Below, piece after piece: positions 1 through 64,000 of a DNA stretch of 64,000 bases. Numbering within the stretch: position 1 is the stretch's first letter; every line of letters begins with the position of its first letter. Both the position numbers and the translations under genes were made by a program. The notes beneath the pieces are model-generated. The model was not told the DNA's origin. It saw nothing but the letters and a program-made list of their open reading frames with translations, and did not search any database. Source of the DNA: Ulva prolifera (taxonomy: Eukaryota; Chlorophyta; Ulvophyceae; Ulvales; Ulvaceae); NCBI GenBank assembly GCA_023078555.1, contig CM041201.1:377213-441212 (forward strand), read 5' to 3'.

Positions 1-3000
1 GAATGCCGCGGAAGTCGCGGAGCCGAATGTGGCGGCGCTCGCAGAGGTCCGTGCTGCGGAGGTGCGCGCTCTCGCTGGCTGACCGTGTGCGTGTGTGTCG
101 GCATGTTGCCCGCGGAGGACCCCCGTGGATCGCCGGGCTCCCACGCAACCATGCATGCATGTAGTTACAAAGGGCAGCGGCCGGGCAGCGAGCCGGTGCT
201 AGGAATTCACACGCAAATCCACTCACGCAGTCATGGCACGAGGCCGGGTACGAGCTCGTACCACAGGCCGCTGGGCTCCCACGCAACCATGCATGCATGT
301 ATGTACAGCTTCCATGTCGGGCTGTTCAGAGAGCGAGAACCCTGTGTGAACCCTGTGTGGTGGCTGCCCTGATTGCATCACGCTGATGCTATGCCCACAG
401 CCCATTCCAGGCGTGGCAGTCGAGAGCCGACTCAGCCGCGTCGCTAGCATCGCGACCGGCAGTGCGGGCAGGGGTACTCGCTGGAGCCGATCGCACCTGT
501 GCAATGCCGTCGGCCGCCGGGGAACCGAGGGGCACGCGCGCAGCTCCTGGCTCATGCTGTCAGGCCAAGCCGTGCAGAGTAGAAGGGTGGTCGGGGGCGG
601 GAGATTGCTGCGTGTGGGTGGGGGGCCCGTGCTTGCAAGGGGGAGTTGTGTGCGCGTGACGGCAGCCGCGTTGCTCACATCCTGTAGCTTGTGGAATGGC
701 ATGCCGTGGCATCACACGCCCGCACAGCAAACACTGCCCAGGGCACTGCACTGCTGGTCACTGCACTGCTGGCCACTGCACTGCTGGCCCCTGCACTGCT
801 CTCTCCTTGCAGCTTCACCCTGCACTGCTTCACCCTGCACTGCTCTGAAGGTTCGCTGCAGCCCAACTGGTGCACCCAAAGTGACCGGCCAGCGCATGCG
901 CCAACGCAGAACACAGTCAAAGTGACGGCTGCTCTGCACTGCTGCCCACTGCACTTCTTCCCACCGCACTGCTGGCCACCGCACGGCTGTACTTGCAGGA
1001 GGGCCCGCGGCAGCTCGAGGCGGCGCGGGCGGAGGTGGCGGGCGCGCAGGAGGCGCTGCAGGCCGCGGAGGCCGCCGTCAAGGCGATCTCGCTGGAGCTC
1101 GCGGAGAAGGGCGCCGCGGGGGGGACGCCGCTGCCGGTGCTGCCAGCCAATGTCTCCGCGATGACCGTCGCCGACCTCCAGGCCGAGCTGCGCAAGTACT
1201 CCCTGGACACTGACTGGGACCCCGCAAAGGGCAAGGCTGTGCTGGTTGACCGCCTCACGGTGTGCAATCCGCCCCCCCAACACTTAAAGCATGACCGGTT
1301 CAAGGGGTTGGGGGTTTGTCAGGGGTCTCCCCAAGTCTCCCCCACCCCCCTTCCCTGTGAAAGATCTCTCATCAGCTCGTCTTGTATGCCTGTTTGCCAG
1401 TTGGCTCTCCGGAACGAGTGCTTTGAATGCTATCACATATAGTTCGTCTTGGTGTTGTGCTATGCGGTGGCCCGAGCTTGTCTGACTGTTTCACCCCGTG
1501 AGTTCACGCTGTGAATTCTCTCACCTGCGCACCAGGGCGCTTTGGGCCTTCTAGCGCATTGCAGCACGGGCTTGTTTCAACATGCCCACTGAGGCTTGCC
1601 AAGATGAGGTGTTCAAGCTGCGGCCCCCATGCATATGGCTGCCACAAACTGCTTCCATGCGGACGGTGCAGCAAGGCAGGACCGAGCGACAGCTGCGCAG
1701 CTGCCGCCTTATCTGCTGCCGGCTCGGCCTCCTGAGGGCTGTGAGGAATGTACATGCAGCCTTCTGTCTGTCTGCAGCGAGCACGGTGATGCCTGCCACA
1801 ACGGCATGAGGAATGACCTGCACTAGGGGCGAGGCACGCGCACACGATCCCGCCCTTTCTTGATCCCGCTGCGCCGGATTCAGCCTATGTCACAACGCAC
1901 ACATTGGAGATACCGACGCAGCCTGAGAGCTGGCCCAGAAGAAACTTAACTGTACACACAGATCTCAAGTGTGCACACAGATCTGTTCGGGTGGCTTGGA
2001 AAGCAAGCACGGCAGAGCGCGTCGTGGGGTGCAGGAGCATGTAAAGCAGGCACTGCAGTCGAACGAGGAGGCTGCGGGGCTGCTCGAGGCGCAGTCGGCG
2101 GCCGCGGCGAAGCTCCTCGCAGCCAAGGGCGTGGCGGCCGGCAAGGAGGACGCCGCGGCCAAGGCGGCGGTGGCCGCGGCGGCGGCGGCCAAGGTCCTCG
2201 ACAACCCGCCGCCGCCGCTTCGCCTCGAGGCGACGACCCCCGAAGGCGGGGACCAGCTCCGGGCGATGAACCTGGAGCAGCTCCTGGACTACACCCCGTC
2301 GGACACCAAGGTGCTCCGCGCTGGCACACTGCCATCCCATCTGCCCTGCCGCATGCCTGCGCTGACTCCCCGCGCTGGCACACTGCCATCCCATCTGCCC
2401 TGCCGCATGCCTGCGCTGACTCCCCGCGCTGGCACACTGCCATCCCATCTGCCCTGCCGCATGCCTGCGCTGACTCCCCGCGCTGGCACACTGCCATCCC
2501 ATCTGCCCTGCCGCATGCCTGCGCTGACTCCCCGCGCTGGCACACTGCCATCCCATCTGCCCTGCCGCATGCCTGCGCTGACTCCCCGCGCTGGCACACT
2601 GCCATCCCATCTGCCCTGCCGCATGCCTGCGCTGACTCCCCGCGCTGGCTCCATGCTGCGCGAGGCTGCTGTGGGTGTGTGGGGCCTCTGTGGGGCATCT
2701 GCCGGCTGTTGCCGTAGTGCTCATGCGTGTATGCGGTGCCTGGTGTACCGGCGCCCTGTGGGCAGCTCTGTGCAGGCATGGCCAAGTAGCCACAGGCTCA
2801 TGGACGGCATGTCCTGCCGGGCTGGGCCCTGCTGATGGTGATTTGTGGTGTGATGTGCGGGCTGAACCAGCGCGGCTGTGGCGGCCGCGTAAAGCCACGA
2901 TCGCTGTGCTTGTTGTCTTCGGGGCTGTCAACTTGGGCACTGGTTCGCAGTGCGGGTGCCTGCCACCGCCCCACCGCCATGTTCACTGCTGCCCAGGCAT

Positions 3001-5038
3001 TGCAGCTCCAGCAGTCGCCTTGAGTCAGCGATCCTGGCCGAGCTGCCGGGTCGATCGCTGTGAGTGCTTCGGCAGCCCCGCGGCACAACGGCCGCTCTCA
3101 CAAATGCCCCGCCGTTTGGCGCTGCTTCGCCTGCGCCAAAGCGCCCGCCGTTTGCAGGAGGCGACGTTCGAGGCGTCGCTGGCGGGTGAGGGGGTCATGG
3201 AACTGCTGTGCATGCATTACGGCCGCGTGCTGCTGTACGCGCTCGGGCCCATCAGCGAGGCGGAGGCGAAACTGAAAGAGGCTGAGAAGGCGGAGGACGA
3301 AGCCCGCCGGCTGTGCGCCCCCGGCCCCGCCCCTCTGTGCTGTGCCCCCTATTGTCATAGGCCCTGGTCCCTCGGTGCCTGCATGCCGTGCATCAGGTGG
3401 TACGGCAGTGATGTATTACATCGGCTTTCACATCTCCGTTATGCGTTGCTTGTCGGCCAAAGTCTGAGCGTGCAAATAGATGTTTGCCGACAATGTTCAC
3501 CCCGAAAAAACCCATTGTCACCAAAGTCGGGGGGGCCTGTGAATAGGCTGCATAGATACAGTAGATGTCACTAGATCAGCGTATGGGTTGTGGCGCGGAG
3601 AGAATTCACGAGCTGCTGGTGCAGAGAGAAGGAGGAGAAGCGGCGGCCTGCAGAGGAGCCCAAGCCGGTGGCCTCTCCGGAGGTGGAGGAAGAAGACGAT
3701 GACATCGCCGCTGTTCGCAAGGCTGCCGTGGTGCGCTCTCACACGCATGGCCTGTGTGACATGCGTGCTGCGTGCGTGGCATCACCTGCCATGCCATCCC
3801 GCCGCACAGGCTCGAGGTGTGAGCGTGCCGATCGTCGCGCGCGTAGCATCGCCATTCATCTCGTGGCAGTCCCTTCAACTCGGCGGCACATGCGCCCGCT
3901 GTCTCTGTTGCTGTCTTCTGTGCTTGATGTGTCTAAAAACCACTTAATCGGGCGCCGGAATTCGGCTGCGCCTGCGGTGCTGGCCACGTGCTTTGGTCCG
4001 TGCACACAACCCACGCCCCGACACAACCTAACAAATGCTCGCGCCGTGCAGGTCGCGGACGGCGCGGCGCCAGCTGCCGATGCCGCAGTCGGCACGAAGC
4101 GCAAGGCCGAACCCGAGGACGACCCCCGCGCCGCCGCTGGCGAGGCCGCGAAGCGGCACCGCGCGTCCGCAGAGGCCCTCCTGCAGGCCGCCGCCGCCCC
4201 CCCGGCCCCCGCGGCCTCCTCCGGGGAACACCGCGAGAGCTTCCACCTCGCCTGCCGCTTCTTCGACGAAGCCGGAGTCGGCTACCTGGATGAGAAGGAC
4301 CTAGAGGACATCATTCACTGCGTGCACCCGCTCACGTCGCGGCGGTGGGTGCGCACGCTCGTGGAGTCTGTGTGCCGCCGTGGCCGCCTGCGGTACGCGG
4401 AACTGCCGGACCTGCAGGTGGTGTACCACCCGCCGCAGCCGCCCCCCGTCGGGCTTGCGGCCGGGGCGGTGTCGGCGTCGAGCGGGGGCGCGACGGTGCA
4501 GGTGGATGGTGTGATGGTGGACGTTGCGGCGTTGCGCTCTGCGTCGGCCGCGGCGTCGAAGAAGCTGCAGGACGAGAGTGGGGCGCGAGCCCGCGCGGAG
4601 GTGCGCCCCGGTGGTGTCTGGTGTGTGTGTTGGTCACTGTGTCTCAGCAAATGCATGTGCTGCATGCATGTGCTGCAGCTTGGGAATTTCACGCTGGGAA
4701 CACACGTCTATGAGAAAACTGGGATTCCCCATGCCAGATGTTGCTTCAGCATTTCCTCTGTGACAGTCATGGACTGAGAAGTACCCAATCGTATCCCGGT
4801 GAGACTCCCTGAGACTTTGCGTGCGACTGTGCAGGCTGCGCAAGGCACTGCGGAGGCCATGGCGGGCAAGCTGCAGGGGGAGCTGAGCGCGGCGCAGAAG
4901 CACAACATGTCGCTGCGGGAGGAGCTGCAGGCGACGAAGGACGAGCGCGCCGCCCTCGACAAGCGCGTGAAAGAGATGGAGGGCCAGGTCGAACGCATCC
5001 TCGGCGCCGCCCAGACTCTCGCCTCGCAGCGGGGGTAG
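1..5038 (+). CDS. CCAR1/CCAR2-like cell cycle and apoptosis regulator, 5'-partial
   Basis: Model: 1-61, 999-1259, 2035-2310, 3158-3312, 3625-3730, 4052-4600, 4835-5038 (stop TAG). Phases agree at every junction, which supports the splice sites. Order of parts: Ala/Glu-rich helix; SAP-like motif (MTVADLQAELRKY, ending LVDRL) that in this family binds nucleic acid; segment LDYTPSDTK joined across an intron to EATFEASLAGEGVMELL, matching the CCAR conserved core; acidic and Lys-rich linker; degenerate EF-hand (CRFFDEAGVGYLDEKDLEDII); C-terminal coiled coil (LREELQATKDERAALDKRV). Human CCAR1/2 have the same SAP, EF-hand, coiled-coil order and act as nuclear coactivators and splicing-linked scaffolds; that role here is inferred. 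The N-terminal part with the S1-like region lies outside the window. Most donors are GTGCGC/GTGCTC-like. Exon 3 could also start at 2050 or 2059 in the same frame. Confidence 0.85.
135..301 (-). mobile_element. Solo 3' tail of the LINE family, with 29-bp target duplication
   Basis: Bases 164-272 (109 bp) match, in reverse orientation, the last codons and 3' UTR of the LINE copies at 27.0 and 45.1 kb: the GTAAC terminus, the GGCTCG and CCGGCC blocks, and the CCATGACTGCGTGAG stop region. The insert is flanked by a perfect 29-bp direct repeat (135-163 and 273-301) containing ATGCATGCATGTA. It is a severely 5'-truncated retrocopy in an intron of the CCAR1-like gene. Confidence 0.9.
744..975 (+). 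repeat. CACTGCACTGCTGGC-type short tandem repeat in an intron
   Basis: Three to four near-exact 15-bp units start at 744, followed by degenerate CTGCACTGC units to about 975. It lies just before the acceptor of the exon at 999. No coding content is supported. Confidence 0.7.
2321..2650 (+). repeat. 54-bp minisatellite, six copies, inside an intron
   Basis: The unit begins CTGGCACACTGCCATCCCAT and repeats with a 54-bp period from 2321 to about 2644, then a partial unit. The copies look identical. As 54 is a multiple of three, the array is open in several frames on both strands, but it lies between the donor at 2311 and the acceptor at 3157, so it is intronic. Confidence 0.95.
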
Positions 5039-5889
5039 GCCCCGGTGGCCTGCACCCCACGCCGGGGCATAAAATCAAAAATGACTCCTCATGAATGAGT
5101 GCCCCAGGTGGGCATGGAGAGGGCCGTGGCTCGTGTGCTCTGCTGTCCATGAATGTGGGGTTAGGCTGGGTTCCGTGTGGGCATCTTGGTGGGCGTGGGG
5201 AAAAGCATCAGGTGTGGTGTGTGTGAGGTGATGGATGACAGGCTCTGGATGTGTGCAGTAGCATACTACTTAGCAGCTCGAGTGTGGCAACCGCCCTGGC
5301 TGTGTCTCTGCCCTGCAGTGCAACTTAGTGGCCGCGGCAGGGAGGGGTTTTGGCTTGTGGCAGGTTGGTGTGGTGGCCTGGCAATCAATTCATGGCCGTG
5401 ATGTGTGAACTGACAGACGTAGTGAAGGCAGCCATGATTCGATGCTGGGTGACAGGCATGTTCAGGCGTGCCTGACGGACGCCACAGCTGCAGCAGGGCG
5501 CGTGAAATGTATGCTCTCTGACAGCCCTCGCTCAGCGAGAGGACAAGCAGGCTCGAAAATTGTCTGGCGACGCAACATGAAACATTGCAGTTCTGAGAAT
5601 GACTGGTGCAACACATGATGGACCCTCTTCAGTGCGCCGTGTGCTTCCAAGACATGTAGCGTGCACAGCTGTGCCTCTGTCACAGCCCCTGCATGTTCCT
5701 CAAGGCTGACACTTTGGAATCATCTTGGCAGTCAGCATCCGTCAGAACAGGAGGGCCATTACTCACACTCTCATCAGCATCACCTGAACTTTCCACTCCA
5801 TACAGCACTCGCTCATCTGACACCAGGTTAATACTCACTGCAGCAACGTGCTACATCCTATTCTTCAGCCGCTTGTAGTAATGGAGTAG
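5039..5889. other. Gap between convergent 3' ends
   Basis: This lies between the stop of the CCAR1-like gene and the stop of the phosphatase on the other strand. I see no conserved reading frame, RNA gene or repeat; it should hold both 3' UTRs. Confidence 0.6.
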
Positions 5890-7070
5890 TCAGTGCTTCG
5901 GAGGGTCTACACTGGACAGGTAGTCCTCCAGATTTGACCGCTGGAGACGATTCAGTTTGCATTTCGGCCTTGTAGCTTGCAACTGTGCAAGAGCTGCATC
6001 GATGTTGGCTGCATCTCCAGCCATGACCATCGACGCGATCAAGACCTGCGCTGACCGGCCATGCCCATGGGCACAATGGACTAGCACAGCTCGGCCAAGC
6101 CTGCGTTGCTGCAGGGCAAAGTCCACTCCCCTCTTGACATCATTTGCAGATACTCCTGCAGTCAACCACTTGGTGAGCCACCTTCGGAGGCCTGGCATAG
6201 AGGTCTGTTGTGGCAGCAACAGATGAGTTGTTCATTGCAAAAAGCTAGATCAAACATTTTTTGATAAGATGCAACCTAAGGGCACAGCTGTAACGGCCTG
6301 TGACCATGACTGGCTATAAGTTGTGATATTGACATCTGGAGGCATTCACCTTGAGTGTCCCACGTTGGGAGACATATATATGGTCTTTCGAAGGTCCTAG
6401 GATATTCTGATGTGCAATCGACCACACTGAGATCTCCTTTTGGCAGAGCTGCCTCGGTGTATGGCCATCCCCCAATATACCAGCCATTGGCTACCTCCTG
6501 AATCAGAGGCTCCTTAGACTTCGATCTTCGTATAGCAAGACGAAGATGTAGCAACGCATGAAAAGGCAGAATTGCTACTCTAGAGCCCTTTCTGAAACGT
6601 CCAGACATCCTGTCCTGCATGTCATCACAGCTGCGTGCATCAGCGCTCGCCAAATCAGGGCTGTACATGAAGAAGCCAGCAGATCAAGCCCTACTATCTA
6701 TCCATTTTGATGCATGAGGTGCTTCGCTGTGTCACTGTCGATGCGCATCTACTCACTGTGCGGCAAGTACCTTTCCAAGGATCCATGGTGTCTTAGCATA
6801 CAGGGCGTCTGACGATGCTATCGAGACAATGAATCCAGAAATTGCCGCATGTATCAGTGCCGCGACTGCAGGTGCGGGCAAATGATGCTGTAGCAGGTAC
6901 GTGCCCGCGGCTGTCAGGGTGGCCGCACTGCCAGTGACTATAGAGAGGCCCCCCATTACGGCAATCGGAGGGGAAATGCTGGAGCAGTTGGCTGAAGTCG
7001 CAAGCAAATCGGGAACATCAGCCTTGTCCGGACCAGTGCTTCGCTCGTGCCCGACATGTCGCGACAGCAT
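5890..7070 (-). CDS. Membrane-anchored dual-specificity protein phosphatase
   Basis: Model: complement of 6771-7070, 6350-6614, 5890-6191, giving 288 codons; all phases fit. Exon 1 encodes a hydrophobic N-terminus with about two membrane segments (IAVMGGLSIVTGSAATLTAA and VAALIHAAISGFIVSIA). Exon 2 carries WYIGGWPY and VVDCTSEYP, typical of the small bacterial and plant DSP group. Exon 3 has the catalytic loop HCAHGHGRS (HCx5RS; Cys near residue 228). Such enzymes hydrolyse phosphotyrosine, phosphoserine or phosphothreonine, or phosphoinositides; the substrate here is unknown. The layout (membrane segments, then a GK...LPFH linker, then phosphatase) resembles YnbD-like proteins, which suggests an enzyme held on a membrane. 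It is divergent from MCM2 with a shared upstream region. The start at 7070 is the first Met of the open frame. Confidence 0.85.
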
Positions 7071-7555
7071 GGTCTTGGCGCGCTAGGCAATTCGATCCGT
7101 TGCATGCGCAATTCAAGACGCAAGGAGCGCGTCGCCAGGCCAATGGCTGTTCAAATCGCTGCAGCGCAGCAAGCATAGGAGCACATGGATAGCCGTCCTG
7201 ATATGAGCATGAGCACTTGGTAGAGGTATATCTCGATCGCTGCATTAGATACGTGTCAGTTTAGCGGTGTACGTTTGCTCGAACTCTGTGGGTTGGGAAG
7301 ATCGATCTGCCAGCAAAAACGATCAATTAGAGACTGCGTGTAGCATATATCTGCTCTGCAATCGGCCATAGACGTCAGCATGGTGCGGCCGCTAGCAACT
7401 GCAGACAATTGGGTTGTGTGTTGCTGGACGCCAGTGCTTCGATCGGTCGTGTCTTCCACATCCACAAGCACGCCGTTGAAGAGAATCGATCATATGATTA
7501 TGCCTGGTGTCAATCAGTTGTTTGTGTTGTGACGAAGGGCCGCCCTGGACTGCAG
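7071..7555. promoter_or_regulatory. Divergent upstream region of the phosphatase and MCM2 genes
   Basis: About 485 bp between the phosphatase start (leftward) and the first recognisable MCM2 exon (rightward). It should hold both promoters and probably a short 5' MCM2 exon. I could not fix the MCM2 start: an ATG at 7380 opens a Ser/Thr-rich frame, but its phase does not fit the acceptor at 7555. No clear TATA box. Confidence 0.4.
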
Positions 7556-14030
<6,475 letters not shown>

Positions 14031-15010
14031 GGAGTTGCTTATTTTCTATACTGCGTTCGTAATTTACGAGTGCCCGCTGTTCCAGGAGAACGGGTTCAAC
14101 CTGGCTGCCGACGGCGGCAGGATCGTGATGGCTCGATGATCATCTGATGCGTGAGCTGGCTATGCAGCGGAGTGAACAGCGCCCAGGCGGAGATGGGCAA
14201 AACCACAATGAGTGTTCCTGACCTGGCAGTTTTGTGTTTGATTGTGTGAGAAGTTTGCTGATGTCTCGGACGGAACATGTGTGTAAGCGTGTATACGAGA
14301 GCACACAACCACAGCCTGTGTGCGAGTGGGAGTGTATCCGCACTATCGATGTAGAAAAATCAGACTTATCTAGCCAATCAGGCAGACCCGTGATAGCGTG
14401 CTTGACTCCTGCAATTGTGTGCCAGAGTTTCATCTCTTTCCCCATCTACAATGCTGCGCGAGGGTTGCGGTGACGTGTTTGTGGCCGGCAGGCTAAAGAC
14501 ACACTTCGTCACTGTGCCGTGCAGAATGAGCAAGCTTATTAATCTGTGCTATGGCCGGCTTGCATAGCGTCTCACGCACCTCAAGGTTCATAGCATTGGA
14601 ATCCGTCTGAACTCTGTATGACAAGTGCGATCACATGATAAAGCAGCTTACCTCTTCAGGGCAGCCAGAGTAAACGCAACTGAGCAATATCAAGACCTTT
14701 TCAAGGCGCCCATCGCTCATATTGGCTGCTATCTTCAGACACATATTTAGCTGTAAAAACATATTTAGGTCTCAAACAAGAGTTTGTATCAATCCCGCTC
14801 CTGTTTGCATTTTCGCTCGTCCTGAATCATCTGCAGAATCGTTTCCACAGCCCTGCTGATTGTACGTAAATCACATATGTGGATTTTCATGTGATCAAGT
14901 GCATGCTATGCAGCATGCTCAAATGTGTATTAGACCATGCCGGATTGCCTGTTTTGGTCCTGGATTGTGTAGTTTTTAGTGCCCGAATGGATAGGGAATG
15001 CAATCCTGCA
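14031..15010. other. Gap between MCM2 and LINE copy 1
   Basis: AT-richer than the exons around it. It holds the MCM2 3' UTR. I see no supported gene or tandem repeat. The last bases form the left target duplication of the LINE that follows. Confidence 0.6.
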
Positions 15011-15022
15011 CACATACATATC

Positions 15023-16957
15023 TGCACAAGTGCTGCACAAGTGCACGACCTACTCGCGCGACCCCCAGCATGCGGGAGCCGTCGCGGCCGCGCTCGGCAT
15101 TACGCATGCCACGGAGGGCACCGTCGTCACCGGCACACCCATCGGCACCCCGGCGTTCGAGTCGGCGCACGCGCAAGCGGCGGCCGACAAGGTGTGCGCA
15201 ACCATCGAGAAGATGATAAGCCTGCCCCTGAAAACGCAAGACCGATTCTTGCTGCTCACGATTTCCTGCCAACGCCGCATTCTGCACTACGCCAGGGCGG
15301 TGCCATGGGCGCACACTTCTGATCACACGCGCCGGACGGAGGCGTCTGTCCTGGCTGCGGTGAATGAAATCACGCGCGTCCCGCGGGACGACCCTCGGGC
15401 AGCCGCGCAAGCAGTCCTCCCTGCGCGCCTCGGTGGCCTGTATCATGTCCACGCTGCAGGCGGTCGCGGACGGAGCATACCTCGCTGCGGCTGCGGTGAG
15501 CCACAAGGCATTCGCAGGAGGCCCCGAGCGCATGCAGCCGTTCTGTGGGCCGCACGGGCAACAATTGCAGGAAGCCTGGCAGGCCCTCAACGTCGCTGAG
15601 CAGCTCCACCCGGAGCTGCCCGGGCCGGCGAGCGGCGACACCATCGCCAAGGTGTTACATGCTATGTAGCAGCGAGTCACCAAGGTGGTTGCCCTGCGCC
15701 GCCGGGCGGCTCTGCTTGCCAGTCATGATGTCACCACGCTCGAGGGTGCATGCAACCTGGCACGGCTGCGCAGTTGTGCTTGCCGTGCGGCCACCGTATG
15801 GTTGAGCACCCTGCCGCTCTCCCAGGCGCTGCGCCTGACCGAGTGTTGAGTTCATGCTGTGGATCAGGTATCTCTTGGGCATCTTGGCCCCTCCCAATGC
15901 CGTCGGCTCGCGCCGCGCATGTGGCGCGTTCGTACAGCCGCATGATCTTGACCATGCCATGAATTGCCCAGACATGTCAGGGACCTGGACTTCGCGCCAC
16001 AGTATCGTTGAAAAACAATGGCGCGAGATCGGGTCCCACCCATGTGTGGCATTCACGCGCATCCCGCGCACATCGGCGTTCGTCTGCGCGCGGCGTGCGG
16101 ATGCTCCACGGCAGGTGCTGCCCGGCCAGACTCGCCCCTCCATGACCCGCCACAGCCTGTCCATCCCCCCCCCCCCCCGGTCGCGGGCCCTTCGCGCGCG
16201 GCGATTCCGCCCGCGGAGCCGACGCCTGCGGCTCCGCCGCGCCGGCGGCCCGCGCGCGGCTGCGGCGCCGGCGCCAACATCTGCTGAGGTCGCCGATGCC
16301 GGTGCTGGACACAGCACCCATGTGGGGCGAACCCGCGCAGGACGCTGCGCAGGCTGCGACGGCGGCGGCGGCAGTTGGTGGCCAGGGTGCGGTAGGCCTG
16401 GGGTGCAGGCCGCTGCTTGCACGGGCGTAGGGGCTGGAGGTGGTTCTCTGGACGTTGGCCCGAGACAAGATGGGGGACCTCATGTTTATGCCGCCGGATG
16501 AACCTCTGCGCATAGGGGATATCTCGATTGTGAACCCATGTGCTGATACCTACTGCGCCCCGCGCGGCCCGGGAGGATGGGGGTGCTGCGGTGACGCGAG
16601 ATGTGGCAGAAGCGCAATGCTTATCGTTCGTACAACTCTGATGCATATAGCTTGTGCCGTTGTAACATGAGACGCATGGTCGCTTGGGACAGCCTGCTAT
16701 GTATCACTTGAATCGGCTGGCGGAGGGTTGCGTCTCGGTGTGGTAAGGTGAACCGTGCTTTGTTTGTGACGAATGCTCTGCGCCCGTTGAGTGTGGCTTT
16801 GTTCTAGGGAATGCTGATGTGCTTCGTGCGGGGCTTCATCCCGTTGCTGGTATAACCGGCAGGGCGATGGTGCACGGCCTAGTGCCATGACTGAGTAAGT
16901 GGATTTGGGAGTGGGTTCCTAGCAACGGCTCGATGCCCGGCCTCTGTCCTTTGTAAC
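15023..16957 (+). mobile_element. LINE copy 1: 5'-truncated, decayed non-LTR retrotransposon
   Basis: The copy starts inside the reverse transcriptase, just before the KCTTYSRDPQHAG stretch, and runs to the family terminus CTTTGTAAC. It lines up with copies at 27.0-30.1 and 42.7-45.2 kb but has many frameshifts and stops (for example after 15655 and near 15846) and a decayed Pro/Ala linker. A perfect 12-bp target duplication, CACATACATATC, lies at 15011-15022 and 16958-16969. At the 5' junction an 11-bp unit (CTGCACAAGTG) is present twice. It is an old, non-functional insertion. Confidence 0.93.
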
Positions 16958-16969
16958 CACATACATATC

Positions 16970-17406
16970 ATCATGCAGCAGTCCAGGCTTCGGTGAACAC
17001 CAGTCAAGCCAGCAAGTGCGCCCCAATTGTCCTTTGGTTTTCATTCACCAGCATGCGGCACACAACTCTGTGACCTTTCTATGAAAGATGGTCAGTCGAC
17101 CAACATGTGTGTTGAACGGGGGACAGAACACATAGTAGGTTCACTTGAAAGCCGCTACCTTGTCGGTACACCGGAATCTTACAGAGCTGTCACAAGTCTC
17201 CGAGCTGCACCCAGATTTCATGCATCATTGAAACGCCACAGCCTCGCCACACACCAGTGCCTGATGCCAAGAGCAGCTCACCACTTGCCACAAACAGCTC
17301 CATCCACCGTGCATACCCCAACAGATGGCACGTGTGCCGCCATGCTTGAACTTTCAGCGCCACTGGTCCCCAGCTGGAACAATCCCAGTGTGAGTCCATG
17401 TGTTCT
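16970..17406. other. Gap before the pentaspan gene
   Basis: Holds the presumed 3' UTR of the gene at 17407-20137. A 137-codon frame on the plus strand here has no recognisable domain, and I treat it as chance. Confidence 0.5.
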
Positions 17407-20137
17407 TTATGCTGAGCTATGGAGTTTGCGGTTGGAGTAACTGTCCTCCTCGCCTGGTGCAATCTTGCCATGTGCTGGCTTCGTGACCTTGCGCCAACAT
17501 GAGCACACAAACAACGCAGCGAGCATGAGGCCAATCCCAGATAGCAAGCATCCTGTCCCCAGAGTCTTGAACGTGTCGGCTAGCGGGTGGCAATGTGCTA
17601 CCATAACAAATGTGATCTCCATGAGGAATGAACATGTAATGAAGCGGTGCAGCTTTCCAATGACCATTTCGAAAATTGCGACCGCCTCTGCTTTGTTTGT
17701 CATCCCGTCAAATTCAGTTGGGAAGAGTGGGGTGCCCATCACCACACATGCTTCACGGGTAACATTGTTTTCATCTTCGGGCGATACTCCAGTGCACACA
17801 TACTGCTGATATACAGTCTCCACATTCTCAATGGAGTCAGTCCTGATGCGGAGCAGGCTCCTGGCGGCGTGGGCACGTAAGAGCCATCCAACTCTTGATA
17901 TGGCGCACACAGCTGCGGAAAGGAAGCCGGTGTCACGAAGACGTTGTCAATGCCACCGGACCCTGCAGTTTTCTGCTCCTGCTCTTACTTGTGCACATGT
18001 CGGAAAGATTGCAGAGCGCTTTCACGGATCTCACCACTGTCAAACGCGCATCCAAGTCGCAGTGTCGATGTCAGTTTTTTGACAAAATTCGCGTCATTCA
18101 GAATGGTTGTTTTTCCAACAGCTGCACTCTCTCTGCTGGCTGCTGTCAACACTCCACGGTAATCGTCATAGTTCAGCAGATTCGTTGCAGTGGTAAAGCA
18201 GTTGCCCGTGATGTTGGTTCCAAAGTCAACCGTGGTCAAAGGATAATTTGTCTGGTGCCAAGAGCATAAAGATGCATCATCCAGGGCATCTGCAAGGCTG
18301 AACCAGGTTAGTGTGGAAAGTTGATTCAATGAATAGCTGATACAGAGCCGCCCTGACCAAACAACTTGCATGAACAGGTGCCATGAATGCACAGTGTTCA
18401 GGATGTAGCGTACCATTGATATTGAACGTTGCTTGATTCAGGAGGCTAGGTGAGGCACATTGATAGATAGACGAGAGCAATGGAGCATCAACAGAGGTGG
18501 CTGATGCTGTGCAGAGCTCTGTGTGCAGTGAATTTCCAGTGTTGAAGTCGTTGCATGTGCTGTCCAACATGGCTACAACTTGGAGGCCCTGATCATTTGC
18601 CTCTGCAGAGAACCAGAAAGTCAAGGTCAGGGATCAGCGCACTTGACTGCGGTTTCGTGCCAGAACAGCATGATTCCACCAGTTGGATGACTAATACCTG
18701 CAATGTCTGCATTTGCGTTCGCGATTGCTGTCACAATCCCTGACTGGATCTCCCGAGTGGCATCCATGGACGTGCCCATCACGCCAGAACAGTCCATCTC
18801 TGGCAGTCGGGAGGGCTGGTTATCCAAGATCTCATCCAACGCAACACAGAAGTCGGTGAGAATACCACCTGTCACAGCAAACGCTCCAAACAGGATCCAT
18901 GCACTCCAATTGATCAGGAAGGCCAGGAACAGGAAGGAGCTGAGCATCCAGTTTTGCTGCAATCAATTGATTGTTATCTTTTTGGTTGTTCATCCAGCAC
19001 TCCTGACAATGGCAAACAAAAAAGTTGAGCAGGAAACCAGAAGGGAAGTGATTAGGGCAATGCCCCTTCTACAAGTTCGCCTGAAACAATTCAAGACGCC
19101 TGTCAGAGCATCTTCACTCTGATGTCACCACATCCAGTGAGACTTACCAACAGAGCAGCTCCGCACAGTCCGAGGAGCGCGACTCCCATCAGCACTCCAC
19201 CAATGGCCATGGCAATGGTGCTGATCCACTTGAGGATGCCGTCAGCAGCATCCAATGTGTCCTGCAAGTCTTCGTCACGCAGTGTCTGTATTTCAGCAGT
19301 CGCGCTCCTCAGGTCATCAGCAGAATCATTGTCTACACCAGCTTTTGCGAGTGCTTCGATCGTGCCAGCTGTGATATCTTGCAGGTCAGCCAGCAACGAG
19401 TCAACCTGCACATGACACAACCTGAACCAGCCTGCTTGGATCTGAACACAAACGCCGTTTGTTCACAGTTGTAAACAAGCTGAACTCATGACCGCGCACC
19501 ACTGCCACAATTCCTGTGACCAGGTCATCGATGATACCAACAGTTTTGGGCCCGGCTGACAATACAATGATGCCTCCAACAGCGCCGATAATGGCGGCCA
19601 CTGCAATGACCGCAACAAAAGGGAGGCGCTGCATGTACCTTTTATCTTGCGGCTTCTGGCAACAGCCCCTTTTCTTACTGCAGCACTTGCAACAGGCACT
19701 GACAAGGAAAAACAATAGGTAAGACACCAAAACAATGACACCGATTGCGCCTCCCACAAATAACGGGGTCAGCTTTTTGGCGAGATAATCGCTGTCTGCA
19801 AAATCGATCTCCTGCAAGAAATATACACAATCTCAGGACACCACCAGGATAAACTGAGTTCATATTGAGATTGCCGACCTGCCAACATAGTGGAAGACCC
19901 TACAGGATGCAGCAGGCAATTGTCTTTGTCGGACATTACCTCGGTCTCATCGAGCAGGGACCGCGCGCTGCCCCTTGTTTCAGGCCACCACGCCGGCAAA
20001 GCATCGCCGAAGACGTTCTTGAGGCTATTCAGGATTCCATGGACGGACCGGAGGATTGTTTCCTCCATCTTGATGCCTACACGCAACCGCGACAAAGTGA
20101 GCATGAACCATTTGTGACCAGCAGTCTGTGCATCCAT
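17407..20137 (-). CDS. Prominin/tweety-like five-span membrane protein
   Basis: Exons (complement): 19940-about 20137, 19500-19811, 19148-19405, 18698-18956, 18414-18602, 17989-18289, 17407-17842; phases agree from 19940 on. Topology in order: TM1 (LFVGGAIGVIVLVSYLLFF), a short Cys-rich loop (CCKCCSKKRGCC), TM2 (LPFVAVIAVAAIIGAVGG), a first large loop, TM3 (AMAIGGVLMGVALLGL), TM4 (FLFLAFLINWSAWILF), a second large loop rich in Cys with sequons such as NITG and NNVT, TM5 (LSGIGLMLAALFVCSC), and a basic tail. Five spans with Cys-rich residues between TM1 and TM2 is the prominin plan; tweety-family proteins are similar in layout. Prominins organise membrane protrusions and cilia; a role here is inference. 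Introns are short (about 95-190 bp). The N-terminal exon, probably carrying a signal peptide, is uncertain beyond about 20137. Confidence 0.72.
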
Positions 20138-22692
20138 AGCAATTGAATAGAATCATTGAGCGAGTGAGGCCCGTGGTACGCACTGTGACTGCGCCGCGAC
20201 TCGTGTCAGTCAGGGGGAAAGGCCAAGAAGGAATCGAGGACTTGAACTTCGCAAGTTCAGAAGCTTCACACAGCTCCTTGAGTGTTGAAGAGAACAGGAG
20301 ACGCGTTAATCCGGGAGCCGAGCTGTGAGATGTCCAGCAACTTGTGACGGGCCGAACTACCGTCGGCAGGTGGAAACGCACGGTGCTCTGCCACAGGCTA
20401 TCTATGGAAAGACCACGACATTGTCATACCCAGCTCCGCCTGCGTTACAATATAGGTAGTCATCGGTCTGCCGTGAAGGCTTAATCGCATCCTTCTCGAT
20501 AGATGGCAGTGGCTACATGTCCACTCACCGCGCTAATGCATGGTCATGCAGGGTCATGCACTGAGGTAGCAAGTTCACTGGTTGATGCTAAATTACATGA
20601 CGATCACGGACCGGCACAGAGATAACATGTTTCTGCCTCACCAAAGGCCCTCATCAGACGCCTACGTGAGTCAAGTAATCACTACCGACACCAGGTCGAA
20701 ATTTCCTTGAAATGCAGTCCTCTAGAGCGAGACTGACTGAGACTGAACATGTATGCATTCCTACATGTCAAAAGAACAAACAACAAGAGCACGAACCAAA
20801 GCATACTGGAACGCAATGCAATGAAAGTGACTGTTCAACAGATGTACATATTATGTCATCGGGCCGCCCATGTGCAGCAGGCTGCTTATTGACTGAAGCG
20901 GAGAGGTGTGCCCCTCCGCCATGCATAAGTGCAGGGCAGATGGCTGCTGCAATATCCAGGTGTGGACCTCAGTGACATCAGGCATCCATGGCCTGTAGAC
21001 TACCTTGCACGACTCATGTCTGCATATGACAACATATCAAATGGCGTGAGCTGCAGCTGTGGTTTGGCGGAGCATTGTCACTGCAAATCGTCGGCATCGT
21101 TACGGCTTGTTCGAGACGGTGTGTGACAAGTTCAAGCTCTGACCTGCTGCCAGCAGCAACTGTGCGACTTGCTATTCTGACCCAGCATCATACGGCCACG
21201 GCAGTGGAGAAGGTCAGTGTGGTGTCCCAGCGGACATGGCTATGTCTGGCACAGAGTGTTCATTGTTTATGTTGCCATGCCTCCGTACATGATGCCTGCC
21301 GCGCTTCAGCTCTCATGCAGCATCCAAGTGTATGATCACATTAGACACCACCGAACAGCCACGTCCACTACCTTCAGCTTGTGTGCTTACTTGCACTGGC
21401 AGGAAGTCTCTGTACCATTCTGTCTCAGTGCTGCATTGTGCTCAGGCTGCTTACGTGAGTGGACGCGGATCCTTTCATCACGGTGTCCCTTCCACCTGGT
21501 TGTGTATAGCTCAGGCCATGATGGGCACCGGATTCATCTTTATTCTTCTCCTGCACCCTCTAAGCCTGCTGCTGGGTGGTCAACCCACTGCCAACATACA
21601 AAGGTGATGGGTGGATTTGATCCTGAATTGAAGCGTTTGACCCAGCGTGAGCATTCACCTGACAGACAGACATGCCACGTTCAACATTGCGGAGCGCGAT
21701 CGCTCCTGGATGACGGTGCTTGCAGGTACTTATGGAAGGTCACGAGAATCGTTTCCTAGCATTCAATGGCTGTTGTACAGCAGAATCAACCTACTGGGAA
21801 AGCAGTCCATCGAGTGGGTCGTCGCTTGATTCCAAACAATAATAATACTGTCGCTTATATCCATACCATAATCATTCTATCCATGTCTATTCTTGGCAAA
21901 CGCCAATGTAACGAGATACCATTTGCCAGCATGGAGCGTGAGCCCTCAGCAGTGCTGTGAAAAATTGAGTGGGTTTCAATGACAAAAGCGCAACCTGCAT
22001 AATTCTACTGAGGTGCCAACTTTGCATGTACCATCTATTTACATGTCAATGTGCCTTGATGCATGTTCACATCTAGCATGCCATTGAGCATATGCGTCCA
22101 AATTCCTCATGCACATTGCTTTTGTGCATGTTAAGTTCGTATGCTCATAAAGAAACATCAAGGATGGCCCGGCTGCCACTTGTAGCTGTGCCTGCCTGCC
22201 CCTTGCAGCTGTGGGTAGCATGGGACGTGTGCAGTATGCCACGTTTTGCAACCTGTCTGCATGCCAAAAGTACAAACCGCTGTGCATTGTGCGCCCAAGC
22301 ACATGTCTATCAGACCAACGCGCTGTTTAATCATCTTCTGACCTCTCGTGTTGCTACAATCGTCAGCTCGTTACCGTACATATGTTATATTGGTGTGAGA
22401 TGTGTGCAGACGCTGGCATCATGAACCGTTCTTTGCTCGACTTGATCCCAAAGATGGCGCCTCACAGGATTGTAATCCACCACAACATGAATACCAGTGC
22501 AAGCTCGTAGCGCACAACTCGGGACGTGCTTAGGCGCTGCCAATATGTACAACCCACTCTGCACGGAGCCCATGCACACTGACACCAAGGCACATCCGCA
22601 CCCAAATCGAGAGGCTTGTAGTCTACACATATATGCAAGCTCACATGCTGCTGTGTCAAACCATCATCTGGGACCAGACGCCACAAACAATA
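20138..22692. other. Unassigned region with possible plus-strand exons
   Basis: No product recognised. On the plus strand there are short stretches that could be exons of a membrane protein: HPWPVDYLARLMSAYDNIS near 20985-21040, a hydrophobic LWFGGALSLQIVGIVTA near 21057-21110 behind a possible acceptor, VWHRVFIVYVAMPPYMMP near 21240-21300, and GTGFIFILLLHPLSLLLGG near 21520-21580. I could not join them into one frame. From 21960 to 22692 I see nothing supported; this part probably includes the 3' UTR of the armadillo-like gene. Confidence 0.3.
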
Positions 22693-25023
22693 TCAAGCCG
22701 CACAGAGTCTCTGTGCACATGGATCTACTGCCGCTGATCCATCAATAGCGTCTCTGGCACCAGCAACGCCATCTTTTGAGCTTGGACTTGCATGATCATC
22801 GCATGAACGCCGATCGCTGCGCATGAGCTTGCGCACGCTTCCAAGCATGCTCTTCATCGAGGAGCCCATGCGCGAGAGTGCTCTGCTGGATCCTCCATCC
22901 AAGCTTGCCTTGCGAGGCGGACTGGTGGGACTGTCGCCGTCAGACATGACAGTGGAGCAAGTGGACATGCCCAGGCTGCGGGAGATGTTCAGAGAAAAAT
23001 GCTTGATTGGCATTCCAGACATGGGTGAGCGCGGTGGTGTGTCCATAAATTGCTCCATGTGTACTTCACGCACCAGTTTTGGAAGTCCTTCGTCACCAAG
23101 TAGCTTCACACAGTTTTTCAGCGTTTCCATGTTGAGAGAATGCCTGCAGGTACATGCACAAAGTTTTAGACACCCTGTCACGGTCCGATGATGAGTACCT
23201 GTTTCGTCGCCACACGTGCTCGTCAAATGTGCACTTGTGGGCGGTGACACCCATATTATCAAGATGGCTACGTGAACGGGATCACACCTGTGCGTCAAGA
23301 ATGCTAGTGTGCGAGTTGCAGCAGAAGCGAGGGCTGTGTCTCCTCGGGCATCTGCATCACGATGCACCTGCGCCAAGACCTCAATGCCCGCACCACCACT
23401 AGAGCTCATAATATCTCTGCACTCATCGGAAGCCTCTGCCACAGTCTGCACACATCACTTTGTTATTTGATCTTGCATCATTTCTGCACGATGCTGTGCA
23501 CATGACTGGCTCAATGAAACGGCATAAACCATTGGCCCACATTGGCACAGCTGAGACTGACCTGAAGTACACCGACTGCTGCAAATGTTTCGTCTGGTCC
23601 ACATTCATCCTGCAGCAGGCTTTGCAATACTGTTGATACACCTCCATAGTAGAAAAAATCTGACTGTGCCTGTGGTAAACTCGCGCACAGGGCTCTGATT
23701 GCCGCCAATGCCGCCAACCTGGCAGAGGCTGCATCTGTTGAAGAATCAGTCAGGATCCCGACCAAATGTCCCATGAGTCCCAAATCATGAAACACTGTTC
23801 TCGCCTGCATAGAATATGGCGGTCACCCCAAGAATCAGCCACGAGAGCAAGTCAAACAGCAGCACAAAAGGAGACTCACCAGGCCGGGGTGGCTTGCAAT
23901 TCCTGAGACGATGCCTGCTTGTGACTCGAACATTGGGAATGTCGTGTTGGGATGCTTCATATGCTGTTCGATCATGCTGCAGACATCGGCCGCAAGCAGC
24001 ATTTCGCACGCGCTTGCGCTTTCCGCAGCGATCTGATTGCAGACGCGCGCAGCTGCCCGTTGCACAGGTGCAGGCGAGAAGCATCCCATCAGCTCCACAC
24101 AGAGCCCGATGCCGTCTGCAAAAGTAGTGCGGCCGGTTGACAACAAGGCCCCCCCTCCCAGGCGCTAAAGGCAGGCACGCAAAAGGATCACAAGAAAAGA
24201 TGTAAGGAGAGCGTACCCGAACGTTTGAACTTCGTCAGCCATTCTGGGTTGTGGATGATGCTCTCTTCAACGATAGCAAGGCCGTGGAGGTGCGAGCCCT
24301 CGCTGCCGCTTGACAGGTGTTCGAGGGCCAAAGCCACGCCAGTAGGCTCTTCTGTGTACTTAGTATCAGGCTGGAAGTCCAGCTCTATACTGAAACAATC
24401 ATCATCGTCGCCCCCGTCACCGCCGCAGAGGCCAACTCCAACCGAGCCTACGCACAATGTTCAACAGTCAGCCGTTGAGCCATACAGCAGAAAAATTTCA
24501 TGCAAATTCTTATGAAACCAGATCCTATGTCAGCGGAGGTGGATACGCTGTATGTGCCGTCAGGAGTGCATATCCTGTCAACTTGCAGTCCAGATAGCAT
24601 GGGAGCCCGGCGATGAAGAGCTCATCAGAGAGAACAAAAATCAAATAAATGACGCTCTGAGCTGAGAAAATATCGGGCTTGGTCGAGGCGGACATGCACG
24701 ACACCGTCGGTGCGCTGTGTGGTAACTCGCGGGATTCTGTTATTCAGCACGAAGCTCACCTGACGAGCCACCCGGAACAGAGCCACCTGATGTGTCATGT
24801 GGAGCTGTAGAAACCGCAGCGCAAGGTGCAGCCATAAGAGAACGGGGAAAGTTTGCTTGAGTTGGGATAAGGGGTTACCTGCAGCAGGCAGTTGCTGGTA
24901 CTAATGGCGCAGCTACAATGCTCTTCGTCATTAATTGAAATTGTTGTGGCGGTTGGAACGAAGCCTGCACGACTCGGTGTTGCGCGCCTGCCCCGTTCCA
25001 AGCGTACCTCCGTATCTCGGCAT
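22693..25023 (-). CDS. Armadillo/HEAT-like repeat protein with basic Ser-rich tail
   Basis: Seven exons (complement): 25008-25023, 24760-24786, 24217-24447, 23880-24115, 23562-23804, 23288-23445, 22693-23143. They join to 1362 bases (453 residues) with every phase matching. The first exon has only 16 bases (MPRYG plus one base) and the second only 27, so the N-terminus reads MPRYGGGSVPGGSSG. The middle has helical repeats typical of armadillo proteins: LALEHLSSGSEG, LCVELMGCFSPAPVQRAAARV, LGLMGHLVGILTDSS, RLAALAAIRALCASLPQ, STVLQSLLQDECG, ALASAATRTLAFLT. The last exon carries a Ser/Pro-rich tail (TPPRSPMSG, DSPTSPPRK) and a basic helix (SMKSMLGSVRKLMRSDRR) that could be phosphorylated or bind membranes or partners. 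The exact family and partner are unknown. Confidence 0.75.
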
Positions 25024-26745
25024 GATCAAGCTACAGCAAGCTACACAAATTAGGCCGCCTAAGAGCTCATAATGAAAGCGTGACAGCTGGAACATTTTCA
25101 GTGTAGACTGTATCTTTCAGTCTCTCATATGCTGAATCGCGCTTTATCGCCCCCGCAGATGTGGATGGAAGACACAACTGCCTAACGTTCCGAGGCTCGA
25201 CGTCCCTCCTCATAAGGCCACGGCACGGCCAAAAGGAGCAAATTCAGAATGATGGGCCCGCTTATGGCGTACTTGCAAAGCGATTACATGGCACACAATG
25301 AGTTCAGGCCTGGTTATGCAGCGGGCTGGCCAGGCCCGGTTGACGAGACCCATACATACAGCCTGACTCGATACTACGAACATAGACATTGAGCTACGCA
25401 CGCAATTCACAACAGGACGTGTCCCCGCAGGACCCTATGTATACTGGGCGACACATAGATACCGGCAACACAGCTGTGTGGCGCTGGCAGCGTTGTGGAC
25501 ACAAACGAACCTACTCCGCGGCCGTCAAAAGCATACGTATATAACAATTCAAACTACGTGCTACATGCCCCAAGGGTGAAACCTCTGACATTGATGGGAT
25601 TTGTGCAACGGCTTGCTGAAGCTGTGTACGCTTACCAATCCCGACCTGGCTGCTTCACGCTTGTGTCAGATTAACTTGCAAATTGTGATAAAAGGTACGC
25701 CAACCGATATTTCCGCGCATTCAGGAACGCTCACGCACACATCGATCGACCACAAAGCAAGGACGAAACGTGCCTGACCGAAAGAACATGGTGCGACGAG
25801 TCTGACGACGCGTGTGCATGTTTAAAGTCCGCTTGGGTCTATGTAGAGTCAGCGTGCCGCCAACAGGACAGGCGTTCAGTGACAGTACGGCAGACCGGGT
25901 ACATCTGATTCACGCTCAGCTGTGGACGTCATCCTGGACCGGCCGCAAGCAGCCGTGCACAGGTGACGACCGCGACCACAAGACGCACGCACAGCGACGA
26001 CGGTGAACGCTATCTCTAGCTTCATACAGAAAACAGACAGAATTCACAAATCAATATCTGACAGTAGATTGATCTGGTCTGCGTGATGCTGCAGCGCCCT
26101 GGTCCATCCAAAAAGCGATGCTTGGAGCAAAATCACATCGATAGATCCGGCCAGCGAGTGGCCGTGCAAGTATATACAGCATGGCATGACAATAAGCTCT
26201 TAAAGCGCTTGAAAGCCGGTCTTGAGTCCTTATGCCCAACACAGCTGGTTACGTGGACTCCCTGGTTTGCACGTGACATTGGCGCGCGAGCGGACCAGCG
26301 CTCAGCGGGAGCCGGGAAGGGCAGACCTTTAGATAACGTGACGTGCCTCCAGAAAGTCCGGAAATCCGAAGATTGCAGGTGGAACAGGGCCTGCGTGAGC
26401 TCCCTTCCAGCACCAACTGTGTTGCGTCGTGAATCCGCCGGACGAGTCACCGAGTTGACGTGTCTACAGCCATGCCCATGCCCAGCAAACGTTCACGTAA
26501 AAGCTCTCAGGTATGACTATTTCAGGGACGCCCCAAAAGAGCGCAGCAATGCACATGCAAGGCCTCACGAATCTGGAATGCATGCGCATGCAAGGCCGGG
26601 AACACGTCGGAAAGGCATGCACCGCAGGCAGCACCGCAGGCATCGCACAGCAACCCAGCGCAACACAATCACACCACCACTGCCCCCGAATGTCGAATAA
26701 TCTGAAGTCATCCGAGCCACTGTGCTTCAGCCTCCTGCTTCACCC
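25024..26745. other. Upstream region with no supported gene
   Basis: It holds the promoter side of the armadillo-like gene. A 205-codon frame at 26083-26700 (+) has no recognisable domain, is Arg/His-rich at its end and lacks splice context, so I do not call it. AGGCATGCACC/GCAGGCA-type short repeats occur near 26590-26660. Confidence 0.45.
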
Positions 26746-26777
26746 CAACAGCGCACCGCCATGGCGGTGCGCTGTTG
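26746..26777. repeat. 32-bp perfect palindrome without spacer
   Basis: The sequence reads the same on both strands around a CCATGG centre (arm CAACAGCGCACCGCCA), symmetric about 26761.5. It could form a hairpin or bind a dimeric protein. It lies in intergenic DNA left of LINE copy 2. Confidence 0.95.
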
Positions 26778-26960
26778 CACGCACATGCCCCTGAATTCAA
26801 CAAACACGTGTACACAAGTGTACTTGTTGGTCCATCTGGCGGCAGCGCCGCCCGGACGCGCTCACATCTCTGCCTGTCAATCACCCATCAAAGCACAGTT
26901 TTCCCCCGCCCCGGTCAAGCGCTGCGACACCGCATGGGCCCCGCCCCTGCAAACCCCTCC

Positions 26961-26963
26961 CCA

Positions 26964-27047
<84 letters not shown>
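26961..27047. repeat. (GA)n followed by (TA)n microsatellite, left flank of LINE copy 2
   Basis: CCATACGGAGA at 26961-26971 runs into about 20 GA units, then about 18 TA units to 27047, where the LINE terminus (GTTAC on the plus strand) begins. The mirror sequence TCTCCGTATGG lies on the far side of the LINE at 30158-30168. Confidence 0.95.
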
Positions 27048-27051
<4 letters not shown>

Positions 27052-30000
27052 CAAAGGACAGAGGCCGGGCAGCGAGCCGTTGCCAGGAATACACACGCAA
27101 ATCCACTCACGCAGTCATGGCACTAGGCCGGGCACGAGCACGTACCACAGCTCGGCCGGTGATGCCAGCCAAAGATTGAAGCCCCGCACGGAGCACAAGA
27201 GCATTCCCCTTGCACAACGCCACACTCAACCGGCGCAGAGCATTCGTCACAAACAAAGCACGGTTCACCTTACCACACCGAGACGCAACCTCCGCCAGCC
27301 GATTCAAGTGATTCATGGCAGGCCGACCCAAGCGACCATGCGTCTCATGCGATAACGGCACGAAACTATACGCATCAGGGTCGTACAACCGATAAGCAGT
27401 GCGTTTCTGCACGTCCCGCGTCTCCGCAGCACCCCCGTCCTCGCGGGCCGCACGGCCGCAATAGGAACCAGCACAGGGGTTCACAACCGACACATCCCCT
27501 ATGCACAAAGGGTCACCCGGCGGCATAAACATGATGTCCCCCAGTTTCTCCTGGGCCACTGCCCTCAACACCTGCGCCAGCGCCGTTGCCTGCGCGGCAG
27601 CGGCCTGCTCCCCAGGCCCCGCCGGACCCTGGCCACCTGGCGCCGCTGCCGCCGCCAGGGCCGCAGCCTGCGCCGCGTCTGGCGCGTGGCGCCCCATTTG
27701 GGCGCTGTGTCCGGCATCGGCGTCGGCGGCCGGAGCAGTCGCAGGTGCCGGCGCCGCGTCCGCACGCGCGACCGGCGGCGGCGGCGGGGCTGCAGGTACC
27801 GGCTCCGCGGGCAAGGTCGCCCCGCGCGAAGGGCCCGCGACCTGTGAGGCGGGCTGGGGCGGCGCAGGGGGGGGCGGGCCCGACGGGCCAGCATGGATCT
27901 GCCTCGGAGCGGCCGCGAGCCGCGCGCGGACGAACGGCGCTGTGCGCGGGATGCGCGTGGACGCCACACACGCGTGGGACCCGATCTCGCGCCATTGTTT
28001 TTCAACGATATTGTGGCGCGAAGTCCAGGTCCCCGCATTGTGTGTGCAATTCATCGCATGGTCGAGATCATGCGGCTGTATGAATGTGCCACATTCGCAG
28101 CGCGAGCCGACCGCATTGGGAGGGGCTGGGGACATGCCCAGGAGATACCTGATGCTCAGCATGATTTCCATGTCAGTCATGCGCAGCGCCTGGGACAGCG
28201 GCAGGGTGCTCGACCAAAGGGTGGCTGCACGGCAAGCACAGCTGCGAAGCCGTGCCAAGTTGCATGCACCCTCGAGCGTGGCGACGTCATGGCTGGCAAG
28301 CAGAGCTGCCCGGCGGCGCAGGGCAACCACCTTAGTGACACGCTGCTGCATACCAGGTAACACCTTGGCGATGGTGTCGCCGCTCGCCGGGCCGGGCAGC
28401 TCCGGATGGAGCTGCTGAGCGACGTTGAGGGCCTGCCAGGTTTCCTGCAAGTGTTGCCCGTGCGGCCCCCGATACGGCTGCATGCACTCGGGGCCTCCTG
28501 CGAATGCCTTTTGGCTCACCGCAGCTGCAGCGAGGTACGCTCCGTCCGCGACCTCCGGCGGCGTGGACATGATGCCCAGGCCTCCAAGGCGCGCTGGAAG
28601 GACGGCTTGTGCGGCCGCACGAAGGTCGTCCCGCGGGACGCGCATGATTACATTCACCGCAGCCAGGACAGACGCCTCCGTCCGGCGCATGTGATCAGAA
28701 ATGTGCGCCCACGGCACCGCCCTGGCGTAGTGCAGCATACGGCGTTGGCAGGACATCGTGAGCAGCAAGAACTGGTCTTGCGCTTTCAGGGGCAGGCTCA
28801 TCATCTTCTCGATGGTGGCGCACACCTTGTCGGCCGTCGCTTCCGCGTGCGCCGACTCGAACGCCGGGGTGCCAATGGGCGTGCCGGTGATGACGGTGCC
28901 CTCCGTGGCATGCGTTATGCCGAGCGTGGCCGCGACGGATCCCGCATGCTGGGGGTCGCGCGAGTAGGCCGTGCACTTGTGCAGCTGGGGCTCCAGCCCG
29001 AGGGGCTCTGCTGCCGAGACCAGCGCACGGAATGCGGCAGCGGCGTCCACGCGATGCCCGGCGATGGTGCAGTCGTCATGATACGCCATGAGGGCGGCCG
29101 TGACCTCCCTCTCGGGTGGCTGGTGCTGGGCCTGCACTGCCTGGAGGGGGCCCTGGAGGGCCAGGGCGAAGAGCAGCGGGCTAGCGCTGATGGGGTCGCC
29201 TTGACGCACGCCGCGCTGCGACGTGATTGCAGCGGTGCCGGGCGGTGCGCCTTCGATGTAGAGATTTGCGGGGAACCTGTAAAGCATGGTGGCGAAGGGC
29301 AGCAGCGCAGGCTTGTGAGACGCAACGGCCTCCAAGATGGCTGCACGGGACATCATGTTGAATGCATTCTTCCAGTCCAGCTGCACAAGCACGACATCGT
29401 CCCACGCTTGCAGCACGGCGCGAGCAGCATGGCCCAGGTTCTGCGCGCCCCCTGGCACCCCGACCCCCACCTGCAGCGGCGCGAGGGAGGCACCTAGGCC
29501 ACTGCACAGGGTCATGGCGCACAGGCTTACCAGGCGCTGCCACGTCTCTGCAATGGCGATAGGGCGGACGCCTCCCTGTGGCTTCTCCTGCGGGAGGAGG
29601 CGGCAGTCCAGCAAGCGCGGGAGGTGTGGCAGCCGGCCGGCGAGGGCCGCGTTCACGAAGCGGTGAATCTCCGTGAATGCGGCCGTGGAGGCCGTGCCGG
29701 CAGCCCGGATGTGCTCATACGTCCACCCCGACAGGCCCGGGCCGCTGCCCTTCGGCAGCTTGTCGAGCAGGGCGAGGAGCGTCGCCTCGTCGATTTGCAG
29801 CGGGGGCGCGGGCTCGGCGGGCTGGGTGTCGGGGGGGAGCGCTTCTGCGGGATGCAGGTGCCGCAGCTCCTCATGCACTTCCGGGGTGTACCTGGCGATG
29901 GGCGGCGCCTCCACTTTCTCCGCGCCTTTGCGGACATTACCGTCGCTCAGTGACCTGTGGACAGAGCTCGCCAGGCGGCGATCCTGGTTCTGATTCATTC

Positions 30001-30113
30001 TGCGCTTCTGGCTTGGAGTGGGCTCCGCAAGCCTGGGCTCCTCGCCGTCCATGAACAGCGTGATGCATGTACGAGCGCGGCGCGCCGTGCCGTCCCCTCC
30101 CTTCAGCGACAGA

Positions 30114-30118
<5 letters not shown>
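27048..30118 (-). mobile_element. LINE copy 2: non-LTR retrotransposon with an open RT/nuclease-like frame
   Basis: The most complete copy of the family in the window. It runs from a 5' edge at about 30118 to the GTAAC terminus at 27048, with a 3' UTR of only about 60 bases after the stop. Both sides abut (TA)n tracts, so the target duplication, if any, is hidden in the microsatellite. The 5' end probably lacks an upstream domain, since only about 120 residues precede the reverse transcriptase and no zinc-finger or Myb-like domain is visible there. Diverged short relatives of the tail occur at 42.5, 46.3, 54.8 and 55.0 kb. Confidence 0.92.
27107..30118 (-). CDS. LINE reverse transcriptase with zinc knuckle and nuclease-like C-terminus
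   Basis: Open for about 1000 codons up to the element's 5' edge. Reverse transcriptase blocks in order: KLPKGSGPGLSGWTYEHIR, RLLPQEKPQGGVRPIAI, catalytic Asp in QLDWKNAFNMMSR, GVRQGDPIS, catalytic pair in AYHDDCTIAG, and GLEPQLHKCTAYS. Then a Cys/His knuckle (CECGTF...HDLDHAMNC) followed by SRHNIVEKQWREIG, the order seen in R2-type elements. A low-complexity Pro/Ala linker of about 130 residues leads to a C-terminal block (GDIMF, GDVSVVNP, VQKRTAYRLYDP, SHETHGRLG) that fits a restriction-like endonuclease with Asp/Asp/Lys-type residues. The product would nick its target and copy its own RNA there. Oddity: two extra residues after GDPIS compared with copy 3 (PISASPLLF against PISPLLF), next to the active site. 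Assignment to the R2/NeSL-like group rests on domain order. Confidence 0.85.
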
Positions 30119-30161
<43 letters not shown>

Positions 30162-30168
30162 CGTATGG
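30119..30168. repeat. (AT)n microsatellite and inverted flank right of LINE copy 2
   Basis: About 20 AT units at 30119-30158, overlapping by one base TCTCCGTATGG (30158-30168), the reverse complement of the sequence at 26961-26971. Confidence 0.95.
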
Positions 30169-32464
30169 ATCCGGGCCCCCAGGAGCTCCGCACTCTCAAA
30201 GGCCCAGCCCCAGCCTCGCAAACTGCCTCACACCCACACGATCTCGCGCAGAAACCCCTCCCCCATGGATCTCCAGAGCACAACGCTCAGCCCGTGGACA
30301 GAGCTCCACCGAGCAGCCGCCAACGGCGCCCTGGGCAGAGCCCGAGAGCAAAACGGCGGTCACCGGCGGATGATGGCGCGATAGGGTCGGAGGGTCTCGG
30401 CCGACCGCTCAGACCTGCTCCCCGGCGTGCGCCGAGAGGTCATTTGACATGTCCATCCCCATGAGGCCTCCTTTGCCCGCGTGGTGTGTCAGCAGCGGTG
30501 TGCTAGCAGCGGGGCACCAGCGCGGCTGCTGGCACGACAGCATGCGACATCCCGCGCGCTGCTGCGCCGACTGCGCGGCGCTTGACTGTTGTTGCAGCGG
30601 CGACTTCAGGCCTGCATCTAGATGGCGGCGGTCGGGTTGGGCCGGCATGCATGCTGCGGGGCTGCCCCTTTCTGTCCTCCAGGTACGCCCCGGAGCCTGC
30701 AGCATGCTGGCATGTGCACACCTGCGCCCCTCACGCGACACCAAGATCGGCAGGCAGGAAGCCCCTACCCAGGCAGACATGCTCTCATGGCCCTCGGAAG
30801 CGCGCCTTGGGATCGTTAACTCGTCCGCCTTCGAGTTCGTGACCACTTTCACATCTGCTCGGGCGAGATCTGCGAATAGATGCTGTACAACGTTTGTCGA
30901 TTTTGGACGCAACCGTTGGGCTCCGTGCAGTTTGGAAGTACTCTGGAATTGACAAACGGGCATGTCACCATGCATGCATATCATGCATGGCCGCCCGCAG
31001 GGCCCGCATCCAAGGGCACAGACCTCAGGCGTAGTCCCCCTGTGGCAATCCAGTGGTATAGCGGCCATATCACTGGATTGCCACACCCCCACGACGGCTG
31101 CTGGCCAGGGCGGCTACCGTCACGGCTTGGTACGATGCATGGCACTAGCAGTATCAGCACCCCCCTCCAATCTGTCCGCCCTCCGGGGCGCTGAGTCCGG
31201 CCAAGGCCTTCCAGACATTGTTCCTGTGATGCCTCATTGATATGCTGACTGTGTTGAAAGGGTACTTCCAACGTACCACATCAGAGCCGCTGCCCTGCCT
31301 CTACGTGCGTGCATGCGCAATTACATCGTCTGTGCCCGCGGCCGAGCCGGGCGCCCGGGCAGCCTCGCTCACATGCAACCTTACTTTTCTCTTGCTGCGT
31401 TGCATGTACAGGCCTCTTGTGCATCCCATCTGGGGAGCTGGGGACGGATCGTCCCGAGTGAGGGATCTGTGCATGTCGCTGTGGACATCACAGGGCCCCT
31501 GGATGGCATGATGTCGCCGATGTGGCCTCCTGTACCTCAGCAGATTTGTTGCGTACAGCGGCTGCAGCAAGTGCTTCCGCTTGCAGTCAGTGAGACGCCA
31601 TCCGACATTGCGACGTGAGTCAGTACCAACAACAGCCGTGCGTGAACACCTCGCTCAGCACAGGGGGAAGCCCTGTGAGTTGCGTATGGTTGACTGAAGG
31701 GGTTGGTCCAGGTGGTTTGTCCCTTCGGCATGTGGTCCCGTTCATTTGGAGTTGCCAATGTCCTCTTCAGGATACGGCAAAGTAAATCCAGATCTACTTT
31801 ACTTTTGCTTTACGCGTCCAGGGGCATTTGCCTGAGCGCCGGCTTTGGGGGAGTGGACAAGGGAGACGTTGCTCACTGCACCTTGATGCTTTGCAGATGC
31901 GGCATTTGAATTCTGCCCGTGGTTGCTTTCTGCCTGTAGCTGCTGTCGATGGGAACGCCAAACGTCGGAGACAGGGCCACCCTGCCCCGCAGCTGTCCCC
32001 AGTATCCCTGCCCAGCGAAGAAGAGATTGTGCTTTTGCGGGGACAGGGGTCCGGATGCCGCTGGTACACTGACATTGAAGATGCTGCAGTGCGGGGGCTG
32101 GCCATGCACGAGACAGCAATCGCCTCATGCCGGTCGCCACGGCTGTTGTCCAGATGTGTACTGAGATCTCGAACTACATGCTCTGGTTGATGCCGGTTCA
32201 GCAGGACGCTGAGACATGACCATGTTTCTGCGTTCACACACAGTCCCACTTGTTTTGTCTGAACGCTGTTGTACGAAGCAAGCATTGCGGTCTCTTGTGA
32301 TCGACAGGCTTTTTACACCACAGTCGGTCTGAGGTACGCCCCAAAGCGGGATTTTCCTGGAAGCAATGAGAGCCCTTTCTCATTCGCCAAGTATATTTCA
32401 TCATCGCCCTGCAGTGCCGTGAGTACATTGCGCGCCTGCTGTAGGACGCACAAGCACCATCGGC
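30169..32464. other. Gap between LINE copy 2 and the epimerase, no assigned gene
   Basis: Weak exon-like pieces only. On the minus strand DLARADVKVVTNSKADELT (about 30780-30870) is bounded by a possible acceptor and a GTAGGG donor. On the plus strand VHVAVDITGPLDGMM (about 31470-31515) and AVVQMCTEISNYMLWLMP (about 32140-32195) look protein-like but are not linked to a family I can name. A long hairpin lies at 31041-31085. The left breakpoint of the first tandem duplication corresponds to about 32330. Confidence 0.35.
31041..31085. repeat. 19-bp inverted repeat, 7-base loop
   Basis: The left arm TGTGGCAATCCAGTGGTAT pairs with the right arm ATATCACTGGATTGCCACA, with one mismatch or wobble, around the loop AGCGGCC. 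It could be a small foldback element or an RNA hairpin if transcribed. Confidence 0.9.
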
Positions 32465-34531
32465 ATGGCTGTGCGAATCTCGGGACTGTCGGGAGCTCGC
32501 AGGCAGGGCACATCGGCAAGAGCTACTGAGTGCAAAGCATTTCAGACACACTCTGGGAATCGGATCGGAGTGCACGCCCTTGTGTTCACAGGTGTCGCAT
32601 CCCACTTCGTCCTCGGCTGTGGACAGTGCACACCTGTTTGCTCCCAGCTTTGCCCAATACTTGGAACATTGACAAGGCACATCGGCCCCCAGAAAGCCTC
32701 TGACAATTACATACGTACAGGTGACTGGACGGAGCCCAGCTGCAGGAAAGCTGTCGAGGGAGCAAGCAAAGCAGGTGGGCAGCCCACGGTGACCACTGTA
32801 GGTGCACGAAGTTGCGCTCACAGGCCTTCCTGCACATCGCAGTCCACGCGAATATCGACTTTTCTGCACACTGATTTCTGATATCTCTCAATCAGCCACT
32901 GTTCGCCAAAGCCAGACATCAAAAGCCCATCCTGTCCGTGGCCTTGTGTGTCACTTGTGATCAGGCCTTGTAAAGGTAAGCACAAGTTGAAACTATAGCT
33001 GTGATACATCAGTATGACTGTCTCTCTACGGGCCCTTGGTTCTTCACAATCGGCCAGCTCATGCAAGTTCATGGGGACACCACTCAAGTTGACCCACGCC
33101 CTCGCTGCATGGCTTCGACATATCTCCTACAGCATCACAAACTTGCCCGTAGCGGGCATCTTCGCACTATTGCCATATTTGTCAGCTATTTGTGTGCCGA
33201 GCTCAGGGGCAGGCTCATCTTCGGGTGACAGCCTCAATCAGCTGGTCCTGAAAAGCTGCGATCACACCCCGTTCCTCACACTCAGAGTCAAAATAACCCC
33301 CGGCTCAAATCACAAGATTTGTGTTGCAGGCTACGACTTGATCGAGATCCCGATGTTAGATCCGAGGGGGGTGGATACCACCATGACTGCCCAGATTCTA
33401 GAAGAAGCAGGCATCAGTGCAACCACGTCTCTGGTACGTCCCTTTGGTGCGTTCCCAGATGGCTCGGCGGCACAAGTGTCTCGTCTTTGCTTCCTTTTTT
33501 TATCCTTGATGAGCTGCCAAGCAGGCAAAAGACGATGTGTACGCATGAGCCTGAAGCAGCCATGCCTATGCATGGCTGCGACCTTCCTTCAGAGCACTGT
33601 ATATCAGGACGTGGCGTCCCTGTGCAGGGCCTAGCTGATGAGGCTGACATCAACAGCGAGGATGGGGAGGTGGTGGCACGTGGCCAAGCCCTCTTGGACA
33701 TGGCTCTGGAGAAGACGCATGCGATGGGCGGCACTCACATGGTCGGGGTCATCTACTCCGCCCTCAAGAAGTACCCCGGGCCGTGCTCCTCAGCAGCACG
33801 GCAGAACGTTGTGAGCTCGCTTCAGGTGCGCTTCTTAGCTTCCTCTGATCGCGGCATAGTAGATGCAAGATCTGCATTCTGGGCTGACCCAAGAGAGGGC
33901 GGTTGGACGCAGTCGAGGTGGCATGCAGTGCAGCTCTGGGACATGCTGTCGAGGTGGCATGCAGTGCAGCACTGGGACATGCTGTCGAGGTGGCATGCAG
34001 TGCAGCTCTGGGACATGCCGTCGAGTTGCATGTTTGTATATGATCATGTTCGTGCGGCCAAAGCATCGTGGCAGCGTGGGCGCCTGCGCGCGAGAGCCGC
34101 TGCCACACATGTGGCCTCCCGATCCAGGGCCCCACGGTGCTATGTGCCTCCTCCGATTTTGTCCTTGTGAACCACGTCCGCCCTCGGTCTCGCTTTCATG
34201 ACTGCGCTGCAGGCCCTACATGCCATGCAACGTATGCATGTTTGTATACATCTTTGCATCGCCACAACCATGGGGATGGTTCCAAAGTCCGGGACGACAC
34301 CGCTTGGTTTATGCTTTGGCAGTTTTTCAGCGTCGAATGTGTTGCATGGCATGTGATGCTGGACTGCACTCTGCTGCGCATTGACTTGTGTACGCTTGTG
34401 AGTCACGAACACTGTCATGTGTCCATGAGTGCAACGTTCCAAGTTGCTCATCACAAAGATGGCCATGAATGGGCAGGTGGTGTTGCCCTGATCTGGCTGC
34501 ATGATCAGAAATGGAGCCACAGCGCAACGTG

Positions 34532-34578
<47 letters not shown>

Positions 34579-35481
34579 TCATGGCTGGCATGGGGTGCAG
34601 GCTCTCGCTGACAAGGCTGCTGACCTGAACGTCACTCTGGGCGTCGAGACAGTGAACAGGTACGAGACAAACGTGATCAACACAGCCGCAGACACGATGG
34701 AGCTGCTGGCAGACATCAACCGAGGCAACGTGGTCGTGCACCTGGACTCGTACCACATGAACATCGAGGAGTTCTCGATGGAAGCAGCTGTCCGAACTTG
34801 TGGAGACAAGCTCGGGTGCGGCCTATGCCAATCATGAGAGTGCACATGATAGCATACTGTTGTGACAGCTGTACTAGATCAGTACTCACCGCTTCATGCT
34901 CGCTGATATTGTAATAGCTGGCTTGGTCTAGGGCACTTGGCTGCCCTAAACCATCCTAGCTATTGTTTAGGGCAGCACCACAGGCGACTTCACCTGTTGT
35001 GCATCCCCGCAATGACACTGGTGGGTGAAGCGCCTGCGATGATTGGAAGGCGGCCAGTTTGCAGCCAGCCAAGTGGTTGCTAGCCAGGCGCGCTGGACAA
35101 ATGCCATTGCTTGTCATTGAACGGGATGTGCAGCCGCTGCCGGCCAGTGTTAAGGGCTACCTGCCGTGCATGACATGCGATTGTCCACTCGCTCCTGGGA
35201 TTGCGTGCAGGTATGTTCACATTGGGGAGTCCCACCGAGGCTACCTTGGTACGGGGTCCGTCGATTTCCTGGGTCTCTTCCGTGCTCTTGACACGATCGG
35301 GTACAAAGGGCCCATCACGTTTGAGAGCTTCTCGTCCGCTGTTGTCTCCAAGGACCTCTCGAATGCTCTGTGTGTCTGGCGGAATCTGTGGGAAGATGGT
35401 GACGACCTTGCAGCACACGCCAGGGAGTTCATCCGCTCGCAGCAGCTCTCGGCTGCTTGCGAACGCAGGTTTCACCGGTGA
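32465..35481 (+). CDS. D-psicose/D-tagatose 3-epimerase-like sugar epimerase
   Basis: Exons: 32465-32591, 32721-32774, 33330-33433, 33628-33825, 34601-34815, 35211-35481; 969 bases, 322 residues, all phases match. It is a TIM-barrel ketohexose 3-epimerase of the xylose-isomerase-like fold. Start of the mature part: RIGVHALVFTGDW, then AGYDLIEIPMLDP. The four metal-binding residues are visible: Glu177 (GVETVNRYETN), Asp210 (VHLDSYHMN), His236 (YVHIGESHRG) and Glu271 (ITFESFSS). Their spacing (33, 26, 35) equals that of the well-studied Agrobacterium D-psicose 3-epimerase (Glu152, Asp185, His211, Glu246). It would interconvert C3-epimeric ketohexoses such as fructose and psicose; the exact substrate is unknown. 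About 35 N-terminal residues rich in Arg, Ser and Ala may be an organelle-targeting peptide. It is the only complete copy; two truncated copies follow at 41.3-47.1 and 53.6-55.9 kb. Confidence 0.9.
33914..34022 (+). repeat. 36-bp tandem repeat, three copies, in epimerase intron 4
   Basis: The unit contains GTCGAGGTGGCATGCAGTGC followed by AGCTCTGGGACATGCT; three copies differ by one or two bases. The paralogous place in unit B (about 47220-47265) has one degenerate copy. Confidence 0.9.
34529..34577 (+). repeat. (CCTG)n microsatellite
   Basis: About twelve CCTG units in the intron just before the epimerase exon at 34601. Confidence 0.95.
34929..34976. repeat. Hairpin with two alternative pairings in epimerase intron 5
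   Basis: GCTGCCCTAAAC (34940-34951) pairs perfectly with GTTTAGGGCAGC (34965-34976) over a 13-base loop. The same left arm can instead pair with the upstream TAGGGCA (34929-34935) through TGCCCTA. Confidence 0.85.
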
Positions 35482-35979
35482 TGACCGCTTGACGAGCGCC
35501 TGCTGAAGTGTGTATGCAAGTCAAATTAGTGGCCTGTGGGGCACACCCACATGCTGGCCAACCAGGCAACACCAGACACATTGTGTTTCCTTGCTCAAAT
35601 GTTGAGATCTTCGCTGGCGGCCGCATTGTTAACGGGACTCACAGCAACAACGGTCAATACTGATGCAACTAGCAACATATGAATTGGCTGACTAGCCTCA
35701 TTTCACGAAGGACAGTGACAAGTCACATCGCATGGGGCCACTGGACATGACGAAGGTTACATTGCTCTTTGCGCTAAGGGGGTAAACCACCTGGAAATCC
35801 CTCCTAGACAACCGTACGCAACTCACAGGGCCTCCTCCTGTGCTCAGCGAGGTGGTCACGCACGGCTGTGTTCAATCATGAATGTCCTGTGCCCGATGCT
35901 GGCATGATTGAGAACGCATCCCCAGACCATGCTGCTCTGTGCCCAGATGCAAGGCATCAACAGTCTCTAGTCGTGGTTC
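35482..35979. other. Epimerase 3' flank and start of tandem segment A
   Basis: Holds the 3' UTRs of the epimerase (+) and kinase A (-). From 35708 (AAGGACAGTGACAAG) onward the sequence matches 47947 and 56760 onward, marking the left edge of the second-step duplication. Confidence 0.6.
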
Positions 35980-38335
35980 TCACCCAAGCGGCAGCCTGAG
36001 CAACTTCCTGGCCCTCCGAAAGCCCCTGCGCGGCTTCTTCTGAGACATCTTGGACACATCCACCCCACTGCCCGAAAGAACATGCACCTGCGCCACGCAC
36101 ACAGGAGCGCCTATGCCAGAGGGTACCCTTGCCACCACTGACCCTCCGCCCTCACCCAGCCCATCGCCCCACTCTAGACCACTCTCACCAGCACCTGACA
36201 CATCGTCGCGCCCCACGGGTGGGCCATCCCCGCAGCCGAAATTCTCTTCACATTTGCCGAGAGATGGTGCCCTCAGCACTGGCTGCTCCACCTCCAGGTC
36301 TTTGGATGGTGACAGCGCTGGCTGAGAGTCCAGCGTGTTGAAGCTCTCGAGCAGAGCACTGATGTCCTGGCCGTGCTGCGGGCTCTGCGCGAGCCCCGTC
36401 AGCGAGTCGCTGTTCTCAAGCACAGGCGTCTCGAGCAGCATGCCCGATGGTGCTTCATCACTGCGCTGAACTGCCCCACTCGCCAGCGACTCCGTGCGGA
36501 CTGGAGGGGGGCTGAGGCCTTGGGGTGGAGGGAGGCCTGGATGGGGACCGAGACCTTGGGGTGGAGGGAGGCCTGGGGGTGGACCGCGGCCTTGGGGTGG
36601 AGGGAGGCCTGAAGGGGGGCCGAGCTGTTGGGGTGGAGGGAGGCCTGGAGGGGGACCGAGGCCTTGGGGGCCAGCGAGGCCTGGAGGGGGACCACGGCCT
36701 TGGGGTGGAGGGAGGCCTGGGGGTGGAACAAGGCCTTGGGGTGGAGGCAGGTTTGGGGGTGGACCGAGGCCTTGGGGTGGAGGGAGGCCAGGAGGGGGAC
36801 CGCGGCCTTGGGGTGGAGGGAGGCCAGGAGGGGGACCGCGGCCTTGGGGTGGAGGGGAGCCAGGAGGAGGACCGCGGCCTTGGGGTGGAGGGAGGCCTGA
36901 AGGGGGGCCGAGCTGTTGGGGTGGAGGGAGGCCTGGAGGGGGACCGCGGCCTTGGGGTGGAGGGAGGCCTGGAGGGGGGCCGAGGCCTTGGGGTGGAGGG
37001 AGGCCTGGAGGGGGACCGAGGCCTGAGGGGCCAGCGAGGCCAGGAGGGGGACCACGGCCTTGGGGTGGAGGGAGGCCAGGAGGAGGACCGAGGTCTTGGG
37101 GTGGAGGGAGCTTCCCGGCTGCACAGCACCGGACGATCAGCAACATGGAGCCGTCAGCACTGCGCTGTGGGTTGGGGTGGCTGTAGCATGCACGAGCGGG
37201 GGCGAGGGAGGGCGCACTGGCCGGGGGGGCGGCGGCGACTCGCGGCGGTGGCACGCATAGCCGCCTTGGCCGGTAGGTCCACAGCCTGGTGGGAGGCATG
37301 CGATGCCTGATGTTGGGGCTGAGTGCTGTGAGGATGAGGATCCGCAGGTGTTTCTCGTCAGGCAAGAAACCTGCCAGCGTGCCGTTCTTGTGGCATTCCC
37401 GGGCGGTCTCCGGACGCATACCCGTCATCATCTCGACGAGCGTCAGCGCCAGTGGCTGCGTGTCGATGCTGAAATGCACTGGCATCACTCCGCCCTCAGA
37501 CAGCTCTGGGACTCTGTAGCCGGGAGTGCCGTAGGGGCCGCACAGCGGGGTCCCTTCTTCCATCCTGATCGCCGCCCCCCAGTCGGCCAGCTTGGGGTTG
37601 CCGGCCTTGTCCAGGAGGATGTTGGCCGGCTTGATGTCGCCGTGGATGATGCCGCGCTCATGTGCAGTAATCAGAAGCGGCAGGATCTTTGTCAACATTG
37701 CCCAGCACTCGTGAACAGTGAAGAGCGGCTGCAAGCGGGTATCGAAGCCCTGGTCACCGCTGCGCGCTGTGGCGTTCCTCATCCGCTGCCGGATCTCGTC
37801 GTGTAGGGTGCCGGGGTACAGCTCAAAGAGGATCGCATGCACGCCTCGGCCGTCGTCGGTCGGGGACCAGGCTTTGACTGTCGGCATGCATGCCTGGTCC
37901 GCCAGCACGGTGTAGGCGTTGAGCTCGTGGAGGAGCGCACACTCTGCCCCTTCCTTGGCCATTTTGAGAGCGCCGAAGTGTAAGACGTTGTTGTCGTCCA
38001 TGGCCCTGGCTTTGTACACCTGCACAGCACACGAAATTGCAGGGAGCTGCCACACGGTGTGAGGCTAAGATGCAGTGTAAGCGGGGCGAGGCTCTCGCAG
38101 AGTCCGTTCGACATGGCCACCTCGTGGCAATGAGCTGCATGGCACTCAGGGGAGGGGTGGTTCGCACGTCGCCGTTACCGCCGCTGCCGAGCAGGCCTAT
38201 GATGGACTTAGCATCGCGACTGAAGCGGGGGCTGCTGAAGCCCCTTTCGACCGCGAGCTCGAAGCCGGGGTCGACGACTCTGCCATTGGGGCTCTGCAGG
38301 CGTTCGCCCAAAACTTGCACCTCTGTCTTCTGCAT
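35980..38335 (-). CDS. Protein kinase A copy with Pro/Gly repeat tail
   Basis: Exons (complement): 38168-38335 and 35980-38019; 735 residues. Glycine loop GSGGNGD (ending residue 56) is completed across the intron by VYKA; Lys75 in GALKMAK; helix-C Glu88 in LLHELNAY; catalytic loop IIHGDIKPANILL (His182, Asp184, Lys186, Asn189); metal-binding DWG at 202-204 instead of DFG; GTPGYRVPEL in place of APE. The key catalytic residues are present, so activity is likely despite HGD and DWG variants. After the kinase domain comes a low-complexity stretch, about 17 repeats of a 12-residue unit like GPPPGLPPPQGL, an acidic Ser-rich region, and a basic C-terminus (KKPRRGFRRARKLLRLPLG). The repeat resembles a scaffold or SH3/WW-binding tail; partners are unknown. 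An intron before the repeats is possible but reading through keeps the frame. Exon 2 is identical in protein to copy B. Confidence 0.85.
36500..37110. repeat. 36-bp coding minisatellite in kinase A
   Basis: About 17 units of GGTGGAGGGAGGCCTGGAGG plus GGGACCGAGGCCTTGG (plus-strand reading). Because 36 is a multiple of three, the array is open in most frames on both strands; only the minus frame continuous with the kinase domain is supported as coding. Confidence 0.95.
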
Positions 38336-41300
38336 CTTCTTCGGATTTCTTTCAAGTGGGGCCTGAGAACTGGTGCAGTGAACCTGTACGCACGAGGGCG
38401 GGTGAGTCCAGGCGGCACCTCATGTCACAGTGCAAATTGGTTTCTTTAAGAGTTGAAACAGTATTGGTCCACCCGTGTGGCATACGAGCGCCGCCGCAGC
38501 AGTACTAGCGCCCTGCTGGGGGCTTGGACATGGCATGTTACCTCACGAGCGGGCGCCGCATGCCGCATGTGTGCGCACACAGTTCGATCCCCGCGTGCAA
38601 GCGTAATCTGTGGCCGCCGCGTACGTGTAGCTACGTAAACCCGCACATTGGCATCGCGGGCCACGTGTACATCAGCGCTACGAGTTCACTGCGCGGGCGC
38701 CGCATCGACATCGCGCTGGAAACGTTACTCGGGGCAACTCAGATCAACTGAGACGACTGCAAACTGCATGGGTGATGCTGGGCATGGTAAGGACAGCCGC
38801 CAACCCGCTGTCGGTGCAGCTGCACTACTGGAAGGCGTGCGCACGCCGATGGCATGACAGCCTGGCACATCAGATCCGCAGCATACACAAAATAGACGTT
38901 GCATTGGTGGATATGCCATTAGCGCTTGGCGCATTTGCGACGTCACTGTGTTGGGAGTGAGTGCCACCTGCCTCTCTGGCTCTGCCCACCCAACGTCCAT
39001 GTAACACCTAGGGCGCTGAAGCATCATGACACGGCAATTGTTTGCAAGCAAGATGAGATCAAAGGGAATGACGAGGCCGGCAAGCGACGCCTCCAGCAGC
39101 CGTCATGTGTGAGTACAGACAGTCTCGGACAGATCAACCCACGCCAGTGCCGTCAGCATACGCACCTGGCTGTGCACACCGACGGGGTTGCGATTAGTGC
39201 CTCCTTATAGATCTCGAAGTAGGTGGACGTTGATGCGGTGGATCAGGAGCAGCTCATGTGACAAGCCTACTACAGGTACGTACGTATTCCGGGTGGCAAC
39301 CTGTAGGCAGAAAACGTGCGAAGCGTCCTGTGGTCGCGAGTGTACGCATACAGTGCAGTGTTGATCGGAAGGCTGCGTTGATCTTCATGTGCAAACTGTT
39401 TGGCAGCTGCTGCATGCTGCAGCCCATGATGCTGGCCGTCGAGTGCATGCAGGTGGCGCGGACACCTGGCACCCGTGCGTCACAAGTTGTGACTGACAAC
39501 GTCTCAACAGCGTTCAGCGCGGAATACACCTCACCCGCCGCCAAAACGTAAAATCCTGACGGAAGCGAGACCTCATAGCTTGATAACTTGAGCTGATGTC
39601 GCCTGGCCGCGCTTGATGAAGACTAGTCCCTGTATGAGGCAGTATTGCCATGAGATACGTATACCTGTACTCTTGGCATGCATGCATGTCTGCCACGTCA
39701 CCGGCAGCACCACTGGCGGGCCACATACGAAAACGCAAATCTGAATTGACTTAGCCGTATCTATTGGACAAATCCGAATAAAGGGGTCACATATGCGGAG
39801 TATGTCTGGCACATCGAAGTTTATCAGCACCTGACTGCATCAGTTCGCTTCACTGGCAGGCTTGACTGGTCACATGCCAAGTGGGACCTCGTAGAGCATC
39901 CCTGCTATGGCATCTGTGATGAGGCGTGCCGCAATTGCAGCTATACGCGAACATGTGCGGCCTCATGCAGCTTGCTTTATGATCATGACCTTCCCAGTGA
40001 CCACTTCGAAGTTCTGTCTGCGACACGTCTCAGCTTGACTGCCATCATTGCGCATGCGCACGTCAATCCTGCCCTAGTCTTTCAGGCTGAGCTGGGACGA
40101 ATGCAAGGGCATGTTGTGTTGGATGACATGCTTGTGGTGGCAAGGAGACCTGTGGCAGGAGCACTCCAACTTCGTCTGCCTGGCATACACACAGGATGTA
40201 TGCAGCGGATACTGATCTGTATCTATAACGGCCGGTTGCAGTGAATTGCTTCTGGTCACAGAGAACACAGTCATATGTAATCTCTTAATTATTTATATGT
40301 AATTATATAGTATTGCGCGGTTTGATCCATACGTGACACAACCTAGGCAAGCTTGCATAACCGTTCCCAAAGGTACCTGAAGGCCTGTGTTCCTCACTGT
40401 GGCTCTACATGAAAGGTCTTTTAGTTGCTGATGACATAAGATCATAAGACAAGGGCAGCAAAAGTGTACATCGATTCAATGGGCTGCTGAATAAAAAGAA
40501 AAGAAAAGACGCCTTCGCCAGCGCGTCAAGAGCAGTCATTGTTCTGCCAATCACCCCCAACAGCATTCTATCTCTTTCAGGCTTGTCCATGGGAAATGTT
40601 TGAATGAATCATTCGGGTTGCCCCCGCCAATTGCTAGAACGTTCTTGGCAGTGGAGCATGATCTCATTCGGTGCGGCTACATCACTTCTGGTAGGGCATC
40701 GTTAAAAGCGCCTGCAGTTCATGAATCACATGTCATGTATGCCTAAAAAATGCCTCACATTTGTTCACGTCCTCCCGGGTGCAGTCTGGCGTCATCAATC
40801 TGCTGTGCAATGCCTCCTGGCGCCCAGAGAGCTGCACGCCTGCATGCATGCCTGTGGGTGCCTGCATGGCTGCACCAAGCACATGCTTCTTTACTGGCCT
40901 GACAACTCCCCATTGACATGTACAGAGGAATGCACAGATGAAACACATGGACATTCCACAACGGAGGTGTATTCTGTCAAAGGACCAGGCTGTGCAGGAT
41001 GATACGTACATTTTCTTACATCGCCTCTCGAAGTTGCTGATTGAGTCTGCAGCTGTGAGCCTGGATCAGGAGACGGATTTTGCAGCATACCTGGTTCAAA
41101 TTAACGTCGAAGAACATCCTGAACGATGTCCCTCAGATCACACAAGGTAGTTTCAGGCGATCTCGTTGTGTGGCATGCTGCAAATGTGGTGCTCGACAAA
41201 TTGAGGTACGCCCCAACCCGGGATTTGCCTGGAAACAATGAGGGCCCTTTCATATTGGCCAAGTACATGTTATTTTCGCCCTACATTGCCGTAAGCACAT

Positions 41301-41336
41301 CGCGGGCGTGCTGAAGGACGAACACGCTACTTCGGC
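38336..41336. other. Kinase A upstream region and farnesyltransferase remnant
   Basis: 38336-40400 is conserved in all three units (50575-52640, 59496-61450) but has no reading frame I can assign; it should hold the kinase promoter. From about 40800 to 41207 it matches the farnesyltransferase alpha gene near 62380-62830, with nearly all of the last coding exon deleted between CTGCTGTGCA and CTCCTGGCGC. At about 41207 the farnesyltransferase sequence changes directly into epimerase upstream sequence (GTACGCCCC), the junction of the first duplication. Confidence 0.65.
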
Positions 41337-42494
41337 ATGGCTGTTCGAATCTCGGGACTGTCGGGAGCTCGCCGGCAGGGCACATCGGCAAGAGCTACTG
41401 AGTGCAAAGCATCTAAGATAGGCTCTGGGAATCGGGTCGGAGTGCACGCCCTTGTGTTCACAGGTGCCACATCCCACTTCGACCTCGGACAGTGCGCGCC
41501 TGTGTGCTGCCACCTTTGCCCAATACCTCCATCCATGAACATGGACAAGGCACATCAGCCGCCAGAAGGCCTCTGACAGGTACATGCATACAGGTGACTG
41601 GACGCAGCCCAGCTGCGAAAAAGCGGTCGAGGGAGAAAGCAAAGCAGGTGGGCAGCCCACCAGGACCACTGCTAGTGCTTGACGCTGCGCTCACAGGCCT
41701 TCCTGCAAATCGCAGTCCACGCCAGCATCGGCTTATGTGCACGCTGATATTTGAGATCCCTCAATGTGCCACTCATGTCAGCATGTTCGCCAAAGCCAGA
41801 CATCAGAAGCCCAGCCTTTCCATGGCCTTGTGCGTCACTTGTGATCAGGCCTTGCAAAGGAAAGCACAAGGAGAAACTATAGCTGCGGATATATCCATGT
41901 TAATGTCTCTGTACGGGTCCTCGGTACGTCACAATCGACCAGCTCCATGATCATGGGAACACCTTGATCAATTTGATCAATCCCTTGCCACATAGCTCAA
42001 CATCCATTCCCAGAGCATCACACAGTTGCCTGTAGCGGGCATCGTTGCAATTCTGCCAAATGCGTCAGCTATCTGTGCCAAGCACTCGGGCAAGCTCATC
42101 TTTGGGTGACCTCCTTGATCAACCGGTCCCTGAAAAGCTACGTTCACACCCTGTGCATCACACCAAGAGTCGAATTTACCCCAGTCTCAGATCACAAGAC
42201 TTGCTTTGCAGGCTATGACTTGAACGAGATCCCAATGTTGGACCCGAGGGCGGTGGATACCACCATGACTGCGCGGGTCCTACAAGAGACAGGCATCAGC
42301 GCAACGACGTCTCTGGTGAATCCCTCTTGGTGCGTTCCTAAATGACCTCGCTGTGGCGGAGACGCCTCTCATGATTTTCTGATCGTGATGCTGCCAAGCA
42401 GGCAAACAACAATGCGTGCGCGTCAGCCCAACATAGGCATGCCTATGATGGCTGCCACATATTCTGCACCTGTCCGTCGGAGGGCCATACATGT

Positions 42495-42640
42495 AGTGAC
42501 AAGGAACAGAGGCCAGGCATGCTACCTGTGCTCGGTATCCATTCTCAAACTAATTCACTCATTCAAGGTACCAGGCCGGGCATGAGCTCGCACCACAGCC
42601 CAACCGGCAATACCTGCCAAGGCTGTACATGTATGCTCGA
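42495..42640 (-). mobile_element. Old diverged LINE tail fragment
   Basis: Reverse-oriented relative of the LINE 3' end (ACAAGGAACAGAGGCCAGGC, CCAGGCCGGGCATGAGCTCG). It is about as diverged as its paralogue at 54735-54870, so it predates the duplication of this unit. Confidence 0.75.
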
Positions 42641-42673
42641 GTACATATCCATGACTATGCATACATTCATACA

Positions 42674-45202
42674 TTGCCCCTATCGCCATTGCCCCTATCG
42701 CCATTGCAGAGACGTGGCAGCGCCTGGTAAGCCTGTGCGCCATGACCCTGTGCAGTGGCCTAGGTGCCTCCCTCGCGCCGCTGCAGGTGGGGGTCGGGGT
42801 GCCAGGAGGCGCGCAGAACCTGGGCCATGCTGCGCGCGCCGTGCTGCAAGCGTGGGACGATGTCGTGCTTGTGCAGCTGGACTGGAAGAATGCATTCAAC
42901 ATGATGTCCCGTGCAGCCATCTTGGAGGCCGTTGCGTCTCACAAGCCTGCGCTGCTGCCCTTCGCCACCATGCTTTACAGGTTCCCCGCAAATCTCTACA
43001 TCGAAGGCGCACCGCCCGGCACCGCTGCAATCACGTCGCAGCGCGGCGTGCGTCAAGGCGACCCCATCAGCCCGCTGCTCTTCGCCCTGGCCCTCCAGGG
43101 CCCCCTCCAGGCAGTGCAGGCCCAGCACCAGCCACCCGGGAGGGAGGTCACGGCCGCCCTCATGGCGTATCATGACGACTGCACCATCGCCGGGCAGCGC
43201 GTGGACGCCGCCGCCGCATTCCGTGCGCTGGTCTCGGCAGCAGAGCCCCTCGGGCTGGAGCCCCAGCTGCACAAGTGCACGGCCTACTCGCGCGACCCCC
43301 AGCATGCGGGATCCGTCGCGGCCGCGCTCGGCATAACGCATGCCACGGAGGGCACCGTCATCACCGGCACGCCCATCGGCACCCCGGCGTTCGAGTCGGC
43401 GCACGCGGAAGCGACGGCCGACAAGGTGTGCGCCACCATCGAGAAGATGATGAGCCTGCCCCTGAAAGCGCAAGACCAGTTCTTGCTGCTCACGATGTCC
43501 TGCCAACGCCGTATGCTGCACTACGCCAGGGCGGTGCCGTGGGCGCACATTTCCGATCACATGCGCCGGACGGAGGCGTCTGTCCTGGCTGCGGTGAATG
43601 TAATCATGCGCGTCCCGCGGGACGACCTGCGTGCGGCCGCACAAGCCGTCCTTCCAGCGCGCCTCGGAGGCCTGGGCATCATGTCCACGCCGCAGGAGGT
43701 CGCGGACGGAGCGTACCTCGCTGCAGCTGCGGTGAGCCAAAAGGCATTCGCAGGAGGCCCCGAGTGCGTGCAGCCGTTCCGGGGGCCGCACGGGCAACAC
43801 TTGCAGGAAACCTGGCAGGCCCTCAACGTCGCTCAGCAGCTCCATCCGGAGCTGCCCGGGCCGGCGAGCGGCGACACCATCGCCAAGGTGTTACCTGGTA
43901 TGCAGCAGCGTATCACTAAGGTGGTTGCCCTGCGCCGCCGGGCGGCTCTGCTTGCCAGCCATGACGTCGCCACGCTCGAGGGTGCATGCAACTTGGCACG
44001 GCTTCGCAGCTGTGCTTGCCGTGCAGCCACCCTTTGGTCGAGCACCCTGCCGCTCTCCCAGGCGCTGCGAATGACTGACATGGAAATCATGCTGAGCATC
44101 AGGTATCTCCTGGGCATGTCCCCAGCCCCTCCCAATGCGGTCGGCTCGCGCTGCGAATGTGGCACATTCATACAGCCGCATGATCTCGACCACGCGATGA
44201 ATTGCACACACAATGCGGGGACCTGGACTTCGCGCCACAATATCGTTGAAAAACAATGGCGCGAGATCGGGTCCCACGCGTGTGTGGCATCCACGCGCAT
44301 CCCGCGCACAGCGCCGTTCGTCCGCGCGCGGCTCGCGGCCGCTCCGAGGCAGATCCATGCTGGCCCATTGGGCCCGGCCCCCCCTGCTCCGCCCCAGCCC
44401 GCCTCCCAGGTCGCGGGCCCTTCGCGTGGGGCGACCTTGCCCGCGGCGCCGATGCATGCAGCCCCGCTGCCGCCGCCAACCGCGCGCGCGGACGAGGCGC
44501 CGGCACCTACGCCTGCTCCGGCCGCCGACGCCGATGCTGGACACAGCGCCCAGATGGGGCGCCACGTGCCAGACGCAGCGCGGGCTGCGGCCCTGGCGGC
44601 GGCGGCGGCGCCGGGTGGTCAGGATCCGGCGGGGCCTGGGGAGCAGGCCGCTGCCGCGCAGGCAACGGCGCTGGATCAGGTGTTCAGGGCAGTGGCCCAG
44701 GAGAAACTGGGGGACATCATGTTTATGCCGCCGGGTGACCCTTTGTGCATAGGAGATGTGTCGGTTGTGAACCCCTGTGCCGGTTCCTATTGCGGCCGTG
44801 CGGCCCGCGAGGACGGGGGTGCTGCGGGACGCGGAACGTGCAGAAACGCACTGCTTATCGTTTGTACGACCCTGATGCGTGTAGTTTTGTGCCGTTGTCG
44901 CATGAGACGCATGGTCGATTAGGACGGCCTGCCATGAATCACTTGAATCGGCTGGCGGAGGTTGCGTCTCGGTGTGGCAAGGTGAACCGTGCTTTGTTTG
45001 TGACGAATGCTCTGCGCCGGTTGAGTGTGGCGTTGTGCAAGGGGAATGCTCTTGTGCTCCGTGCGGGGCTTCAATCTTTGGCTGGCATCACCGGCCGAGC
45101 TGTGGTACGTGCTCGTGCCCGGCCTAGTGCCATGACTGCGTGAGTGGGTTTGCGTGTGTATTCCTGGCAACGGCTCGCTTCCCGGCCTCTGTCCTTTGTA
45201 AC
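42674..45202 (+). mobile_element. LINE copy 3: 5'-truncated non-LTR retrotransposon
   Basis: It begins inside the reverse transcriptase (about AETWQRLVSLCAMTL) and ends at CTTTGTAAC. A 12-bp target duplication TACATTCATACA lies at 42662-42673 and 45203-45214. The frame is open from 42742 for about 700 codons and includes LDWKNAFNMMSR, GVRQGDPISPLLF, AYHDDCTIAG and the CECG...HAMNC knuckle. A single-base change near 44825 shifts the frame before the nuclease-like end (44850-45143), so it cannot make a whole protein. At the 5' junction the 15-bp unit CATTGCCCCTATCGC is present twice. It is very close to copy 2 and so fairly recent. Confidence 0.93.
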
Positions 45203-45214
45203 TACATTCATACA

Positions 45215-45236
45215 CCCGGCCTCTGTCCTTTGTAAC
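45215..45236 (+). mobile_element. 22-bp LINE terminus, second insertion at the same target
   Basis: CCCGGCCTCTGTCCTTTGTA plus AC is exactly the family terminus and nothing else. It lies between TACATTCATACA (45203-45214) and TATATTCATACA (45237-45248), the same target with one mismatch. Confidence 0.75.
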
Positions 45237-45289
45237 TATATTCATACACCCGGCCTAGTGCCATGACTGCGTGAGTGGATTTGCGTGTG

Positions 45290-45578
45290 TGTTGTGGGAT
45301 ATCCATATCTGGGGATCCAAGAATATAGATGACATAATCAAGGGAGGAGTCATCTAACAAAGGACTCGTTGCTTCAGGTGAGCCCTAGTGGTTAGAGCAT
45401 GTCGTGTGTACTCTAGAGGTCACCGGTTCAATTCTTACTTTCATTTCTGCCGCGCGACTTTACGCGTTGGCAAGGTACGCTCCCCTCCACGTCGTCATGC
45501 ACAGTCAGCATGCTTACCAGCTCAGGCACGCGCATTAACCCCTGTGCACACTCGATGAGACTAACACGCGTCTTGACA
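45290..45578 (+). repeat. Left LTR of the TRIM
   Basis: 289 bp, TG...CA ends; includes the tRNA-like stretch at about 45378-45440. Confidence 0.95.
45378..45440 (+). other. tRNA-like RNA polymerase III promoter boxes inside the LTR
   Basis: TAGTGGTTAGAGC (45386-45398) resembles a tRNA A box with the D arm, and GGTTCAATTC (45425-45434) a B box; they are 39 bases apart, within the tRNA range. AGAGGTCACCGGTTCAA between and over them is close to the variable and T-arm of real tRNAs. The D and T stems no longer pair well, so it is tRNA-derived rather than a working tRNA. The same boxes recur in the right LTR at 45948-45960 and 45987-45996. Confidence 0.6.
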
Positions 45579-45851
45579 GGTATCGGTGAGCAGACTTCGT
45601 AATCTGCCTTACAGCTTCCATCTTCATTACACCTTCCGCTGTGTGAGCTCCTCCCGAGCGATCGCATCCCAGTCAGCATAGCTCTCGAGCTTAAGGGAGT
45701 CCCAATTATATGAGTTCGGTTATAGCGGGTTGGGCCCCCGTGGACTCGGGACGCGAAGAGAAGGTTCCAACATTCCATCAGGAGCATCGAAGATATCCCA
45801 CAGTTATCAGATCTGGATCTCCCTACGCTCGATCCTCGTTAAGGGGGGAAG

Positions 45852-46140
45852 TGTTGTGGGATATCCATATCTGGGGATCCAAGAATATAGATGACATAAT
45901 CAAGGGAGGAGTCATCTAACAAAGGACTCGTTGCTTCAGGTGAGCCCTAGTGGTTAGAGCATGTCGTGTGTACTCTAGAGGTCACCGGTTCAATTCTTAC
46001 TTTCATTTCTGCCGCGCGACTTTACGCGTTGGCAAGGTACGCTCCCCTCCACGTCGTCATGCACAGTCAGCATGCTTACCAGCTCAGGCACGCGCATTAA
46101 CCCCTGTGCACACTCGATGAGACTAACACGCGTCTTGACA
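45852..46140 (+). repeat. Right LTR of the TRIM
   Basis: 289 bp, no difference from the left LTR found by eye. Confidence 0.95.
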
Positions 46141-46204
46141 GTGTGTATCCCTGGCAACGGCTCGCTGCCCGGCCTCTGTCCTTTGTTACTACATTCATAC
46201 ATTG

Positions 46205-46425
46205 CGAGTGGATTCCGAGAACCAGCTTCATGCCTGGCCTCTGTCCTTTGTAACTACATTCACACATTCGGGGCTTCAATCTATGGCAGGTATTGTCGGT
46301 TGGGCTGTGGTACGAGCTTGTGCCCAGCCTAGTGCCATGAATGAGTGAATTCGTTCGATGATGGAAACGGAGCACCGGTAGCATGCCGAGCCGCTGTCCG
46401 TTGTCAGCACTTTCATGCATACATG
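46205..46425 (+). mobile_element. Old diverged LINE tail fragments (unit B)
   Basis: Forward-oriented relatives of the LINE tail: CCTGGCCTCTGTCCTTTGTA, then TTGTCGGTTGGGCTGTGGTA and CTAGTGCCATGAATGAGTGA. The paralogous copy is at 54945-55150, so these predate the unit duplication. Confidence 0.75.
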
Positions 46426-47063
46426 TGCTGCAGCCCGTTTGCCCATGTGTGAGCAAATAGATGCAATCAGCAGGTCCTCTGACAGAAGCTGCATCCCATC
46501 CACCACGGCCCGAAAAGCCTAGAGTGAACTACGATCAACACTGATTCACCAGCCATGATCTAGGCATGTCGTTCATGACTCCAAATGACCGGAACCACAT
46601 GCAGCTCATATTAAGTTCTCCTTACAGCAGAACGACTCTGTGCATGCCGCCTCTCGGACCCATCGAGCAATCCCCGACAGTAGCACAGATTGATAGCATC
46701 CCGAACCTGGTGGTTGGACACTTACATGCTGTTCTCCAGCCACTGCACACAGCCACCGCACTAGCCTCAACAGGACGATGTGTACGCATGAGCCTGAAGC
46801 AGCCATGCCTATGCATGGCTGCGACCTTTCCTTCAGAGCACTGTATATCAAGACGTGGCGTCCCTGTGCAGGGCCTAGCTGATGAGGCTGACATCAACAG
46901 CGAGGACGGGGAGGTGGTGGCACGTGGCCTCTTGGACATGGCTCTGGAGAAGACACACGCAATGGGCGGCACTCACATGGTCCGGGTCATCTACTCCGCC
47001 CTCAAGAAGTACCCCGGGCCGTGCTCCTCAGCAGCGCGGCAGAACGTCGTGAGATCGCTTCAG

Positions 47064-48218
47064 GCGAGCTCCTCAGCTTGCTCTGATTGCGGCATTGCAG
47101 ATGCGGATGCAAGGGGATTATCATTGGGCCCAGCATAGAAGGCAATCTGCAATGCATTGCATGCATGCAATTGCATTCTGTGCTGACTCAAGAGAGGGCG
47201 GTCGGACGCGGTCGGATGCAGTCGAGCATTGCAGTGTAGCACTGGGACATGCAGTCGAGTAACATCCTTGTTTGTGATTATGTTCGTGAGGCCAAAGTAT
47301 CGAGGCAGCGTGGGCTGGCGCCTTAACATGACAGTCGCTGCCGTACATGTGGCCTCCCAATCCCGGGTCCCGCGGTGCCACATCACGTGCCTCTGCCATG
47401 ACATGTGCCTCCTCCGATTTTGTCCTCATAAATCACGTCTGCCCTCGGCCTCGCCTTCATGGCTGCGCTGCAGGCAATATATGCACCTCAGTGCTGGCGG
47501 CTCAACTGCAGTTGCTCTTCCAGATTCCGTCATGACAAGACGACAGCGATGTTGATGTCGTGCAGGACGAGGTGTGGGCTGTACAGTCTGCCTGGACTCA
47601 GGAGATCAATGTGAGAAGGAACAGACGTTCCACGAGTGCCATGTGCATTGGTCGCACACAGGCTCCCTGCTGCTCGAGTCACATAACTCGTCGTGCTTTG
47701 GGATGACAGTGACACTCCAAAGAAGTAGGAAACAAGCATGATTCAAACGCAGCGATCCGATGCTGGCGGGTGGATACACGTTGAAAAGCGCCCGAGAGCT
47801 CAATCCAGGCACTACCATCTGGCACGTGTGTTGCATCGCTGCAATATCAAGACAAATTCTGGCTGCCAAATTGTAAGGGTGACTGACAGCGACAGTTGTC
47901 AATGCAGATATCTACGTATGAATCCGCTGAATAATCTGGTTCTAGCAAGGACAGTGACAAGTCACATCGCATGGGGCCACTGGACATGACGAAGGTTACA
48001 TTGCTCTTTGCGCTAAGGGGGTAAACCACCTGGAAATCCCTCCTAGACAACCGTACGCAACTCACAGGGCCTCCTCCTGTGCTCAGCGAGGTGGTCACGC
48101 ACGGCTGTGTTCAATCATGAATGTCCTGTGCCCGATGCTGGCATGATTGAGAACGCATCCCCAGACCATGCTGCTCTGTGCCCAGATGCAAGGCATCAAC
48201 AGTCTCTAGTCGTGGTTC
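47064..48218. other. Gap between truncated epimerase B and kinase B
   Basis: 47064-47480 matches the intron following exon 4 in the complete gene. About 47480-47946 has no counterpart in unit A but is shared with unit C (56290-56759), and replaces the lost epimerase exons 5-6. From 47947 on it is the kinase 3' flank. No supported gene. Confidence 0.55.
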
Positions 48219-50574
48219 TCACCCAAGCGGCAGCCTGAGCAACTTCCTGGCCCTCCGAAAGCCCCTGCGCGGCTTCTTCTGAGACATCTTGGACACATCC
48301 ACCCCACTGCCCGAAAGAACATGCACCTGCGCCACGCACACAGGAGCGCCTATGCCAGAGGGTACCCTTGCCACCACTGACCCTCCGCCCTCACCCAGCC
48401 CATCGCCCCACTCTAGACCACTCTCACCAGCACCTGACACATCGTCGCGCCCCACGGGTGGGCCATCCCCGCAGCCGAAATTCTCTTCACATTTGCCGAG
48501 AGATGGTGCCCTCAGCACTGGCTGCTCCACCTCCAGGTCTTTGGATGGTGACAGCGCTGGCTGAGAGTCCAGCGTGTTGAAGCTCTCGAGCAGAGCACTG
48601 ATGTCCTGGCCGTGCTGCGGGCTCTGCGCGAGCCCCGTCAGCGAGTCGCTGTTCTCAAGCACAGGCGTCTCGAGCAGCATGCCCGATGGTGCTTCATCAC
48701 TGCGCTGAACTGCCCCACTCGCCAGCGACTCCGTGCGGACTGGAGGGGGGCTGAGGCCTTGGGGTGGAGGGAGGCCTGGATGGGGACCGAGACCTTGGGG
48801 TGGAGGGAGGCCTGGGGGTGGACCGCGGCCTTGGGGTGGAGGGAGGCCTGAAGGGGGGCCGAGCTGTTGGGGTGGAGGGAGGCCTGGAGGGGGACCGAGG
48901 CCTTGGGGGCCAGCGAGGCCTGGAGGGGGACCACGGCCTTGGGGTGGAGGGAGGCCTGGGGGTGGAACAAGGCCTTGGGGTGGAGGCAGGTTTGGGGGTG
49001 GACCGAGGCCTTGGGGTGGAGGGAGGCCAGGAGGGGGACCGCGGCCTTGGGGTGGAGGGAGGCCAGGAGGGGGACCGCGGCCTTGGGGTGGAGGGGAGCC
49101 AGGAGGAGGACCGCGGCCTTGGGGTGGAGGGAGGCCTGAAGGGGGGCCGAGCTGTTGGGGTGGAGGGAGGCCTGGAGGGGGACCGCGGCCTTGGGGTGGA
49201 GGGAGGCCTGGAGGGGGGCCGAGGCCTTGGGGTGGAGGGAGGCCTGGAGGGGGACCGAGGCCTGAGGGGCCAGCGAGGCCAGGAGGGGGACCACGGCCTT
49301 GGGGTGGAGGGAGGCCAGGAGGAGGACCGAGGTCTTGGGGTGGAGGGAGCTTCCCGGCTGCACAGCACCGGACGATCAGCAACATGGAGCCGTCAGCACT
49401 GCGCTGTGGGTTGGGGTGGCTGTAGCATGCACGAGCGGGGGCGAGGGAGGGCGCACTGGCCGGGGGGGCGGCGGCGACTCGCGGCGGTGGCACGCATAGC
49501 CGCCTTGGCCGGTAGGTCCACAGCCTGGTGGGAGGCATGCGATGCCTGATGTTGGGGCTGAGTGCTGTGAGGATGAGGATCCGCAGGTGTTTCTCGTCAG
49601 GCAAGAAACCTGCCAGCGTGCCGTTCTTGTGGCATTCCCGGGCGGTCTCCGGACGCATACCCGTCATCATCTCGACGAGCGTCAGCGCCAGTGGCTGCGT
49701 GTCGATGCTGAAATGCACTGGCATCACTCCGCCCTCAGACAGCTCTGGGACTCTGTAGCCGGGAGTGCCGTAGGGGCCGCACAGCGGGGTCCCTTCTTCC
49801 ATCCTGATCGCCGCCCCCCAGTCGGCCAGCTTGGGGTTGCCGGCCTTGTCCAGGAGGATGTTGGCCGGCTTGATGTCGCCGTGGATGATGCCGCGCTCAT
49901 GTGCAGTAATCAGAAGCGGCAGGATCTTTGTCAACATCGCCCAGCACTCGTGAACAGTGAAGAGCGGCTGCAAGCGGGTATCGAAGCCCTGGTCACCGCT
50001 GCGCGCTGTGGCGTTCCTCATCCGCTGCCGGATCTCGTCGTGCAGGGTGCCGGGGTACAGCTCAAAGAGGATCGCATGCACGCCTCGGCCGTCGTCGGTC
50101 GGGGACCAGGCTTTGACTGTCGGCATGCATGCCTGGTCCGCCAGCACGGTGTAGGCGTTGAGCTCGTGGAGGAGCGCACACTCTGCCCCTTCCTTGGCCA
50201 TTTTGAGAGCGCCGAAGTGTAAGACGTTGTTGTCGTCCATGGCCCTGGCTTTGTACACCTGCACAGCACGCGACATTGCAGGGAGCTGCCACACGGTGTG
50301 AGGCTAAGATGCAGTGTCCGCGGGGCAAGGCTCTCGCAGAGTCCGCCCGACATGGCCACCTCGTGCCAATGAGCTGCATGGCACTCAGGGGAGGGGTGGT
50401 TCGCACGTCGCCGTTACCGCCGCTGCCGAGCAGGCCTATGATGGACTTAGCATCGCGACTGAAGCGGGGGCTGCTGAAGCCCCTTTCGACCGCGAGCTCG
50501 AAGCCGGGGTCGACGACTCTGCCATTGGGGCTCTGCAGGCGTTCGCCCAAAACTTGCACCTCTGTCTTCTGCAT
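48219..50574 (-). CDS. Protein kinase B copy
   Basis: Exons (complement): 50407-50574 and 48219-50258; 735 residues. Exon 2 matches copy A residue for residue, including the number of Pro/Gly repeats; exon 1 also matches. The only differences I see are in the intron and upstream DNA (for example near 50270-50365). It has the same Lys75, Glu88, HGD, Asn189 and DWG features. Near-identity over kinase and flank shows that A and B come from the later of the two duplications. Both could be expressed, as splice sites and upstream regions are kept. Confidence 0.85.
48739..49349. repeat. 36-bp coding minisatellite in kinase B
   Basis: Same unit and copy number as in kinase A, encoding the GPPPGLPPPQGL-type repeat on the minus strand. 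Confidence 0.95.
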
Positions 50575-53500
50575 CTTCTTCGGATTTCTTTCAAGTGGGG
50601 CCTGAGAACTGGTGCAGTGAACCTGTACGCACGAGGGCGGGTGAGTCCAGGCGGCACCTCATGTCACAGTGCAAATTGGTTTCTTTAAGAGTTGAAACAG
50701 TATTGGTCCACCCGTGTGGCATACGAGCGCCGCCGCAGCAGTACTAGCGCCCTGCTGGGGGCTTGGACATGGCATGTTACCTCACGAGCGGGCGCCGCAT
50801 GCCGCATGTGTGCGCACACAGTTCGATCCCCGCGTGCAAGCGTAATCTGTGGCCGCCGCGTACGTGTAGCTACGTAAACCCGCACATTGGCATCGTGAGC
50901 CACGTGTACACCAGCGCTGCGAGTTCACTGCGCGGGCGCCGCATCGACATCGCGCTGGAAACGTCACTCGGGGCAACTCAGATCAACTGAGACGACTGCA
51001 AACTGCATGGGTGATGCTGGGCATGGCAAGGACAGCCGCAAACCCGCTGTCGGTGCAGCTGCACTACTGGAAGGCGTGCGCACGCCGCTGGCATGACAGC
51101 CTGGCACATGTACATCAGATCCGCAGCATACACAAAATAGACGTTGCATTGGTGGATATGCCATTAGCGCTTGGCGCATTGGCGACGTCACTGTGTTAGG
51201 AGTGAGTGCCACCTGCCTCTCTGGCTCTGCCCACCCAACGTCCATGTAACACCTAGGGCGCTGAAGCATCATGACACGACAATTGTTTGCAAGCAAGATG
51301 AGATCGAAGGGAATCACGGGGCTGGCAAGCGGCGCCTCCATCAGCCGTCATGTGTGAGTACAGACAGTCTCGGACAGATCAACTCACGCCAGTGCCGTCA
51401 GCATACGCACCTGGCTGTGCACACCGACGGGGTTGCGATTAGTGCCTCCTTATAGATCTCGAAGTAGGTGGACGTTGATGCGGTGGATCAGGAGCAGCTC
51501 ATGTGACAAGCCTACTACAGGTACGTACGTATTCCGGGTGGCAACCTGTAGGCAGAAAACGTGCGAAGCGTCCTGTGGTCGCGAGTGTACGCATACAGTG
51601 CAGTGTTGATTCGAAGGCTGCGTTGATCTTCATGTGCAAACTGTTTGGCAGCTGCTGCATGCTGCAGCCCATGATGCTGGCCGTCGAGTGCATGCAGGTG
51701 GCGCGGACACCTGGCACCCGTGCGTCACAAGTTGTGACTGACAACGTCTCAACAGCGTTCAGCGCGGAATACACCTCACCCGCCGCCAAAACGTAAGATC
51801 CTGACGGAAGCGAGACCTCATAGCTTGATAACTTGAGTTGCTGTCGCCTGGCCGCGCTTGATGAAGACTAGTCCCTGTATGAGGCAGTATTGCCATGAGA
51901 TACGTATACCTGTACTCTTGGCCTGCATGCATGTCTGCCACGTCACCGGCAGCACCACTGGCGGGCCACATACGAAAACGCAAATCTGAATTGACTTAGC
52001 CGTATCTATTGGACAAATCCGAATAAAGGGGTCACATATGCGGAGTATGTCTGGCACATCGAAGTTTATCAGCACCTGACTGCATCAGTTCGCTTCACTG
52101 GCAGGCTTGACTGGTCACATGCCAAGTGGGACCTCGTAGAGCATCCCTGCTATGGCATCTGTGATGAGGCGTGCCGCAATTGCAGCTATACGCGAACATG
52201 TGCGGCCTCATGCAGCTTGCTTTATGATCATGACCTTCCCAGTGACCACTTCGAAGTTCTGTCTGCGACACGTCTCAGCTTGACTGCCATCATTGCGCAT
52301 GCGCACGTCAATCCTGCCCTAGTCTTTCAGGCTGAGCTGGGACGAATGCAAGGGCATGTTGTGTTGGATGACATGCTTGTGGTGGCAAGGAGACCTGTGG
52401 CAGGAGCACTCCAACTTCGTCTGCCTGGCATACACACAGGATGTATGCAGCGGATACTGATCTGTATCTATAACGGCCGGTTGCAGTGAATTGCTTCTGG
52501 TCACAGAGAACACAGTCATATGTAATCTCTTAATTATTTATATGTAATTATATAGTATTGCGCGGTTTGATCCATACGTGACACAACCTAGGCAAGCTTG
52601 CATAACCGTTCCCAAAGGTACCTGAAGGCCTGTGTTCCTCACTGTGCCTCTACATGAAAGGTCTTTTAGTTGCTGATGACATAAGATCATAAGACAAGGG
52701 CAGCAAAAGTGTACATCGATTCAATGGGCTGCTGAATAAAAAGAAAAGAAAAGACGCCTTCGCCAGCGCGTCAAGAGCAGTCATTGTTCTGCCAATCACC
52801 CCCAACAGCATTCTATCTCTTTCAGGCTTGTCCATGGGAAATGTTTGAATGAATCATTCGGGTTGCCCCCGCCAATTGCTAGAACGTTCTTGGCAGTGGA
52901 GCATGATCTCATTCGGTGCGGCTACATCACTTCTGGTAGGGCATCGTTAAAAGCGCCTGCAGTTCATGAATCACATGTCATGTATGCCTAAAAAATGCCT
53001 CACATTTGTTCACGTCCTCCCGGGTGCAGTCTGGCGTCATCAATCTGCTGTGCAATGCCTCCTGGCGCCCAGAGAGCTGCACGCCTGCATGCATGCCTGT
53101 GGGTGCCTGCATGGCTGCACCAAGCACATGCTTCTTTACTGGCCTGACAACTCCCCATTGACATGTACAGAGGAATGCACAGATGAAACACATGGACATT
53201 TCACAACGGAAGTGTATTCTGTCAAAGGACCAGGCTGTGCAGGATGATACGTACATTTTCTTACATCGCCTCTCGAAGTTGCTGATTGAGTCTGCAGCTG
53301 TGAGCCTGGATCAGGAGACGGATTTTGCAGCATACCTGGTTCAAATTAACGTCGAAGAACATCCTGAACGATGTCCCTCAGATCACACAAGGTAGTTTCA
53401 GGCGATCTCGTTGTGTGGCATGCTGCAAATGTGGTGCTCGACAAATTGAGGTACGCCCCAACCCGGGATTTGCCTGGAAACAATGAGGGCCCTTTCATAT

Positions 53501-53581
53501 TGGCCAAGTACATGTTATTTTCGCCCTACATTGCCGTAAGCACATCGCGGGCGTGCTGAAGGACGAACACGCTACATCGGC
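50575..53581. other. Kinase B upstream region and farnesyltransferase remnant
   Basis: Close copy of 38336-41336, with scattered substitutions and small insertions such as a six-base gain near 51110. It ends with the same farnesyltransferase-to-epimerase junction at about 53452. No assigned gene. Confidence 0.65.
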
Positions 53582-54734
53582 ATGGCTGTTCGAATCTCGG
53601 GACTGTCGGGAGCTCGCCGGCAGGGCACATCGGCAAGAGCTACTGAGTGCAAAGCATCTAAGATAGGCTCTGGGAATCGGGTCGGAGTGCACGCCCTTGT
53701 GTTCACAGGTGCCGCGTCCCACTTCGACCTGGGACAGTGCGCGCCTGTGTGCTGCCACCTTTGCCCAATACTTCCATCCAAGAACATGGACAAGGCACAT
53801 CAGCCGCCAGAAGCTCTGACAGGTACATGCATACAGGTGACTGGACGCAGCCCAGCTGCGAAAAAGCGGTCGAGGGAGAAAGCAAAGCAGGTGGGCAGCC
53901 CACCAGGACCACTGCTAGTGCTTGAAGCTGCGCTCACAAGCCTTCCTGCAAATCGCAGTCCACGCCAGCATCGGCTTATGTGCACGCTGATATTTGAGAT
54001 CCCTCAATGTGCCACTCATGTCAGCATGTTCGCCAAAGCCAGACATCAGTAGCCCATCCTTTCCATGGCCTTGTGTGTCACTTGTGATCAGGCCTTGCAA
54101 ACGAAAGCACAAGTAGAAACTAAATCTGCGGATATATCAATATTGCTGTCTCTCTACGGGTCCTTGGTATGTCACAATTGGCCAGCTCCATGCATGGTCA
54201 TGGGAACACCTCTCAATTTGATCAATCCCTTGCCACATAGCTCAACATCCATTCCCAGAGCATCACACAGTTGCCTGTAGCGGGCATCGTTGCAATTCTG
54301 CCAAATGCGTCAGCTATCTGTGCCAAGCACTCGGGCAAGCTCATCTTTGGGTGACCTCCTTGATCAGCTGGTCCCTGAAAAGCTACGTTCACACCCTGTG
54401 CATCACACCAAGAGTCGAATTTACCCCAGTCTCAGATCACAAGACTTGCTTTGCAGGCTACGACTTGAACGAGATCCCAATGTTGGACCCGAGGGCGGTG
54501 GATACCACCATGACTGCCCGGGTCCTAGAAGAGACAGGCATCAGCGCAACGACGTCTCTGGTGAATCCCTCTTGGTGCGGTCCCAAATGACCTCGCTCTG
54601 GCGGAGACGCCTCTCATGATTTTCTGATCGTGAACCTGCCAAGCAGGCAAACAACAATGCGAACGCATCAGCCCAACATAGGCATGCCTGTGATGGCTGC
54701 CACATATTCTGCACCTGTCCGTCAGAGGGCCAGA

Positions 54735-55150
54735 CTTGTAGTTACAAGGAACAGAAGCCAGGCATGCTATTTGTGCTCGGTATCCATTCTCAAACGAATT
54801 CACTCATTCACGGCACCAGGCCGGGCATGAGCTCGCTCCACAGCCCAACCGGCAATACCCGTCAAGGCTGTACGTGTATGCTCGATTGCATATCTATACT
54901 ATGCATATCTATACTATGCATAAATTCATACATTGCGAGTGGATTCCGAGAACCAGCTTCATGCCTGGCCTCTGTCCTTTGTGACTACATTGACACATTC
55001 GGGGCTTCAATCTATGGCAGGTATTGTCGGTTGGGCTGTGGTACGAGCTTGTGCCCAGCCTAGTGCCATGAATGAGTGAATTCGTTCGACGATAGATACC
55101 AAGCACCGGTAGCATGCCGAGCCGCTGTCCGTTGTCAGCACTTTCATGCA
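54735..55150. mobile_element. Old diverged LINE tail fragments (unit C)
   Basis: Reverse-oriented tail at about 54735-54870 and forward-oriented tails at about 54945-55150, the paralogues of those in unit B. The site TAAATTCATACA at 54921-54932 is the unoccupied counterpart of the LINE copy 3 target. Confidence 0.75.
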
Positions 55151-55470
55151 TACATGTGCTGCAGCCCGTTTGCCCATGTGTGAGCAAGTAGATGCAATCA
55201 GCAGGACCTCTGACAGAAGCTGCATCCCATCCACCACGGCCCGAACAGCCTAGAGTGAACTACGATCAACACTGATTCACCAGCCATGATCTAGGCATGT
55301 CGTTCATGACTCCAAATGACCGGAACCACATGCAGCTCATGTTAAGTTCTCCGTTGAGCAGAACGACTCTGTGCATGCCGCCTCTCGGACCCATCGAGCA
55401 ATCCCCGAAAGCAGCACAGATTGATCGCATCCCGAACCTGGTGGTTGGACACCCGCATGCTGTTCTCCAG

Positions 55471-55695
55471 CCACTGCACACAGCCACCGCACTAGCCACT
55501 GCACACAGCCACCGCACTAGCCACTGCACACAGCCACCGCACTAGCCACTGCACACAGCCACCGCACTAGCCACTGCACACAGCCACCGCACTAGCCACT
55601 GCACACAGCCACCGCACTAGCCACTGCACACAGCCACCGCACTAGCCACTGCACGCAGCCACCGCACTAGCCACTGCACGCAGCCACCGCACTAG
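55471..55695 (+). repeat. 25-bp minisatellite, nine copies
   Basis: Unit CCACTGCACACAGCCACCGC plus ACTAG, nine units in 225 bases; the last two carry an A-to-G change (CACGCAG). Unit B has one unit at about 46740-46764. Confidence 0.95.
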
Positions 55696-55916
55696 CCTCA
55701 TCAGGACGTGGCGTCCCTGTGCAGGGCCTAGCTGATGAGGCTGACATCAACAGCGAGGACGGGGAGGTGGTGGCACGTGGCCTCTTGGACATGGCTCTGG
55801 AGAAGACGCACGCAATGGGCGGCACTCACATGGTCCGGGTCAGCTACTCCGCCCTCAAGAAGTACCCCGGGCCGTGCTCCTCAGCAGCGCGGCAGAACGT
55901 CGTGAGATCGCTTCAG

Positions 55917-57031
55917 GTGAGCTCCTCAGCTTGCTCTGATCGCGGCATTGCAGATGCGGATGCAAGGGGATTATCAGTGGGCCCAGCATAGAAGTCAATC
56001 TGCAATGTATGCAAATGTATTCTGTGCTGACTCAAGAGAGGGCGGTCGGACGCAGTCGAGCGTGCAGTAGAGTAACATCCTTGTATATGATTATGTTCGT
56101 GATGCCAAAGTATCGAGGCAGCGTGGGCTGGCGCCTGAACATGACAGTCGCTGCCGTACATGTGGCCTCCCAATCCCGGGTCCCGCGGTGCCACATCACG
56201 TGCCTCTGCCATGACATGTGCCTCCTCCGATTTTGTCCTCATAAGTCACGTCTGCCCTCGGCCTCGCCTTCATGGCTGCGCTGCAGGCAATATATGCACC
56301 TCAGTGCTGGCGGCTCAACTGCAGTTGCTCTTCCAGATTCCGTCATGACAAGACGACAGCAATGTTGATGTCGTGCAGGACGAGGAGCGGACTGTACAGT
56401 CTGCCTGGACTCAGGAGATCAATGTGAGAAGGAACAGACGTTCCACGAGTGCCATGTGCATTGGTCGCACACAGGCTCCCTGCTGCTCGAGTCACATAAC
56501 TCGTCGTGCTTTGGGATGACAGTGACACTCCAAAGAAGTAGGAAACAAGCATGATTCAAACGCAGCGATCCGATGCTGGCGGGTGGATATACGTTGAAAA
56601 GCGCCCGAGAGCTCAATCCAGGCACTACCATCTGGCACGTGTGTTGCATCGCTGCAATATCAAGACAAATTCTGGCTGCCAAATTGTAAGGGTGACTGAC
56701 AGCGACAGTTGTCAATGCAGATATCTACGTATGAATCCGCTGAATAATCTGGTTCTAGCAAGGACAGTGACAAGTCACATCGCATGGGGCCACTGGACAT
56801 GACGAAGGTTACATTGCTCTTTGCGCTAAGGGGGTAAACCACCTGGAAATCCCTCCTAGACAACCGTACGCAACTCACAGGGCCTCCTCCTGTGCTCAGC
56901 GAGGTGGTCACGCACGGCTGTGTTCAATCATGAATGTCCTGTGCCCGATGCTGGCATGATTGAGAACGCAGCCCCAGACCATGCTGCTCTGTGCCCAGAT
57001 GCAAGGCATCAACAGTCTCTAGTCGTGGGTC
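55917..57031. other. Gap between truncated epimerase C and kinase C
   Basis: Counterpart of 47064-48218. After exon 4, reading through a possible acceptor at about 56287 would add a short unrelated C-terminus, but I do not regard that as supported. No other gene seen. Confidence 0.5.
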
Positions 57032-59495
57032 TCACCCAAGCGGCAGCCTGAGCAGCTTCCTGGCCCTCCGAAAGCCCCTGCGCGGCTTCTTCTGAGACGT
57101 CTTGGACACATCCACCCCACTGCCCGAAGGAACATGCACCTGCGCCACGCACACAGGAGCGCCTATGCCAGAGGGTACCCTTGCCACCACTGACCCTCCG
57201 CCCTCACCCAGCCCATCGCCCCACTCTAGGCCACCCGTACCAGCACCTGACACATCGTCGCCCCCCACGGGTGGGCCATCCCTGCAGCCGAAATTCTCTT
57301 CACATGTGCCGAGAGATGGTACTCTCAGCACCGGCTGCTCCACCTCCAGGTCTTTGGATGGTGACAGCGCTGGCTGAGAGTCCAGCGTGTTGAAGCTCTC
57401 GAGCAGAGCACTGATGTCCTGGCCGTGCTGCGGGCTCTGCGCGAGCCCCGTCAGCGAGTCGCTGTTCTCAAGCACAGGCGTCTCGAGCAGCATGCCCGAT
57501 GGTGCTTCATCACTGCGCTGAACTGCCCCACTCGCCAGCGACTCCGTGCGGACTGGAGGGGGGCTGAGGCCTTGGGGTGGAGGGAGGCCTGGATGGGGAC
57601 CGAGACCTTGGGGTGGAGGGAGGCCTGGGGGTGGACCGCGGCCTTGGGGTGGAGGGAGGCCTGAAGGGGGGCCGAGCTGTTGGGGTGGAGGGAGGCCTGG
57701 AGGGGGACCGAGGCCTTGGGGGCCAGCGAGGCCTGGAGGGGGACCACGGCCTTGGGGTGGAGGGAGGCCTGGGGGTGGAACAAGGCCTTGGGGTGGAGGC
57801 AGGTTTGGGGGTGGACCGAGGCCTTGGGGTGGAGGGAGGCCAGGAGGGGGACCGCGGCCTTGGGGTGGAGGGAGGCCAGGAGGGGGACCGCGGCCTTGGG
57901 GTGGAGGGGAGCCAGGAGGAGGACCGCGGCCTTGGGGTGGAGGGAGGCCTGAAGGGGGGCCGAGCTGTTGGGGTGGAGGGAGGCCTGGAGGGGGACCGCG
58001 GCCTTGGGGTGGAGGGAGGCCTGGAGGGGGGCCGAGGCCTTGGGGTGGAGGGAGGCCTGGGGGTGGACCGAGGCCTTGGGGTGGAGGGGGGCCAGGAGGG
58101 GGACCGCGGCCTTGGCGGCCAGCGAGGCCTGGAGGGGGGCCGAGGCGTTGGGGTGGAGGGAGGCCAGGAGGAGGACCGCGGCCTTGGGGGCCAGCGAGGC
58201 CAGGAGGGGGACCACGGCCTTGGGGTGGAGGGAGGCCTGGGGGTGGACCGAGGCCTTGGGGTGGAGGGCGCTTCCCGGCTGCACAGCACCGGACGATCAG
58301 CAACACGGAACCGTCAGCACTGCGCTGTGGGTTGGGGTGGCTGTAGCATGCATGAGCGGGGGGGAAAAAGGGCGCACTGGCCGGGGGGGCGGCGGCGACT
58401 CGCGGCGGTGGTACGCATAGCCGCCTTGGCCGGTGGGTCCACAGCCTGGTGGGAGGCATGCGATGCCTGATGTTGGGGCTGAGTGCTGTGAGGATGAGGA
58501 TCCGCAGGTGTTTCTCGTCAGGCAAGAAACCTGCCAGCGTGCCCTTCTTGTGGCATTCCCGGGCGGTCTCCGGACGCATACCCGTCATCATCTCGACGAG
58601 CGTCAGCGCCAGCGGCTGCATGTCGATGCTGAAATGCACTGGCATCACTCCTCCCTCAGACAGCTCTGGGACTCTGTAGCCGGGAGTGCCGTAGGGGCCG
58701 CACAGCGGGGTCCCTTCTTCCATCCTGATCGCCGCCCCCCAGTCGGCCAGCTTGGGGTTGCCGGCCTTGTCCAGGAGGATGTTGGCCGGCTTGATGTCGC
58801 CGTGGATGATGCCGCGCTCATGTGCAGTAATCAGAAGCGGCAGGATCTTTGTCAACATCGCCCAGCACTCGTGAACAGTGAAGAGCGGCTGCAAGCGGGT
58901 ATCGAAGCCCTGGTCACCGCTGCGCGCTGTGGCGTTCCTCATCCGCTGCTGGATCTCGTCGTGTAGGGTGCCAGGGTACAGCTCAAAGAGGATCGCATGC
59001 ACGCCGCGGCCGTCGTCGGTCGGGGACCAGGCTTTGACTGTCGGCATGCATGCCTGGTCCGCCAGCACGGTGTAGGCGTTGAGCTCGTGGAGGAGCGCAC
59101 ACTCTGCCCCTTCCTTGGCCATTTTGAGAGCGCCGAAGTGTAAGACGTTGTTGTCGTCCATGGCCCTGGCTTTGTACACCTGCACAGCACACGAAATTGC
59201 AGGGAGCTGCCACACGGTGTGAGGCTAAGATGCAGTGTCCGCGGGGCGAGGCTCTCGCAGAGTCCGCCCGACATGGCCACCTCGTGGCAATGAGCTGCAT
59301 GGCACTCAGGGGAGGGGTGGTTCGCACGTCGCCGTTACCGCCGCTGCCGAGCAGGCCTATGATGGACTTAGCATCGCGACTGAAGCGGGGGCTGCTGAAA
59401 CCCCTTTCGACCGCGAGCTCGAAGCCGGGGTCGACGACTCTGCCATTGGGGCTCTGCAGGCGTTCGCCCGAAACTTGCACCTCTGTCTTCTGCAT
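57032..59495 (-). CDS. Protein kinase C copy, longer repeat tail
   Basis: Exons (complement): 59328-59495 and 57032-59179; 771 residues. The kinase core is the same as in A and B (Lys75, Glu88, HGD, Asn189, DWG). It differs by three extra 12-residue repeats (36 residues) and by substitutions, for example in the acidic tail (CEENFGCRDGPPVGGDD) and KKGTLAGF near the domain end. It is the most diverged copy and lies next to the intact farnesyltransferase gene, so it probably represents the other product of the first duplication. Confidence 0.85.
57552..58270. repeat. 36-bp coding minisatellite in kinase C
   Basis: About 20 units, three more than in A or B, with the extra units near 58060-58200. 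Confidence 0.95.
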
Positions 59496-62058
59496 CTTCT
59501 TCAGATTTCTTTCAAGTGGGGCCTGAGAACTGGTGCAGTGAACCTGTACGCACGAGGGCGGGTGAGTCCAGGCGGCACCTCATGTCACAGTGCAAATTGG
59601 TTTCTTTAAGAGTTGACACAGTACTGGTCCACCCGTGTGGCATATGAGCGCCGCCGCAGCAGTACTAGCGCCCTGCTGGGGGCTTGGCCATGCATGCATG
59701 TTACGTCACGAGCGGGCGCCGCATGCCGCATGTGTGCGCACACAGTTCGACTCCCGCGTGCAAGCGTAATCTGCGGCCGCCGCGTACGTGTAGCTACGTA
59801 AACCCGCACATTGGCATTGCGGGCCACGTGTACATCAGCGCTACGAGTTCACTGCGCGGCCGCCGCATCGACATCGCGCTGGAAACGTCACTCGGGGCAA
59901 CTCAGATCAACTGAGACGTCTGCAAACTGCATGGGTGATGCTGGGCATGGCAAGGACAGCCTCAAACCCGCTGTCGGTGCAGCTGCACTACTGGAAGGCG
60001 TGCGCACGCCGATGGCATGACAGCCTGGCACATCAGATCCGCAGCATACACAAAATAGACGTTGCATTGGTGGATATGCCATTAGCGCTTGGCGCATTGG
60101 CGACATCACTGTGTTGGGAGTGAGTGCCACCTGCCTCTCTGGCTCTGCCCACCCAACGTCCATGTAACACCTAGGGCGCTGAAGCATCATGACACGACAA
60201 TCGTAAGAAGAGATCGACGGGAATGACGAGGCCGGCAAGCGGCGCCTCCAGCAGCCGTCATGTGTGAGTACAGACAGCCTCGGACAGATCAACCCACACC
60301 AGTGCCGTCAGCATACGCACCTGGCTGTGCACACCGACGGGGTTGCGATTAGTGCCTCCTAGATCTCGAAGTAGGTGGACGTTGATGCGGTGGATCAGGA
60401 GCGGCTCATGTGACAAGCCTACTACAGGTACGTACGTATTCCGGGTGGCAACCTGAAGGCAGAAAACGTGCGAGGCGTCCTGTGATCGCGAGTGTACGCA
60501 TACAGTGCAGTGTTGATCGGAAGGCTGCGTTGATCTTCATGTGCAAACTGTTCGGCAGCTGCTGCATGCTGCAGCGCATGATGCTGGCCGTCGAGTGCAT
60601 GCAGGTGGCGCGGACACCTGGCACCCGTGCGTCACAAGGTGTGACTCACAACGTCTCAACAGCGTTCAGCGCGGAATACACCTCGCCCGCCGCCAAAACG
60701 TCAGAACCTGACGGAAGCGAGACCTCATAGCTTGATAACTCGAGCTGATGTCGCCTGGCCGCGCTTGATGAAGACTAGTCCCTGTATGAGGCAGTATTGC
60801 CATGAGATACGTATACCTGTACTCTTGGCCTGCATGCATGTCTGCCACGTCACCGGCAGCACCACTGGACGAAAACGCAAATCTGAATTGACTTAGCCGT
60901 ATCTATTGGACATTGACAAATCCGAATAAACGGGGCCACATATGCCGATTATGTCTGCCGCATCGTAGTTAATCAGCACCTGACTGCATCAGTTCGCTTC
61001 ACTGGCAGGCTTCACTGGTCACGTGGGACCTCGTAGAGCATCCCTGCTATTGCATCTGTGATGAGGCGTGCCGCAATTGCAGCTATACGCGCACATATGC
61101 GCGGCCTCATGCAGCTTGCTTTTTGATCATGACCTTCCCAGTGACCACTTCGAAGTTCTGTCTGCGACACGTCTCAGCTTGACCGCAATCATTGCGCATG
61201 CGCACGTCAATCCTGCCCTTGTCTTTCAGGCTGAGCTGGGGGGAATCCGAGGTCACGTTGTGTTGGATGACATGCTTGTGGTGGCAAGGAGACCTGTGGC
61301 AGGAGCACTCCAACTTCGTCTGCCTGGCATACACACAGGATGTATGCAGCGGATACAGATCGGCATCTATAACAACCAAGCTGATGATATCTGTGGTTGA
61401 AGTGCATTGCTTCTGGGCACAGAGAATGTATTCATATGTAAGTTCTCAATTGGATGATTTGACCCATATGTGTTACGACCATGCATAACAGTGCCTAAGG
61501 GTACCTGAAGGCCTGCGTTCCTCTACATGAGGGTCTTCAATTACTGAAGACATAAGTTCACATCAGGGTAGTAAAACTGTACATTGATACACCGGGCTGT
61601 TGACCAGAGACACCTGCGCCAGCCCGACTACAGCAACCATTGTTCTGCCAAGCACCCGCAACAGTGTTCTGTCTCTTTCAGGCTTGGCCAGGGAAAACTT
61701 CTGAATGCATCAGTCGGGTGCCCCCCACCAGATGCTAGAACGTTCTTGGCAGTGGAGCATGATCTCATTCAGTGCGAATACAAAACTTCTGGTCGGACAT
61801 CTTTGAAACTCCTGCGGTCTAAGATTCATAAGTTATATACGCCAAACGTATGCCTTCCGGTTGCTCATTCACTCCCGGATGCACATCCGGCCTGTTCAGG
61901 ATTGATACACGACAGCTTACACCGGGCCACTCTGGCGTCATCAATCTGCTGTGCACTGCAGCAGCGCAGCCCGTGAACCTAAGCAGCAGTTTAACCCGCT
62001 TGACGTGATCGCCGAGGCCTGTTGTGACAGGATGGGACATCGGCACGACTGCAGCCAG
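59496..62058. other. Kinase C upstream region and farnesyltransferase 3' flank
   Basis: Counterpart of 38336-40800, more diverged from about 60850 on. It holds the kinase C promoter and the 3' UTR of the farnesyltransferase gene. No assigned gene. Confidence 0.6.
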
Positions 62059-63805
62059 TCAGGCACAAGCCACCCTCGCCGCTGCAGCATGATACCATCC
62101 TGCATGAATCGGGTCCATCGATGCCAGAGCATCCACCATCGCGTGCACGGCCGCCGACGCCTGCTCGCGGTCACGCCTGCTCCCTACGAGCATCGAAATC
62201 CTCGCGAGGGCTGTGCCACCCGGTGCCTCGGGCGACGCTGCTGCTGCCAGGTACAGTTTGAAGAGGGCTGCGCGCGCAGGCACGCACGCCGGGTCTGCCC
62301 TGGCTGCATCGATCGCAGCCGGGAAGGCCCCGCTGGACACAAGCTGCAGTGCCTCCACGATCTCGGACTCCTGGCGCTCAGAGAGCTGCACGCCTGCATG
62401 CATTCCCGTGGCTGCCTGCATGGCCGCACCAAGCACATGCTTCTTCACTGGCCTGACAACTCCTCATTGACATGTACAGTGGAATGCACAGATGAAACAC
62501 ATGCACATGCCACAATTTGGACTTACGTGGTATCAGAGGACCAGGCTGTCCAGGTCGATGATATGCAGACCTATCGAGGCGAGACCCATGGAATGGCTGT
62601 CTGAATGCACCATGTATGAATAGGGAATACAATCTTCCGATCTGCATCTCTTACATCGCCTCGCGAAGTTGCTGATTGCGGGCGCAGCTGTGACCCTGGA
62701 TCAGGAGAAGGGTGTTGTAGCATACCTGTTTCAAATTCACATCGAAGAACATCCAGAATGACGTCTCTCAGACCAACAAGGTAGTTCCAGGCGCTCTCGT
62801 TGTGTGGCATGCTGAAGATGTGGTCCTTGACAAACTGCAGCTCTCGATCGAGCCAGTCGCGGATGGAGCCGGTCAAGAACCGTGGTTGCAGGTCGCTGGG
62901 GTCCTCTTGGAGCGCCTTGTCTGACTGATCTGGCGACTGAGCCTCGAGGTCGGCCTGCCGCTTCAAGCGAGCTGAGAGACTCTTTCCCAGGAGCCACCCA
63001 CGCTGGTTCCACGCCGAGTTGTTTCGAGGGTCTTCAGCGACCATCTGCTGTGCGTAAGCCCACTCCTGCTTCCAGCGTCCAAAGTGTGCCGCAAGCACCT
63101 GCAGATCAGATCAGCCGCACAATTTTGCAGACAGTCAACTTTGACAATGCTTCACCGAGGCCGGCTCCACGCAGCCTGAAAAACACACTACAGGAAACTC
63201 AGCACCTGCCTGTGGGCCCAGATATGATAGTTTTTGGCGTCCAGTTCAAGGCAAGAAGCAGCAAACTCCATCTCTCTTTCAGCGTTGAGTGGGCCCATGC
63301 GCAATGCACACTTACGACGATGATTCCACAGCTGATAATTCTTCGCATTCGAATTTGCGATTGCTAGGCATATTTTCCATTCCTCGTCCATGTCTGCCTT
63401 CGTTGCGACCAGACACTGCATACGTTCATCAAGCCCGTTCACAACGTCATTGTGTTGCATATGAGCTGATCCAAGCAGCCCGCTGGGATAGGCAAGTTCA
63501 CAACAAGATGACGGTATCAATGATGCCGTGTCACATACCTGGAATCGATACTGCCAAGCTGTGTAATGCGAGGCGCTCAGCGTTATGCACTTCTCTGTCA
63601 GCCTCAAAGCTCTTTCGGACAGTTCACCCGCTTCCATACATGCGTATAGAAGCCCGAATGTATCTTCATATTCAGCAGAATACTGTATATCGACTGCACC
63701 CCTAGCGGCATCCGGGATCGGAAGAGGTCGAACATCGGACCACTCCGCTGCTTCGCTGAGCAATTCGACGTCGCTCATCAGATCAGAGCTCATCGATATG
63801 TGCAA
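62059..63805 (-). CDS. FNTA: Protein farnesyltransferase/geranylgeranyltransferase type I alpha subunit
   Basis: Exons (complement): 63539-63805, 63206-63415, 62726-63098, 62059-62393; 1185 bases, 394 residues, phases agree. The PFTA helical-pair repeats are clear: HYTAWQYRF, NYQLWNHRR, NYHIWAHRQ, NNSAWNQRGW, NESAWNYLVGL, and the C-terminal MDPIHAGWY. This subunit pairs with a beta subunit to attach farnesyl or geranylgeranyl groups to CaaX proteins in the cytosol. The N-terminus (EWSDVRPLPIPD, IQYSAEYEDTF, LSERALRLTEKCI) matches the family. The start could be Met at 63805 or at 63793. It is the only intact copy; its 3' part is present as remnants at 40.8-41.2 and 53.0-53.45 kb. Confidence 0.9.
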
Positions 63806-64000
63806 CGAGGGTGCTCATACATCCACACGTCATCATCCAAACGATTAGCCTCTTCCTTCAGCGTGGAAAGCAATTCTTGCAGAATGGCTTGCTGAGTCTC
63901 CTGGCGATTGTCTTCGGCCGATGTTGCAACTTTGCGATCAGACAGATCTGCAGCAGCGTCACCTATCACAATGACAAGGTCCGCGCAATTGCACATCGCG
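63790..64000 (-). CDS. Unassigned partial frame upstream of FNTA
   Basis: A minus-strand frame runs in from the window edge, with QAILQELLSTLKEEANRLDD followed by DVWMYEHPR. It could be the last exon of a gene continuing outside the window or a 5' exon with a donor near 63810. It overlaps the FNTA start by 16 bases, which argues against both ends being right. No family recognised. Confidence 0.3.
   Translation of the reverse strand, partial: AMCNCADLVIVIGDAAADLSDRKVATSAEDNRQETQQAILQELLSTLKEEANRLDDDVWMYEHPRCTYR

Follow-up and report, generated by a model that had tools for sequence, protein, structure and literature searches.

A short repeat in the genome of the green alga Ulva prolifera raises the question of what kind of element carries tRNA-like promoter boxes within its long terminal repeats (LTRs), where these boxes came from, and whether they are used by RNA polymerase III (Pol III). 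The repeat is located at 45290–46140 of the 64,000-nucleotide stretch of DNA that was analyzed (to be referred to as the window, with a G+C content of ~58%). Comparison of the window with itself finds a direct repeat of 291 nt with 100% identity, between 45289–45579 and 45851–46141. The whole element is 851 bp in length, and its two LTRs are identical over 289 bp. The LTR begins with TGTTGTGGGA and ends with CGTCTTGACA, and GTGTG flanks the element on both sides. The features are listed below, with their positions in the window and the comparison on which they are based.

45118..45214, + strand: related empty site, a paralogue that lacks the element and is similar to its two flanks when joined (ungapped alignment)
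45285..45289, + strand: 5′ copy of the target site duplication, GTGTG (flank comparison; empty-site paralogue)
45290..45578, + strand: 5′ LTR, 289 bp, TGTTG...TGACA (direct-repeat alignment)
45375..45435, + strand: stretch in the 5′ LTR very probably derived from tRNA-Thr(UGU) (alignment to host tRNA-Thr(UGU))
45381..45398, + strand: box A-like part, AGCCCTAGTGGTTAGAGC, with a degenerate upstream half (LTR alignment, weight matrix)
45425..45434, + strand: box B-like part, GGTTCAATTC (LTR alignment, weight matrix)
45438..45446, + strand: interrupted T-tract, CTTTCATTT, directly 3′ of box B, a putative weak Pol III terminator
45579..45590, + strand: primer binding site, GGTATCGGTGAG, pairing over 12 nt with the 3′ end of initiator tRNA-Met
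45579..45851, + strand: gene-free interior, 273 bp
45841..45851, + strand: polypurine tract, AAGGGGGGAAG, the last bases of the interior
45852..46140, + strand: 3′ LTR, the same sequence as the 5′ LTR (direct-repeat alignment)
45937..45997, + strand: stretch in the 3′ LTR very probably derived from tRNA-Thr(UGU) (identity of the 3′ LTR with the 5′ LTR)
46141..46145, + strand: 3′ copy of the target site duplication, GTGTG (flank comparison)

The initial annotation had described identical LTRs of 289 bp, a gene-free interior of 273 bp and a GTGTG duplication, and this description is borne out by the repeat and flank comparisons. The polypurine tract that it reported is also present, as AAGGGGGGAAG at 45841–45851. 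The empty site and the joined flanks can be aligned for 97 nt without a gap at the junction, and they differ at 4 positions; this indicates an insertion with one 5-bp duplication. With two LTRs, a primer binding site (PBS), a polypurine tract (PPT), no coding capacity and a size of about 1 kb or less, the element is almost certainly a non-autonomous miniature LTR retrotransposon (TRIM). SINEs have no LTRs, PBS or PPT, and they use target-primed reverse transcription. A SINE identity was rejected for the element, as it has LTRs, a PBS and a PPT. What it has in common with tRNA-derived SINEs, as these are described in PMC10886601, is that both are short, non-autonomous retroelements with a tRNA-derived internal promoter, a putative one in the TRIM.

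The empty site is supplied by repeated sequence downstream of a reverse transcriptase frame (42655–44922, + strand, RVT_1). The TRIM is just downstream of this frame, and it probably sits in the tail of a non-LTR retrotransposon. A similar reverse transcriptase frame of the non-LTR type, with the likeness judged by eye, is found at 27107–30286 (− strand). Three near-identical open frames on the minus strand, at 35980–38064 (Pkinase), 48219–50303 and 57032–59224, carry long PPPQGLGPPPGL repeats. The regions of these three frames resemble large tandem duplications, spaced by ~12.2 and 8.8 kb. At 63188–63814 (− strand), probably in a host gene at the edge of the window, there are protein prenyltransferase alpha subunit repeats (PPTA).

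The TRIM is a member of a family in this genome. All 33 first-look candidates match the interior query, and in 29 cases the match covers its entire 273 bp. A 29-mer from the start of the LTR, with up to 3 mismatches, is found at 172 places in the 88.9-Mb genome, and the exact pattern of the box A–box B pair is found 94 times; the reversed control gives 0 in both searches. Identical 5-bp duplications flank 18 of the 22 single elements that have both outer LTR ends. Among the remaining single elements, the duplications agree at 4 of 5 bases in L035 and L036 and disagree in L013 and L029. Twenty further LTR places were fetched, giving 19 complete LTRs between identical 5-bp duplications and one truncated LTR. 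The target site duplication therefore has a fixed length of 5 bp, as is required for the insertion of an LTR retrotransposon. The two LTRs are identical in 13 of the 19 equal-length pairs of single elements, which argues for recent activity of the TRIM family.

One locus, L009 (G000:C7, ~4650413–4651824), is an LTR-interior-LTR-interior-LTR array inside a single CAGGG duplication. Its two interiors differ in haplotype and PBS type, which would fit a joining of two element RNAs in the course of reverse transcription. This tandem array was left out of the counts of single elements, and L022, which is the same place as L009, was dropped from the LTR, box and haplotype comparisons. The alignment of 68 LTRs that is used below omits the 5′ LTR of L017, which has an internal duplication of ~31 bases within the tRNA-like stretch. 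Incomplete LTRs, among them L037, L038 and L102, were excluded from the alignment and the box comparison.

The LTRs of the family contain a stretch that is, very probably, a degenerate copy of part of a host tRNA-Thr(UGU) gene. This stretch corresponds to LTR positions 86–146, which align to the host gene (L046, L047). For the comparison, 63 of 1780 candidates were scored in finding host tRNAs, and 26 tRNA strings were taken from 33 fetched loci, some of which are one tRNA read with and without an additional terminal base. Among these strings, the best match is tRNA-Thr(UGU) for all 31 distinct LTR sequences, that of the window included. The stretch is present in all 68 complete aligned LTRs. 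Moreover, it is retained in all eight LTRs that were fetched for lacking the exact boxes, chosen from the first 100 of the 172 listed LTR-start places. LTR starts without the exact boxes were therefore rejected as a tRNA-free parent family. Other copies with the boxes thus exist in the genome (94 exact pairs, the 68 aligned LTRs and, with the stretch retained, these eight further LTRs), whereas a lack of such copies would have counted against the proposal of the initial annotation.

It is very improbable that the tRNA similarity is due to chance. The window copy belongs to the less tRNA-like part of the family, and its tRNA score of 33, which was reached by none of 483 genomic segments, was also reached by 1 of 1000 shuffles. 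On the other hand, the more tRNA-like copies score 45–50, the best of them 50, compared to a maximum of 34 in 1000 dinucleotide shuffles. The best copies also contain a 10-nt run, TCATAAGGTC, that is identical to tRNA-Thr(UGU) and in register with it. In addition, chance would not be expected to give one tRNA species as the best match for every distinct LTR sequence.

The stretch is not recognized as a complete tRNA. ARAGORN finds no tRNA in the window and none in 24 loci. Rfam finds no tRNA in the window at the gathering score and none in five other loci, and its matches to the element at E values up to 10 include none of tRNA type. These results speak for the remnant of a promoter and against a tRNA gene. 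The tRNA-like character that had been proposed for the LTR therefore stands in the alignment to tRNA-Thr(UGU), but not as a tRNA call by ARAGORN or Rfam. Rfam also gives no match to 5S rRNA, the mark of Cassandra elements, in the window or in the element. With a tRNA-Thr gene as the query for a SINE precursor, only three tRNA-like places were found; the same search missed the TRIM LTRs as well, and it is thus too insensitive to exclude such a precursor.

Within the tRNA-like stretch, TAGTGGTTAGAGC starts at LTR position 97 and GGTTCAATTC at position 136. These positions confirm the pair of boxes, 39 bases apart, that had been noted inside each LTR. As a feature of the family, the pair holds (94 exact copies in the genome), but the T at position 97 does not, being a minority state (T in 16, C in 51 and A in 1 of the 68 LTRs). 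Position 103 is one T shorter in 25 of the 68 LTRs. Both of these states, C at 97 and the shorter 103, are common in the family and closer to the tRNA than the window copy is. Of the 68 LTRs, 66 have an intact box B and 62 an intact core AGTGGT(T)AGAGC. The usual core of box B is GGTTCGA. Two more diverged copies have variants of box B, GGTTCGATTC (L104) and GGTTCGATTT (L107), that are closer to this usual core. Box A is degenerate in its upstream half, and its differences from TRGYNNARNGG are at T8 and G10 or, alternatively, amount to an insertion.

With a weight matrix from host tRNAs, box B scores 15.0 bits. The box A that is preferred by the matrix is at another site, with a score of 5.2 bits, and it is located 55 nt before box B, compared to 42–45 in host tRNAs. 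The combined score of the window LTR (20.2) is higher than those of all 1826 background segments (maximum 17.9), and with 5.2 bits for box A and 15.0 for box B this combined score rests on box B. Five other LTRs were scored; four of them are in the range of 20.2–20.9, and L107 (15.3) is inside the background. By eye, the order and spacing of the boxes are near native, with 39 nt from AGTGG to GTTC compared to 38 in the host tRNA gene. Changes that are common to at least 3 loci are found at 7 of the 61 tRNA-like sites, 4 of the 85 upstream sites and 5 of the 143 downstream sites in the 68 LTRs. Box conservation was rejected as a sign of selection, since the tRNA-like stretch has no excess of conservation over the remaining LTR.

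The interior begins with 12 bases, GGTATCGGTGAG, that are fully complementary to the 3′ end of initiator tRNA-Met (gene L071, with CCA addition assumed). Opposite the terminal A of the tRNA there would be the last A of the LTR, so that these two bases would not pair. Two variants of the PBS are observed, GGTATCGGTGAG in 20 of 29 interiors, which fits L071, and GGTATCGATGAG in the other 9, which fits L069 and L070. The initiator tRNA genes were sought by one exact pattern, which gave three hits, and further variants may exist. In all 29 interiors, the PBS variant goes together with the state of interior column 32. PBS variation was rejected as proof of repeated copying from the tRNA because of this linkage, which indicates two inherited lineages, each fitting a primer gene in the genome. 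Priming of reverse transcription by initiator tRNA-Met at the 12-nt PBS is strongly supported, and the PPT would prime the second strand, judging from the anatomy.

Reverse transcriptase and integrase would be supplied in trans by an autonomous element, probably an initiator-tRNA-primed Copia, since the length of the duplication and the type of PBS agree. Integration of the TRIM duplicates 5 bp. The Copia element L083 has an LTR pair, an initiator-tRNA PBS (TGGTATCGGTGA) and a 5-bp duplication. In the Copia element L082, the primer site (~1646–1670) is complementary to the anticodon half, not the 3′ end, of initiator tRNA-Met, with the tRNA match made by eye. This anticodon-half primer site is like those of the fungal Copia elements described in PMC10886601. 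The third Copia region, L081, has no LTR pair in the fetched stretch. Compared with the TRIM, the three Copia regions have 11 nt in common at the PBS or nothing there, and no shared sequence was found in them beyond the PBS. Out of 150 listed RVT_2 sites, from 676 first-look candidates, these regions are the 3 that were read, so that the partner may exist elsewhere. A search with a 15-mer of the shared PBS gave 34 places, three of them outside TRIM interiors. These three were rejected as the partner; they are another LTR family, which shares just those 15 nt of the PBS. The autonomous elements that were read share at most 15 nt with the TRIM, at the PBS, and the partner was not found among them. 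The loci L078, L079 and L080 belong to an LTR family in which a long PBS for the initiator tRNA, TGGTATCGGTGAG, is soon followed by the start of an open frame; the sequence of this family is unrelated to that of the TRIM.

TRIMs with tRNA-derived stretches in their LTRs have been described by Kojima in 2024 and named Helenus, and the name TRIMp3 was proposed to cover Cassandra and Ajax as well (PMC10886601). By its anatomy, the element can be assigned to the Helenus/TRIMp3 type; of the published motifs, it lacks the T of box A. As in Helenus, each of the two LTRs contains a tRNA-like stretch that includes a box A and a box B, and there are a PBS, a PPT, no coding capacity and solo LTRs. Its size of 851 bp compares with a published range of 311–1263. 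According to the same description, duplications of 5 bp are found in fungal and plant members, the 3′ end of initiator tRNA-Met is a known primer in some fungal Helenus, and most members contain no recognizable working tRNA, all as observed here (PMC10886601). The motifs given for most members are TRGCY, YGG and GGTTC (PMC10886601); GGTTC and TGG are present in the element, and its box A is GAGCC, without the T. Further differences from Helenus are the green-algal host and the presence of a close source tRNA (Thr-UGU) in the same genome. The host genome contains 38 matches to the chlorophyll a/b-binding family, and the one such protein that was compared with the PDB (from L073) resembles chlorophyll a/b-binding proteins at up to 330 bits in a single domain, which places the host in the green lineage; its 88.9 Mb and the G+C content of the window agree with a green alga. 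The host table of that paper has fungi, animals and, as the only plant, Selaginella, with no alga, and its text mentions algae once, for TRIMs in general (PMC10886601). For Helenus itself, Pol III transcription is expected, not proven. A meeting report from 2026 repeats the Helenus finding (PMC12859917).

The initial annotation had suggested an analogue of Cassandra, and a TRIM-sized family with a tRNA-derived stretch in its LTRs agrees with this. As Cassandra is described in PMC7215508 and PMC10853983, both are TRIMs with promoter sequence from a small-RNA gene in their LTRs, both have a methionine PBS, and both form tandem LTR-interior-LTR arrays, one of them here (L009). In comparison, the Cassandra promoter is derived from 5S rRNA and its LTRs contain terminators, whereas the stretch here is tRNA-derived and has no T4 terminator. 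TRIMs have also been reported in Chlamydomonas, Volvox and a red alga (Gao et al. 2016, PMC4717578). These are likewise short, non-coding LTR elements in algae, but the main text of that paper does not contain the terms tRNA and polymerase III, and it describes no tRNA-derived LTR.

The tRNA-derived stretch would most likely act as an internal type-2 Pol III promoter, and use of the LTR boxes by Pol III is slightly favored. TFIIIC would bind box B and the weaker box A, and Pol III would start near position 86 of the 5′ LTR. The RNA would cross the interior into the 3′ LTR, and would either end weakly at the interrupted T-tract or read through to the flank. The region of this T-tract (CTTTCATTT, LTR positions 147–160) is the same in 60 of the 68 LTRs. 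Weak termination at the T-tract would give the RNA a repeated end of ~70 nt, short as in Cassandra. If termination fails, the read-through RNA could still undergo reverse transcription. TTTT is absent from the 851-bp element, but it is also absent from 1105 of 2526 window pieces of the same length, and its absence was therefore rejected as evidence of Pol III selection. The first TTTT is located 1278 bp downstream of the end of the element, so that a Pol III transcript would be long unless the weak terminator works. TTTT is found in one of the 68 LTRs (L023), and L107 has T5 after box B.

Another possible reading, to which we give a minority weight, is that the LTR carries an old tRNA or SINE fragment, the tRNA-like stretch, as an inert passenger, and that Pol II transcribes the element from a conventional promoter in the LTR, as is the case for most TRIMs. 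The weak box A and the lack of a canonical Pol III terminator in the element favor this reading, as does a stretch that is at least as variable among the copies as the remaining LTR. Moreover, a TATA-like sequence, GAATATAGATG, is seen by eye at LTR positions 32–42, ~45–55 bp upstream of the stretch. However, Cassandra is reported to be transcribed from the Pol III promoter in its LTR (PMC10886601, PMC7215508). A box B that is intact in 66 of the 68 LTRs also speaks against an inert fragment. In addition, the commonest shared change in the downstream half of box A, the presence or absence of a T at position 103, is a length difference that is also found among host tRNA D-loops.

In sites that bind only TFIIIC, box B is strong and box A is weak, and this combination is present in the LTR. 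The stretch could accordingly be a TFIIIC-binding or chromatin-boundary site, or an RNA packaging structure, and not the promoter for the transposition RNA. We consider this unlikely, as the order and spacing of the boxes are those of a host tRNA gene and the precedent of TRIMp3 favors a promoter. The best explanation overall, and in our assessment a probable one, is a TRIM of the Helenus/TRIMp3 type that has a Pol III promoter derived from tRNA-Thr, is primed by initiator tRNA-Met, and is mobilized in trans. A more specific version can be put forward only tentatively, that this green alga independently made its own LTR Pol III promoter from its tRNA-Thr(UGU) gene, with a leaky T-tract, an RNA that ends in the 3′ LTR, and a short tRNA-derived R region as in Cassandra.

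The initial annotation knew of no described algal example, and no Helenus or tRNA-derived LTR in an alga was found in the open-licence literature, among the matches listed. This part of the claim stands, but the kind of element itself had already been published in 2024 as Helenus/TRIMp3 (PMC10886601), so that only the algal host is possibly new. The element extends the TRIMs with tRNA promoters to a chlorophyte, and it suggests that LTR elements have captured small-RNA promoters independently once more. With a young family, and with the likely source tRNA and the primer tRNAs in the same compact genome, the question of Pol III transcription is directly testable in this alga.
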